DNA of 51,103 nucleotides from the NCBI GenBank assembly GCA_017477435.1, contig JAFUVV010000037.1, positions 1-51,103 on the forward strand, in the 5' to 3' direction. Source of the stretch: Prevotella sp. (GTDB taxonomy: Bacteria > Bacteroidota > Bacteroidia > Bacteroidales > Bacteroidaceae). Under the pieces are notes generated by a model. The model was not told the origin of the DNA and did not search any database. It worked only from the letters and a program-made list of their open reading frames with translations. This document shows, piece after piece, positions 1 to 51,103 of this stretch. The position numbers and the translations under genes are program-made. Every line of letters starts with the position of its first letter. Position 1 is the stretch's first letter.

Positions 1-1428
1 AAATTGCACTATTGCTCCCGTGGGAATGTCCTTTGGTAGTCTCTTAACGAGCAATGCAACAAGCTGACCTTTATTGGTGAAGCCTGTCTTTTCCTCTTCT
101 GCGACAACTTTTCCTTTGTAAAATGCTGTTCCTCGAAGTAGATTGTTTTTGGAAATTCGATCCGTTACTAACTTCTTTTCTTCCCGGCGCAACTCCTCCT
201 TTCCTGGATTATCTGTGAAGAATATAAAATCAACAACCTTGTCATTCAATTCCCAAGCTGGACTAAAATCCTTTTTCACATATGTTTGAGTGACACGATG
301 AGCAGAACCATGATTCATTGCGAAAGCAACTGCTTGCCAATCCAACCCAAGTTCGTTGAATGCGATAGTAGCCCAGGTGTGACGAAAAGTTAGAATGCTA
401 TAGTCTTCCTCCTTGCTGAGTCCCATTATTTTCTGACAGATTTGCCTGATGCCACTATTTACATTAGAGCTGAAACTTTCTTCTGTTGTGTACATTTCAT
501 GAAAACAAAACAAGGGACCTTTATTAAGCGAGGATCGATACTTCCTAAATAATGGCTTAATAATATCCGGTACGCGCATCTCCATATATGCACTATCTTT
601 TCTACTATGTTTCGTCTTTGCCCTGTTATAATGTATGATTCCATCATAGTAATCTTCTTTCTTCAGCTCATAAAGATCTGCACAATACATTCCACCGAGG
701 CAAAAAGCCATTTTTGCTACATCGCGACCAAACTCCATTAGGGACATAGCAAAGGGCTTTGTAGGTATTGGGCAAGAGAAAAATGTACGTATAGCATTAG
801 GACTTTTTGCCTGCTTTGCAGTGTCGTCCGATTGTGGAATAGTTATTCTCTCCCATGGATTGTACTTTATCCTTACGATTCCTTGTTCAGGAACATTCAG
901 CTCTTTCATAGCATTTCGCCATATATGACGTATGCATACGGGGTACATCTCCTTCGCCCTCTTTTTTCCATCCCTTACCATCGTGTCAATCCATGCATTG
1001 AGGCTACTTTCTGTCAGTGACTGGAACATAAGTTCACAAGTGCCCATATATCTCTCAAGATGCTTTAGGGCAAGGGTGTAGTTTTTTGCAGTTCTTGGCT
1101 TATCTATCTTTTCAATGTAAGTACGTGCATAACTACTGAAAGAAACTTGCGAATCATCATTTGTAACATACTCGACAATGTCCTTTAGGCTCCATGCAGA
1201 ATAATCTACATGATTGAGTTTCTCCATCCATTGGAGAATTAGCGAACTGCAGAAACTCAGAACATAGGAATCTGTAATCTCGGATTTTGACTTGACATTT
1301 TGTGATGAGACGACCTTTGAGGTCTTCCAAAATTGACACCGACCATCATACGTGAATCGGATGTACACTGCCCAGAAACCATCTTTTCGAGGACTCTGAA
1401 CTACAGGTTTCATTGATACTGTTTTCAT
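1..1428 (-). CDS. Tyrosine recombinase (integrase), 3' end outside window
   Basis: Reading leftwards from the ATG at 1428, the frame is open for 476 codons and runs off the window edge, so the C-terminus is missing. The protein has a Bacteroidetes integrase layout: an N-terminal arm-binding part (KDGFWAVYIRFTYDG), a SAM-like core-binding part (about residues 110-200) and a catalytic domain with RHTWATIA and a TQTYVKKDF block placing the candidate nucleophile at about Tyr383. By eye, the first catalytic Arg is not in its usual place (LGGMYCADLYEL instead of a GLR-type motif), and the first His of HxxRH also appears replaced. This resembles a known Bacteroidetes integrase subgroup rather than a dead gene. 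The gene probably marks the end of an integrated element whose body lies to the left. Function as a recombinase is fairly sure; the element type is unknown. Confidence 0.85.
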   Translation of the reverse strand, partial: MKTVSMKPVVQSPRKDGFWAVYIRFTYDGRCQFWKTSKVVSSQNVKSKSEITDSYVLSFCSSLILQWMEKLNHVDYSAWSLKDIVEYVTNDDSQVSFSSYARTYIEKIDKPRTAKNYTLALKHLERYMGTCELMFQSLTESSLNAWIDTMVRDGKKRAKEMYPVCIRHIWRNAMKELNVPEQGIVRIKYNPWERITIPQSDDTAKQAKSPNAIRTFFSCPIPTKPFAMSLMEFGRDVAKMAFCLGGMYCADLYELKKEDYYDGIIHYNRAKTKHSRKDSAYMEMRVPDIIKPLFRKYRSSLNKGPLFCFHEMYTTEESFSSNVNSGIRQICQKIMGLSKEEDYSILTFRHTWATIAFNELGLDWQAVAFAMNHGSAHRVTQTYVKKDFSPAWELNDKVVDFIFFTDNPGKEELRREEKKLVTDRISKNNLLRGTAFYKGKVVAEEEKTGFTNKGQLVALLVKRLPKDIPTGAIVQF

Positions 1429-1450
1429 AATTATAATTTTTATAAGAAAC

Positions 1451-1470
1451 TACTCTTATATACTCTTATA
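1451..1470. repeat. Exact tandem 10-bp repeat upstream of the integrase
   Basis: Two adjacent copies of TACTCTTATA end 41 nt before the integrase ATG (further upstream on its strand). Short direct repeats next to an integrase gene may be arm-type recombinase sites, but this is only a positional argument. The rest of 1429-1570 is AT-rich and shows no other gene. Confidence 0.4.
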
Positions 1471-1570
1471 ATGTAAAACAGTTGCTCTTAAAAAAGTTAT
1501 CCCGTTTGCAATTATTTGCGATTGTTACACGGAATAGGGGCTATTTATATAGGCTTATAACAACAAAAAA

Positions 1571-1609
1571 CAAGGAGTCAAAGTGTTATAGAATCACTTT
1601 AACTCCTTG
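1571..1609 (-). terminator. Rho-independent terminator of ppdK
   Basis: A 15-bp stem with one mismatch (CAAGGAGT..AAAGTG pairing with CACTTT.ACTCCTTG) and a 9-nt loop. On the minus strand it is followed by a TTTTTTG run. It lies 34 nt past the ppdK stop codon. Confidence 0.85.
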
Positions 1610-1642
1610 TAATTAACTAATTGATTTTCAATATATTAAATA

Positions 1643-4363
1643 TCATTCTTCGACGGCTGCCTGCGCGGCGGCGAGGCGGGCGATGGGGACGCGGAATGGT
1701 GAGCAAGAGGCGTAGTTCATGCCAATCTTTGCGCAGAACTTCACCGAGGTGGGCTCTCCACCGTGCTCGCCGCAGATGCCGCAACGCAGCTCTGGACGAA
1801 CTTCGCGACCTGTCTTGACGGCGTACTTGATGAGCTTGCCGACGCCATTTTGGTCGAGTACCTGGAACGGGTCTACTTTCAGTATCTTCTTCTCGAGGTA
1901 TACGGGCAGGAAGGATGCGATGTCGTCGCGGCTATAACCGAAGGTCATCTGTGTCAGGTCGTTTGTACCGAATGAGAAATACTGTGCTTCGGTTGCGATC
2001 TTGTCGGCTGTGAGGGCTGCACGTGGTATCTCGATCATTGTTCCGATCTCGAATTCTACCTCTATTCCGTACTCTTCGAACACTTCCTTTGCAGTTTTCT
2101 GAATCACTTCTTTCTGCTGCTTGAGCTCGTAGAGGATACCGATGAGCGGCACCATGATCTCTGGTTTAGGATCTTTGCCTTCGCGTTTCAGTTCGCATGC
2201 TGCGCTGAGGATGGCGCGTGTCTGCATTTCGGTGATCTCTGGGAATGTGATACCCAGTCGGCATCCACGATGTCCGAGCATTGGGTTGTTCTCTGCCAGG
2301 GAGTCTACACGGCGCTGAATGGTTGCGAGGTCTACGCCCATTTCGTCGGCCATCACCTGCTGCCCTGCGAGATCGTGTGGTACGAACTCGTGGAGAGGTG
2401 GGTCGAGGAGTCGGATATTCACTGGGCATCCGTCCATAGCTTCGAGTATTCCCTTGAAGTCTGACTTCTGATAAGGAAGCAGCTTTGCGAGTGCTTTCTT
2501 GCGGCCTTCTGCATCTTCGGCGAGTATCATCTCGCGCATGGCGATAATTTTCTTGTCTTCGAAGAACATGTGTTCTGTGCGTGTAAGTCCGATACCTTTT
2601 GCACCGAAGGCTCGTGCCACCTGTGCGTCGTGTGGTGTGTCGGCATTTGTGCGCACTTGCAGTTTTGTGTATTTGTCGCAGAGGTCCATGAGTTCTTTGA
2701 AGTCGCCGCTCAGTTCGGCTGCCTTTGTGGGTACTTCTCCGGCGTAGACTTGTCCTGTGGTACCGTTGAGAGATATATAATCACCTTCGCGATACTTTAT
2801 TCCGTCGATTTCTACGGTCTTTGTTTTGTAGTCGACGTTGAGTGCCCCTACTCCACTCACGCAGCACTTACCCATTCCTCGTGCAACCACTGCGGCGTGG
2901 CTTGTCATACCTCCGCGTGCTGTCAGTATGCCTTCTGCTGCTGCCATGCCTGCGAGGTCTTCTGGGGATGTCTCAATGCGAACGAGCACCACCTTGTGTC
3001 CGTCTTCGTGCCATTCTTTTGCATCGTCGGCGTGGAAGACTATTTGTCCGCATGCTGCTCCTGGTGATGCTGGCAGTCCCTGTGCAATCACTTTTGCTTT
3101 TGCGAGGGCTACTTTGTCGAATACTGGGTGGAGCAGTTCGTCGAGCTTGTTTGGTTCGCAGCGCATGATGGCTGTTTTCTCGTCGATCATGCCTTCGTGG
3201 AGCAGGTCGATGGCGATTTTCACCATTGCGGCTCCTGTGCGCTTTCCGTTACGTGTCTGTAGGAACCAGAGTTTTCCTTCTTGTACGGTGAACTCCATGT
3301 CCTGCATGTCGTGGTAGTGCTTCTCGAGTTTATTTTGTATGTCATTCAGCTGAGCATAGATTTCGGGCATTGCCTCTTCCATCGACGGGAACTTGGCTAC
3401 GCGCTCTTCCTCTGGTATGCCTGCGCGGAGGGCCCATCGCTGCGATCCCACCTTGGTGATCTGCTGCGGTGTGCGTATTCCTGCCACGACGTCCTCGCCT
3501 TGTGCGTTTACGAGGTATTCTCCGTTGAACAGGTTCTCGCCGTTGGCTGCATCGCGGCTGAAGCATACGCCTGTTGCCGACGTGTCGCCCATGTTTCCGA
3601 ACACCATTGCCATCACGCTGACGGCTGTGCCCCACTCGTCGGGTATGCCTTCCATCTTGCGATAGAGTATAGCGCGTTCGTTCATCCAGCTGCGGAACAC
3701 TGCGCAGATGGCTCCCCAGAGCTGCTCTATCGGGTCGTTGGGGAAGTCTTTGCCTGTGCGTTCTTTGATGGCTGTCTTGAACAGCACTACCAGGCGCTTT
3801 AACTCATCGACGCTCAGGTCTTTATCGAGCTTCACTCCACGTTCTGCTTTAACCTTCTCGATAATTTCTTCGAAGGGGTCGATGTCTTCCTTGTTGACTG
3901 GTTTCATCTCGAGCACCACGTCGCCGTACATCTGCACGAAGCGGCGATAGGAGTCGTAGACGAAGTGTGGGTTCTGTGTCTTGCGCACCATTCCTTCTGC
4001 CACCTCGTCGTTCAGACCGAGGTTGAGGATGGTGTCCATCATTCCCGGCATTGATGCGCGGGCTCCTGAACGCACGCTGACGAGGAGCGGATTCTCGGCA
4101 TCACCGAACTTTGAGTTCATCAGTGTCTCGATGTGCTTCACTGCAGCGGTGACGTCGGCATCGAGGATCTCCATGATCTTCTCCTGCCCTACCTCGTAGT
4201 ATTCGTTGCAGCAGTCGGTTGTGATGGTAAAGCCTGGGGGCACGGGCACGCCAATCAGGTTCATCTCGGCCAGATTGGCACCTTTACCACCAAGTTGCTC
4301 TCTCATTTGTGCGTTACCTTCGGCTTTTCCGTTACCAAAGGTGTAAACTCTCTTTTCACTCAT
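1643..4363 (-). CDS. ppdK: Pyruvate, phosphate dikinase
   Basis: Cytoplasmic enzyme interconverting pyruvate, ATP and phosphate with phosphoenolpyruvate, AMP and pyrophosphate; in Bacteroidales it serves the lower glycolytic/gluconeogenic node. The 906-residue length is normal for this phylum. The N-terminal nucleotide-binding part starts with KGANLAEM. The phosphohistidine domain carries GGMTSHAAVVARG with catalytic His489. The C-terminal TIM-barrel PEP/pyruvate domain ends with CGICGEHGGEP, which holds the catalytic Cys. No truncation or frameshift is visible. It is a single-gene unit with its own promoter at 4407-4416 and terminator at 1571-1609. A four-unit palindromic array lies about 155 bp upstream of that promoter. 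Confidence 0.98.
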   Translation of the reverse strand: MSEKRVYTFGNGKAEGNAQMREQLGGKGANLAEMNLIGVPVPPGFTITTDCCNEYYEVGQEKIMEILDADVTAAVKHIETLMNSKFGDAENPLLVSVRSGARASMPGMMDTILNLGLNDEVAEGMVRKTQNPHFVYDSYRRFVQMYGDVVLEMKPVNKEDIDPFEEIIEKVKAERGVKLDKDLSVDELKRLVVLFKTAIKERTGKDFPNDPIEQLWGAICAVFRSWMNERAILYRKMEGIPDEWGTAVSVMAMVFGNMGDTSATGVCFSRDAANGENLFNGEYLVNAQGEDVVAGIRTPQQITKVGSQRWALRAGIPEEERVAKFPSMEEAMPEIYAQLNDIQNKLEKHYHDMQDMEFTVQEGKLWFLQTRNGKRTGAAMVKIAIDLLHEGMIDEKTAIMRCEPNKLDELLHPVFDKVALAKAKVIAQGLPASPGAACGQIVFHADDAKEWHEDGHKVVLVRIETSPEDLAGMAAAEGILTARGGMTSHAAVVARGMGKCCVSGVGALNVDYKTKTVEIDGIKYREGDYISLNGTTGQVYAGEVPTKAAELSGDFKELMDLCDKYTKLQVRTNADTPHDAQVARAFGAKGIGLTRTEHMFFEDKKIIAMREMILAEDAEGRKKALAKLLPYQKSDFKGILEAMDGCPVNIRLLDPPLHEFVPHDLAGQQVMADEMGVDLATIQRRVDSLAENNPMLGHRGCRLGITFPEITEMQTRAILSAACELKREGKDPKPEIMVPLIGILYELKQQKEVIQKTAKEVFEEYGIEVEFEIGTMIEIPRAALTADKIATEAQYFSFGTNDLTQMTFGYSRDDIASFLPVYLEKKILKVDPFQVLDQNGVGKLIKYAVKTGREVRPELRCGICGEHGGEPTSVKFCAKIGMNYASCSPFRVPIARLAAAQAAVEE

Positions 4364-4406
4364 AGCTGAATTAGATATCTATTCTTTATTAATTTGAAAT
4401 TTGCAG

Positions 4407-4439
4407 TGCAAAGGTACTTCAATAATATGACACTACAAA
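4407..4439 (-). promoter_or_regulatory. ppdK promoter (Bacteroidetes type)
   Basis: On the minus strand TACCTTTGCA (4416-4407) matches the -7 element TAnnTTTG. TTTG at 4439-4436 lies 19 nt upstream, the spacing expected for the -33 element. The transcript would have a leader of about 35-40 nt before the ppdK ATG. Confidence 0.7.
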
Positions 4440-4571
4440 GGAATTGCACACAAAAAAGTAAAGTGTGCATTGCATTTTTTCATTTTATTTGCACTTTTTG
4501 CAAACTCCAGCTTGTTTTTTCGGCCCAGATACATGTTTTTCCTTCAATTGTTGGAATAAAGTACGGGCGGG

Positions 4572-4656
4572 AGTACATGGGCTTTGTACTCCGAGTACAT
4601 GGCTTTTGTACTCCGAGTACATGGGCTTTGTACTCACAGTACATGGGCCATGTACT
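4572..4656. repeat. AGTACA-N7-TGTACT array 1 (4 units, 85 bp)
   Basis: Four 19-bp imperfect palindromes start at 4572, 4594, 4616 and 4638, separated by 3-nt spacers (ccg, ccg, cac). All begin AGTACA and end TGTACT; the inner seven bases are TGGGCTT, TGGCTTT, TGGGCTT and TGGGCCA. It lies between ppdK (minus) and the HNH gene (plus). Three arrays of identical length and period occur elsewhere in the window. Confidence 0.95.
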
Positions 4657-4812
4657 GGCGCAAAGAGTGCCCACATGCGAAGAAAAACATGTTTTCTGCT
4701 TGTGTTTTCCGAATTATTTCGTAAATTTGGATAAAATCGCAAACCTTTTGTAAATAAAGGCAGTTCGGAGGATTGAGAAAAAACTGGGTTACGAACTGGC
4801 AACGGTTCTCAT

Positions 4813-4838
4813 TTCCTCATTCTGCCGTGATTTGCTTA
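4813..4838 (-). repeat. Recombinase-site-like 26-bp motif, left copy
   Basis: On the minus strand this reads TAAGCAAATC, then acGGCAGA, then atGAGGAA. It matches copies at 8920-8945 and 8771-8796 closely and one at 8829-8854 partly. A second shared block, TTCGTAACCC, lies at 4795-4786 here and at 8903-8894 in the right copy, with spacing equal to within 1 nt. Around it, 4657-5000 holds no convincing gene. Confidence 0.6.
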
Positions 4839-4930
4839 TCAAAGACCTCCCGACGCTGAGCCACCAGCCGTTTTAATGACTCATCATCGGATGCAAAGAT
4901 ACACAAAAATTGGCATACTATTCCTTTAAC
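4817..4930 (-). pseudogene. Possible gene remnant without a start codon
   Basis: A 37-codon open stretch on the minus strand ends with a protein-like tail (SDDESLKRLVAQRREVFDKQ, then ITAE and a stop). There is no ATG in frame. A TATCTTTG box at 4901-4894 looks like a promoter in the middle of it, followed by ATGATGAGTCATTAA in another frame. It may be debris of a decayed element or coincidence. I do not recognise a family. Confidence 0.25.
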
Positions 4931-4974
4931 CTACGGATTTTATGATTTATTTGCATACTTTTGTGTGCGAATTA

Positions 4975-5006
4975 TTTGGCCGATTCACTTTTTTGCCTTA
5001 TATTTG
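4975..5006 (+). promoter_or_regulatory. Promoter of the HNH gene
   Basis: TTTG at 4975-4978, a 20-nt gap, then TATATTTG at 4999-5006: a close match to the Bacteroidetes -33/-7 consensus. Transcription from about 5012 would give the HNH gene a leader of roughly 140 nt. Confidence 0.7.
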
Positions 5007-5011
5007 CATAG

Positions 5012-5131
5012 TTCAGCTCAGTTAAACATATTGTATGTGAAGATGGACATCATAGTGATAGTTTTGTTGGTCAGATTGGAGTTAAAGGTCAAACTGGCAT
5101 TCCTATTGTAACTGACAACAACGGTTTTTAA
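5012..5131 (+). other. Open leader frame before the HNH gene
   Basis: Thirty-nine codons are open between TAG (5009) and TAA (5129-5131), with a protein-like reading (HIVCEDGHHSDSFVGQIGVK, ending TGIPIVTDNNGF). No ATG start is present in frame. It could be the 3' end of a deleted gene fused to a new promoter, or a non-coding leader. A different frame holds a 22-codon hydrophobic ATG ORF (starting MDIIVIVLLV), equally unproven. Confidence 0.25.
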
Positions 5132-5152
5132 TCTTATAATAGTTTTTGTTTT

Positions 5153-5470
5153 ATGAAATCAGTTAATGATTTAGCCTTTCTTGTATGGGAAAAAGGAAAG
5201 GATGTTCCTGGTATGGACAGAAGTGTTTGGCGTTTTGATGATTGTGGTGCTCTTATTCGAAAATGTGATTATGGGCAGACTACAGAATTTGGATGGGAAA
5301 TAGACCACATCAAGCCTGTCTCTAAGGGTGGTCGTTCTGAAATTTGGAATCTTCAGCCTCTGCAATGGGAAAACAATCGTGCCAAGAGTGATGGATATGA
5401 GATTCCCAAAGTAAGATATGAAAACGGACATAACCGCGTAGTTCCGTTCTATGGGATTCTACTATCCTGA
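5153..5470 (+). CDS. Small HNH endonuclease
   Basis: A 105-residue protein built around one HNH (beta-beta-alpha metal) fold. The core runs GWEIDHIKPVSKGG, then SEIWNLQPLQWENNRAKSD, giving the D-H pair, the central Asn and the final Asn of the motif at about residues 62-92. There is no zinc-binding CxxC pair and no partner domain. Small free-standing HNH proteins of this kind are common in Bacteroidetes accessory DNA, with roles ranging from homing-like nicking to restriction; the sequence does not decide between them. It is monocistronic: own promoter at 4975-5006, hairpin terminator 14 nt after the stop. The surrounding AT-rich patch suggests transferred DNA. Confidence 0.85.
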   Translation: MKSVNDLAFLVWEKGKDVPGMDRSVWRFDDCGALIRKCDYGQTTEFGWEIDHIKPVSKGGRSEIWNLQPLQWENNRAKSDGYEIPKVRYENGHNRVVPFYGILLS

Positions 5471-5483
5471 ATTGTATTGAAAA

Positions 5484-5519
5484 GGACGAAGGGACATTGC
5501 GTAGCCCTTCGCCCTTTTT
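5484..5519 (+). terminator. Hairpin terminator after the HNH gene
   Basis: GGaCGAAGGG pairs with CCCTTCGcCC across an 11-nt loop, followed by TTTTT. It lies between convergent genes and may also stop the minus-strand cassette, whose T-run (TTTTC) is weaker. Confidence 0.75.
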
Positions 5520-5537
5520 ACAATCCCCATTTAGTAG

Positions 5538-6044
5538 TTAACTGCCCTTCTGTGGTTCAAGGCTTTGGAAGTAGCCAATTTCCTCCATTATTTTGTCTGC
5601 TTGAACGATGTGACCAAGTTCGCATGTGTGTCGATACTCGGCGATAAGGTCATCAATGGTCTTTCCGACGAGTTTCCTCGGTGTTTTGTAGAGTCTATCA
5701 TAAGTAGCTCTCTTATAACCTTTCTGCCAAGCCTCCTTATATTGGTATTTGGAGATACTAACTTCTTTTACCAGATGCTCGTTAGCTATGGAATCGGAAA
5801 CTTTCTTTTTCTGCTTATATTCTTCCCTTTGCTTTTGGTTATCTTTATGCGAATCCCACAAATTACCAATTACGTATACAATTCCGAAGAAAAGTAGTAC
5901 ACCGACAATACCTGTGAAGGGGCCTCCTTCTTTCTCCTGCTCCAATGCTTCTTCCTGAGCCTCGTGCATATAGACAGATTGGGCTTGGATTTCCATTAGT
6001 GGCAAGTAAACTAAGCAAAAGATGCAAAGGAATCTCTTTAACAT
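5538..6044 (-). CDS. Exported single-pass membrane protein, unknown
   Basis: 168 residues, family not recognised. A cleavable signal peptide (residues 1-21, ending IQAQ) is followed by a short acidic stretch, one hydrophobic segment (about 46-64, GIVGVLLFFGIVYVIGNLW), and then a highly charged helical region rich in K, Q and E (about 65-95). The C-terminal part also looks helical (TIDDLIAEYRHTCELG). Its ATG overlaps the stop of the upstream gene (ATGTTAA), so it is almost certainly co-translated with it. It is the last gene of a three-gene minus-strand cassette. Function unknown; a cell-envelope location is inferred. Confidence 0.7.
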   Translation of the reverse strand: MLKRFLCIFCLVYLPLMEIQAQSVYMHEAQEEALEQEKEGGPFTGIVGVLLFFGIVYVIGNLWDSHKDNQKQREEYKQKKKVSDSIANEHLVKEVSISKYQYKEAWQKGYKRATYDRLYKTPRKLVGKTIDDLIAEYRHTCELGHIVQADKIMEEIGYFQSLEPQKGS

Positions 6045-6727
6045 ATCAAAGTCTCAATGATTTTATACATTGCAGCAAGTAGCGGAGACAAACCAACGAG
6101 CAAAAGGAGCATGCAACCACTTGCCTCACCGACACCAGCCTTATTATCTCCAATGGGCTTACGTCCAGTTTCCTCGTTTTCCTGTATTTGTTTTTTCCAA
6201 TAGTCAATCATTTTTTTGACTGAGCCTGGCTCTGATTTCTTTGGTTCTTGCAGATTGATGATTTGCATGGATTTTGTCTTTATGTCCCAAAAGGCAATAA
6301 CAACATTATCGCATTTTACATGCTTTTTTCCTTTACCAAAACTAGTTGCAAGGCCAACAGCCGCACCCAAAATAGGTCCACCTAATAATAGTCCAGTAGC
6401 AACTCTTGCACCTCTTGTGTCAGACCTCTTATATTCAACTGTGTCATCAAAATGCCAGTAGTCAAACACAATGATTTGAGAGTTATGTATGTTTACCTTA
6501 GTGTCATCAATCTGCACACTAATTCCGTGAGTGTGGATGTAAATGCAAGCATTGTCTTGGTATTCCTTGATATGCACAAATGCATCGCAGTTACCTTCGG
6601 GTGACCAATCAAATAGCTTTTGGCTGTCATCATCTAAAAAATTGCATGCGCCGATGTTCAAATCCTCAGGAAATGTCTCTGGACACTTCGCCTTGTCAAT
6701 AATCTCTTGTAAGTCATCTAAGATCAT
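6038..6727 (-). CDS. Hypothetical protein with glycine-rich and C-terminal membrane segments
   Basis: 229 residues, family not recognised. The N-terminal half looks like a soluble beta-rich domain. A glycine/alanine-rich stretch at about residues 112-130 (LLLGGPILGAAVGLATSFGK) resembles a glycine zipper. The last 25 residues form a hydrophobic segment (ASGCMLLLLVGLSPLLAAMY). The gene overlaps the downstream gene by 7 nt, and the upstream gene ends 27 nt away, so the three form one unit. The pairing of a membrane-tailed protein with an exported partner in AT-rich DNA is the kind of layout seen in uncharacterised effector or defence cassettes, but nothing here proves that. Confidence 0.7.
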   Translation of the reverse strand: MILDDLQEIIDKAKCPETFPEDLNIGACNFLDDDSQKLFDWSPEGNCDAFVHIKEYQDNACIYIHTHGISVQIDDTKVNIHNSQIIVFDYWHFDDTVEYKRSDTRGARVATGLLLGGPILGAAVGLATSFGKGKKHVKCDNVVIAFWDIKTKSMQIINLQEPKKSEPGSVKKMIDYWKKQIQENEETGRKPIGDNKAGVGEASGCMLLLLVGLSPLLAAMYKIIETLIC

Positions 6728-6754
6728 ATCGTTTTTTTTTAAGTTACTATATAT

Positions 6755-6979
6755 CTATTTTCTTGGAGCATCGTAATAGTCGTATGATGGACTAGTACTA
6801 TTCCCACAGCTTTTGCAAGCACCAACAACATTGAGTAGAACCATAATCAAAATCATTAATGCCATAATCGTACAACCAATATTCTGTTTAATGTTACTAT
6901 CAGAGTCTGCCCAGTCAGGAGCTTTGAAAATCAAGTAAAGGACGAGGATGCAACCTCCAATAAAAAGTAATATTTTCAT
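6755..6979 (-). CDS. Small two-pass membrane protein, unknown
   Basis: 74 residues with two hydrophobic segments: residues 3-19 (ILLFIGGCILVLYLIFK) and about 34-54 (CTIMALMILIMVLLNVVGA). A short C-terminal tail holds CKSC and tyrosines. It is the first gene of the three-gene cassette. No clear promoter box precedes it. Family not recognised. Confidence 0.6.
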   Translation of the reverse strand: MKILLFIGGCILVLYLIFKAPDWADSDSNIKQNIGCTIMALMILIMVLLNVVGACKSCGNSTSPSYDYYDAPRK

Positions 6980-7030
6980 ATCTTCATTTGTTAAAAGGGT
7001 TTTCTATATCGGCAAAAAACGGCGCGGTAC

Positions 7031-7165
7031 TGATTCCGCATCGGTTCTAGAGGCATCGCCAAACGCCGTTCTCCCAGATACAAGTTTCAGCCCGCGCCTA
7101 CTGCGCGAGCATCAACTCTTTTCTTCTCGGGAGATATTTTGGCGAAATTTCTAGAACCAGAATCA
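7031..7165. repeat. 135-bp nested imperfect palindrome
   Basis: Five paired blocks nest around one centre: TGATTC 7031 with GAATCA 7160; GGTTCTAGA 7043 with TCTAGAACC 7150; TCGCCAAA 7056 with TTTGGCGA 7138; CTCCC 7071 with GGGAG 7129; and a small central CGCG..GCGCG hairpin near 7092-7106. The arms are about 45 nt with gaps. A competing stem AACGGCG (7018) with CGCCGTT (7064) is possible. No coding frame explains it. Confidence 0.75.
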
Positions 7166-7235
7166 AAAAGTCAACGCTTCCTTATGTTGTTTCTATGTTA
7201 TGTTCTATCCACTCATTACTATTAAATACTAAATT

Positions 7236-7475
7236 TTACAAACCTACGAAATCCAATTCGTTCCGCTTGATAACAAGCGGATAACGCTCAGGGTAGCGGA
7301 GACTATCGAGTTCGAGATCGACATCGAGGTCAGGCCACTCAATTGCTTCTGGGCCACTCATCTGCACATTCAAGACGCTGCGAATGGGGGCGTCCTGCAT
7401 CCATGGGATACGATTATATGACAAGAAATAGTCTTGACCTTGCACAGAGAGCATGATGCCCTGCGCGTTAATCAT
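7236..7475 (-). CDS. DUF2442 family protein, putative antitoxin
   Basis: 79 residues from ATG 7475, chosen because that ATG overlaps the stop of the upstream DUF4160 gene (ATGATTAA); an earlier in-frame start at 7526 would overlap it far more. The body (SYNRIPWMQDAPIRSVLNV, then a WPDLDVDLELDSLRYPERYP tail) fits the small DUF2442 domain, which is usually encoded directly beside DUF4160. The pair has been proposed as a toxin-antitoxin module, with DUF2442 as the antitoxin. The proposed role comes from gene-neighbourhood knowledge, not from any motif seen here. Confidence 0.7.
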   Translation of the reverse strand: MINAQGIMLSVQGQDYFLSYNRIPWMQDAPIRSVLNVQMSGPEAIEWPDLDVDLELDSLRYPERYPLVIKRNELDFVGL

Positions 7476-7719
7476 CAATACACTTGCCGATGTGCTGGCG
7501 GAATTGCTCTTTGAAGTTGTCTGCATATTTCTCTACAATTTTCTTGATTTCATTTAACTTGTGTTCGGGAATGCCTGTGTTTCTGGCCAGTTCTACCTGT
7601 GGCTCCAGCCAAAACTTGGCCTCATGACCACCACAGAGCACATGGATGTGTATCCGTTCCTCCTCGTTGGAGTATATCTTGAACGTATATTCGCTTTCGC
7701 GTCGGAATACCGGACTCAT
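7468..7719 (-). CDS. DUF4160 family protein, putative toxin
   Basis: 83 residues from ATG 7719 (an in-frame GTG at 7725 is a less likely start). It has the DUF4160 signature: a short N-terminal beta part with SNEEERIHIHVLCGGHEAKF, containing the HxHV pattern, then an acidic helix-rich C-terminus. A TAAATTTG promoter box lies 20 nt upstream. It is translationally coupled to the DUF2442 gene downstream. Toxicity is a proposal for the family, and no catalytic residue can be assigned from sequence alone. Confidence 0.7.
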   Translation of the reverse strand: MSPVFRRESEYTFKIYSNEEERIHIHVLCGGHEAKFWLEPQVELARNTGIPEHKLNEIKKIVEKYADNFKEQFRQHIGKCIDD

Positions 7720-7739
7720 AATCACTTGTTATTTGGGTG

Positions 7740-7747
7740 CAAATTTA
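7740..7747 (-). promoter_or_regulatory. Promoter box of the DUF4160/DUF2442 pair
   Basis: Minus-strand TAAATTTG followed by CAC, about 20 nt ahead of the chosen ATG. A TTG-rich stretch about 16 nt upstream could serve as the -33 element. Confidence 0.55.
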
Positions 7748-7865
7748 CAAAAAGTTTCCCAAACAATAGACATTTCAAAATAAAATATGCAAAATAACAG
7801 ATAAATAAACTAATAAGAGAACAAGAAAAGGGAGCAAGAAACTGGATTCTCACTCTCTTACCAAA

Positions 7866-8710
7866 TTAACGTTTGATTCCTCTCCTCTGTTCTTGTCCTA
7901 TTCCAAACTGTTCCTTGAACCACTGGGCTATGAGTGTCTGATTGATATGCAGGAACAAGTTTCGCTTCTCGTCTATAATCACCTGTGCCGTTACGTTATT
8001 GGCAAGTGCATTGCGCCTGTACTCATTGGAGTGTAGCCATCCGCTATAGTTGACGGTCTGCCCGTGTAGCAGTTTGCCGGTCTGTTCTTCGCTGAAACCA
8101 TATTGCAGACATTCACGCTCCATATTGAGGAAACGCTTGAAACTTGGGACCATCTATAAGCCTTGTCTAAGATGCGCTTCAAGTTGCTTACCTCCTGCTG
8201 GTGTTGCTCATTGGTACGGTTGAGTTCCCTCGCGTGGCTATCCTTAATCTTCTGCATATCGGTGTGCAGACTCTCAATCTGGTCATTCAAATCATCAACT
8301 TCCCTGTGCAGTTGGGCATTCTCTTTATCTAATCGGTTTACCTTGTTGCCGCCAAGAAGAGAATTCACTCCGTTGAGTACACTGGCGGCAGTCTTCGTAG
8401 CGGAGTTCTTCAGTTCCTCAGTCTTTGCTTCTGCCTTTATGCGGGCAAGGTCTTTCTCTGAAAGGTGCTGATAGTGCTTGATGATTTGAGCCTTTATATT
8501 ATCAAGGTCACGGTTCAAGTCAAGTGCCTCCCTGCTTCTACCCTTGGCACAGTTGCCTTTCACGTCCCACATCGTCAGTGGGATGCTCCTCTTGCAACTG
8601 AAATGGCTCTGTGTCCCGTTGATGGTGATTCGTCCCATCACTGGTGCTGTGCCGTTCTTCACCTTGCCTTTGTTCACGTAGAACAATACCGAAAATGTGC
8701 TTCTGTCCAT
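7866..8710 (-). pseudogene. Integrase N-terminus fused to MobV relaxase C-terminus, frameshifted
   Basis: Residues 1 to about 85 from ATG 8710 are a typical Bacteroidetes integrase arm-binding domain (FSVLFYVNKGKVKNGTAPVM, then ISLTMWDVKGN-like text, LDNIKAQIIKHYQHLSEKD). The frame then continues without any core or catalytic domain into the coiled-coil C-terminal region of a MobV/Pre mobilisation protein (LNGVNSLLGGNKVNRLDKEN, then ELNRTNEQHQQE). After KAYRW the frame is lost: TGGTCCC near 8146-8152 appears to lack one T relative to the expected TGGTTCCC. The MobV tail continues in another frame (PSFKRFLNMERECLQYGFSE to GIGQEQRRGIKR, stop at 7866). This is best read as the scar of a deletion inside a mobilisable element followed by a point deletion. 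No slippery heptamer is seen that would suggest programmed frameshifting. Confidence 0.8.
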
Positions 8711-8770
8711 TCTTCTTAATCGTTTTAAAATTCTGGCTGCAAAAGTAATACCACTTGGGGAATAAATCGC

Positions 8771-8945
8771 TACGCAAATCGCGGCAGATTGAGGAAAGAA
8801 AAACGCGAAGTGTGAGAACGGTTCGAACTGCCGTGAACTGCCTTGATTTGCGTAATCCGTTAAGAAAGTTTAACTTTCGGTGGTAGTCCAATCGGGTTAC
8901 GAATAAGAGACCTAAGTCGTTCCGCAATCTGCCTCGATTTGCTTA
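8771..8945. repeat. Three copies of a 26-bp recombinase-site-like motif
   Basis: Copies sit at 8771-8796 (plus strand: TACGCAAATC, gcGGCAGA, ttGAGGAA), 8829-8854 (minus, partial) and 8920-8945 (minus: TAAGCAAATC, gaGGCAGA, ttGCGGAA). A fourth is at 4813-4838. They cluster just upstream of the integrase-MobV remnant, as integrase arm sites often do. The remaining bases of 8711-9040 show no gene. Confidence 0.6.
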
Positions 8946-9049
8946 GAGCCTCTTGGCGAAAGTTACTCAAATTGCGCTCATTTGCCTTTATTTATGGGCT
9001 TATCTGCGTTAATCTGCGAAAAATGCTTTTCTGTTTCAGCATTATTCAG

Positions 9050-9057
9050 TAACTTTG
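9050..9057 (+). promoter_or_regulatory. Promoter box of the MBL-fold gene
   Basis: TAACTTTG in the plus strand, giving a leader of about 130 nt before the ATG at 9193. The leader contains a short CCAGC-ct-GGCTGG hairpin and no recognised riboswitch. Confidence 0.5.
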
Positions 9058-9192
9058 TAGGGCACAGGAAAGCGGTGCGCGAGGGTTGGGCAATCCTGCT
9101 TTTGCAGCACTGCCAGCCTGGCTGGAAATCGGGCTATCGCTTCATTATCACAGAGAGGATCATAAAGCATCATTAACATAATTCATATACTC

Positions 9193-10482
9193 ATGCACAG
9201 ACGTGATTTCATAAAGACATCGCTTCTCGCTGGCGGAGCGCTTTGGCTGTCGTCATTCGAGAGTGCCTTTGCCGAGGGCAAGGCCGACAAGATGGCTGGT
9301 AAGCGTTGGAAAGGCTGGAAGAAGGGCCAGCTACAAGTTCATTTCATATACACAGGCGTTGCCGAATCGATGTTTTTCATCTTCCCCGACGGCACTACCA
9401 TGCTTCTCGACTGCGGCGACCACGACGCGCTGAAACGCGGCGAGTTGGCGGTGCCGCTGCTGCCAAACCCCAACCGGCATGCCGGAGAGTGGATTGCACG
9501 ATATGTGCAGAGGGTTAACCCTGACGGCAACGACGTCGACTATATGATGCTCTCCCACTATCACAGCGACCATGCCGGGCGCCACGACTTCTATGCTGCG
9601 AAAGACATGCGCGACGGTGAGCCATACTATCTGAGTGGATTTGCGCAGGCGGCTGAGTATCTGCGATTCGGAAAGGCATTCGACAGGGCCTATCCCGATT
9701 ACACCGACCCCATTCCTCTCAACAACGACATCGGCAACTCTTTCCTTCAGATGAAGCGCTTCTACGAGTATCAGGAGAAGCACAGGGGCATGAAAGTGGA
9801 GAAGTTCAGGGTGGGTGCCGTCGACCAAGTGAAGATGCTCCGGCGGCCAGGCAAATATCCCGCTTTCAGCATCCGCAACATCTGCGGCAATGGACGCATT
9901 GCAATGCCCGACGGTAGTGTGCGCGACTTATATAAAAAGAAGATTGAAAGCGAGCATCCGACGTGGCTCAATGAGAACGGAATGAGCCTGGGGATGATCG
10001 TCGGCTACGGCAAATTCCGCTTCTACACCGCAGGCGACTTCTCCGATGACATAAGGACTTCCGACGGCAATGTCGTATCGATTGAAGACGAGATTGCCGC
10101 TGCTGTGGAGCCATGTCAGGTTGCAAAGATAAACCATCACGGCCACCACTCCATGTCGCGCAAGCTCGTAGCGGCACTACGGTCGAGGGTCTACGTGAGC
10201 TGCGTGTGGGACAACCTGCACAATCTCGACGACACGATGACGCTTCTCACCGACCGCAGCATCTATCCCGACGAGAGAATCATCTGTCCGACAGTGTTTT
10301 CTGAGCGCCGCAGGAATCAGGATGCCGACAAGACATGGATGCCCTACATCCCGACGGAGACCTACACGGGCTGCCACGTCGTGCTTAATGTCGAGAACGG
10401 CGGCGACACTTATTCCATCTCGTTCATCAATGCAGAGGACGAGAACATGACAGTAAAAAGCGTTCTGCACTTCAAGAGTTGA
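9193..10482 (+). CDS. Exported metallo-beta-lactamase-fold hydrolase (ComEC-tail type)
   Basis: 429 residues. The N-terminus (MHRRDFIKTSLLAGGALWL) has a twin Arg followed by a hydrophobic stretch, resembling a Tat signal peptide, with a likely cleavage near residue 27. The MBL fold then follows: TTMLLDCGDHDAL, the metal motif LSHYHSDHAG (HxHxDH, about residues 121-126), a later GDFSDD and INHHGHHSMS that supply further metal ligands. This is the pattern of MBL domains related to the ComEC/Rec2 C-terminal domain, found here as a separate exported protein. Substrate is unknown; a phosphodiester or nucleic acid breakdown product is possible. It is monocistronic and its stop codon lies inside a terminator hairpin. 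Confidence 0.8.
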   Translation: MHRRDFIKTSLLAGGALWLSSFESAFAEGKADKMAGKRWKGWKKGQLQVHFIYTGVAESMFFIFPDGTTMLLDCGDHDALKRGELAVPLLPNPNRHAGEWIARYVQRVNPDGNDVDYMMLSHYHSDHAGRHDFYAAKDMRDGEPYYLSGFAQAAEYLRFGKAFDRAYPDYTDPIPLNNDIGNSFLQMKRFYEYQEKHRGMKVEKFRVGAVDQVKMLRRPGKYPAFSIRNICGNGRIAMPDGSVRDLYKKKIESEHPTWLNENGMSLGMIVGYGKFRFYTAGDFSDDIRTSDGNVVSIEDEIAAAVEPCQVAKINHHGHHSMSRKLVAALRSRVYVSCVWDNLHNLDDTMTLLTDRSIYPDERIICPTVFSERRRNQDADKTWMPYIPTETYTGCHVVLNVENGGDTYSISFINAEDENMTVKSVLHFKS

Positions 10483-10494
10483 AGTGCAGAACGC
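10460..10494. terminator. Bidirectional terminator between the MBL gene and pncB
   Basis: A perfect 15-bp stem, GCGTTCTGCACTTCA with TGAAGTGCAGAACGC, and a 5-nt loop. On the plus strand it is followed by CTTTCT, on the minus strand by TTTTTAC. The TGA stop of the upstream gene is the first three bases of the second arm. Confidence 0.85.
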
Positions 10495-10523
10495 CTTTCT
10501 ATCAATCTAATCCAGAGGCTTTA

Positions 10524-11744
10524 CTACTCTTCGATGTGGAGTATTTCCTTGTATCGCTTCACCACATCGGGCTTGCCGGTCACCTTCCCCTTGTCCTCGC
10601 TCATCTTGCAGGCGTCGTTGTAGAAAGGCCATTTCTCGGTCATCTTGGCAGCTATGAGCTTTATGACGATGTTGAGCGGCTTCACTCCGTCGAAGTCGTT
10701 TGTCCAGCATGTGCCTATACCGAAGGAAATCTTCGCTTCGTGCCCCAGGCGCTCCTGCAGTTCGCAGGCGGAGTCGACGTTCAGAGCGTTGCTGAAGATG
10801 ACCTGTTTCTCAGCCACGGGTATTCCGAAGCTGGCGTATTTGCGCTTTATTTTGTCGAACTGCTCATAGTTGTCGCCGCTGTCGACGCGCAGTCCGGCGA
10901 AGCCACGCGCGAAGTCTTCCGACAGATTCCGTTCGAAGGCCTCCCATCGGAACGTGTCGTAGAGGAATGTTCCGAGGCTCCCGCGGTAGGTATGCCGCCA
11001 CGTGCTCATGGCTATGTGGTTTGCCATCTGCGGGCCATACATTGCAGCAATGGCCGATATATACTCGTGGGCCATCGTTCCGATGGGCGTCACGTCGTAT
11101 TTCATTGCCAGATACACATCGCTCGTACCGATGCATCGTCCTGCCAGATCGTCGCCCACATGGTCGGCCGACGCTTTCAGCATTGCCCTCAGGGCGACCT
11201 CCTCGGCTTCGAAGCTGGCGCGGCGACGTGGCCCGAAGTCGGCCCACACACAGCCATGGGAGAGCATCTTCACGGCTTTCGTATAGCTCTTCGTGTAGTA
11301 GGCATCATAATCAAATTTCTTGTCTTGGCCCGTCACGATGTAGTAGAGTTCCGACACGATGGCAAGTATCTGCACTTCGAGCAGCACCGTGTCGGCCCAG
11401 AGGCCCTCGATCTCGATGTGGAGATGGCCGTCGTCGTCCTGCCACACCGTCACCCACTCGCGCTTATAGCGGAATCCGCGAAGGTAGGTGAGGAACCATT
11501 CGGGCATGTAATAGCACTTCCGACGAAGGAAGTCGATTTCCTCGTCGGTGATGGTGACCGACTCGAGCATCGCTATCTGTTCGGCCACGAGCTCGGCGAA
11601 GCCGGCGGGATAGACGAGGTTGTTGCGGTCGATGAACTCATACTTCACCCGTGCACGCGGGAAATTGTCGATTATCGCGCAGCACATGGAGAACTTGTAG
11701 AGATCGGTGTCGGTGAAATGGGTTATGATCTGTTTCATTAGCAT
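10524..11744 (-). CDS. pncB: Nicotinate phosphoribosyltransferase
   Basis: Converts nicotinate and PRPP to nicotinate mononucleotide in the Preiss-Handler NAD salvage route, in the cytoplasm. The 406-residue length is normal. The N-terminus has TDTDLYKFSM, the family's substrate-site start. The central GTMAHEYISAIAAMYGP holds the His that is phosphorylated in this family. Later blocks (LRVDSGDNYEQFDKI, FGIGTCWTNDF) fit the phosphoribosyl-binding barrel. ATG 11744 is used, with ATG 11738 as an alternative. It lies 15 nt downstream of gpx and is probably co-transcribed with it. Confidence 0.95.
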   Translation of the reverse strand: MLMKQIITHFTDTDLYKFSMCCAIIDNFPRARVKYEFIDRNNLVYPAGFAELVAEQIAMLESVTITDEEIDFLRRKCYYMPEWFLTYLRGFRYKREWVTVWQDDDGHLHIEIEGLWADTVLLEVQILAIVSELYYIVTGQDKKFDYDAYYTKSYTKAVKMLSHGCVWADFGPRRRASFEAEEVALRAMLKASADHVGDDLAGRCIGTSDVYLAMKYDVTPIGTMAHEYISAIAAMYGPQMANHIAMSTWRHTYRGSLGTFLYDTFRWEAFERNLSEDFARGFAGLRVDSGDNYEQFDKIKRKYASFGIPVAEKQVIFSNALNVDSACELQERLGHEAKISFGIGTCWTNDFDGVKPLNIVIKLIAAKMTEKWPFYNDACKMSEDKGKVTGKPDVVKRYKEILHIEE

Positions 11745-11759
11745 TTATTTAGTAGTACT

Positions 11760-12365
11760 TCATTCCGTCAGTTGCTCGACAGCCTTTTTCACCTCCTCCA
11801 TCGAGTCGGTGGGCTCGAAGCGGCGCACCACCCTGCCCTTCCGGTCGACGAGAAACTTCGTGAAGTTCCATTTTATGTCGGGCGAGTTCTGGTAGTCGGG
11901 GTCGTTCTTCAGCATCATCTCGTGCATGAACTTCCCGCGGCGGTCGTTTTGGTCGAATCCGCCAAACCCTTTCTCTTTCTTCAGAAACTTGAACAGCGGC
12001 GACTCCGCGGGGCCGTTGACGTCGATTTTGTCAAACTGCGGGAACGTAATCCCATAGTTTCCCGTGCAGAACTGCTGTATCTCCTCGATTGTGCCCGGAG
12101 CCTGAGCACCGAACTGATTGCAGGGGAAGTCGAGAATCTCAAGTCCGGCGGCGCGGTATTTCTCGTAGAGAGCCTCGAGCTCCTCATACTGAGGAGTGAA
12201 TCCGCACTTCGTGGCAGTGTTCACAATCAGGAGCACCTTACCCTTGAAAGATTTCATCTTCACCTCCTTGCCTGCGGCATTCTTTACCTTGATTTTGTAC
12301 AGAGGCGATCCTGCCGATGCCGACAGAGAGCAAAGAAGGAATAGTAAAGTCAGTAGTTTTTTCAT
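11760..12365 (-). CDS. Exported glutathione peroxidase-family thiol peroxidase
   Basis: 201 residues with a signal peptide (about 1-18, ending LSASAG), so it acts in the periplasm or is exported. The GPx fold is clear: VNTATKCGFTPQYEELEALY with a Cys, not selenocysteine, at the peroxidatic position; FPCNQFGAQAPG with the conserved Gln and a second Cys; and KWNFTKFLVDRKG with the conserved Trp and Asn. Cys-type GPx proteins usually take electrons from thioredoxin-like partners instead of glutathione. It is the first gene of a two-gene unit with pncB, with its own promoter box at 12394-12401. Confidence 0.93.
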   Translation of the reverse strand: MKKLLTLLFLLCSLSASAGSPLYKIKVKNAAGKEVKMKSFKGKVLLIVNTATKCGFTPQYEELEALYEKYRAAGLEILDFPCNQFGAQAPGTIEEIQQFCTGNYGITFPQFDKIDVNGPAESPLFKFLKKEKGFGGFDQNDRRGKFMHEMMLKNDPDYQNSPDIKWNFTKFLVDRKGRVVRRFEPTDSMEEVKKAVEQLTE

Positions 12366-12393
12366 AATTGATTGGTGTTTCTATTTTTCCTTG

Positions 12394-12401
12394 CAAAATT
12401 A
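12394..12401 (-). promoter_or_regulatory. gpx-pncB promoter box
   Basis: Minus-strand TAATTTTG followed by CAAGG, about 29 nt ahead of the gpx ATG. It matches TAnnTTTG. Confidence 0.6.
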
Positions 12402-12474
12402 TAGCAATTCGGTGCTTTCAGCAAATAAATTAACTTTTTTTGCCAGAAAAATTTTTCTTTATTATTAAAATATG

Positions 12475-12482
12475 TATATTTG
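12475..12482 (+). promoter_or_regulatory. crcB promoter box
   Basis: TATATTTG followed by CAAAG, 30 nt ahead of the crcB ATG at 12512. The implied leader is too short for a fluoride riboswitch. Confidence 0.65.
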
Positions 12483-12511
12483 CAAAGTCGGAACCAAAAC
12501 CATTCGGAACA

Positions 12512-12877
12512 ATGAGTTTACTGAAGAGCATAGCAATAGTGTTGATAGGCTGCGCTGTGGGCGTGGCAGTACGTTTTCTGGTGTCGGCCACCGCTGTCGA
12601 GAACTATCCTTTGGGTACGCTGGGCACTAACATAATAGGTGCGCTCGTGGTGGGAATCGTCATCGGATACGTTGCCAAGAGCATCTTCTCTTCCGAATTA
12701 AAGATACTGACGACAACAGGGTTCTGCACAGGATTCAGCATCTACAGCACCTTCACCCGCGATGCAATAGGCGCCCTCGACATCGGCAACATGATCATTG
12801 CCGCTCTCTACGTCACAATAAGCATTTGCATTGGCATCATAGCCGTTTGCGTAGGACTTCAACTGAAGAAAAGATAG
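12512..12877 (+). CDS. crcB: Fluoride ion channel CrcB/Fluc
   Basis: 121 residues, four hydrophobic segments, normal Fluc length. It has the family blocks VGVAVRFLV near residue 15, PLGTLGTNIIGALVVG near 33-48 (the TLxxN motif), and GFCTGFSIYSTFTRD near 71-85, the Phe/Thr-rich fluoride path. It works as a dual-topology dimer exporting fluoride. The start at 12512 is chosen over an upstream in-frame ATG (12440) because the promoter box at 12475-12482 lies between them. The TonB-domain gene follows 16 nt later and is probably co-transcribed. Confidence 0.9.
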   Translation: MSLLKSIAIVLIGCAVGVAVRFLVSATAVENYPLGTLGTNIIGALVVGIVIGYVAKSIFSSELKILTTTGFCTGFSIYSTFTRDAIGALDIGNMIIAALYVTISICIGIIAVCVGLQLKKR

Positions 12878-12893
12878 CATAGGAGGAACAGTT

Positions 12894-13679
12894 ATGAGAA
12901 AGTTTTCAAAAATGTGCATTTACCTGATAGTAATAGCGTTACTCCCCTACGCTACATCTACTGCACAGACAACCAAAGACTCTACGTCGAATAAGAAGAA
13001 TGATTCTGCTTGGTCTTGCGAAATCGATGAGGAAATGCCGATGTTCCCCGGAGGACCGGCTGAATTAAAGAAATACCTCAAAGAGAGCATCCGCTATCCG
13101 CAACAGGCTATCGACGATAAAGCCGAGGGGAAAGTGATTGTAGGCTTTGTGATCTATGAAGACGGCACGATAGGCGAAGCCAAGATAGAGGAATCGGTGC
13201 ATGATGCCCTCGACCGGGAAGCACTGCGCATAGTCAACTCAATGCCGCGATGGAGCCCAGGAAAAATGAAGGGCAAACCTAAGAATACAAAATACAGGGT
13301 TCCTATCAACTTCGAGCTCCCGAAAGAAACTACCGACAAGATGTGTTTCGAAATGGTCGAGCAGATACCGATGTTCCCCGGAGGGCCGGCAGCAATGAAA
13401 GAGTTTATAGTTAAGAACACGAGGTATACGGCAGAGATGAAAAAGAAAGGCATCAACGGCCGCGTGGTCGTCAGTTTCGTAGTAAACGAAGACGGTTACA
13501 TCTCCGATACTCATGTGGTGAAGGGCATTGATCCGTTGTTCGATCAGGAAGCCCTGAGAGTGGTGCGCCTGATGCCGAGATGGGTGCCAGGACAGCAGAA
13601 CGGAAAGAAAGTGAAGGTGAGATACAACGTGCCCCTGAACTTCATGCCTGCATCACAGAATCTCCCTAAAGTCAGGTAA
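12894..13679 (+). CDS. Secreted protein with two tandem TonB C-terminal domains
   Basis: 261 residues. A signal peptide (about 1-24, ending TSTAQ) is followed by a short low-complexity linker and two copies of a TonB C-terminal domain (about 45-140 and 150-250). Each copy opens with a PMFPGGPA block and ends with MPRWxPG plus a VPxNF strand. Normal TonB proteins have an N-terminal membrane anchor and a Pro-rich spacer; neither is present, so this is not a full energy transducer. It may bind an outer-membrane partner. An AGGAGG Shine-Dalgarno lies 8 nt ahead of the ATG, unusual in this phylum, and supports the start. It is second in a unit with crcB. Confidence 0.85.
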   Translation: MRKFSKMCIYLIVIALLPYATSTAQTTKDSTSNKKNDSAWSCEIDEEMPMFPGGPAELKKYLKESIRYPQQAIDDKAEGKVIVGFVIYEDGTIGEAKIEESVHDALDREALRIVNSMPRWSPGKMKGKPKNTKYRVPINFELPKETTDKMCFEMVEQIPMFPGGPAAMKEFIVKNTRYTAEMKKKGINGRVVVSFVVNEDGYISDTHVVKGIDPLFDQEALRVVRLMPRWVPGQQNGKKVKVRYNVPLNFMPASQNLPKVR

Positions 13680-13680
13680 A

Positions 13681-13746
13681 GAGTCTCTTAGCCGAAAGAT
13701 AAAAGCCTCTTAACCGCAAGATAAGAGCCTCTTAGCCGCCGGTTAA
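13681..13746. repeat. Three tandem 22-bp units after the TonB-domain gene
   Basis: Units start at 13681, 13703 and 13725, each with a CTCTTARCCG core and ending in TAA. The third unit doubles as the first arm of the terminator that follows. The sequence is unrelated to the AGTACA arrays despite the same period. Confidence 0.8.
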
Positions 13747-13758
13747 GAGGCTCTTTAA
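13723..13758 (+). terminator. Terminator of the crcB unit
   Basis: AAGAGCCTCTTA pairs with TAAGAGGCTCTT around GCCGCCGGT, followed by a short TTTAATA run. It is formed by the last copy of the tandem repeat plus its reverse complement. Confidence 0.7.
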
Positions 13759-13869
13759 TAACGGTGTATGAATCAGAAGATTACGGCAGCAGAATGAGGT
13801 ATTTCTCTTTTTGAGCCCCAAAGGACGAAAATCGATAACGTTATATTTCGCGATATGGGATTTTTTTCG

Positions 13870-13877
13870 TATCTTTG
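13870..13877 (+). promoter_or_regulatory. rlmD promoter box
   Basis: TATCTTTG followed by CAA, 21 nt ahead of the ATG at 13898. It rules out the longer open frame that begins at 13811. Confidence 0.7.
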
Positions 13878-13897
13878 CAAAATATAACAAGCAACTT

Positions 13898-15343
13898 ATG
13901 AGCAGAAAGAAGAAACCGTTTCCAATACTCGAGAACGTGACCATCACCGACGTAGCCGCCGAAGGAAAGTCGATGGTGAGAATCGACGGCATGGTGGTGT
14001 TCGTGCCGTTCTGCGTGCCTGGCGACGTGGTCGACCTTCAGATACGCCGCAAGAAGCACAGCTATGCCGAGGCCGAAGTGGTGAGATTCGTGAAGAAATC
14101 AGACGTCAGAGCGACGCCGATGTGCGAGCATTTCGGTGTGTGCGGAGGATGCAAATGGCAGAACCTGCCCTACGAGAAACAACTGGAGGCGAAGCAAAAA
14201 CAGGTGTTCGATCAGCTAACGCGCATCGGAAAAGTGGAGCTGCCGGAGTTCAGACCAATACTCGGGTCGGTGAAAACGAAAGAATACCGCAACAAACTCG
14301 AGTTTGGAGCATCCAACAAGCGCTGGCTCACACGCGAAGAAGTGGCAGAAGGTACTGTCTACGAAAACATGAATGCCATCGGATTCCATATCACAGGAGC
14401 GTTCGACAAGATTTATCCCATCGAGAAATGCCATCTGATGGACGACCTTCACAACCAGATACGCAACTCAATCCGCGACTACGCCCTCGAGACAAGAATG
14501 ACATTCTTCGACCTGAAACAGCAGACAGGACTACTGCGCGACATCATGATACGCAACTCAAACACAGGCGAATGGATGGTATTGGTGCAGTTCTCGATGA
14601 AAGAAGACGGCGACAGAGAACGCGCAATGGGACTCATGAAGCACATCGCAGACGAGTTTCCACAGATAACATCGTTGCTCTACGTAGACAACCAGAAGTG
14701 CAACGACACCTTCGGCGACCTCGACATCGAGGTCTATCGCGGCAACGACCACATCTACGAAGTGATGGAAGACCTGAAGTTCAAGGTAGGTCCGAAGAGT
14801 TTCTATCAGACTAACACCGACCAGGCGTACCACCTCTATCAGGTTGCACGCGAGTTTGCATTCGAAGGACTCAATAGTGACGACAGAAAGCCTCTCGTCT
14901 ACGACCTCTACACAGGCACGGGGACAATAGCCAACTTCGTTGCACGCAAAGCCAGCAAGGTGATAGGAATAGAATATGTGCCCGAAGCAATCGAAGACGC
15001 AAAGATCAACTCCGACATCAATAGCATCAGCAACACGCTCTTCTACGCCGGCGACATGAAAGATATCCTCACCGACGACTTCATCGCCGAGCACGGACGG
15101 CCCGACATAATCATCACCGACCCGCCGCGGGCAGGCATGCATCCCGACGTGGTGAAGACCATTCTCCGGGCTGCACCGAAAAGGATTGTCTACGTGAGTT
15201 GCAACCCCGCCACACAAGCACGCGACCTCAGCGACATGGACGAGATGTACCGGGTGGCAGCAGTGCAACCGGTTGACATGTTCCCACATACACCACACGT
15301 GGAGAACGTGGTGCTGCTTGTGAAAAGAGAAAACAATTCATAA
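13898..15343 (+). CDS. rlmD: 23S rRNA uracil-C5 methyltransferase, RumA/RlmD type
   Basis: 481 residues from ATG 13898. An N-terminal TRAM RNA-binding domain (about 10-65) is followed by the iron-sulfur cysteines CEHFGVCGGC (Cys76, Cys82, Cys85). The C-terminal Rossmann methyltransferase domain has YDLYTGTGTIANFVA for SAM binding, ITDPPRAGMH as motif IV, and YVSCNPATQARDL with the catalytic Cys that attacks uracil C6. The family methylates U1939 or U747 of 23S rRNA, or tRNA U54; which site is used here cannot be told from sequence, so the symbol is provisional. The asparaginase gene starts 17 nt downstream, suggesting one transcript. Confidence 0.9.
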   Translation: MSRKKKPFPILENVTITDVAAEGKSMVRIDGMVVFVPFCVPGDVVDLQIRRKKHSYAEAEVVRFVKKSDVRATPMCEHFGVCGGCKWQNLPYEKQLEAKQKQVFDQLTRIGKVELPEFRPILGSVKTKEYRNKLEFGASNKRWLTREEVAEGTVYENMNAIGFHITGAFDKIYPIEKCHLMDDLHNQIRNSIRDYALETRMTFFDLKQQTGLLRDIMIRNSNTGEWMVLVQFSMKEDGDRERAMGLMKHIADEFPQITSLLYVDNQKCNDTFGDLDIEVYRGNDHIYEVMEDLKFKVGPKSFYQTNTDQAYHLYQVAREFAFEGLNSDDRKPLVYDLYTGTGTIANFVARKASKVIGIEYVPEAIEDAKINSDINSISNTLFYAGDMKDILTDDFIAEHGRPDIIITDPPRAGMHPDVVKTILRAAPKRIVYVSCNPATQARDLSDMDEMYRVAAVQPVDMFPHTPHVENVVLLVKRENNS

Positions 15344-15360
15344 AAAAGAAAGGTGACGAC

Positions 15361-16395
15361 ATGGCAAGAACCAACAAGGTGCTCATAATCTACACAGGAG
15401 GCACCATCGGAATGGGACAAAACCCCACGACGAAAGCCCTTGAGCCGCTCGACTTCAATCACCTGCGACTCAACGTGCCCGAACTGAAATATGTGGAGAC
15501 CGACATCGACACATATCAGTTCGACCCGCCTATTGACTCGAGCGACATGACACCCGAGCTGTGGGGCAAGCTCGTCGAGATTATCAGCCAGAACTACGAT
15601 TGCTACGACGGCTTTGTCGTGCTCCACGGCACAGACACAATGGCCTACACCGCCTCAGCACTGTCGTATATGCTCGAGAACCTGACAAAACCGGTGATAC
15701 TGACAGGCAGTCAACTACCCATCGGACAGATACGCACCGACGGAAAAGAAAATCTCGTAACAAGCATAGAACTGGCTGCTGCATGCGACGAGGAAGGCAA
15801 CGCCATCGTGCCGGAGGTGTGTATATACTTCAATGGCAAACTCCTACGCGGCAACAGGAGCACGAAGCAGAACGCCGACGGATTCAATGCATTCAACTCG
15901 TTCAACTTCCCCGCCCTGTGCGACGTGGGAGTGAATATCGTCTATCAGAAACATCTCATTCTGAAACCCGACCTGACCAAGCCGATGATACCACACACAA
16001 AACTCGACTGCAATGTCATCGTGTTCTCACTGTTCCCTGGCATTCAGGAGAATATCATCCGAGGTATGCTCGACATCGACGCGCTGAAGGGCATCGTCAT
16101 GAGAAGCTACGGCAGCGGAAACGCACCGACACAGGAGTGGCTCATGCAACTGCTCAGAAAAGCAACAGAGAGAGGTGTGACGATCGTGAACATAAGCCAG
16201 TGTGTGACAGGACAGGTGGAAATGAACCGCTACGACACCGGTTACCAGCTGAAAGATGCTGGTGTGATAAGCGGACTGGACAGCACCGTCGAAGCAGCTG
16301 CAACGAAGTTGATGTATCTGCAAGCACGATATGACGACCCGGAAACGATCCGCAAGATGATGAATATATCGCTTGCGGGAGAGATAACTAACTAA
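15361..16395 (+). CDS. ansA: Type I (cytoplasmic) L-asparaginase
   Basis: 344 residues without a signal peptide, matching the cytoplasmic type I enzyme that hydrolyses asparagine to aspartate and ammonia. The two catalytic Thr blocks are present: IIYTGGTIGMG near residues 9-19 and VLHGTDTMAYTASAL near 87-101, with a conserved Lys further on (ENLVTSIELAA region). The C-terminal allosteric-type domain ends NISLAGEIT. An AAAGGTG sequence lies 6-12 nt before the ATG. It is second in the rlmD unit; no functional link between the two is known. Confidence 0.93.
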   Translation: MARTNKVLIIYTGGTIGMGQNPTTKALEPLDFNHLRLNVPELKYVETDIDTYQFDPPIDSSDMTPELWGKLVEIISQNYDCYDGFVVLHGTDTMAYTASALSYMLENLTKPVILTGSQLPIGQIRTDGKENLVTSIELAAACDEEGNAIVPEVCIYFNGKLLRGNRSTKQNADGFNAFNSFNFPALCDVGVNIVYQKHLILKPDLTKPMIPHTKLDCNVIVFSLFPGIQENIIRGMLDIDALKGIVMRSYGSGNAPTQEWLMQLLRKATERGVTIVNISQCVTGQVEMNRYDTGYQLKDAGVISGLDSTVEAAATKLMYLQARYDDPETIRKMMNISLAGEITN

Positions 16396-16432
16396 TAAAT
16401 TAACGAACTAACATTTTAAAAGCAAAGACATT

Positions 16433-16975
16433 ATGAAAGATTTAAAAGGAACAAAAACCGAGAAGAACCTGCAAGAAGCGTTTGCAGGTGAGAGTATGGC
16501 ACGCAACAAGTACAGCTATTGGGCATCGAAAGCCAAGAAAGATGGCTACCAGCAGATAGCTGCCATCTTCGAAGAGACGGCCAACAACGAGAAAGAGCAC
16601 GCAAAGATGTGGTTCAAATATCTTGAAGGCGGCGCCATCAAGAGCACTGTAGACAATCTGAAGGCTGCTGCCGACGGCGAGAATTTCGAATGGACCGATA
16701 TGTACGACCGCATGGCACAAGAGGCCGAGGAAGAAGGATTCGCAGAGATAGCAGCCAAATTCCGTGGCGTTGCTGCCATTGAAAAGCATCATGAGGAGCG
16801 CTATCGCAAACTGCTGAAGAACATCGAAGACGCCGTGGTATTCTCTAAAGAAGGCGATGCCATTTGGATCTGCCGCAACTGCGGACACGTGGTGGTAGGT
16901 AAGGCCGCACCTGAGATTTGTCCCGTCTGCGCTCATCCGCAGAGCTACTTCGAACTGAAGGCCGAAAACTTCTAA
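16433..16975 (+). CDS. rbr: Rubrerythrin
   Basis: 180 residues, normal length. The N-terminal diiron ferritin-like four-helix bundle carries [12 protein letters not shown] (first Glu ligand), [13 protein letters not shown] (E-x2-H type ligands) and [15 protein letters not shown]. The C-terminal rubredoxin domain has two CxxC knuckles (ICRNCGH and ICPVCAH, about residues 143-163). It reduces hydrogen peroxide in anaerobes using NADH-linked electron donors. It lies 37 nt after ansA with no clear promoter box between and ends in a strong terminator, so it may be both read through from upstream and separately transcribed. Confidence 0.97.
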
Positions 16976-17004
16976 ACAACTACTGCCGGAATCGGCTCCT
17001 ACAA

Positions 17005-17053
17005 GCAAAAAGCGAGCGAACTCAACAACTGAGATTCGCTCGCTTTTATTTTT
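17005..17053. terminator. Bidirectional terminator after rubrerythrin
   Basis: AAAAGCGAGCGAA pairs with TTCGCTCGCTTTT, with an inner CTCA/TGAG stem, followed by ATTTTT on the plus strand. On the minus strand the run is TTTTTGC, so it can stop transcripts from both sides. Confidence 0.85.
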
Positions 17054-17275
17054 GACCATATCGATAATGAACTTACTCCTCCGATGCAACAACACGCCTA
17101 AAAATAAATCATCCCCAAGATGACGGTCCACCAAGGATGGTCATAATGGGAATGAAGTCAAAAAATAATAATGTTTATGCGTCTTCGCTAAGACTTTTCA
17201 GATAAAGGATTTATGTGTGTTCATACTTTTTCAAGTTCACTATTGCATTTTATCTATACAGATATCTTAATGCTT
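17008..17275 (-). ncRNA. Possible small minus-strand transcript
   Basis: A TAACTTTG box (17289-17282, minus) sits ahead of about 230 nt with no long ORF and then the bidirectional terminator at 17005-17053. An 11-codon ATG ORF (MTILGGPSSWG, 17144-17109) lies inside. The unit could be a small RNA, a tiny peptide gene, or simply the dapA 3' UTR, since dapA ends just upstream on the same strand. Apart from this, 17054-17355 shows nothing. Confidence 0.35.
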
Positions 17276-17355
17276 ACAATGCAAAGTTACAAATTCATTT
17301 TCTAAACAAGAAAAATACTTAGAAAAAAATCAGCAGCTTAACACTCCTTAACTCC

Positions 17356-18243
17356 TCACAGCCTCACTTTCCTCAAAATGTCGGCCATCTGTTGCATGGT
17401 GGCTATTCTTGTAGGCACCAACGGAAGCCGGAGTTCGTTCTCAATAAGTCCCATCTCACTGAGCAATGCTTTCACGCCCGCAGGATTGCCATCGACAAAG
17501 AGTAGACTGTATAGCTCCGTGAACATGTGATGGATTCGTCTTGCCGGCTCATATTCGCCACTGAACTCCAACCGGATCATTCTCGACACTTCCTTCGGCA
17601 ATGCATTTCCAATGACAGATATTGCTCCCGCTGCACCGCTGGCAACCATTGAGAATGTCAGTGCATCGTCGCCACTGAGCACATCAAAGCCCGACGGCTT
17701 GTTCTTTATTATCTGGTCTACTTGCTCGAGATTTCCGCTGGCTTCCTTTATTGCGACGATATTCGCAGCATCAGTAGCAAGGCGGACTGTTGTCTCTGCC
17801 TTCAGATTCACTCCTGTACGGCCAGGCACATTGTATAACACGACTGGCAGCGGCGATATCTCGGCCACTTTCATGAAATGACGGTAAAGTCCCTCCTGAG
17901 AAGGCTTATTGTAATAAGGACATACGCTCAGTATTCCGTCAATGCCGGAGAAATCGGCATCACGTATCTCTTCTATAAGTGCAGCTGTATTATTTCCTCC
18001 ACATCCCATGAGGATTGGTACTCTTTCAGCTACCTTCTCCACCACAAACTGCTTGATTGCCACTTTTTCTTCAGAGGAGAGACAAGGTGTCTCGCCTGTT
18101 GTGGCAAGTATACAAAAGAAGTCGGCGCCATTGGCCAGCTGGTATTCAACGAGATTTCCCAGCGCGGGATAGTCGATCTCGCCTGAAGAAGTGAAGGGAG
18201 TTACAAGCGCAATGCCCAGTCCACGGAATAAATTCTCAACCAT
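17356..18243 (-). CDS. dapA: 4-hydroxy-tetrahydrodipicolinate synthase
   Basis: 295 residues, TIM barrel. It condenses pyruvate with aspartate semialdehyde in the lysine/diaminopimelate pathway. Visible family features are ALVTPFTSSGEID at the start, ATTGETP (Thr of the catalytic triad), YYNKPSQEGLYRHF, YNVPGRTG (Tyr), and IVAIKEASG with the Schiff-base Lys near residue 165, then VLSGDDAL and GAAGAISV. No truncation. It is preceded by its own promoter box at 18270-18277 and stands alone as a unit. Of the DapA superfamily alternatives (N-acetylneuraminate lyase and others), the GTTGE-like and NVPGRT motifs favour DapA. Confidence 0.95.
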   Translation of the reverse strand: MVENLFRGLGIALVTPFTSSGEIDYPALGNLVEYQLANGADFFCILATTGETPCLSSEEKVAIKQFVVEKVAERVPILMGCGGNNTAALIEEIRDADFSGIDGILSVCPYYNKPSQEGLYRHFMKVAEISPLPVVLYNVPGRTGVNLKAETTVRLATDAANIVAIKEASGNLEQVDQIIKNKPSGFDVLSGDDALTFSMVASGAAGAISVIGNALPKEVSRMIRLEFSGEYEPARRIHHMFTELYSLLFVDGNPAGVKALLSEMGLIENELRLPLVPTRIATMQQMADILRKVRL

Positions 18244-18269
18244 ATATCGGATTTTATCTGTTGCGACTA

Positions 18270-18277
18270 CAAAGGTA
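18270..18277 (-). promoter_or_regulatory. dapA promoter box
   Basis: Minus-strand TACCTTTG followed by TAG, about 27 nt ahead of the dapA ATG. Confidence 0.6.
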
Positions 18278-18357
18278 AAAAGAAATAATCCAAAAACTGC
18301 AATTTAGCAGATGATATTTTTCTAAATTGCAAAAAGAAGGGCTGATGAAAGGGCTGT

Positions 18358-19089
18358 TCAGTATGTGATATCCTGCAAGAAGAGTGCTTTGGCTGGTACG
18401 CTCTCGCCTGCCGACGTACGTTTGTGGGCCGCGACAATATGCTTGAACTCTTCAACAGACGTTCTTCCCCGCCCCACATCGAACAACGTACCGACAACGG
18501 CGCGTACCATATTGCGCAGGAAACGGTTGGCTGTTATTTCGAAATGCCAATGAGCATCACCATCGTCTATCCATCTTGCTGCCGTCACATCGCAAATGGT
18601 GGTCTTCACATCGGTGTGAACCTTACAAAACGATGCAAAGTCTTCCACTTGGAGCAGATAGTCGGCGGCGGTGTTCATGAGATTGAAATCGACCGCGAAG
18701 GGAAGTCGATAGGAGTAAGCGTCTGAAAATGGGTCTTTTCGGAGCGTGACATAATAATGGTAAGTACGTGTCTTTGCACTGAACCGCGCATGCATATCGT
18801 CGGCAACGGGGTATACATCGTTTACGACGATGTCGCGTGGAAGAAACCTGTTGAGTTTGTATGCGAGTTGCTGGCAATCTATGGAGGAAGGATGGTCAAA
18901 GTGGGCAATCATTTTCCTTGCATGCACGCCGGCGTCGGTGCGTCCTGCACCGACGATTTCCGTCTCCTGCCGCAAGAGCATGGTCAATGCGTCCTGAAGC
19001 TTTTCCTGTACAGTGATTGCTCCTGGCTGTATCTGCCAACCGTGGTAGTTTGTTCCGTCGAAACTGATATCAATGAAATATCGTGCCAT
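18358..19089 (-). CDS. truA: tRNA pseudouridine(38-40) synthase
   Basis: 243 residues from ATG 19089. The preceding in-frame TTG (19092) is rejected because ATG overlaps the upstream stop as TGATG, a classic coupling signal. It has the TruA start MARYFIDISFDGTNYHGWQ, the catalytic block GAGRTDAGVHARK (Asp near residue 55), and RNMVRAVVGTLFDVGRG near the C-terminus. It modifies the anticodon stem-loop of several tRNAs. It is the last gene of the ECF sigma operon, an unusual companion that would put a housekeeping gene under the sigma unit's transcription unless an internal promoter exists. Confidence 0.96.
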   Translation of the reverse strand: MARYFIDISFDGTNYHGWQIQPGAITVQEKLQDALTMLLRQETEIVGAGRTDAGVHARKMIAHFDHPSSIDCQQLAYKLNRFLPRDIVVNDVYPVADDMHARFSAKTRTYHYYVTLRKDPFSDAYSYRLPFAVDFNLMNTAADYLLQVEDFASFCKVHTDVKTTICDVTAARWIDDGDAHWHFEITANRFLRNMVRAVVGTLFDVGRGRTSVEEFKHIVAAHKRTSAGESVPAKALFLQDITY

Positions 19090-19520
19090 CAACGACGTTT
19101 CTGTCTGTCAACAACTCTTTTGAATGCCTGTTTATGGAATCTGTCCTCTGCCCGTATGACGCGCATCACTTTTCCTGCCGCAAGCACTTTGAGGAATTTG
19201 TTATGATATGTACGTTGTATTTCTTTGAGTTTTATATCTTTCTCGTCGTGCTGACGTATGGCCTCAGCGCATTTCTTATCGTCGTTGAAGTCGATTCTCC
19301 GGTAATCTTTTCCCGACTTCATGGTCTCGAGTTGTTTTTTTCTCATCTCGCGCCATAGTGGCAGGAATTTTGCCGATTCTTCTTGTGTAAGTTCTGCTTG
19401 CGAAGTGATATAGGTTTCCAAGTCGGATTCAAACTTTGCCGGATCGAACTTACCTTTCTCCTGTGCAGAAATTGTCATGCACATCAAAGCACCAATACAA
19501 AAACAGATAATTCGTTTCAA
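19089..19520 (-). CDS. Periplasmic helical protein, Spy/CpxP-like by layout
   Basis: 143 residues. A signal peptide (about 1-20, ending TISAQ) is followed by an all-helical, strongly charged body rich in K, E and R (FLPLWREMRKKQLETMK, then RTYHNKFLKVLAAGKVMRV). The length and character resemble small periplasmic helical proteins that sit with sigma/anti-sigma pairs in Bacteroidetes. No LTxxQ motif is seen, so kinship to Spy is only by analogy. The stop overlaps the truA start. A sensor or chaperone role next to the ECF system is inferred. Confidence 0.75.
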   Translation of the reverse strand: MKRIICFCIGALMCMTISAQEKGKFDPAKFESDLETYITSQAELTQEESAKFLPLWREMRKKQLETMKSGKDYRRIDFNDDKKCAEAIRQHDEKDIKLKEIQRTYHNKFLKVLAAGKVMRVIRAEDRFHKQAFKRVVDRQKRR

Positions 19521-19545
19521 TTTGATTTCCTTTTTAGTTAAAAAA

Positions 19546-19920
19546 TTACTTATAGCCTGCTACGTAGGCATAGATATCCTCGTTGTCGAGCATGAGATAG
19601 TCGTCAACCTGCTGTTCGTAGCTCGATGCATGTTGAGTAGTCTGTTCGCCAGAATATGCCATTCTGACATCGTCCTGTGTTGATCTATTGAAGAATAATG
19701 AAGCGGTAAACACGGCAATCCCTGCGAAAGCAGCAGCATAGAGATATGGCCGAGCCTTGGTTGTGAATCGCGGTGTCATCGTCACCTTCACAGTCTTTGG
19801 CTCCTGCTGTGGCAGTTTATTCATCAGCTCTGCCGACAAGCCCTCAAAGTATCCCTGCGGCACCTTGAAAGGATTGTCTTTGCCAAATTGTTGCTTAATG
19901 AATTTCTCGTCTTGTTTCAT
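19546..19920 (-). CDS. Small single-pass membrane protein, likely anti-sigma partner
   Basis: 124 residues. A soluble N-terminal part (about 1-55, with FKVPQGYFEGLSAELMNKLP, a sequence often seen in Bacteroidetes sigma-unit proteins) is followed by one membrane segment (about 59-77, YLYAAAFAGIAVFTASLFF) and a short outer tail rich in acidic residues and Tyr. The gene lies 47 nt after the ECF sigma gene. This arrangement fits an anti-sigma factor, although no zinc HxxxCxxC motif is present. Function inferred from position. Confidence 0.7.
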   Translation of the reverse strand: MKQDEKFIKQQFGKDNPFKVPQGYFEGLSAELMNKLPQQEPKTVKVTMTPRFTTKARPYLYAAAFAGIAVFTASLFFNRSTQDDVRMAYSGEQTTQHASSYEQQVDDYLMLDNEDIYAYVAGYK

Positions 19921-19967
19921 TTCTATTGATATTTCACGTTTATTTGACGTTTTCTTTTTCCAAAAGT

Positions 19968-20510
19968 TTAATAGTGTGTCTTAAAAAATTCTGTGATTTT
20001 CTTTACGGCAATGTGGTAGCTTGCTTTCAGTGCGCCTTCTGACGTACCGAGGATTTTGCTTATCTCGGAGTATTTCATCTCGTCGAAATACTTCAGTGTG
20101 AACACAGTGCGCTGCACTTCCGGCAGTTGTGCTATTGCTTCCTGCAGTAGTGCCTGTGCCTGGTCGCCATCGAAATATTCGTCGGCCTGCAAGCGTGCTG
20201 CTATGAGCATGTTGCCGTCGGCAGAATCGGCCGAATGGGTTTTCTGTCGTCTGAGGAAGTCCAACGCTTCGTTTGTGGCAATGCGATAGAGCCAGGTGGA
20301 TATTTTCGATTTGTTTTGGAAATCACCGAGGTTTGTCCATGCCTTGATGAATGTGTTCTGCAGAATATCGTTGGCATCGTCGTGCGACAGCACGAGCCGA
20401 CGGATCGTCCAATACAGCTTTTCGCTGTATTGCTCCACAATCAGCGAAAAAGCATATCGTTGCTTGTCGGGTTGTCCGAGCATTTTCACTATCTCCGACT
20501 CTTTGCTCAT
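19968..20510 (-). CDS. ECF-type RNA polymerase sigma factor
   Basis: 180 residues from ATG 20510. Region 2 includes AFSLIVEQYSEKLYWTIRRL and DDANDILQNTFIKAW, followed by ISTWLYRIATNEALDFLRR. Region 4 has LPEVQRTVFTLKYFDEMKYS and the helix-turn-helix ILGTSEGALKASYHIAVKKI. The longer open frame to 20567 is rejected because its first codons lie inside the terminator hairpin of the gene upstream (20548-20578). It heads a four-gene unit with the membrane protein, the periplasmic helical protein and truA. The target regulon cannot be read from this window. Confidence 0.93.
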   Translation of the reverse strand: MSKESEIVKMLGQPDKQRYAFSLIVEQYSEKLYWTIRRLVLSHDDANDILQNTFIKAWTNLGDFQNKSKISTWLYRIATNEALDFLRRQKTHSADSADGNMLIAARLQADEYFDGDQAQALLQEAIAQLPEVQRTVFTLKYFDEMKYSEISKILGTSEGALKASYHIAVKKITEFFKTHY

Positions 20511-20547
20511 CTGCGATTGTCTGACGTTTTTCTTTTCTGTCGTTACA

Positions 20548-20578
20548 TGAAAAGAGGCAGGCGCCATCGTCTGCCTCT
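20548..20578 (-). terminator. Terminator of the small secreted-protein gene
   Basis: AGAGGCAG pairs with CTGCCTCT around a 10-nt loop, then TTTTC on the minus strand. It separates the gene at 20611-20919 from the sigma operon. Confidence 0.75.
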
Positions 20579-20610
20579 AAGATATAGGGATATTGTTTTT
20601 ATCGTCTTTC

Positions 20611-20919
20611 CTATCTTACTGATATCTTCCTCACCACTTTTCCTACTTTTAGGATGTAGCATCCTTTTGGCAGATTGAGGTCGTAGTGCTTGTCGGCTCC
20701 TTCTATTTTTATGGTCTGCACCATCACTCCGGCGACGTTATATATTTTCAGTGTTTCGCCGTTGGCTCCTGTGATATGCAACGTATTACCTTGCACGGAG
20801 ATTGTGATATCCTGAAAGTCGTTGTCGATTATTTCTATCGACGGCACTGCCGACGCCATCGTTGGAACTCCGAACAACAGCATCGACGCGAATGTTATCT
20901 TGAGTATACCTTTCAACAT
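20611..20919 (-). CDS. Small secreted protein consisting of a CTD-like beta domain
   Basis: 102 residues. A signal peptide (about 1-24, ending TMASA) is followed, after a short linker, only by a domain resembling the C-terminal sorting domain of type IX secretion cargo: GETLKIYNVAGVMVQTIKIE, DKHYDLNLPKGCYILKVGK, then VVRKISVR. Normally this domain is the tail of a large secreted protein; here it is nearly the whole protein. It may be an independent adaptor or structural protein, or the leftover tail of a lost cargo gene, although a signal peptide, promoter and terminator are all present, favouring a real gene. Cargo-type function is not established. Confidence 0.75.
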   Translation of the reverse strand: MLKGILKITFASMLLFGVPTMASAVPSIEIIDNDFQDITISVQGNTLHITGANGETLKIYNVAGVMVQTIKIEGADKHYDLNLPKGCYILKVGKVVRKISVR

Positions 20920-20943
20920 AGTTTCTACCTATACTATTTGTGG

Positions 20944-20951
20944 CAAAGTTA
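20944..20951 (-). promoter_or_regulatory. Promoter box of the CTD-like gene
   Basis: Minus-strand TAACTTTG followed by CC, 25 nt ahead of the ATG at 20919. Confidence 0.55.
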
Positions 20952-21006
20952 TCAATTTATTTGAAAACTGCAACCTAAAGCATAAAATATTATTGCATTA
21001 TTAAGA

Positions 21007-21924
21007 TTATTTAACATCTACAACAAGATTTTCGTCCGATAGAATCGTATTTGGGAATATTTCCTGTGCTTCGTGGAGCAGTAATGTCTCGTCTGTGTAT
21101 CGCGAGCTGTAGTGGCCGAGCATCAGTTGCCCCACCCCGGCGTCGCGAGCCACCGTGGCTGCTTCGGCTGCCGTCGAGTGGTTATACTTCCGGGCGTTTT
21201 CCACGTTATCCGATGCATAGGTCGCCTCGTGGTAGAGCAGGTTGACGTTCTTCAGTTCGTCGGCCAGACTGGGCATGTAGGCTGTGTCGCTGATGTAGGC
21301 ATACGAGCGTGGTTCGTCGGCGGGGATTGTCAGTCGGTCGTTTGCTATCTTCTCGCCGTCGGCGGTAGTCCAATCGGCCCCGAGCTTGATGTTCTGTATC
21401 TGCGACACGGGTATTCCGTAGGCATCGATCATCTCCCGTCGTATATGTGCCAGCCCTTCTTTCTCGCGGAAGATGTATCCGCAGCACGGCATGCGATGGT
21501 TCAGCGGCACGCTCTCAATGGTTACGCTCTTATCCTCGTACACGATGCTCCTCGTCGAAGTGTCGACTTCGTGGAACACGACCTCATACCCCAGCGAGAA
21601 GCAGAACATGTCCATCTGCTGCTGGAGCATCTGCCGCAGGTTCTTGTGCGCATAGACATGTAGCGGTGCGGTGCGCCCAAGGAGCCCGAAGGTGGATATC
21701 ATTCCGATGAGTCCGAAGCAGTGATCGCCGTGCAGATGGGTGATAAACACGGCTATGACCTTGTTAAAATTCACCCCTGATCGCCGCAACTGTATCTGTG
21801 TGCCTTCGCCACAATCCACCATGAAGCATTTCCCTCTCACCTCGACTACCTGTGCCGAGGAGAAATGTTTCAACGTGGGGAGTGCGCTGCCGCACCCGAG
21901 AATGTGTACTCTGAACGGTTCCAT
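21007..21924 (-). CDS. rnz: Ribonuclease Z
   Basis: 305 residues, short-form tRNase Z that trims the 3' ends of tRNA precursors. The MBL fold carries FITHLHGDHCFGLIG (HxHxDH), the later metal ligands SDTAYMP and the terminal MLGHYSSRY block, and the flexible-arm region near residues 150-200. It is the last gene of the mazG-lipoprotein-rnz unit; the preceding gene ends 9 nt upstream. Confidence 0.96.
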   Translation of the reverse strand: MEPFRVHILGCGSALPTLKHFSSAQVVEVRGKCFMVDCGEGTQIQLRRSGVNFNKVIAVFITHLHGDHCFGLIGMISTFGLLGRTAPLHVYAHKNLRQMLQQQMDMFCFSLGYEVVFHEVDTSTRSIVYEDKSVTIESVPLNHRMPCCGYIFREKEGLAHIRREMIDAYGIPVSQIQNIKLGADWTTADGEKIANDRLTIPADEPRSYAYISDTAYMPSLADELKNVNLLYHEATYASDNVENARKYNHSTAAEAATVARDAGVGQLMLGHYSSRYTDETLLLHEAQEIFPNTILSDENLVVDVK

Positions 21925-21933
21925 TCTGTTGTC

Positions 21934-22482
21934 TTAGTACTGTCGTTTGTAGGCGAAGATGCCCTTTTCGTTTTCGAGACAGAGGGAGTCGGCTGTCAGG
22001 TCGTACACCTTGAACGTATCGCGCCCGAGCACGAGCTTGCCGTTGAATATCTTCCACGATCGCCATTGGTTGGTCTCTGCCGAGGCAGTGGTTGCCACGA
22101 CGCCGTCGTCTTTTATCTCGAAATTCTTGTCGATGCTTGTCCATTTGCCGAGAAGCGATGTGAGGTTGACCACACACGCCATCATGTCCTCTCCGTCGAC
22201 TCTCGTTCCTGGCATCAGTGCGAGGTTGTCGCCTACGGCCATTCCGCCTTTCACGGGGTCTTCCACGGCGTCGACATCTTTCATGAAGACGAGCGTGTCG
22301 CCCTGTCCTGTGATCAGTTCCACGGAGTTCATCGACGTTCCCTCGCCGCACACTCCGTAGATGGTGGAGTCTTTCTCCTCGGGCACGGCCGACGTGTCGA
22401 CCGCCATTGCAGGCTCTTTCTTGTCGGTGCAGCCCACGATGAGCAGGCATGCTACCATAGAGATAAATATCTGTCGCATCAT
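21934..22482 (-). CDS. Lipoprotein, lipocalin-like, unknown function
   Basis: 182 residues. A lipobox LIVGC places the lipidated Cys at about residue 18, so the mature protein is membrane-anchored. The body reads as a small beta-rich domain (LLGKWTSIDKNFEIKDDGVV, NGKLVLGRDTFKVYDLTADS) similar in style to lipocalin-like lipoproteins of Bacteroidetes. It lies 4 nt after mazG and 9 nt before rnz, so all three are one transcript. No functional link to either is known. Confidence 0.75.
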   Translation of the reverse strand: MMRQIFISMVACLLIVGCTDKKEPAMAVDTSAVPEEKDSTIYGVCGEGTSMNSVELITGQGDTLVFMKDVDAVEDPVKGGMAVGDNLALMPGTRVDGEDMMACVVNLTSLLGKWTSIDKNFEIKDDGVVATTASAETNQWRSWKIFNGKLVLGRDTFKVYDLTADSLCLENEKGIFAYKRQY

Positions 22483-22486
22483 ATTT

Positions 22487-23299
22487 CTACTGTTCTGTTT
22501 TCTCTTTTGCCTTTGCTTCGTTCCATAGCCGGTCCATCTCTTCGAGGGTCATCTCCGTGAGCGGGCGGCCGGCCTTTATCGAGTGCTCCTCGATATAGTT
22601 GAACCGTCGTATGAACTTCTGGTTTGTATGTTCGAGGGCGTTGTCGGGGTTGAGCTTATATAGCCGTGCGGCATTGATTACGGAGAAGAGGAAGTCGCCG
22701 AGTTCGCGGGTTGAGCGATCCTTGTCTTCGCGCTTCAGTTCTGCCTCCAGTTCGTCGAGTTCCTCGCGCACCTTCTTCCACACGTCCTGCTTGTCCTCCC
22801 AGTCGAAGCCCACGTTGCGTGCTTTGTCCTGGATGCGATAGGCTTTGATGAGCGACGGCAGTGCTTCGGGCACTCCTGCCAATACGCTCTTGTTGCCGTC
22901 CTTCTCCTTCAGTTTTATCTGCTCCCAGTTCTGCAGCACCTGCTTCACTTCGTTCTCTTTTCCTTCCGATGAGATGTCGACGTTGCCATACACATGCGGA
23001 TGGCGGAAGATGAGTTTGTCGGCCTCGTGATTGCACACATCGGCAATGTCGAACTGTCCCTTCTCCTCGCCTATCTTGGCGTAGAACATCGTGTGCATGA
23101 TCACGTCGCCGAGCTCCTTGCAGATGTTCTGCGTGTCGTCCTTCATCAGTGCATCGCAGAGCTCAAACGTCTCCTCTATCGTGTTTGGCCGGAGGCTCTC
23201 GTTAGTCTGTTTTCTGTCCCACGGGCACTCCACCCTCAATCGGTCGAGCACATCGAGCAACCGACCGAACGCCTCAAGTTTTTCTTCTCTTGTATGCAT
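22487..23299 (-). CDS. mazG: Nucleoside triphosphate pyrophosphohydrolase MazG
   Basis: 270 residues from ATG 23299, with two MazG domains as in the E. coli enzyme. The first has ECPWDRKQTNESLRPNTIEE, then ELGDVIMHTMFYAKI; the second has EELDELEAELKREDKDRSTR, then ELGDFLFSVINAARLY. These E-rich helices bind magnesium and hydrolyse non-canonical NTPs. An upstream in-frame TTG start at 23374 is rejected because the promoter TATCTTTG (23328-23321) lies between it and ATG 23299. It heads a three-gene unit. Confidence 0.95.
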   Translation of the reverse strand: MHTREEKLEAFGRLLDVLDRLRVECPWDRKQTNESLRPNTIEETFELCDALMKDDTQNICKELGDVIMHTMFYAKIGEEKGQFDIADVCNHEADKLIFRHPHVYGNVDISSEGKENEVKQVLQNWEQIKLKEKDGNKSVLAGVPEALPSLIKAYRIQDKARNVGFDWEDKQDVWKKVREELDELEAELKREDKDRSTRELGDFLFSVINAARLYKLNPDNALEHTNQKFIRRFNYIEEHSIKAGRPLTEMTLEEMDRLWNEAKAKEKTEQ

Positions 23300-23320
23300 A
23301 TTCTTTTCGTTTTCCTGATG

Positions 23321-23328
23321 CAAAGATA
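23321..23328 (-). promoter_or_regulatory. mazG unit promoter box
   Basis: Minus-strand TATCTTTG followed by CATC, 21 nt ahead of the mazG ATG. It matches TAnnTTTG. Confidence 0.65.
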
Positions 23329-23370
23329 ATGAAAAAAATAAAATGACGAGCAAAGAATAATTACTATTCA

Positions 23371-26300
23371 TCAAGATTTCGCAACTTTCTTCGTCATCTC
23401 TTGATATAACTTGAACAATTCAGCGACACACATACTTTCTGTCATAGTCTTGACATCGAATCCGTAGGCCTGCATAACCGCACGATCGTTAGCTTGATGC
23501 GCTTTACGCAATTCTACAGGCATGGTTAGTTCATCGTAAAGATCTGCGAGCGAAGAGCCAGGATAGAGTGCACGAGCATCAAGGATAGCTTGCGCGGTCT
23601 GCTCTATTTTTTTGACAATAGATGCTGCATCCGATTTGTTTGCGGGCGAGGACGCCCGCGCTCCCAGATTTGGCCAAGGGAAGTTGTTGTAGACGATGTC
23701 CTTCGAATAATTGTAATCACTCTTTAATCGTCCACACACAGCCCGCATCCACGCCATGTGGACATTGGAGTTTAGAACACCAAAATGATATAATGAGGCA
23801 TCTGGTAAGAATTTTACCCTGTCCGTACAAATAATATCTTTATTTATGTATGCCATCGGTATATAACGACGACGTTCTGATGAAACGACAGGAATAACAA
23901 TACTATTCTCTGGATTAAGTTGTTCTCTAAATAGATGTGGTGTCATTGCCAGTTTCCTGCGCCCTTCGTCAGGAGCATTTTCCCTATCTTCTTTGCATGC
24001 TTGAACACGGCTCATCACTAACGGCATTTTACGCAGTTCCGTAGGAGAAGCACCAACCAGCCACAGGCACCAACGTTCTTTGTTGTTTATAAACTCTGAA
24101 GCTCCTAACAATTGCTTGATATATGGTTTTGCTAAGGGTTCCTTTGAAACAAAGTCAGCATAATCCTCAGCCTCGATAATCAAATGGCCTCCATCGGCAG
24201 GACGATTGCCTGTAACCATTTCCGGAACTTCACATAAAGGTTGCCTCCTACTTTCTACATAAATGTCAGGTGCATCAATCAGATACGCGTTGATGTTTTC
24301 TGCTTTTTTGGCTTTCTCTCCCTCATAGATAACTTTCGGCACATCCACGCAGCTGAATCCCACTATAACACAATGTACATGGGCTTTCAAGGTTGCTTCA
24401 CTGTCCCATCGGAAAGTGCGGTGAGCAAAGTCGATGTGAATGCCAAACATTTCCTTCAAGGGCTTCCAGATGGCTGCCACCTGCTCGCCTTGCGTGATGC
24501 TGTTGGTCGAGACAAGGGCCGCACGGGTGTTAGTGCCTGCAATGAGCTTTGCAGCCTTGTAGTACCAACCCGCCACATAGTCAATCTTTCCCGCTGTCTT
24601 AAAGGGCTTTCCTTGTTTGTCGACGAATACTTTCAAGATATCTTCTTTTTGCTCTTTGCTTTGCAACGAATATCCTACAAATGGCGGATTGCCCATAATA
24701 TAGTCGAATGTTTTTCTGGGAGCGCGGGCGTCCTCGCCCGCATCTATGTCTGAGGCAGAGTCCAAAGGTGTCTCACCTTCGCCAGCACTACTCCAACGCC
24801 AATCAGAAGGTGAACTGACGAGACCTGACTTTACAGGATTGTTATCGATATAATCCGCAATTTTATAATAATGCGCATCGTCTCTGATGAAACGATCGTA
24901 ATATTCTGGCATCCAGAAGTCTCCTGTACGGCATAAAACTTTATTTGCTTCATGTGAGGTGTATGACTTCCATGCATGTACTATATCTGTGAGTAGGTAT
25001 CCTTCTATGACTTCAATCAAAACATGCACATGGTTGGGCATCACACACCAATTATGAAGTCTATACGTCTTGCCATCGTTGTACTTTAATGCATCTACTA
25101 CAATTTTTGCAACACGTGGATCGCTCAAGAAGCATTGGCCATGTCCCATGTCTTCATACTGGTCGATGAATTTTTGAAGCTGCAATCTATTTTCTTTTGT
25201 TGTACGGGAATCCGAATTCTCTCTGCTTTCTTCCCATTTAAGTTCACGTTTCCAATGATCGATGATATCATTCGGGACTGAATCGTAGAGTCGGAATGTA
25301 ATCGACTGGAATTCTTTATTCTCTATGTGGGGAAGATAACCTCTACTATGGAAATATGGTTCATCACTTTGTGGGCGAGATGCTGAAGCGTCGCAAGTGG
25401 TTTGCGGGCGAGACGCCCGCGCTCCCAGAAGAGAGTCCCACTCTATGCGGAGGGCATTGCCTTCACATATGTTTGAATATGATTTCAATGGCAGAAAATC
25501 AATATCTTGCTGAATAATCTTTTCTGTCTCGGCAAGCATCTGTGCTTCACTTATCCAAAGGGCTGTAGTGGCGACTGTAACAGCGAAATCGTTAATCTCT
25601 ATGCCATAGAACTGTTGGATGCTTACTTTAACTGGATTGATAAACGCCCCTATCATTTTCTGACCATGATATCGCTCGCGAATTACCTCGTTCTCCAGGC
25701 GGCGAAGCGATAGATAAGTCTCGGTGAGGAAATTGCCTGAGCCGCAGGCTGGATCAAGGAATGTGAGAGAAGCAAGACGGTCCTGATAGGCAACGAGTTT
25801 TTTCTGCCGCTTCTTCTCTATCTTCTCCTCCAATATTTCGTCAAGCTCCTTTCGCAAATCATTTAAGAATAAGGGGTCTATGACTTTGTGTATATTTTCG
25901 ATACTTGTATAATGCATCCCACCACTACGCCGTGTTTCAGGATTAAGTGTGGATTCGAAAACCGCTCCGAATATTGTTGGCGAAATTTCGCTCCAATCGA
26001 AGTCGAGACTGGCATTTTGAAGCAGGACTTGCTTTAAAACTTCTGTAAACTGCGGTATTTCGATTTTTTCTTCAAACAATCCGCCGTTGGTATAAGGAAA
26101 TGCTTTCAAGTCGTCACGCAGGAAATGACTTCGCTTCTCTACAGGAGTATTGAGCGTATCGAAAAGCTGCAATAATGCCATCCGCATCCCTTCGGCATCA
26201 AACTTCATGAGATAGTCGTGGAACTGGTCATGCCCAAAGATACCGGCGTCCTCTGCATAAAGGCAGAAAACTATGCGCACACAAAGTATGTTGAGCCAAC

Positions 26301-26937
26301 GAAATGTAAGAACTTTATCTTGCTCTTTCACCTCATTTGCGGGCGAGACGCCCGCGTTCCCAGAACCTTCGTATTGTTTCAACAAAGCATCGTAGATCCT
26401 TCCGACAATCTCACCAGCTTGCATAGAAACTTGCATCTCTTTCGACAAATGTTCGTTTTTACTATCGACGAGGAACATCAACCGATAATATTCCCTACTG
26501 AGATTTTCAAGCAAGATCTGCTCGGGGTCACAATTTGGACGTTCCATATCGTAAACAAGAAATTCCGAGAAGTTGCAGGTGACAATCCAACGTGGATGTT
26601 CAGACACTGGCAGACTTACCACATAGCGACGTGCCTGCTGAAATGGATTGAGCAATGAGCCATCACTTTGACGAATACCCTTCCTCAAATCCCGGCCCAG
26701 AGACTTCTGCTCGATTAGTACGCGGGTGGAAGGAATTCTTCCGTCGATAAAGTTTGAGGCATCGACCATACGATGGTCTTCAAAATTAATAAAACCATCA
26801 GATGGCGTTTCTACACCATATACATTCGAGAGCAGGTCGAGCCAAAAGGATTGCGACTCGCCTTTTTCGTATCCTCTTCCTTTCCAACGCTCTGCAAACT
26901 TAGCGGCAGCAGCAGCGATTTGCTTTTCTGTTTTCAT
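23371..26937 (-). CDS. MmeI-like (type IIL/IIG) restriction-methyltransferase with nested RAYT
   Basis: 1188 residues in one open frame. N-terminal nuclease motif FIDGRIPSTRVLIEQK (Asp65..Glu76-Gln-Lys78, D-ExK pattern of MmeI), a helical linker, then the gamma-class DNA methyltransferase: FLDPACGSGNFLTETY (motif I, 394-409) and DYIMGNPPFVGY (motif IV, NPPF 750-753), and a C-terminal target-recognition part (about 900-1190). Such enzymes methylate one strand for protection and cut beside the site. Intact relatives are about 920-950 residues. The excess is a segment of about 240 residues (505-741) between motifs I and IV holding a full REP-associated tyrosine transposase domain bordered by REP palindromes. 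Extra REP-derived peptides occur at about 192-200 and 1091-1099. Whether the enzyme still folds and cuts is unknown; the frame is intact throughout, arguing against simple decay. Confidence 0.9.
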   Translation of the reverse strand: MKTEKQIAAAAAKFAERWKGRGYEKGESQSFWLDLLSNVYGVETPSDGFINFEDHRMVDASNFIDGRIPSTRVLIEQKSLGRDLRKGIRQSDGSLLNPFQQARRYVVSLPVSEHPRWIVTCNFSEFLVYDMERPNCDPEQILLENLSREYYRLMFLVDSKNEHLSKEMQVSMQAGEIVGRIYDALLKQYEGSGNAGVSPANEVKEQDKVLTFRWLNILCVRIVFCLYAEDAGIFGHDQFHDYLMKFDAEGMRMALLQLFDTLNTPVEKRSHFLRDDLKAFPYTNGGLFEEKIEIPQFTEVLKQVLLQNASLDFDWSEISPTIFGAVFESTLNPETRRSGGMHYTSIENIHKVIDPLFLNDLRKELDEILEEKIEKKRQKKLVAYQDRLASLTFLDPACGSGNFLTETYLSLRRLENEVIRERYHGQKMIGAFINPVKVSIQQFYGIEINDFAVTVATTALWISEAQMLAETEKIIQQDIDFLPLKSYSNICEGNALRIEWDSLLGARASRPQTTCDASASRPQSDEPYFHSRGYLPHIENKEFQSITFRLYDSVPNDIIDHWKRELKWEESRENSDSRTTKENRLQLQKFIDQYEDMGHGQCFLSDPRVAKIVVDALKYNDGKTYRLHNWCVMPNHVHVLIEVIEGYLLTDIVHAWKSYTSHEANKVLCRTGDFWMPEYYDRFIRDDAHYYKIADYIDNNPVKSGLVSSPSDWRWSSAGEGETPLDSASDIDAGEDARAPRKTFDYIMGNPPFVGYSLQSKEQKEDILKVFVDKQGKPFKTAGKIDYVAGWYYKAAKLIAGTNTRAALVSTNSITQGEQVAAIWKPLKEMFGIHIDFAHRTFRWDSEATLKAHVHCVIVGFSCVDVPKVIYEGEKAKKAENINAYLIDAPDIYVESRRQPLCEVPEMVTGNRPADGGHLIIEAEDYADFVSKEPLAKPYIKQLLGASEFINNKERWCLWLVGASPTELRKMPLVMSRVQACKEDRENAPDEGRRKLAMTPHLFREQLNPENSIVIPVVSSERRRYIPMAYINKDIICTDRVKFLPDASLYHFGVLNSNVHMAWMRAVCGRLKSDYNYSKDIVYNNFPWPNLGARASSPANKSDAASIVKKIEQTAQAILDARALYPGSSLADLYDELTMPVELRKAHQANDRAVMQAYGFDVKTMTESMCVAELFKLYQEMTKKVAKS
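23642..23667 (-). repeat. REP palindrome A
   Basis: GCGGGCG-AGGA-CGCCCGC followed by GCTCCCAG on the plus strand. Within the R-M gene it encodes the peptide GARASSPAN near residue 1091, just inside the C-terminal part. Confidence 0.85.
24714..24741 (+). repeat. REP palindrome B (inverted relative to A, C, D)
   Basis: CTGGGAG, then cGCGGGCG-TCCT-CGCCCGC on the plus strand: the exact reverse complement of the REP A core. It encodes GEDARAPRK at residues about 734-742 and marks the C-terminal border of the RAYT insert. Confidence 0.85.
25368..25395 (-). repeat. Degenerate REP copy C'
   Basis: A decayed REP next to copy C: the coding strand gives DASASRPQS where C gives GARASRPQT, with matching CATCTCGCCC.CAA bases. 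Adjacent double REPs are typical of REP/BIME organisation. Confidence 0.6.
25404..25427 (-). repeat. REP palindrome C
   Basis: GCGGGCG-AGA-CGCCCGC followed by GCTCCCAG on the plus strand. It encodes GARASRPQ at residues 505-512, the N-terminal border of the RAYT insert. Confidence 0.85.
26339..26363 (-). repeat. REP palindrome D
   Basis: GCGGGCG-AGA-CGCCCGC followed by GTTCCCAG on the plus strand. It encodes GNAGVSPAN at about residues 192-200, in the linker between the nuclease and methyltransferase parts. It uses a different reading frame of the REP from copies A and C, yet stays open. Confidence 0.8.
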
Positions 26938-26967
26938 ATCTTAAAGCCAAAAGACAATCTACAGCAG

Positions 26968-26975
26968 CAAAATTA
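26968..26975 (-). promoter_or_regulatory. R-M gene promoter box
   Basis: Minus-strand TAATTTTG followed by CTG, 31 nt ahead of the ATG at 26937. AT-rich DNA lies upstream. Confidence 0.55.
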
Positions 26976-27059
26976 CAAAAAACAAAATAAAGAGCCAAAA
27001 TTATTTGAATCCTTTAGAGATAAGTATGATATACAGAACTAAAAAACTTTCCTGGCGGC

Positions 27060-27144
27060 AGTACATGGGCCTTGTACTGGGAGTACATGGGCTTTGTACT
27101 GGGAGTACATGAACGTTGTACTGGGAGTACATGGGCTTTGTACT
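27060..27144. repeat. AGTACA-N7-TGTACT array 2 (4 units, 85 bp)
   Basis: Units start at 27060, 27082, 27104 and 27126, all spaced by GGG. Inner bases are TGGGCCT, TGGGCTT, TGAACGT and TGGGCTT. It lies 85 bp upstream of the R-M promoter box and between two minus-strand genes. It is preceded by CCTGGCGGC, resembling CCTGGCAAC beside array 3. Confidence 0.95.
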
Positions 27145-27160
27145 ATTGGCGGGCAATGGT

Positions 27161-27223
27161 CATGCTTCGGCATGCCGGCATATAGGGACGCGAATATCGG
27201 CGCCTTATATATATTATATAAGG
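27161..27223. other. Two hairpins in the porin-R-M gap
   Basis: CATGC-TTCG-GCATG at 27161-27174 has a stable tetraloop form. CCTTATATA-TAT-TATATAAGG at 27203-27223 is a perfect palindrome. Either may end the long operon that finishes at 27272, though neither has a strong T-run. Simple GGTGATG-type repeats fill 27221-27271. Confidence 0.5.
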
Positions 27224-27271
27224 TGGTGGGTGATGGGTGATGGAGTAAGGGTGATGGTTAGTGGTGGGTTG

Positions 27272-28591
27272 TCACCACATGGTGGTGAATATTTTCGGCG
27301 ATACGGTCAGCATTATCCATCCCCAGTGGAGCTCGCGGTCGTCGTCGACGGCTCGCTTGAGTGCTGCCATAGTGTCGGTGCCTCGCATGTAGGAGTATCC
27401 TGCCCCGATGCTGACGTCTTTCATGAGATTGTACCTGAGAGCTATCTCCAGTTCGTGGCCGAGCGAGCGGTTGTAGTCGATCAACTTGGCGGCTGTGGCA
27501 AGATAGTGGTAGGAAAGGTCGGTGGAGAGTCGCTTGACAGGTATCCATCGTCCGCCGACGTACAGGTTCTGCAGGCCTGGGGTGAATCCGCCGACATAGG
27601 TTGTCACGTAGAAGAAGTCCATGGCTCCGTAGAACTTATGGTGGGAGCCGTAGAGGGAGCTGAATCCCTTCACCTTGCGGTGTTGTGTCATTCCGATGTG
27701 TCCGTGTGGTGGCACGGCAAAGTTTTTGTCGCCGCTCAGGTAGTCGTAGCCACCGTAGAGGGTCAGGCTGGGGTTGATGTCGTAGGATGCTTTCGCACTT
27801 GCCATCCACGCATCTACGGGCAGTCCGTTGCTCTCTGTGCCAAACTGGTAGTAGAAGGCGAGCTCTGCGGTCAGTCTGCGGGGATGGTATTTCACGTATG
27901 CACCAACGAGTTGTTCCTGGTATGTAGTAGTGTCGGCAGCGTATTCGGAGTTCTGCACACCGACATTCATGAACAGCAGCGAGGCTCCGAGCGGAATTTT
28001 GGGCACGTCGTAGTGATACCACAGTGCTTCCATAGCTTTGTAGGGCTGCAGGCCGCCGGCGAAGTAGTGGCCGCCATTCATGTTACCGATATTCTGATTG
28101 TACGACCCTATGATGTGAATCTTGTGTCCGTGTCCTTCGTAACCAATTTTCAAGGCGTCGTGCGACATGGCAGTCATTGCCCAATTGTCGGCTCCGAAGA
28201 TACGCTGGTCGTCGTAGTTGAGGTTCTGACGGCCTATCTGCACAAACAGTCCTTTCTTCGACTGTAGCCTGGCCCAGGCTTCATAGAGGTTGAAGCTGTT
28301 GGTCTCCTTGCTTCCCCACGTGCCGCTGTGCTGCGCGGTGACGCGTGCCGAGAGGCCCGGACGCTCGTACTCCATGCCCAGCAGAGTGCGTTCGATGACG
28401 AATGCAGCGGTCTGGTCGTCGTTCTCTGTGTTTGAGAGTCCGCCATTACGCAACTCACCACGAGTGAGCAGATTGACATCAACGGTGAACCTGTTTTCCT
28501 TTGCTTTCGGTGCAGACATCGTATCGACTGTCTCCTGCGCCGACACTGCAACAGAGCAAAAGATGATGGATGATAACAAAATGGGCTTCAT
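27272..28591 (-). CDS. Outer-membrane beta-barrel, alginate-export/porin-like
   Basis: 439 residues. A signal peptide (about 1-19, ending VSAQ) is followed by alternating amphipathic strands typical of an outer-membrane barrel (FTVDVNLLTRGELR, FVQIGRQNLNYDDQRIFG, LYVGGRWIPVKRLSTDLSYH, LEIALRYNLMKDVSIGAGYS), ending with an aromatic residue (FTTMW). The style matches the alginate-export (AlgE-like) porin family. It is the last gene of the NRPS operon, 19 nt after the MATE gene. Together they could form the inner- and outer-membrane steps of product export, but this is inference; direct pairing of MATE and such porins is not established. Confidence 0.75.
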   Translation of the reverse strand: MKPILLSSIIFCSVAVSAQETVDTMSAPKAKENRFTVDVNLLTRGELRNGGLSNTENDDQTAAFVIERTLLGMEYERPGLSARVTAQHSGTWGSKETNSFNLYEAWARLQSKKGLFVQIGRQNLNYDDQRIFGADNWAMTAMSHDALKIGYEGHGHKIHIIGSYNQNIGNMNGGHYFAGGLQPYKAMEALWYHYDVPKIPLGASLLFMNVGVQNSEYAADTTTYQEQLVGAYVKYHPRRLTAELAFYYQFGTESNGLPVDAWMASAKASYDINPSLTLYGGYDYLSGDKNFAVPPHGHIGMTQHRKVKGFSSLYGSHHKFYGAMDFFYVTTYVGGFTPGLQNLYVGGRWIPVKRLSTDLSYHYLATAAKLIDYNRSLGHELEIALRYNLMKDVSIGAGYSYMRGTDTMAALKRAVDDDRELHWGWIMLTVSPKIFTTMW

Positions 28592-28610
28592 GAGGGAAAA
28601 ATTAGCTAAT

Positions 28611-30014
28611 TCAATGATTTAATGTAAATTGGAGTTTATTGGTGTGGTGAAGCGTGAAGATTATCAGCGCCTCGATGAGATAGGCTATGAGGTAGCTATA
28701 CCACATCAGTTGCGGTGCCCACTCGGAAATGGCCCACATGACGGGAATGACCGTCAGCGAGAGGGCAAAGGAGATGAACAGTGCCATGCGGTGATGACCG
28801 TAGAGCTTATAGACTATCATTATCACGTAGATGTAGCAGAACGGGATGAAGCTGAGGGCAAAGATGCGCAGGGCGTCATCGGTCACGGCAACATATTCAG
28901 GGGTGTCGGCACCAAAGAGGGCTGCTATCGCCTCGGGGTCGATCCAAACGAACAGGCATGTGACGGCCATGGCTACGGTGATGAAGCGGAACGCCTTGCG
29001 CAGCACGAGGCGGAGTCCGTCGGCATCGCGCCGCCCCACCTGTATGGCTCCCAGCGACTGTAGCGTCTGGCAGGTGCCGGAGAGGAAAAGATTGTAGACC
29101 TGCAGCAGGTTCATGCAGACGGCAAAAGCGAAGATACCGGCCTGCCCCAGAGTGGAGAGCACAATTCTGTTGGCCGACAGCAGCAACAGCGTCAGGCAGA
29201 TGGATGCCATTGCCAGCGGTGCGCCCTGAGAGAGAACCTTTTTTAGTGAAGAGTGAAGAGTGTAGAGTGTAGAGTTATCTTGCGACGACCAGAACCTGAC
29301 AAGACGCAGCCGGGTCCGTTTGAAAACGCCAGCAGTAGGTTCTTCATTCCCTGATTCTTCATTCTTCATTTTTAATTCTTCATTCTTCATCCAGTGGGTC
29401 AGCAGAATGGCTATACCGACAAGATGACCAACGACGGTGGCTGCCGAGGAACCGGTTATGCCCCACCCCAACCACTGAATGAACACAATGTCGAGGCAGA
29501 GGTTTACTACGTTGTCGATGATGACGGCCAGCGACACCAACCGTGGCTGCCCGTCGACGCCCACCATCGTGGAGAGACCCCACATCAGGATGAACGCAGG
29601 ATTACCCAAGAGCAACACCTGAAGATACTGGCGCACAAGAGGGAGCAACTGTTCCTTGTTGCAAAGCAAGTGTGTCGTCTCATCGATGAAGACCAACCCA
29701 CAGAAGATGGCCAGCAGCATCCCGAGGCCGACACTCATCGTGAGTGCAAGGGAGAAATAGCGACGTGCCAAGCTGATGTTCTTCTGCCCCAAAGCATAGC
29801 CCACCAGCATCCCTGCACCTGCATTGATGAGCAGGTGCAGGGTGAAGATGAACTGATTGACAGGTTTCGACAGGTTGATGGCACTGACACCGTCGGCACT
29901 GATAAGATTACCCACAATGATGCCATCGACAACGTTGCCAAGGCAACCTGACAAAGCTACCAGGACATAGGCCCACAGGTAGTTGTAGAATTGCTTATTG
30001 ATATCAGAGTTCAT
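28611..30014 (-). CDS. MATE-family efflux transporter
   Basis: 467 residues with twelve predicted membrane segments in two halves. The first half shows DGIIVGNLISADGVSAINLS and NQFIFTLHLLINAGAGMLVG, the second SQGAPLAMASICLTLLLLSA. MATE proteins export small molecules using a sodium or proton gradient. The loop between the halves (about residues 209-257) is oddly long and low in complexity, built from dispersed repeats (MKNEELKMKNEE and STLYTLHSSLKK). The gene begins 20 nt after the NRPS, so it is the likely inner-membrane exporter of the NRPS product. Confidence 0.88.
   Translation of the reverse strand: MNSDINKQFYNYLWAYVLVALSGCLGNVVDGIIVGNLISADGVSAINLSKPVNQFIFTLHLLINAGAGMLVGYALGQKNISLARRYFSLALTMSVGLGMLLAIFCGLVFIDETTHLLCNKEQLLPLVRQYLQVLLLGNPAFILMWGLSTMVGVDGQPRLVSLAVIIDNVVNLCLDIVFIQWLGWGITGSSAATVVGHLVGIAILLTHWMKNEELKMKNEESGNEEPTAGVFKRTRLRLVRFWSSQDNSTLYTLHSSLKKVLSQGAPLAMASICLTLLLLSANRIVLSTLGQAGIFAFAVCMNLLQVYNLFLSGTCQTLQSLGAIQVGRRDADGLRLVLRKAFRFITVAMAVTCLFVWIDPEAIAALFGADTPEYVAVTDDALRIFALSFIPFCYIYVIMIVYKLYGHHRMALFISFALSLTVIPVMWAISEWAPQLMWYSYLIAYLIEALIIFTLHHTNKLQFTLNH
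29245..29390. repeat. In-frame repeat insert in the MATE loop
   Basis: Two simple-repeat blocks, AGTGAAGAGTGAAGAGTGTA-like at 29245-29276 and TTCATTCTTCATTTTTAATT-like at 29341-29390, flank about 64 nt of more complex sequence. Both resemble strings scattered through Bacteroidales intergenic DNA; here they stay in frame inside a coding gene. Confidence 0.7.
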
Positions 30015-30034
30015 TGTTCTGTGTTCATAGGTTA

Positions 30035-33000
30035 CTACTCAAAGAATCCGAATCCTCCCAGGGCTGTCAGCATGCGCTCGACGTAGTCCCATGACGTTGG
30101 ACTCCATGCGAAGCCTAGCCTGTAGAGCACCTGCGTGGTGTAGTCGTTGTCGCGCACCACATCGGCTGTCTTCTGACCATGGGCCATGTCTTGATAAGCC
30201 AGCAGCGATGCCATCTGACGGGCTTTCTGCGGGTCGTCCTTCGCCTGTTCCATTGCATCGGCAAACTCTTCCTGCTCGACGAAGCGAATGCTGTCGCCGA
30301 CGGCTTTCAGTCCCATCAGCACGTCGCCAAGGAACTGGCCGTGGATGTTGTAGGGATGGAACACGGTGCATTCCTTCGGCGTGGTGGCGAGCAAGACGAT
30401 GGCACGGCTCACCTCATTGATGGGTGAGAACTCCACACGCTTGTTGCGCATGGCGTATGGACAGCATCCCAACATGTTGTAGACCTTGATGCGTCCCATG
30501 AACGAGTTAGTCGAGAAGTTGGCCTGGAACTCGCCATCGGTGCTGCGTGCCGCCAGGTTGCCCACGCGCATGATCTTTGCACTCAGCCCGTGAAGAGCAA
30601 CGGCATCGAGGATCAGACGCTCGGCCATGAACTTCGAATAGATGTACTTGTTACCAAGATATTGTCCCATGTAGAGTCGTTGCTCGGTGAAAATATCGTC
30701 CTTCTTGGCTCCGACCCACATACCTCGTGTGCTGGCAGTGGAGACGTGAATGAGTTTAGCTCCCGTCTTGACACAGTATTCCACACAGCGCCGGGCACCG
30801 CCGATGTTCACATCTTCAATCTCCGTTCCTTCGGAGAAGTGCTTCACGATGGCAGCACAGTTGAAGACGGTGTCTATCGGACGCTGTCCTTCGGGTGATC
30901 CGGCCGTAACAAGTTGCTCAATATCCTGAGTCACATCGCCCAGCACTACATGCAGGCGAACATCGAAGAGCTCCTTGAAGTTGTTGGAGAAGTAATAGAA
31001 GAGCAGTGTGCGTAGGCGTCTTTCGGCTGTTTCCTGATTCTTTCCGCGCACCAGGCAGTAGATATTCTCAGCATCGCTGTCGATGAGCTCGCGCAGGATA
31101 TGGATGCCCAGATAACCTGTTGCTCCTGTCAGCAGAACATTTCCTAAAGTCTGACGCTCACCACGTCGGAAGCTATCGAGGACATTGTGCTGCAGGAGGT
31201 TATTGATGGCGGTATAGTCGAATCCGCTCACCTCATCGGTTCCTGTCTCGACTTTCTCTCCTGTTATTAACTCGGCCAGCTTTCTCGGAGTAGGATTGGC
31301 AAAGACGTCGCCATAGGCAATATGATGTTCTCTCTTGTCGGCTTCGATGATGACTTGCATCACGACGAGCGAGGTGCCTCCCAGCTCGAAGAAATTGTCG
31401 GTGGCACCGACTCTATCCATTTGCAGTATGCCAGCGAAGATATCGCAGAAGTCGCGTTCCACATCGTTAGCCGGAGCCTCATAGGCTGAACTCACGGCGA
31501 GCACAGGTTCGGGCAGCGCCTTCACATCGGTCTTGCCATTAGGCGTCATAGGCATCTCCTTCAGTTGTAGGTAGGCCGTAGGCACCATATACTGCGTCAG
31601 ACTCTTCGAGATCTCTGCCTTCAAATCAGCCGGAGATATTTCGTGGTCGGCAGTATAGTAGGCGCAGAGATGCTCTTTGTCGTTGAGCTTGCGAATGATG
31701 ATGACTACCTTCTTCATACCTTCCACCTTCAGCATCACGTTTTCAATCTCGCCAAGTTCGATGCGCAGACCACGCAATTTAATTTGGTGGTCGGTGCGTC
31801 CGAGGATGAGCACATTTCCATCAGGCTGCCACTTGGCGTAGTCGCCCGACTTATAGATGCGCGTGCCGTGGTAGTCGACAAAGCGCTCGCGGGTCATCTC
31901 GTCGAGGTTGTTATAGCCACGTGCCACACCTCGTCCGCCGATAAAGAGTTCTCCTACGACACCGACAGGCAACTCGTTGCCATCGGCATCGACAATGAAC
32001 TCCCTGACATTGAGCTGAGGTTTACCCACAGTGACAATCTGGGCATTGGTCAACTCGGCATTGTTCGACGCTACGGTGATCTCCGTCGGGCCATAGCAGT
32101 TGAAGATGCGTGCCTTCGTGACGCTGCGCATCTTAGTCAGCAACGCGTCGCTGAACTTCTCTCCTCCGGCACGACAGATCCTGAGGCCAGCTATCGTATT
32201 GCAGAAATCTGGGCTTGTAAGCCACGTCTGCCAACGCGATGGTGTTCCGCTTACCATGTCGATGTGCTGGCTGCTGATTAGCTGCGACAGCTCGAGAGGA
32301 TTATTCGCCTGGTCCTCAGTGGCGAGGATGAGTGTCTTGCCGTTGAAGTAGGCCATGCCTATATCCTGCAAGGCTGCATCAAAAGAGATTGTCGTCACGC
32401 TGAGAATGCGGGTAGCATCGGTCAGTACGGCGTGAGCAAATACATTAGCGGGATGACCATAGAGGTAGTTGCAGATGCCTTCGTGCCGCAGCATCACTCC
32501 TTTCGGCCGGCCCGTCGAACCGCTCGTATAAATGAGGTACGCCAGATCGTCTTGGGTGATAGGAGCAGGCTGATATTGTTCATCTGCATACTGGACGAGC
32601 GTCTCTACGTCGATTGCCTTGTCGGCAGGTACGGTGTCGAGACGATCGGCAGTGGTGATGATATAACGGGCTTCACTGTCTTCCAGAATAAGTTTTACGC
32701 GATCGGATGGATAGTCAGGGTCGCAAGGTATATAGGCAGCGCCAGCTTTCATCACACCGAAGAGAGAGAGGATCAGTCGGCTGGTTCGTGGCAGCAGGAG
32801 GGCTACGCGGTCGCCGGGGTTGACTCCTCGTTGACGCAGACCGTTTACTATGCGATTGGTCAGATTGTCCATCTCGCTATAAGTATATGTGGCATCGCAG
32901 GCCACGAGTGCCTCTTGGTCGGGTTGTGTTTTGGCGAAGTAGCTGATGCAGTCGTGGAAGAAGCGGAAGGGAGCATCTGGAGAATTGAGACTTGCAACGT

Positions 33001-36000
33001 GTGGGTCAAGCGCTTGCTCACGTAGCCGACCCAGTTGTTCTTCCTGATTCTTGCTGACAATCGAAAGTCGGCGCACCTTACCTTCGGGTTCGGCCATCAT
33101 GTGCTCAGTTACTGCAACAATACTCTCAGCCAAGGCCTCGCCCAGAGCTGGTGAATAGACGGCGTCATCATATTGCACCACTACTCCGCGTGACTCAATC
33201 TTGATATTGATTTTGAACTTCGGTACGTTCAACTCCAGCAGCTCCTGGCCTACAGTCTTCCCGTCGACTTTATATTCCGACAGCACGCCCACCTGATAGG
33301 CATAGGCAATGGCCGGTCGGAATCCAAAGTCGGATGCGATGCGGGCAAAGGGATAGTCCTCGTGGCGCAGTGTTGCGTCGAAGGTCTGGCTGGTCTGCCG
33401 CAGGAATTCACTGACGCTGACATCCTCGACATTGAGTCCGAGGGCAAGTGTATTAACAAACATACCCACCGTATCGGCAATCTTCAGGTTCGAACGCCCA
33501 CTGCTCACCGTACTAAGATATACTTCTCGATTGTTGGTGTAACGTGAGACGACATAAGCTGTAGCAGCAAGGTAAAGGTGTGCTGGTGTAATCTCATGTT
33601 GACGGCAGAAGGCCGTAATGGCTACCACCCTGTCGTCACTCACTGGACAGACAGCTTCACCGATGAACCCCGTCTTGTCGGTCTTAGGTAGATCGGAAGG
33701 TATCTCGCTTGCTCCTTCGCATGTTTGCAGTTTCTCGGCAAAAAATTTCTGCGAGGCCTTGAACTTTTCGCTGTCCTCTGCCCTCTGCTGGTCGGCCACA
33801 AAGTCGAGATAAGTGTAGTCTTCTTTCTCCACGCCATGCCCTTCGAGGGTCTGGCAAAGCTGGTGAATGAAAAGGTCGGCAGACCCACCGTCGAAGATGA
33901 GGTGGTGTACATCCATCAACAGCGATATTCCTTGTTCGGTTCTCACCACCTCGAAGCGACAGAGTGGTGCTTTCTGCAGATTGAAGGGCTGTACGAAATC
34001 TTTCTTATAGACAGACAGTTGCTCTCTGCTCATCTGCGTAATGGGAACCTCGACGGAAACGCTATCTTCAATAGTCTGCACTATCTCCTCGCCTTCAGCA
34101 CTGAAGTGCACGCTCAGTTCAGGATGGCATTCTACCACTTGTTTCACAGCATCGACGAGTCGACCGGCATCTGTTCCGACAGGGAATGTGAGCATATACG
34201 GGATATTGTATATGGTCGAAGTAGGATTCTTCAGACATTCGAAGTAGACACCTGTCTGTGCATATGAAAGGCCCACGGTCGTCAATCCGCCTGCGACTGT
34301 TTGCATGGCTGATTCCGGTTTGCCTTCAACAGAAGTAGTATCCGTCTTGATGTCGTTGGCCGACAGGAAGGAGCTGAGTATTTCATTCTCTACACTCTGT
34401 ATCGAACCACCTTTCACCAAATCCCTCGAATCGAGCGTCACACCAAAGCGTTTGTTCACCAGCACCGCCAGTTTTATGGCAGAAATGGAGGTCAGTCCAA
34501 CATAACCCAGATTAGTGGTGATGCCGAAATCGCTATTGTTCACGATGCCTGCGACCATTTCCTTAAGCTCCTGTTCAAGAATGTTGAGCGGAGCCTGTTC
34601 CTGATTTTGTTCAGAGGCAGCAATCACCGGAACGGGCTTAGGCAGTGCCCGCTTATTTACTTTCTGGTTCTGATTCAGCGGGATAGCGTCAATCTGCATT
34701 GTGACGGCAGGCACCATGTATGGAGGTTTCTGGTCGAGGATGAAATTGTTCAGCGCTTCAATGTCGATCTGTTCATCGCTGACGATGTATGCGGCTATAA
34801 ACTTGCCGTTGCCTCCCTCTTCGTCGAAAGCTTGCACTGTGGCGTCCTTGATGCGGGGGAACTCGCGGATGACTGCCTCAACTTCTTTCATTTCGATACG
34901 GAAACCGCGTATCTTCACCTGTCCGTCGCGGCGACCCACGAACTGTATGTTGCCATCAGGCAGGAAGCGCACAATGTCGCCAGTGCGATAGACACGGGCA
35001 TATTTTTCGTTGTCGGTAAACGGATTGCTGATGTAAACCTCTGCTGTCTTCTCGGGGCGGTTCAGATATCCACGGCTCACCTGTGGACCGCTCACCCACA
35101 GCTCACCTGCGGCACCTATTGGCAGTCGTCGTCCTTGAGGGTCGACAATATACAGGCGCATATTGTCGAGCGGGGCTCCGATGGGGATGTCCTTCTGTTT
35201 TTTGTCTACAAGATAGGTGGTGGTGAAGATTGTACATTCCATAGGGCCATAGACGTTGTAGAATTGATAGCCCTCCGGCGGGGTGATGCTGGCCAGTTTC
35301 TCACCACCTGTCGAGAGGTACTTCAGTGAGTGGTTTTCTATATTCGCAGCAAACTGGAATCCCACCTGCGTGGTCATAAACGAATGAGTTATATGGTTGG
35401 CCTCGAAATAGTCGTTGAGTGCTATCAGGTCGAGGCGCAGATCTTCGGGAACGATATATACAGTGGCGCCACACGTCAGTGCCGGATACATATCCATCAT
35501 GCATGCATCGAAGCCATAGCTGGCGTAAGCCGCCACGTTGTGCTCTGGCTGCAAGCCGTAGAAACGCTGATACCAATGGCAGAAGGCCACCAGATTACCG
35601 TGTGTCAGCTGGCAACCCTTTGGCACTCCAGTGGAACCGGAAGTATAGAGGAGGATGAAAAGACTTTGTGGCGACAGCTGAGAAGCAAGAGGCTGGATAT
35701 TACCTTGCAGGCTCTTCAGGTCTTTTGTCAACAGCACCTCGCCTTCGTATTCGTCTACCAGGTCGCGCAGTTCCCCGTCGGCAATGAGCAGTTTGGCATT
35801 GGCATCCTTCATCATGAAGTTGAGTCGCTCTTTTGGATAACTGGGGTCGAGCGGCTGATATGCACATCCGGCCTTCAGCACACCGAGCGAGGCGATGGCC
35901 ATCCACTCGCAGCGGGGGATGAGCACCGAGACGACATCCTCCAGTCCCAGCCCTTTTTCTGACAGGAAAGCGGCAATGCTATCGCTCATCGCATCGACCT

Positions 36001-37384
36001 CGGCATATGTGTATCGTTTATCCTTGAACACCACGGCAACACCATCTGGCGTCTTCTCTGCCTGCTGACGGAACAACGACACAATCGTCTGCCGGTCGTC
36101 GTAATCTACATCGGTCTGGTTGAAACTGTCGAGGGTTGCCATCTGCGATGCCGTGGTGATGTCCACGTCGCACAGGCGTTCTTTTGTAAGGAATCCTTCC
36201 ACGACGGCTTCATAGCTCTCCAAGAACTGACTGATCAGTGCCTGCGAATATTCGTTGCTGTTGTATTCGGCCTTCACTTGGTAATGGCCGTTAAGGATGA
36301 ATGCCTTCAGGTAGAGCGAAGCGTCCAGCGTGCTGTTGCAGAGGTGGACGGTCTTCATCGGCTTGCCGCATAGTTTTTCGTCGGCAAACAGCATGCCGTG
36401 CCATGCAAACATAGAGTTGCTCTGTAGGCCCAAGTCGTTGACAACGTCGGTGAAGGAGTATGCCTCATGCTTGCGCACACCACTCATCTGATCCTGACCG
36501 GTTTTCAGGTAGTCGAGCACCGTGGTCTCATTGTCAAACTTCGCATATACCGGCAACGTCTTCACGGCCATACCCACGGAATGCATGAACCGCTTGTCGT
36601 TGCGCCCGTTGTATATAGTGGTAAACAGCGACTCTTGCTCGTTATTGTACTTAGCCAGCAAATAGCTGTAGGCCATTGTGAAGAGATTGCTTTTGAAGAT
36701 GCCGTTCTCCTTGCAGAAGGCTTCCACTCTCGCCATTTCCACACTCAGCGTGCGCAGCACCGAGGCTTCGTTGTGTTCAGGCTCCTCGAGGTCGGGCATC
36801 AGTTGCGTAAAGCAGTCGCCGCAGTCGAAGTTCTGAGCATACCACTGCTTTCCTTCCTCGAAAGCCTCCGACTGCCGCAGTGCCTTCTCGGCCACCGACA
36901 GTTCGGCCAGTGTCAGGCTCTCCGTCTCCAGGGGCTCACCGTTGTAGGCTTTGTCTACATCGGAGAGCAACAGCTTGTAGGTTGTGTAGTCGGAGATGAT
37001 ATGGTGAATGTCGAGGAAGAGGTAGAAGTGGTCTATATCTTTCAACAGCCGGATGTGGAACAGCCGTCCGCCATAGATGTCGAAGGGCTGGATCATCCCT
37101 GTCTTTTCGGCCTCGATGTCGGCCACGTGTTCTACGGTCAAATCAAACGTTTCCGTGTCGTCGATGGTCTGCTGCGGGTCACCGTCGCCATCGAGTACGA
37201 TGCGTGTGAACAGCGTGGGGTGATTCTCCACTGTTGCCACGACAGCCTTTCTGAGTCGCTCTTCGTCGAGACTGCCATCGAGTACATACAGATAGGGGAC
37301 ATTATAGCAAGGCTCACCTATATGGCCCACACACTCAGCGTAGATACCATACATCGATTTACTTAGAGGCGCTTTTGTGATCAT
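30035..37384 (-). CDS. Dimodular nonribosomal peptide synthetase, C-A-T-C-A-T-R
   Basis: 2449 residues. Condensation 1 has HHIISDY (127-133; the usual final Gly is Tyr). Adenylation 1 has YTSGSTGVPKG near 580. Carrier 1 has GLTSISAIKL (Ser about 966). Condensation 2 has HHLIFDG near 1160. Adenylation 2 has YTSGSTGRPKG near 1619. Carrier 2 has FFELGGTSL (Ser about 2005). The terminal thioester reductase has LLTGATGYLG near 2085 and YIYSKFMAE as its Tyr/Lys site. Reductase release yields an aldehyde (or alcohol). A leading C domain suggests N-acylation of the first residue. By-eye pockets against GrsA read DAMFLTVIFK and DAQSCACVAK; I assign no amino acid. No phosphopantetheinyl transferase is nearby. 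It is co-directional with the partner-switch genes 20 nt upstream and with the MATE and porin genes. Confidence 0.96.
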   Translation of the reverse strand: MITKAPLSKSMYGIYAECVGHIGEPCYNVPYLYVLDGSLDEERLRKAVVATVENHPTLFTRIVLDGDGDPQQTIDDTETFDLTVEHVADIEAEKTGMIQPFDIYGGRLFHIRLLKDIDHFYLFLDIHHIISDYTTYKLLLSDVDKAYNGEPLETESLTLAELSVAEKALRQSEAFEEGKQWYAQNFDCGDCFTQLMPDLEEPEHNEASVLRTLSVEMARVEAFCKENGIFKSNLFTMAYSYLLAKYNNEQESLFTTIYNGRNDKRFMHSVGMAVKTLPVYAKFDNETTVLDYLKTGQDQMSGVRKHEAYSFTDVVNDLGLQSNSMFAWHGMLFADEKLCGKPMKTVHLCNSTLDASLYLKAFILNGHYQVKAEYNSNEYSQALISQFLESYEAVVEGFLTKERLCDVDITTASQMATLDSFNQTDVDYDDRQTIVSLFRQQAEKTPDGVAVVFKDKRYTYAEVDAMSDSIAAFLSEKGLGLEDVVSVLIPRCEWMAIASLGVLKAGCAYQPLDPSYPKERLNFMMKDANAKLLIADGELRDLVDEYEGEVLLTKDLKSLQGNIQPLASQLSPQSLFILLYTSGSTGVPKGCQLTHGNLVAFCHWYQRFYGLQPEHNVAAYASYGFDACMMDMYPALTCGATVYIVPEDLRLDLIALNDYFEANHITHSFMTTQVGFQFAANIENHSLKYLSTGGEKLASITPPEGYQFYNVYGPMECTIFTTTYLVDKKQKDIPIGAPLDNMRLYIVDPQGRRLPIGAAGELWVSGPQVSRGYLNRPEKTAEVYISNPFTDNEKYARVYRTGDIVRFLPDGNIQFVGRRDGQVKIRGFRIEMKEVEAVIREFPRIKDATVQAFDEEGGNGKFIAAYIVSDEQIDIEALNNFILDQKPPYMVPAVTMQIDAIPLNQNQKVNKRALPKPVPVIAASEQNQEQAPLNILEQELKEMVAGIVNNSDFGITTNLGYVGLTSISAIKLAVLVNKRFGVTLDSRDLVKGGSIQSVENEILSSFLSANDIKTDTTSVEGKPESAMQTVAGGLTTVGLSYAQTGVYFECLKNPTSTIYNIPYMLTFPVGTDAGRLVDAVKQVVECHPELSVHFSAEGEEIVQTIEDSVSVEVPITQMSREQLSVYKKDFVQPFNLQKAPLCRFEVVRTEQGISLLMDVHHLIFDGGSADLFIHQLCQTLEGHGVEKEDYTYLDFVADQQRAEDSEKFKASQKFFAEKLQTCEGASEIPSDLPKTDKTGFIGEAVCPVSDDRVVAITAFCRQHEITPAHLYLAATAYVVSRYTNNREVYLSTVSSGRSNLKIADTVGMFVNTLALGLNVEDVSVSEFLRQTSQTFDATLRHEDYPFARIASDFGFRPAIAYAYQVGVLSEYKVDGKTVGQELLELNVPKFKINIKIESRGVVVQYDDAVYSPALGEALAESIVAVTEHMMAEPEGKVRRLSIVSKNQEEQLGRLREQALDPHVASLNSPDAPFRFFHDCISYFAKTQPDQEALVACDATYTYSEMDNLTNRIVNGLRQRGVNPGDRVALLLPRTSRLILSLFGVMKAGAAYIPCDPDYPSDRVKLILEDSEARYIITTADRLDTVPADKAIDVETLVQYADEQYQPAPITQDDLAYLIYTSGSTGRPKGVMLRHEGICNYLYGHPANVFAHAVLTDATRILSVTTISFDAALQDIGMAYFNGKTLILATEDQANNPLELSQLISSQHIDMVSGTPSRWQTWLTSPDFCNTIAGLRICRAGGEKFSDALLTKMRSVTKARIFNCYGPTEITVASNNAELTNAQIVTVGKPQLNVREFIVDADGNELPVGVVGELFIGGRGVARGYNNLDEMTRERFVDYHGTRIYKSGDYAKWQPDGNVLILGRTDHQIKLRGLRIELGEIENVMLKVEGMKKVVIIIRKLNDKEHLCAYYTADHEISPADLKAEISKSLTQYMVPTAYLQLKEMPMTPNGKTDVKALPEPVLAVSSAYEAPANDVERDFCDIFAGILQMDRVGATDNFFELGGTSLVVMQVIIEADKREHHIAYGDVFANPTPRKLAELITGEKVETGTDEVSGFDYTAINNLLQHNVLDSFRRGERQTLGNVLLTGATGYLGIHILRELIDSDAENIYCLVRGKNQETAERRLRTLLFYYFSNNFKELFDVRLHVVLGDVTQDIEQLVTAGSPEGQRPIDTVFNCAAIVKHFSEGTEIEDVNIGGARRCVEYCVKTGAKLIHVSTASTRGMWVGAKKDDIFTEQRLYMGQYLGNKYIYSKFMAERLILDAVALHGLSAKIMRVGNLAARSTDGEFQANFSTNSFMGRIKVYNMLGCCPYAMRNKRVEFSPINEVSRAIVLLATTPKECTVFHPYNIHGQFLGDVLMGLKAVGDSIRFVEQEEFADAMEQAKDDPQKARQMASLLAYQDMAHGQKTADVVRDNDYTTQVLYRLGFAWSPTSWDYVERMLTALGGFGFFE

Positions 37385-37404
37385 AATTCTTTTCGGCTTT
37401 TGTG

Positions 37405-37710
37405 TTAGTCCTCAATTTCGAAGAGGCTTGTGAAGCCTGTCATCTGGAACACGTCTTTGATGTTTTCGTTCACATGGTGCAGCACCACCTTGCTGCCTCC
37501 CGCCTTGGCTCCTTTCACGAGGCTAACGAGGATGCGCAGACCGCTCGAGGCGATGTATTCAAGGTCTTTGCAGTCGATGTCTACGTTCTTGCCATTTGCC
37601 TGGTAGAGCGGTTGGAGTCTTTCGTTCACTTCTACAGCTGCCACCGTATCGAGTTCGCCTTCGAGTGTCACGAGGAATCGGTCGTTCAATTCTTCAATTG
37701 TTGTTTTCAT
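37405..37710 (-). CDS. STAS-domain anti-sigma factor antagonist
   Basis: 101 residues, a single STAS fold of SpoIIAA/RsbV type. The phosphorylation loop CKDLEYIASSGLRIL carries the candidate Ser55/Ser56. In partner switching, the unphosphorylated form captures the kinase/anti-sigma factor and the phosphatase re-activates it. The gene starts 97 nt after the phosphatase and ends 20 nt before the NRPS ATG, so it is the direct upstream neighbour of the NRPS on one transcript. A weak promoter could lie in the 97-nt gap. Confidence 0.9.
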   Translation of the reverse strand: MKTTIEELNDRFLVTLEGELDTVAAVEVNERLQPLYQANGKNVDIDCKDLEYIASSGLRILVSLVKGAKAGGSKVVLHHVNENIKDVFQMTGFTSLFEIED

Positions 37711-37808
37711 TTTCTATATATTTTTTACTATTTAATTTAAGATTCCGAAGTTAAGTATTATGAGACTTGTCGAGCCCGAGGCGAGACCCTCTGACTGCAA
37801 GGAAGAAA

Positions 37809-39578
37809 TTATGCATTATATCTGATTGCCAGGAGTGTGAGGTCGTCGCTTTGCTCGGTGTGCTCGGCATAACGCTTCACGTCGCCGATGATGTCGTCGA
37901 TGAGTTCCTTTGGTGCCATCCCGTGTCTGTCGGTCAACAGCTGCACGACATTCTCTCGCCCGAACAATTTGCCCTGAGCATTGCGTGCCTCGGTCAGTCC
38001 GTCGGTATAGAGGAATATTGTCTGTCCGGCGGCTATGGCCGTCTGCTGTTTTTCGTAGACAAAGTCGTCGAACAGTCCTACCGGCATGTTCGGCTTAATG
38101 TCGAGAGGCTGAGCGTCGATCAGCGGACGTTCATGACCTGCATTGCAGTAGTCGAGCACGCCCGTCTTCAGGTCGAGCACGCCAACGAAGAGCGTGACAA
38201 ACATGTTCGACTTGTTGTTGCGGCATGCCGTGACATTAATTCGCTGCACTATGCTGGCGGGATTGTCCTCCTTCGAAGCGATGCTGTGGAACAGCGTCTG
38301 TGCGACGGCCATGATCAGTGCGGCGGGCACACCCTTACCGCTGACGTCGCCTATGCAGAAGAACAGCTTGCCGTCGCGCAGGAATACATTGTAAAGGTCT
38401 CCTCCCACCTCGCGTGCCGGTATCAGTCGTCCCTCCACCTGCACCTCGCCAACGCCTCGCAGCGACGGTTCGTCCTGGGGCAGCAGTGCCTGCTGTATGC
38501 CGTTGCCTATCTGCATCTCGCGATCGGTGCGCTCCTGTTGCATCAGCGACTGGCGCAACTTTCTGCCGTTGCGGGCAAAGATATAGATGATCAGCGACAG
38601 TACGAGCAGTCCTGCGAGAGTGGCCCAGAAGATGTTACGCCGCATCGTGGCCAGCTCGCCGAAGGCCTCGTCGTCGTAGACCACCTTCGCCAGCACCCAG
38701 TGGGGCTCATACTTTTTGCGGGCATAATATACGCGTCCCTTGCGCTGATGCTCGTCACTGAAGTAGAAGCACGTCACCCTCCCGTCTGCCTTATCTTCCT
38801 TTTTCACCGTCGGGTCGACCACCATTGCGGCTATTCTGTCGGCCAGTTCCTGACTGCATAGGGTTCCCACCGGTGCGGCAATCACGCCGCCTTCCTCTTT
38901 GAGTGCGAGTGAGAAGCTCGATGGATGGAGGCGTATGTCGCTCATTGTCTCGCTTATCCAGTCGGTGGTGATATCGATGCCGAGTGCTGCCACGGGCTTT
39001 CCTTTGCCGTCGCGCAGGGGCAGCGCATAGGTAGTCACAATGCTTTTGGCGCCATCGGCATCCAAATATGGCGTGCTCCACTTCATCGTGTCGCCGCGCA
39101 TGCACGTCTGAAAGAGTTCAAGCTGTGTATAGTCGTGCTGAGCCGAACCAATCTGCTCGACGACAACAGAGTCGCCCTGACGATGTGCATAAGGTTCATA
39201 CCAGCGGCCTTTCTGCGGGTAGAAGCCCGGAGTGAACGACACGGCGACCCCCACTACCTTGCTGCCTCCGTTCTCCACCATACTGCTGACCATCGTTTCC
39301 ATGTAGCCAGGGTCGTCGAGATGTCGCTGGGCATGCCACACTTGGTTCATCGCCTGACCCACCGTTGAGTTCAGGTTGCCGTCCATGCGCATTGCCGATG
39401 CGCGCAGCATGATGAGCACCTGTTGCTCGAGGTTGCGCTCCATCATGCCGCGTGTGTAGCGATACTGAATGGCTGCTATGGCCTCAAGCAGCAGGGCAGC
39501 CAGTACGACGGTGACGAGTCCCGACTGCACACTCTTCCTTCGGAAGCGCCTTTTGATGTCTTTTTGTTCCCCTTGCAT
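37809..39578 (-). CDS. SpoIIE/RsbU-type PP2C phosphatase with extracytoplasmic sensor
   Basis: 589 residues. Membrane segment 1 (about 18-38), an extracytoplasmic region of some 270 residues with Cache-like text (GVAVSFTPGFYPQKGRWYEP, AALGIDITTDWISETM), membrane segment 2 (about 316-336), then a cytoplasmic PP2C domain: GGDLYNVFLRDGKLFFCIGD (metal Asp residues), GDVSGKGVPAALIMA, FLYTDGLTEARN and SDDLTLLAIRY. It probably dephosphorylates the STAS protein downstream in response to an outside ligand. It follows the kinase gene by 2 nt. There is no HAMP domain that I can see. Confidence 0.93.
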   Translation of the reverse strand: MQGEQKDIKRRFRRKSVQSGLVTVVLAALLLEAIAAIQYRYTRGMMERNLEQQVLIMLRASAMRMDGNLNSTVGQAMNQVWHAQRHLDDPGYMETMVSSMVENGGSKVVGVAVSFTPGFYPQKGRWYEPYAHRQGDSVVVEQIGSAQHDYTQLELFQTCMRGDTMKWSTPYLDADGAKSIVTTYALPLRDGKGKPVAALGIDITTDWISETMSDIRLHPSSFSLALKEEGGVIAAPVGTLCSQELADRIAAMVVDPTVKKEDKADGRVTCFYFSDEHQRKGRVYYARKKYEPHWVLAKVVYDDEAFGELATMRRNIFWATLAGLLVLSLIIYIFARNGRKLRQSLMQQERTDREMQIGNGIQQALLPQDEPSLRGVGEVQVEGRLIPAREVGGDLYNVFLRDGKLFFCIGDVSGKGVPAALIMAVAQTLFHSIASKEDNPASIVQRINVTACRNNKSNMFVTLFVGVLDLKTGVLDYCNAGHERPLIDAQPLDIKPNMPVGLFDDFVYEKQQTAIAAGQTIFLYTDGLTEARNAQGKLFGRENVVQLLTDRHGMAPKELIDDIIGDVKRYAEHTEQSDDLTLLAIRYNA

Positions 39579-39580
39579 AT

Positions 39581-39976
39581 CTATATCGCTTTCTCCATTC
39601 TTAATATATTGTGTCCTCCGACGCGCTCGTAGCTGAGCCGGTCGGTCATTTTTTGCATCAGTATGATACCCAGTCCCCCTGGCTGACGCTCGTCGGCCGA
39701 TACAGTCATGTCGGTCTGTGATCCCTGGGTGGGGTCGAATGGCAGTCCGTCGTCGTCGATAGTCAGAAGGAGGCGTCCGTCTGCCACTTCCGCACTGACG
39801 ACGATGGCCGTTGCATGCCCATAGCCGACTACGTTCACCACAGCCTCTTCCAGGGCCAGCCGCAGCCGATGAGCATCACTGTCATCCATACCAGCCGACG
39901 TCGTTGCCTGCGCTACAAAGGCTCGCAGACGTGAAATCTCGTCCATAGACGGCCTGAGGGTCAAGGGATCTGTCAT
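39581..39976 (-). CDS. RsbW/SpoIIAB-like anti-sigma serine kinase
   Basis: 131 residues, one GHKL ATPase domain. N box LRLALEEAVVNVVGYGHA, G1 box DDDGLPFDPT and G2 box GGLGIILMQKMTD are all present. It would phosphorylate the STAS protein and bind an unknown output partner. Bacteroidetes lack a classic sigma-B, so the regulated target is an open point. It is the first gene of the partner-switch/NRPS unit, preceded by a TAACTTTA promoter-like box (40054-40047) and the AGTACA array 3. Confidence 0.9.
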   Translation of the reverse strand: MTDPLTLRPSMDEISRLRAFVAQATTSAGMDDSDAHRLRLALEEAVVNVVGYGHATAIVVSAEVADGRLLLTIDDDGLPFDPTQGSQTDMTVSADERQPGGLGIILMQKMTDRLSYERVGGHNILRMEKAI

Positions 39977-40046
39977 ATTGTAGTTCTTTGCCCGGGAAAC
40001 CGAGGCTATGCCTCTTTGATTTTTTTATACCGTTTAAATTTGTGTG

Positions 40047-40074
40047 TAAAGTTACAAATATTTTTTAAAACAAG
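40047..40074 (-). promoter_or_regulatory. Promoter of the partner-switch/NRPS operon
   Basis: Minus-strand TAACTTTA (40054-40047), one base off TAnnTTTG, with TTG near 40074-40072 about 18-20 nt upstream. The leader to the RsbW-like ATG is about 65 nt. Confidence 0.5.
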
Positions 40075-40222
40075 CATCTTATCCATAATATTTATGCCAT
40101 TTTTTAATAAAATGTACTACCATACTGGCTTTCGATGTCCTGCCCTGCTGTGGCAGCATGCAGGCCGATAGATTGCGGCAATAGGCACCACAGGATTCTT
40201 TTTTTTTCATTGCAACGACCAA

Positions 40223-40307
40223 AGTACATGATTCTTGTACTCGCAGTACAAAGGCCATGTACTCGCAGTACAAGAGCCATGTACTCGCAGTACAAAGCCC
40301 ATGTACT
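40223..40307. repeat. AGTACA-N7-TGTACT array 3 (4 units, 85 bp)
   Basis: Units start at 40223, 40245, 40267 and 40289, all spaced by CGC. Inner bases TGATTCT, AAGGCCA, AGAGCCA and AAGCCCA read as the reverse of the other arrays, so this array is inverted. It lies between the NRPS operon promoter (minus) and valS (plus). The remainder of 39977-40575 shows only promoters. Confidence 0.95.
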
Positions 40308-40504
40308 GTTGCCAGGCGCGCCTGATAGTCTTGACAAAGCACCCGGAAGCGACGGATTGTAACCCTCATAGACGGAGGCCAGACAGGTGGGAAATGTACT
40401 TTCTTGTATGCCAAGCCAGCGTATAAGTCAACGAAAAGAACCGGTTTTTATAAGCGGAAATTCAGTTTTTTTGGTTTTTTGATGGCTGTTACACAAAGTT
40501 TTAG

Positions 40505-40512
40505 TAACTTCG
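40505..40512 (+). promoter_or_regulatory. valS promoter box
   Basis: TAACTTCG on the plus strand, one base off TAnnTTTG, with CACAAAG upstream. The leader to ATG 40576 is about 60 nt and A-rich. Confidence 0.5.
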
Positions 40513-40575
40513 CGGCCAAAAGAAAATTAAAACAATAAAATATAAACAATAAAAATATTAAAGTATTAAAAGGTC

Positions 40576-43269
40576 ATGGTGGAATTAGCAACAAAGTACG
40601 ACCCGAAGGCTGTCGAGGGGAAATGGTATCAGTATTGGCTTGACAACAAGCTGTTCAGCTCAAAGCCCGACGGCAGAGAGCCTTACGTGATAGTCATCCC
40701 GCCTCCCAACGTGACGGGGGTGCTGCACATGGGGCACATGCTCAACAATACGATTCAGGACATCCTCGTGCGCCGAGCACGCATGGAGGGGAAGAATGCG
40801 TGCTGGGTGCCCGGCACCGACCACGCGTCGATAGCCACGGAGGCAAAGGTGGTGAAACGCCTTGCCGAGCAGGGAATAAAGAAGCACGACCTCACGCGCG
40901 AGCAGTTCCTCGAGCATGCGTGGGACTGGACCCACGAGCACGGAGGCATCATCCTGAAGCAGCTCCGACGGCTGGGAGCATCATGCGACTGGGACCGCAC
41001 CGCGTTCACCATGGACGAGAAACGCTCGAAGAGCGTCGTAAAAGTGTTTGTCGACCTCTACAACAAAGGCTACATATACCGCGGACTGAGGATGGTGAAC
41101 TGGGATCCGAAGGCGCTCACGGCTCTCTCTACAGAGGAGGTGATCTACAAAGAGGAGCACTCGAAGCTGTATCATCTGAAATATTATCTTGCCGATCAGA
41201 AGAACATCACCGTCGGCGAGGGCGACGTGGTGCACAAAGACGAGAAAGGATACTATGCCGTCGTGGCCACCACACGCCCTGAGACGATCATGGGCGACAC
41301 GGCAATGTGCATTAATCCGAAAGACCCGAAGAACCAGTGGCTGAAAGGACACAAGGTGGTGGTGCCGCTCGTGGGACGAGTCATCCCCGTGATAGAGGAC
41401 CGCTACGTGGACATAGAGTTCGGAACGGGATGCCTGAAAGTGACTCCTGCCCACGACACCAACGACTACATGCTGGGCAAGACGCACAACCTCGAGACGA
41501 TCGACATCTTCAATGCCGACGGGACGATATCCACGCAGTCGCCACTCTACGTGGGAATGGACCGCTTCGACTGCCGCCGACAGATAGTGAAAGACCTCGC
41601 CGAGGCGGGACTGATGGAGAAGATGGAGGACTACGTGAACAAGGTGGGCTTCTCGGAACGCAACCCCGACACGGCCATCGAGCCGAGACTCTCCATGCAG
41701 TGGTTCCTCCGCATGAAGCATTTCGCCGACATCGCACTGCCACCTGTGCTCAGCGGCGAACTGAAGTTCTACCCTGCAAAATACGTGAACACCTATCGCA
41801 ACTGGCTGGAAAACATCCAGGACTGGTGCATCTCGCGACAGCTGTGGTGGGGACACCGCATCCCAGCCTACTACATCGACAACGACGAGCAGAACTTCGT
41901 AGTTGCCGAGACAGCCGAGGAAGCCCTCCGACTGGCAAAGGAGAAAACGGGCAACAACGAACTGACGATGGAGAATATCAGGCAGGACGAGGATGCTCTC
42001 GACACTGGGTTCTCGTCGTGGCTGTGGCCGATATCGCTCTTCGACGGCATCAACAACCCGGGCAACGAGGAAATCAGCTACTACTACCCCACCTCCGACC
42101 TCGTGACAGGACCCGACATCATATTCTTCTGGGTGGCCAGAATGATTATGGCCGGATATGAATACGTAGGGAAGATGCCGTTCAGGAATGTTTATTTCAC
42201 AGGCATCGTCCGCGACAAGCTGGGAAGAAAGATGTCGAAGTCGCTGGGCAACAGCCCCGATCCCATCGCCCTGATAGAGAAGTACGGCGCCGACGGAGTG
42301 CGCATGGGCATGATGCTCTCGGCTCCTGCCGGAAACGACATCCTCTTCGACGAGGCTCTATGCGAACAGGGACGCAACTTCAACAACAAGATATGGAACG
42401 CCTTCCGGCTCGTGAAGGGTTGGGAAACGGCCGACGCCGAGCAGCCGGAGGAGTGCAGGATTGCAGTGAAATGGTTTGAGGCTCAGCTGAAGACCATCAG
42501 CACAGAGATCGACGAACAGTTCTCTAAGTACAGAATATCAGAGGCCCTGATGGCTGTATACAAACTTTTCTGGGACGAGTTCTCGTCGTGGTACCTCGAA
42601 ATGGTGAAGCCTCAGTACGGCCAACCCATCGACCGCAAGACGTATGAAGCCACGCTCGGTTTCTTCGACAGCTTGCTGAAACTGCTCCACCCGTTCATGC
42701 CGTTCATCACGGAAGAGCTATGGCAGCACATCTACGACCGCAACGACGGCGACAGCATCATGCGCGAGAAGATGACGCTCGGGCGTCCCGACGACGACGA
42801 GCAGCGACTGGTGGCCGACTTCGAACAGGTGAAGATAATCGTGTCGAACATACGTGCCGTGCGCAACCAGAAGAACATCCCGCAGAAGGACAAGCTCGAG
42901 GTGCAGGCAGTGGGCGAAAATGCCTTTGAAGGATTCGACTGCATCGTGGCGAAGATGGCCAACACGGGCGCGATTGCCGTAGTTGAGGACAAGACTGCCG
43001 ATGCTTCCTCGTTCATGGTGGGCACTCATGAGTATGCCATTCCTCTGGGCGACATGATCGACGTGGCTGCGGAGATCGAGAAGCAGGAGGCACAGCTCAA
43101 GCACCTGGAGGGATTCCTGGCCGGCGTGATGAAGAAGCTGTCGAACGAGCGCTTCGTAGCAAATGCTCCCGAGGCAGTGGTTGCTCTCGAGCGAAAGAAG
43201 CAGAGCGACTCGGAAGAGAAGATTGCAGCTCTGAAAGAGAGCATCGCCGAACTGAAGAAGAGGATATAG
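40576..43269 (+). CDS. valS: Valyl-tRNA synthetase
   Basis: 897 residues, class I synthetase. The HIGH-type motif is [15 protein letters not shown] near residues 42-56. The editing (CP1) domain has [12 protein letters not shown] and PAHDTNDY. The catalytic KMSKS loop is [15 protein letters not shown] near 552-566. The anticodon-binding helices follow, and the C-terminal coiled coil (about 830-897) is rich in K, E and Q. Length is normal. It is monocistronic with a strong terminator at 43292-43330. Confidence 0.98.
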
Positions 43270-43291
43270 ACCCAAAGCCAACAGACAGCAT

Positions 43292-43330
43292 TGCGGGGCA
43301 CGCCGGTAATACCAGCGTGCCCCGCATTTA
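43292..43330 (+). terminator. valS terminator
   Basis: TGCGGGGCACGC pairs with GCGTGCCCCGCA around an 11-nt loop, followed by TTTATT. It lies between convergent valS and the DUF3078 gene and may serve both. Confidence 0.85.
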
Positions 43331-43364
43331 TTGTTGCCTGGCTTGACTAGCTGTCAGGATTGTA

Positions 43365-44663
43365 TCAGAAGCTGTACGACAGTCCGAACGACATGTATTC
43401 CTTAAACTGCCAATAGGCGTGATGCTCGTCGCGCACACGGCTGTCGTCGAAGCGCGGATAGATGAACAGGTCGCAGGAGATGTACTTGCTAAATTGGAAG
43501 TGGAACGTGTTTTCCATTGCAAGCTCTGCACGCTTGTAGGAGGTGAAACCGGTCAGTCGCACGTTCCAGTAGAAGTTTGTCACCGGGGTCCAGCGTGCCT
43601 CTATGCGGAAGCTCGATCCGTAGTCGTCGAAGATGTGTTTACCTTCTTCTATTCCATAGCTCTTCACCAGTTCGCTCCTGCTGCAATATCTCAGGCTGTA
43701 GGTGAGCGGTGCAAGGTGGACTTTTCCGGTCAACTTATTCTTGAACCACGATATGTTATAGTCCATACCGAGAGAGAGTTTCGCATTCAGCGGAGCGAAT
43801 ATCGCGGTGTAGCAATTAGGGTTGTTCACACGGTAGCCCTTCACTATCTGCGTTGATGCTTCGAGCTCGACGGTGTAGTACCATTTCTTGGTGGCCTGAA
43901 GCCCGAAGTTACTCGTCAGTCGGAGGAGGTTTTCGGTGGCCTTGAGACTGTGGATGGTGTCGCCTTTCGACGTTGCCAGTCCGAGTCGGGCCTCGAGGGT
44001 GTTGTCCCATTTTACTTTCTGCTTGTTGTTGTAGTTGGCCCGAAGCGTCGTGCAACCGATCATCGAGTAGTTGCTCTCGCCTCCCTGATACCAGTTGCCA
44101 GAGACGTAGTTCTGGTTTATGTGCAGGTTAAGGTCACCCTTGAACGTCCAGAAATTCGGCCTTTTCACCACCACTGGCACCACCGCCACGTCGGACTTCT
44201 CCACAACCGGGGCCACCTTGTCCGACATCTGCGGCTTGGCCTCTATCTTCGTCGGGGCTTCGGTGATGATCGGGCCGGCCTTCTCTATCTGCCTGTCGAC
44301 CACGCTGACGAGGTCGGGGCGGTGGAGGTAGACATTGAGGAGGATGTCGTCGATATAGTCGCGGAAGGGGAATGTCGAAGCATCGCTGTTGCCGTCGAGC
44401 GAGAACTTGCGGCCGGAGATGTTGCTGTAGAACGTCACGGGCAGGAACAGACGCGTGAAATCGATGTGCGACGAATTCCCGCTGGCAAGTCCCGCATTGG
44501 CATCCTGAATGGAGTCGATGCGCTGACGATAGACGTTTATCGAATCAGTGTAAGCCTTTATGAGCCAGCTCACAGAGTCGGCAGGGACCGTCGGAGTGAC
44601 CCTCTGAGCAAAGACACCAACCGCAGAAAATAGTATGAAGAAAAAGAAGATAACTCGTTTCAT
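43365..44663 (-). CDS. DUF3078 family outer-membrane protein
   Basis: 432 residues. A signal peptide (about 1-19, ending GVFAQ) is followed by a periplasmic-looking stretch, a Val/Pro/Lys-rich linker (about 125-165), then barrel-like strands typical of DUF3078 (FKGDLNLHINQNYVSGNWYQ, GGESNYSMI, WDNTLEARLGLATSKGDTIH), with a final aromatic strand MSFGLSYSF. The C-terminal Phe fits insertion by the Bam machinery. Function of the family is unknown. A TAACTTTG promoter box lies 29 nt ahead of the ATG and array 4 lies just beyond it. Confidence 0.88.
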   Translation of the reverse strand: MKRVIFFFFILFSAVGVFAQRVTPTVPADSVSWLIKAYTDSINVYRQRIDSIQDANAGLASGNSSHIDFTRLFLPVTFYSNISGRKFSLDGNSDASTFPFRDYIDDILLNVYLHRPDLVSVVDRQIEKAGPIITEAPTKIEAKPQMSDKVAPVVEKSDVAVVPVVVKRPNFWTFKGDLNLHINQNYVSGNWYQGGESNYSMIGCTTLRANYNNKQKVKWDNTLEARLGLATSKGDTIHSLKATENLLRLTSNFGLQATKKWYYTVELEASTQIVKGYRVNNPNCYTAIFAPLNAKLSLGMDYNISWFKNKLTGKVHLAPLTYSLRYCSRSELVKSYGIEEGKHIFDDYGSSFRIEARWTPVTNFYWNVRLTGFTSYKRAELAMENTFHFQFSKYISCDLFIYPRFDDSRVRDEHHAYWQFKEYMSFGLSYSF

Positions 44664-44691
44664 AAATTGACTCTTTACTGTTATTCCTTTG

Positions 44692-44699
44692 CAAAGTTA
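44692..44699 (-). promoter_or_regulatory. DUF3078 gene promoter box
   Basis: Minus-strand TAACTTTG followed by CAAAGG, 29 nt ahead of the ATG at 44663. Confidence 0.6.
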
Positions 44700-44753
44700 G
44701 TGAAAACAGCGTGAAGAACAAAATAGAAACGAAAGTTTTTGCTTTTTTACGAA

Positions 44754-44838
44754 AGTACATGGCTTCTGTACTCTCAGTACATGGCTCTTGTACTCAAAGT
44801 ACATGGGCTTTGTACTCCAAGTACATGGGCCTTGTACT
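44754..44838. repeat. AGTACA-N7-TGTACT array 4 (4 units, 85 bp)
   Basis: Units start at 44754, 44776, 44798 and 44820, spaced by CTC, CAA and CCA. Inner bases are TGGCTTC, TGGCTCT, TGGGCTT and TGGGCCT. It begins 55 bp upstream of the DUF3078 promoter box. Confidence 0.95.
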
Positions 44839-44890
44839 GATGCAAGAACATACATAAGAATCCCCCTGCCATGCCCACAGATGCATTTAT

Positions 44891-45085
44891 GGTGTGTTCT
44901 ATAAATTCTGTTTTTATTTTTTTAAAGATGGTTTTCTATATTATTTTCGGTTGCTTTTCGTCTTATTTGTTGCCACTATGTCAAGTCTCATCGCTCACAT
45001 AGCCTGCTATGTTCCCTCTTCAACTTACATATTGACAAGCAAATAAACACAAAAAATCAACTCTACATTATTTATAGAACCCACC
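44891..45085. repeat. MITE-like foldback element (195 bp)
   Basis: Terminal inverted repeats GGTGTGTTCTATAAAT (44891-44906) and ATTTATAGAACCCACC (45070-45085) match at 15 of 16 bases. Inside, TTATTTG..TGTCAA (from 44963) faces TTGACAAGCAAATAA (from 45032), around the perfect palindrome ACATAGC-CT-GCTATGT (44997-45012). There is no ORF and no clear target-site duplication. It lies between array 4 and the yidC promoter. Confidence 0.6.
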
Positions 45086-45136
45086 TTAAACATAAAAAAT
45101 AAATAAATTTCTTTTGTTTTGCGCTCAGCTTTCACT

Positions 45137-45144
45137 AACTTTGC
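45137..45144 (+). promoter_or_regulatory. yidC promoter box
   Basis: TAACTTTG followed by CACATT, 40 nt ahead of the yidC ATG. Confidence 0.65.
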
Positions 45145-45183
45145 ACATTATTTAATATAAAGAGAAAAATATCACAAGAAGAA

Positions 45184-47082
45184 ATGGATAAGAACACACT
45201 TACAGGGTTTGCACTCATTGCATTGGTTTTCATTGGATTTAGTATCTGGACACAACCGTCGGCAGAGCAACGCCGAGAGGCATTCGTGAAAGATTCGCTC
45301 CGACAGGTGGAGATGATGCAAGCCGAACAACAAAAGCAAATAGAAGAGCAGAAAAACAAGCAGGAAGAGGAGCAGAAGTCCATCGAAGGCACAAATGCCC
45401 TCTTTGCAGCATCGGCCGAAGCTACTGCCGAGCCCGTCGTACTGAAAAATGAGAAACTGGAACTGACCATCAACACAAAAGGCGGCACAGTGGAGAAAGC
45501 GGTGATAAAGAATTTCAAAGACCGCGAAGGGAATAAAGACGTGACACTCTTCGACAAGGAAGACCAAAGCCTCTCGTTCATCCTCATGGCAAAAGAGATG
45601 AACATCAACACGGAGAATATAACATTCGAAAAAGCTGAGCAGACCGACTCCACACTCATACTGAAAACCACGGCCGGCGAAGGAAAAGACATCACCATAG
45701 CCTACACGCTCGGCAAAAACTACATGCTCCACATGAAGCTCCAAGCCAACGGCATGGAAGGCGTCTTCCCGCCAAGCTACAACCAGATGGACATCAACTG
45801 GAAAGAGAAATGCAGACAGCAGGAAAAAGGATTCTCCTTCGAAAACAGATACGCCACACTGACCTATCATAAAACAGAAGGCGGCACAGACTACCTCAAC
45901 GAAATGAAAGAAAAGGTAGACGAACCAATAAAGAAAAAGACCGACTGGGTGGCTTTCAAAAACCAATTCTTCTCAGCCGTGATGATCGCAAAGGACGACT
46001 TTGCCGACAACGCACTCATGACATCAATACCGCAGGAAAAAGGATCAGGATACCTGAAACAATACGAAGCAAAACTGAAGACATTCTTCGACCCCAGCGG
46101 GAAAAAACCCACAGAGCTCGAATTCTACTTCGGACCCAACGACTTCCGACTCCTGCAGAAAGTCGAAAAAGAAAGCTCATTCAGCAAAAACCTGCAGATG
46201 GAGCGACTCGTATACCTCGGATGGCCACTCTTCAGAATCATAAACAGATGGTTCACCATCTACGTCTTCGACTTCCTCACAAACATGAAGATAAACATGG
46301 GCATAGTACTGATACTCATCACCATGCTACTGAAGTTCATCACATATCCGATGGTGAAGAAGAGCTATATGTCGTCGGCTAAGATGAGAGTGCTGAAGCC
46401 GAAGCTCGAAGCAGCCACCGCACAATACGACAAGCCCGAAGACCAAATGCAAAAACAACAGGCAATGATGGCAGAATACGCAAAATACGGCGTCAGCCCA
46501 CTCAGCGGATGCCTGCCAATGCTCATACAAATGCCAATCTGGATCGCAATGTTCAACTTCGTGCCTAACGCCATACAACTCAGAGGAGAAAGCTTCCTCT
46601 GGATAAAAGACCTCTCAACCTACGACCCAATCATCGAATGGGGAAAAAACATTTGGATGATAGGCGACCACCTCTCACTCACATGCATACTCTTCTGCGT
46701 CGCCAACATACTCTACTCGTGGATGACAATGAGACAGCAGCGCGACCAAATGGTAGGACAGCAGGCTGAGCAGATGAAAATGATGCAATGGATGATGTAT
46801 CTCATGCCACTGTTCTTCTTCTTCGTCTTCAACGACTACTCCTCAGGACTCAACTTCTACTACTTCGTATCTCTCTTCTTCTCAGCAGCCATCATGTGGA
46901 CATTACGCAAGGCAACCAACGACGAAAAACTGCTCGCAAAACTCGAAGCACGCTATCAGGAAAACAAAAACAACCCCAAAAAGCAAGGAGGATTTGCAGC
47001 ACGACTCGAAGCAATGCAGAAACAACAGATGGAAATGCAACGACAACGAGAAGAACTGCAGAGGAAAAGAAGAAAACTATAA
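45184..47082 (+). CDS. yidC: Membrane protein insertase YidC
   Basis: 632 residues. N-terminal membrane segment (about 5-20, LTGFALIALVFIGFSIW), a charged linker, a large periplasmic beta-domain (about 80-340), then the conserved insertase core with membrane segments near 365, 450, 500 and 545 (NMGIVLILITMLLKFITYPM, SPLSGCLPMLIQMPIWIAMF, WMMYLMPLFFFFVFNDYSSG). The C-terminal tail (about 595-632) is a Q/R/K-rich helix, a ribosome-contact feature common in Bacteroidetes. It inserts inner-membrane proteins with or without Sec. The DUF1846 gene follows 36 nt later. Confidence 0.97.
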   Translation: MDKNTLTGFALIALVFIGFSIWTQPSAEQRREAFVKDSLRQVEMMQAEQQKQIEEQKNKQEEEQKSIEGTNALFAASAEATAEPVVLKNEKLELTINTKGGTVEKAVIKNFKDREGNKDVTLFDKEDQSLSFILMAKEMNINTENITFEKAEQTDSTLILKTTAGEGKDITIAYTLGKNYMLHMKLQANGMEGVFPPSYNQMDINWKEKCRQQEKGFSFENRYATLTYHKTEGGTDYLNEMKEKVDEPIKKKTDWVAFKNQFFSAVMIAKDDFADNALMTSIPQEKGSGYLKQYEAKLKTFFDPSGKKPTELEFYFGPNDFRLLQKVEKESSFSKNLQMERLVYLGWPLFRIINRWFTIYVFDFLTNMKINMGIVLILITMLLKFITYPMVKKSYMSSAKMRVLKPKLEAATAQYDKPEDQMQKQQAMMAEYAKYGVSPLSGCLPMLIQMPIWIAMFNFVPNAIQLRGESFLWIKDLSTYDPIIEWGKNIWMIGDHLSLTCILFCVANILYSWMTMRQQRDQMVGQQAEQMKMMQWMMYLMPLFFFFVFNDYSSGLNFYYFVSLFFSAAIMWTLRKATNDEKLLAKLEARYQENKNNPKKQGGFAARLEAMQKQQMEMQRQREELQRKRRKL

Positions 47083-47118
47083 AACGAAAACCATAACAAA
47101 AAAACTTATAAGTCCGAC

Positions 47119-48582
47119 ATGAAAATAGGATTCGACAACGAGAAATATCTCCGCATACAATCGGAGCATATCCGCGAGAGAATAGCACAATTCGACGGAA
47201 AACTATACCTCGAACTCGGCGGCAAACTCTTCGACGATCATCACGCCTCGCGAGTATTGCCAGGATTCAAACCCGATAGCAAGCTCCGAATGTTCGCACA
47301 ACTGCGCGAACAACTGGAGATAGTAATCGTTGTCAACGCCGAAGACATCGAACAAAACAAAATAAGAGCCGACCTCGGCATCACCTACGACGAAGACGTG
47401 CTGCGACTGCGCGACGAGTTTATGAATCGTGATTTCATGGTAGGCTCGGTTGTCATCACACACTATAACCGCCAGCGTGCAGCCGATCAGTTCAGACATA
47501 GGCTGAAAAGAATGGGCATAAAATCATACGTTCACTATCTCATCGACGGATACCCCCACAACGTAGAACTCATAGCAAGCGACAAAGGATTTGGAAAGAA
47601 CGACTACGTGGAGACTACACGCGAACTCGTAATCGTCACCGCACCAGGACCAGGCAGCGGTAAAATGGCTGTATGCCTCAGTCAGCTATACAACGAGAAC
47701 AAAAGAGGAATACGCGCCGGTTACGCCAAGTTCGAGACATTCCCCGTATGGAACCTACCACTGAAGCACCCCGTAAACATCGCATACGAAGCTGCAACAG
47801 CCGACCTCAACGACGTAAACATGATCGACCCGTTCCACCTCGAAGCCTACGACAAAATCGCAGTCAACTACAACCGCGACATCGAAATATTCCCAGTACT
47901 CAATGCACTCTTTGAAGGCATCTACGGCGAAAACCCATATAAGTCGCCGACAGACATGGGAGTAAACATGGTAGGCTTCTGCATCAGCGACGACGACGTG
48001 TGCTGCAAGGCTTCGAAAGACGAAATCATACGGCGATTCTACGATGCTACCAACAAGATGGTCAATGGTGCAGACAACGAGAACGAGGTTAGCAAGATAC
48101 GCTTGCTGTTCAACCAGGCAAAGATTACGACTGCCGACCGACCTGTAACCGTAGCTGCTTATGAACGCAAGATTCAAACCGGCAATCACGCAGCAGCCAT
48201 AGAGATGGAAGACGGCACCATCGTCACCTCGAAGACTACGGCATTGCTCGGATGCTGCGCAGCACTGCTGCTCAATGCCATGAAATATCTGGCCGGCATC
48301 GATCACGACGTGAAGCTCATTCCGCAAAGCATGATAGAACCCATACAAAAGACTAAAATAGAATACCTCGGCGGTAAGAATCCCCGTCTGCATACCGACG
48401 AAGTGCTCGTAGCACTGAGTGTATTGTCTCAACACGACGAGAACTGCCGCCGTGCTTTGGAGCAACTGCCACGACTGAGTGGCTGTCAGCTGCACACCAC
48501 TGTAATGCTCAGTGAAGTAGACCGCAAGATATGGCGCAAACTGGGATGCGGACTCACATGCGACCCCGTAAAGAAGAAATAA
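47119..48582 (+). CDS. DUF1846 (UPF0371) family protein
   Basis: 487 residues, cytoplasmic, normal length for the family. Recognisable parts are MKIGFDNEKYLRIQSEHIRE, YLELGGKLFDDHHASRVLPG, and a glycine-rich loop VTAPGPGSGKMAVCLSQLY that resembles a nucleotide-binding turn. The family is widespread in anaerobes and has known structures, but I know of no firm biochemical role. It lies between yidC and the peptidase gene with short gaps (36 and 51 nt), so read-through from yidC is possible. Confidence 0.9.
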   Translation: MKIGFDNEKYLRIQSEHIRERIAQFDGKLYLELGGKLFDDHHASRVLPGFKPDSKLRMFAQLREQLEIVIVVNAEDIEQNKIRADLGITYDEDVLRLRDEFMNRDFMVGSVVITHYNRQRAADQFRHRLKRMGIKSYVHYLIDGYPHNVELIASDKGFGKNDYVETTRELVIVTAPGPGSGKMAVCLSQLYNENKRGIRAGYAKFETFPVWNLPLKHPVNIAYEAATADLNDVNMIDPFHLEAYDKIAVNYNRDIEIFPVLNALFEGIYGENPYKSPTDMGVNMVGFCISDDDVCCKASKDEIIRRFYDATNKMVNGADNENEVSKIRLLFNQAKITTADRPVTVAAYERKIQTGNHAAAIEMEDGTIVTSKTTALLGCCAALLLNAMKYLAGIDHDVKLIPQSMIEPIQKTKIEYLGGKNPRLHTDEVLVALSVLSQHDENCRRALEQLPRLSGCQLHTTVMLSEVDRKIWRKLGCGLTCDPVKKK

Positions 48583-48633
48583 CGCTACAACACAAGACGG
48601 ACAACAGAAAAACAAAACAACAACAAAACCGAT

Positions 48634-50850
48634 ATGATGAAAAGAAACACCATCCTGACTGCACTATCCGTAGCGATTGTGGCGGTTATTTTTGCATCAT
48701 GCTCAAAGATGAACAAAGAAGAGATTATCCAGAAAAACGAGATTGAAGTTGCCGACAGCCTCATGACGCCCGAAGCCCTATGGGCAATGGGACGCATAGG
48801 TGGCTATGACGTATCACCCGACGGCAAGCACATTGCCTACAACGTGGCATATTACAGCGTAGAACAGAACAAATCGCATCACATCATCTACGTCATGGAT
48901 GCCGACGGACAAAATCAGAAGCAACTCACTACGAGCGAAAAGAGCGAGACCGACGTGGCATGGCTCGACGACAGCCACCTCTCATTCATTTCCGAGGGAG
49001 AGGTATGGAAGATGGACATCGACGGCTCAGGTCGCAAACAATTGTCGAAGACCGACGGCGGAGTGGAAGGATACATCTTCTCTCCCGACAAATCGAAAGT
49101 CATTCTCATCAAGTCGATACCTTTCCACGACATCATAAAAGAACAGCCCAAAGACCTCCCGAAGTCTACAGGACGAGTCATCACCGACCTGATGTACCGA
49201 CATTGGGACCACTATGTTGAGAGCATTCCGCATCCCTTCATCGCCGAAGTGACAAAGAATGGCATCGGTGAAGCGAAAGACATGCTCGAAGGCTATCCCT
49301 ACGAGTGTCCTATGGAGCCTTTCGGAGGTACGGAGCAACTGGCATGGAGCCCCGACTCAAAGTTCATCGCCTTCACTTGCCGCTGCAAGACAGGCGTTGA
49401 CTACAGCATAAGCACCGATTCCGACATCTATCTCTACGACGTCGAGAGCGGCGACATGAGCAAGACGAAGAATCTCTGCAAGAAAGGTGGCGAGTTTGGT
49501 GTAGTGCCCGACGGAGGCTTTGTAGGTAGCCCCGATAACATATGCAATCCCTCTAAGACTCTGAAGAATCAGTATATCAACACAGGTCTGAAAGACTATA
49601 ACGTGGGTTACGACCAGAATCCGAAGTTCTCTCCCGACGGACGCTATGTTGCCTGGCTGTCGATGGAGCGCGACGGATATGAGAGCGACCGCAACCGCCT
49701 CTGCGTCTACGACCTTAAGGAGAACACGAAGACATACGTGACCGAATCGTTCGATTCCAACGTCGACGACTTCTGCTGGGCCGACAACGAGACACTGTAC
49801 TTCATTGGTGTATGGCATGCAACGGAGAACATGTATAAGACAAACCTCAAGGGAGAGGTTGTTCAACTTACCAACGACTGGCACGACTTTGGTTCGCTGA
49901 AGATGCTGACAGATGGACAGATCATTGCAGAGCGCCACGACTATATGAATGCAGCCGATCTCTACCTTGTCACACCAAACACCGAGGAGCCTGCAAAGAC
50001 GACCGTAGAACAGATTACATTTGAAAACAAGCATATCTTCGACAAGCTGAAGCGCGGTTCTGTGAAGCAGCGCTGGGTGAAGACTACCGACGGAAAGGAC
50101 ATGCTCTATTGGATTATACTCCCGCCCGACTTCGACGAAACGAAGAAATATCCCACCCTTCTTTTCTGTGAAGGCGGTCCGCAGAGCCCCGTTAGCCAGT
50201 TCTGGAGCTATCGCTGGAACTTCATGATCATGGCTTCTAACGGTTACGTGATCATTGCTCCAAACCGTCATGGTCTGCCTGGGTTCGGTTCCGAGTGGTG
50301 TGAGGAGATATCCGGCGACTGGACAGGACAATGCATGGACGACTACCTCACAGCCATCGACGATGCTGCCCAGAACCTGCCATACGTGGATAAGGACCGC
50401 TTGGGGGCTGTCGGTGCTTCGTTCGGAGGATTCTCCGTCTACTATCTTGCCGGACATCACGACAAGCGCTTCAAGTGCTTCATCGCCCACGACGGAGCCT
50501 TCAACCTCGAGTCGATGTACACCGACACCGAGGAAGTCTGGTTCTCTAACTGGGAGTATGAGGACGCATATTGGAACAAGGACCTTTCGGCAAATGCCCG
50601 CAAGACTTACGCCAACTCCCCGCATCGCTTCGTCGACAAATGGGACACGCCGATTCTCTGCATTCACGGCGAGAAAGACTATCGCATCAATGCCAACCAA
50701 GGATTTGGTGCTTTCAACGCTGCACGTCTGAAAGGCATCCCCGCCGAGTTGCTTTTGTTCCCCGACGAAAACCACTGGGTGCTCAAGCCACAGAACGGTA
50801 TCCTTTGGCAGCGCACCTTCTTCAACTGGCTCGATCGTTGGCTGAAATAA
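48634..50850 (+). CDS. S9-family prolyl oligopeptidase-type lipoprotein
   Basis: 738 residues. A lipobox (IFASCSK) puts the lipid-modified Cys near residue 23. The N-terminal half is a beta-propeller with TolB/WD-like repeats (DVSPDGKHIAYNV, LAWSPDSKFIAFTC, KFSPDGRYVAWLS). The C-terminal alpha/beta hydrolase has the nucleophile block GAVGASFGGFSVYY (Ser), the acid in CIHGEKDYRI and the His in FPDENHWVL. This matches acylaminoacyl/dipeptidyl peptidase relatives such as DPP5 or DPP IV. It acts on peptides outside the cytoplasm, probably as part of peptide feeding. Exact cleavage preference cannot be told. Confidence 0.93.
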   Translation: MMKRNTILTALSVAIVAVIFASCSKMNKEEIIQKNEIEVADSLMTPEALWAMGRIGGYDVSPDGKHIAYNVAYYSVEQNKSHHIIYVMDADGQNQKQLTTSEKSETDVAWLDDSHLSFISEGEVWKMDIDGSGRKQLSKTDGGVEGYIFSPDKSKVILIKSIPFHDIIKEQPKDLPKSTGRVITDLMYRHWDHYVESIPHPFIAEVTKNGIGEAKDMLEGYPYECPMEPFGGTEQLAWSPDSKFIAFTCRCKTGVDYSISTDSDIYLYDVESGDMSKTKNLCKKGGEFGVVPDGGFVGSPDNICNPSKTLKNQYINTGLKDYNVGYDQNPKFSPDGRYVAWLSMERDGYESDRNRLCVYDLKENTKTYVTESFDSNVDDFCWADNETLYFIGVWHATENMYKTNLKGEVVQLTNDWHDFGSLKMLTDGQIIAERHDYMNAADLYLVTPNTEEPAKTTVEQITFENKHIFDKLKRGSVKQRWVKTTDGKDMLYWIILPPDFDETKKYPTLLFCEGGPQSPVSQFWSYRWNFMIMASNGYVIIAPNRHGLPGFGSEWCEEISGDWTGQCMDDYLTAIDDAAQNLPYVDKDRLGAVGASFGGFSVYYLAGHHDKRFKCFIAHDGAFNLESMYTDTEEVWFSNWEYEDAYWNKDLSANARKTYANSPHRFVDKWDTPILCIHGEKDYRINANQGFGAFNAARLKGIPAELLLFPDENHWVLKPQNGILWQRTFFNWLDRWLK

Positions 50851-50867
50851 TTTAAAGAAAACAATAA

Positions 50868-51103
50868 ATGACTCAAGTAATTCAAAAGACCCTTCGCGAG
50901 TCCGCCGCTATGCGGTGGACCGCTCTGCTGCTGCTCGCTATGGCGATGTTCTGCAGCTATATCTTCATGGATATCCTCTCACCCATCAAAGACCTGATGC
51001 AGGAGACCCGAGGTTGGGATTCTACTGCCTTCGGCACGATGCAAGGTTCAGAGGTGTTCCTCAACGTATTCGTATTCTTCCTCATCTTTGCTGGTATCAT
51101 CCT
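50868..51103 (+). CDS. MFS transporter, N-terminal fragment (cut by window end)
   Basis: 78 codons are visible. After a short charged start (MTQVIQKTLRESAAMRW) there is a first membrane segment (TALLLLAMAMFCSYIFMDIL), a loop with KDLMQETRGWDSTAFGTMQG, and the start of a second segment (VFLNVFVFFLIFAGII). This is the pattern of the first two helices of major facilitator transporters. It begins 17 nt after the S9 peptidase stop, suggesting co-transcription and a possible role in peptide or amino acid uptake. Substrate unknown. Confidence 0.7.
   Translation, partial: MTQVIQKTLRESAAMRWTALLLLAMAMFCSYIFMDILSPIKDLMQETRGWDSTAFGTMQGSEVFLNVFVFFLIFAGII

Follow-up and report, generated by a model that had tools for sequence, protein, structure and literature searches.

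Background

The closest described relatives of the element analyzed here are the RAYT (TnpAREP) transposases, such as that of E. coli (4er8), and the REPtrons, in which an enzyme with an HUH motif and one tyrosine is flanked by REP palindromes in inverted orientation. In the sections of the literature drawn on here, RAYTs are described as single-copy genes incapable of self-mobilization (PMC3116915) and as domesticated transposases that are passed on vertically and present in single copy (PMC8049555). The corresponding sections of a RAYT survey report that REPtrons apparently do not transpose as one unit, that the patchy distribution of RAYTs fits horizontal transfer, and that REPs occur in frame even inside the tnpAREP genes themselves; unexpectedly long proteins were dropped from that survey as fusions or annotation errors (PMC6006769).

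In-frame REPs and the Rickettsia palindromic elements likewise supply extra peptide to host proteins, possibly as loops or linkers, but in the parts of these studies used here they are palindromes alone, whereas the locus described below adds a whole transposase domain (PMC3733652, PMC6006769). Our search of the openly accessible literature brought up no account of RAYTs recurring as domains of restriction enzymes, and the words “restriction”, “methyl” and “fusion” are absent from the text of PMC2817692. The RAYT of the present locus shares the HUH motif, the single tyrosine and the inverted flanking REPs with the described systems and differs from them in having no start codon of its own and in being embedded in a host enzyme.

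An MmeI-type enzyme with an embedded RAYT domain

The window, that is, the whole stretch of DNA that was analyzed (51,103 nucleotides), is a Prevotella sp. contig from a metagenome-assembled genome (MAG) of 2,320,315 bases in 62 contigs, 77.87% complete. On its reverse strand, positions 23371..26937 form one frame of 1188 codons without interruption, which encodes an MmeI-type (Type IIL/IIG) restriction-modification protein. In Pfam searches, all five MmeI domains scored above the cut-off and in the expected order of nuclease, spacer, gamma-class methyltransferase, target recognition domain (TRD) and C-terminal domain: MmeI_N (residues 10-188, 26374..26910), MmeI_hel (residues 215-288, 26074..26295), MmeI_Mtase, the profile of which was split into two stretches, MmeI_TRD (residues 888-1091, 23665..24276) and MmeI_C (residues 1108-1185, 23383..23616), all on the reverse strand. 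PADLOC assigned the protein to REase_MTase_IIG (Type IIG restriction enzyme-methyltransferase) with 1117.6 bits, and the solved MmeI (5hr4) matched it with an E value of 3.7e-177. Motif reading located, on the same strand, the nuclease motif Glu76-Gln-Lys78 (26704-26712), methyltransferase motif I, DPACGSGNF (residues 395-403, 25729..25755), and methyltransferase motif IV, NPPF (residues 750-753, 24679..24690). In MmeI, motif IV occupies residues 481-484, and His314 and Trp570 are given as conserved in the part of PMC4833311 used here; in the alignment to 5hr4, these two residues correspond to His342 and Trp844 of the window protein. The host thus shares all five domains and the catalytic motifs with MmeI and differs from it in that the methyltransferase domain is split, just before motif IV, by 238 residues. 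By its sequence, it is an MmeI-type Type IIL enzyme, for which methylation and cutting are predicted. An earlier, sequence-only reading of the window, which had placed an MmeI nuclease, motif I, a RAYT and motif IV within a single 1188-codon frame, proved correct as to the residues given for these motifs.

The insert, a REP-RAYT-REP unit delimited by the alignment to 5hr4, spans residues 505-742 (24712..25425, reverse strand), and its length of 714 nt is a multiple of 3. Within it, the RAYT domain (residues 526-719, 24781..25362, reverse strand) was recognized by Pfam, NCBIfam, the RAYT alignment and a 4er8 profile match; specifically, Y1_Tnp was found at residues 621-700 and REP_Tyr_transpos (NF047646) at residues 603-716, where its score of 88.4 bits exceeds the cut-off of 80. 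The HUH motif, PNHVHV, is at residues 634-639 (25021..25038) and the catalytic tyrosine, identified by alignment, is residue 696 in YIDNNPV (24850..24852), both on the reverse strand. In an alignment of 45 RAYTs, made up of those of the window and G110 plus 43 taken from the 80 survey loci described below, His636, His638 and Tyr696 fall in fully conserved columns, which upholds the equivalence of these residues on which the earlier reading had relied; because the survey loci were found partly with the pattern [VI]MPNHVHV, only the tyrosine is independent evidence for them. A profile built from the 45 RAYTs matches E. coli TnpAREP (4er8) with an E value of 2.2e-12. Judged by these features, the RAYT in the window is complete, and cleavage and joining of REPs are its predicted activities. 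At E<=1e-10, one close RAYT copy was found in the genome of the window, which is 77.87% complete.

The RAYT starts near residue 526, and between residues 484 and 585 there is no in-frame ATG, GTG or TTG. Therefore, as had been claimed from the sequence, the RAYT of the window seems to be made only within the host protein; a nested gene with a start of its own was rejected on the same observation. Inteins and homing-endonuclease guests are in-frame passengers as well, which recur at the same host positions and are carried by the expression of the host, and the embedded RAYTs resemble them in each of these respects. They differ from inteins in that the window protein shows no sign of splicing out and in that RAYT insertion occurs in variable loops. 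An intein was rejected as the identity of the insert, given that the 9 Pfam families found at E<=0.1 include no splicing (Hint) domain.

REP palindromes in the host gene

The description of the RAYT as bordered by REPs in opposite orientation was accurate: one REP is N-terminal of the RAYT (25401..25430) and is translated as GARASRPQ, the other is C-terminal (24714..24744), inverted relative to the first, and is translated as DAGEDARAP. Two solo REPs lie in frame elsewhere in the same gene. The first, at 26336..26365 (GNAGVSPA, residues 193-200), marks the boundary of the nuclease and the helical spacer and is unmatched in the alignment to the solved MmeI; the second, at 23640..23669 (GARASSPAN, residues 1092-1100), marks the boundary of the TRD and the C-terminal domain. 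Genome-wide, there are 10 REP sites at up to 3 mismatches, 8 of these outside the host gene, and 0 for a reversed control. Six stretches that contain the eight outside sites gave some open frames of 120-250 aa, and none of these looked gene-like by eye. The two REP sequences tried are stop-free in all six frames, so that a REP can be read as a linker in whichever orientation it lands. In the REPs of the window gene, we did not see by eye the canonical GT[AG]G tag at the foot; the tag is typical but not required, being absent from classes 2.6 and 3 as described in the relevant section of PMC6006769.

Insertion site and relatives in the genus

Alignment with MmeI-like proteins, the proposed way of locating the insert, placed it between residues 473 and 475 of the solved MmeI: the alignment ends at chain residue 473 (query residue 507) and resumes at 475 (query residue 744), such that about 236-238 residues were added a few residues before motif IV with almost no MmeI sequence lost. 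In congeners, the insertion point is a short or a variable loop (27 loci where the stretch was found). The suggestion of a benign insertion into a tolerated loop fits as regards the loop; an idle insert, if this is meant by “benign”, is not what the low dN/dS of the embedded RAYTs of relatives would suggest (see below). We consider it probable that the gene of a Type IIL enzyme received a REP-RAYT-REP cassette, in frame, at a loop able to tolerate it, and that the cassette persists there as a guest domain.

With the whole window protein as the query, some match was obtained in 106 of 200 genomes of the genus. Among the matches listed are 44 other homologues with at least 60% identity that cover residues 9 to 490, and just one of these (L038, from genome G041) aligns across the insert. 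In G041, the same loop holds a RAYT of a different subfamily with different flanking repeats, and in the RAYT tree, a branch with support of 100 separates it from the group of the window. Because 1 of the 44 listed close homologues aligns across the insert, the host enzyme does not need the RAYT. The option of a functional fusion, also raised from the sequence, was borne out as regards the fusion itself, the motifs and the REP borders, whereas this count speaks against a shared function. In two others of the 44 (G165 and G169), the MmeI-type protein encloses a DUF559-like nuclease together with palindromes of another kind, the DUF559 identity being confirmed for G165. This nuclease with its own palindromes is thus also found in frame in MmeI-type proteins, as well as fused to other genes, but the nuclease family and the repeats differ from RAYT and REP.

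When the window RAYT was used as the query, matches at 1e-10 were found in 16 of 398 genus genomes, at 18 places. The closest RAYT type, present in the genome of the window (G000), G110 and G237, is in frame with a host in all three: an MmeI-type protein in G000, a CbiG/TP_methylase frame (a cobalamin enzyme) with the RAYT at the C-terminus in G110, and a WYL regulator in G237 that is split over two contigs, both ending inside the RAYT. For the more distant stand-alone RAYTs of the genus, the frames measure 218-252 aa in the five cases that were inspected.

These comparisons bear on the alternative that the junctions in the window are a chimera of metagenome assembly, which appears highly improbable. 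The source is, to be sure, an incomplete MAG in 62 contigs (77.87%), and repeats such as REPs can misjoin contigs, as the two G237 contigs that end inside the RAYT might illustrate; yet both junctions are in frame and lie in the same loop as in G041, and the search for such junctions in other genomes, which had been proposed along with the original claim, recovered the same kind of fusion in G041, in G440, a genome that consists of one contig, and in further assemblies.

Hosts of embedded RAYTs in wider surveys

Scanning GTDB species genomes with the RAYT alignment yielded at least 583 stretches, at least 533 of them coding for a relative; the 80 best were taken forward. Among these best 80 loci, the stop-to-stop frame around the RAYT is at least 400 aa long in 26. 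Pfam was run on 23 of the long frames, leaving out L073 (masked stretches) as well as L092 and L110, which are possibly chance frames, and a host domain was detected in 22 of the 23, the exception being L128. The hosts are DUF1156 proteins (12), Eco57I-type (2), MmeI-type (1), N6_N4_Mtase (2), WYL (2), SpoU (2) and HAD (1) proteins; hence, within the best 80 loci, DNA methyltransferase or restriction proteins make up 17 of the 22 hosts, and the other five (WYL, SpoU and HAD) are joined outside the DNA enzymes by the cobalamin enzyme of G110. In PADLOC runs on 8 proteins, the one DUF1156 host tried was identified as HmaB (1501.7 bits), the one N6_N4 host tried as a Type III methyltransferase (581.4 bits), and L182 as a Type I restriction enzyme. 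One protein, L117, contains two RAYTs within a single frame.

A survey of the phylum (395 genomes, E<=1e-30) gave 31 matches in 29 genomes, the window included, with frames longer than 400 aa in 8; all these hosts are restriction-modification or DUF1156/HmaB-type proteins, namely, one of the MmeI type (the window), three of the DUF1156 type (the one-contig G440, G645, assigned by alignment, and G755), three HsdR and one of the Eco57I type (G669). Of the HsdR proteins, G546 has HSDR_N and helicase domains, and G657 and G696 are pieces that resemble it. G755 is probably the same record as L125, the frames being equal. Across the 86 genomes of the G755 family, there are 17 DUF1156 matches in 14 genomes, and one frame is known to contain a RAYT; this count is without the G645 copy, whose N-terminus is off the contig, and leaves aside an 1184-aa frame.

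Against a background share of defense genes assumed to be 1, 2 or 5%, the enrichment of defense hosts is significant at p <1e-12, both for 17 of 22 hosts and for 12 of 16 separate events, the latter being a rough judgement from the tree and the insertion sites rather than a computed number.

At the stand-alone loci, host pieces on both sides of the RAYT were found in 0 of 56 (top three hits per locus), and none of these loci showed an out-of-frame or antisense insertion for the host parts tried. As queries, this test used host portions from the window and from 24 embedded loci; two of the queries, L117_C and L121_N, contain RAYT sequence and fill most of its rows. Carriage by plasmids was also considered and rejected, the L084 RAYT having no match among 72,556 plasmid records at E 1e-20.

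Reuse of the same loops and phylogeny of RAYTs

When 15 RAYTs from 14 proteins were mapped on the insert-free DUF1156 protein L215 (995 aa), nine fell in one loop (loop A, about residues 431-462) and five in another (loop B, about residues 168-201), with that of L121 unplaced. In five insert-free relatives, loop A is an ordinary stretch. Host and RAYT relatedness disagree: L125 and L178 have hosts that are 86-89% identical and RAYTs that are 67% identical, whereas for L178 and L083, the identities are 59-61% and 73%, respectively. A single-clade origin of eight loop-A RAYTs was rejected (AU p 0.00446), although this value is optimistic because the loop-A group was chosen only once the tree had been inspected. 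A quickly built tree of 87 RAYTs, from which the partial L085 was left out, requires no fewer than 16 switches between the embedded and the stand-alone state. Its strong branches alone force 3 of these, and 39 of its 84 inner branches are weak. Embedded states are clustered, 16 changes comparing with a shuffled mean of 24.5 and 0 of 500 shuffles being as low. Insertions recur in the same loops.

Selection on embedded RAYTs and their start codons

We estimated dN/dS by the Nei-Gojobori method for 14 pairs of embedded copies. For the RAYTs, the ratio was 0.08-0.31 in 10 of the 14 pairs, and the other four were saturated (L079/L076, L125/L178, L125/L083 and L063/L082). The values were 0.09-0.16 with WYL hosts (three pairs), 0.09 with SpoU hosts, 0.13 and 0.21 with HsdR hosts, 0.08 for L117/L112, 0.08 for both L178/L083 and L080/L084, and 0.31 for L103/L084. 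The last three pairs may join separate insertions and, together with L117/L112 and L182/L180, have a RAYT dS above 1, so that these five values are rough estimates. Host dN/dS, where given, was 0.08-0.29; in the seven pairs that probably share one insertion, the RAYTs were at 0.08-0.21 and the hosts at 0.08-0.22. The dS values of RAYT and host are similar in size in the WYL and SpoU sets, which fits joint inheritance, whereas in the HsdR pair L182/L181, the RAYT dS of 0.206 does not fit joint inheritance with a host dS of 0.070. Of 33 embedded rows, 31 retain the tyrosine pattern, the exceptions being one cut-off piece and G669 (L183), which has His at the tyrosine position; the HUH motif is not counted as conservation here because it was the search pattern.

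The lack of a separate start is a trend among embedded RAYTs. A nearby ATG, sought from 30 codons before to 2 codons after the RAYT start, is present in 7 of 31 embedded frames, including that of G041, against 64 of 77 stand-alone frames (Fisher p 4.5e-9), and any of ATG, GTG and TTG in 17 of 31 against 69 of 77 (p 1.3e-4), with relatives not collapsed in either comparison. These counts are without L073, L128, L121 and the partial G237, and the 77 stand-alone frames come from 81 loci.

A tentative alternative, less probable than the guest-domain reading, is neutral tolerance, whereby RAYT/REP units land anywhere, landings in frame within loops of restriction-modification genes, which are dispensable and fast-moving, are observed because they do little damage, and the RAYT, having no role, will decay. 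The scarcity of the insert (1 of 44 listed close genus homologues aligns across it), the position of the solo REPs of the same gene at domain boundaries as well, and the loss of the tyrosine from the G669 RAYT all fit this account, and REPs inside genes are known (in the portion of PMC3733652 used here). Decay, however, is at odds with the dN/dS of the seven pairs, which is similar to that of the hosts, and with the tyrosine pattern retained in all but two embedded rows; furthermore, insertion could equally well disrupt a dispensable gene, and yet, for the host parts tried, none of the 56 stand-alone loci showed an out-of-frame or antisense case.

The opposite possibility, that the nickase works in defense, for example, by cleaving single-stranded DNA of phages or plasmids that forms hairpins or by assisting the movement of the restriction-modification gene, seems doubtful. 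Low dN/dS in both halves, the concentration in defense enzymes of Types I, IIG, III and Hma, and the loss of the separate start codon would be expected under such a functional fusion, but the presence of the RAYT is patchy, with insert-free relatives, the same loop holds different RAYTs with different repeats, and some hosts are outside defense.

Embedded RAYTs as probable guest domains

The best reading of the combined evidence is that embedded RAYTs are recurrent in-frame guest domains that are favored, or best tolerated, in defense enzymes. Under the guest-domain reading, a RAYT would have cut and joined REP-tagged single-stranded DNA, delivering the cassette into the gene, where the stop-free REPs supply the linkers, and the copies with host and RAYT in one frame would survive. 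The RAYT would then lose its own start and be made only within the host, as the window and the trend in the 31 embedded frames suggest. To judge from the alignment to the solved MmeI, the nuclease, methyltransferase and TRD could still fold around the insert because the loop lies just before motif IV, and the catalytic residues found here, along with the low dN/dS of relatives, point to a RAYT that stays a live REP nickase within a live host enzyme.

Such insertions appear to have occurred repeatedly, mostly into genes for DNA methyltransferases and restriction enzymes of defense systems. Being long, rich in loops and often subject to horizontal transfer, such genes would be good carriers of a domain that is hard to lose without breaking the host. 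The bias towards defense may be due to the mobility and length of such genes, or else to a role.

If RAYTs indeed recur as start-less domains of defense enzymes, this would be a new niche for them and a route of spread, the latter proposed from their recurrence in the same loops out of step with the relatedness of the hosts. The two-enzyme proteins offer a way of asking what RAYTs are for, and the embedded RAYTs indicate which loops of Type I, IIG, III and Hma enzymes can seemingly accommodate a whole extra domain. These findings suggest that mobile DNA can reside within functioning genes in a manner that has attracted little attention.

The placement of the REPs in the window gene also touches on the exchange of specificity modules. 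Residues 745-1090 are the most variable segment among 27 homologues, with a median identity to the window protein of 48-64%, compared to 74-90% on the N-terminal side and 80% on the C-terminal side, and the RAYT with its two REPs lies at one edge of this segment and the solo REP at 23640-23669 at the other. A bolder reading, which we regard as quite unlikely, is that RAYT/REP cassettes home to loops of DNA methyltransferase and restriction genes of defense systems and that the embedded nickase, by acting on the REPs at the edges of the specificity module, helps to exchange or reshuffle it. It draws on position, and the argument is weak because boundary loops would tolerate both insertion and recombination.

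In-frame nuclease inserts and DUF559 fusions

The MmeI-type proteins of two congeners (loci L041, 1320-4943, minus strand, and L042, 895-4407, plus strand) host a DUF559-like nuclease in frame, with Pfam run on L041 only. The edges of these inserts are palindromic peptides (PSKIRGGQG, PPLSLEGE) other than the REPs of the window, and in L041, such palindromes are also found at the boundary between the TRD and the C-terminal domain, the position occupied by the solo REP in the window. At three further loci, DUF559 of the same type is joined to other frames, with the hosts named by eye: in L216, it is appended to the end of an agmatine-deiminase-like frame; in L217, it precedes a HAD-like frame; and in L218, it lies close to the N-terminus of a short MmeI-like frame. 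In a survey of the genus, 82 of the 200 genomes contained a DUF559 match at 1e-15, and the matches included further long frames, for example, of 1213 and 1243 amino acids.

RAYTs in other hosts

In an HsdR protein (locus L182, 863-4858, minus strand), a RAYT of another subgroup sits between the nuclease and the helicase, and several repeat peptides of the NGGLENPPPF type are read in frame. A single DUF1156 frame (locus L117, 4329-8621, plus strand) contains two RAYTs that differ from each other, and each of the two recurrent insertion loops of these hosts holds one of them. In genome G237, two contigs, C27 and C96 (loci L045 and L059), both end within what is apparently one RAYT and share ~99 nt. 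Directly upstream of the WYL-RAYT frame of this genome, there is a Vsr-like endonuclease frame (named by eye).

Repeats upstream of the restriction gene

In the window, 22-bp direct repeats arranged in tandem (27035-27144) lie upstream of this gene, with units such as GGGAGTACATGGGCTTTGTACT.
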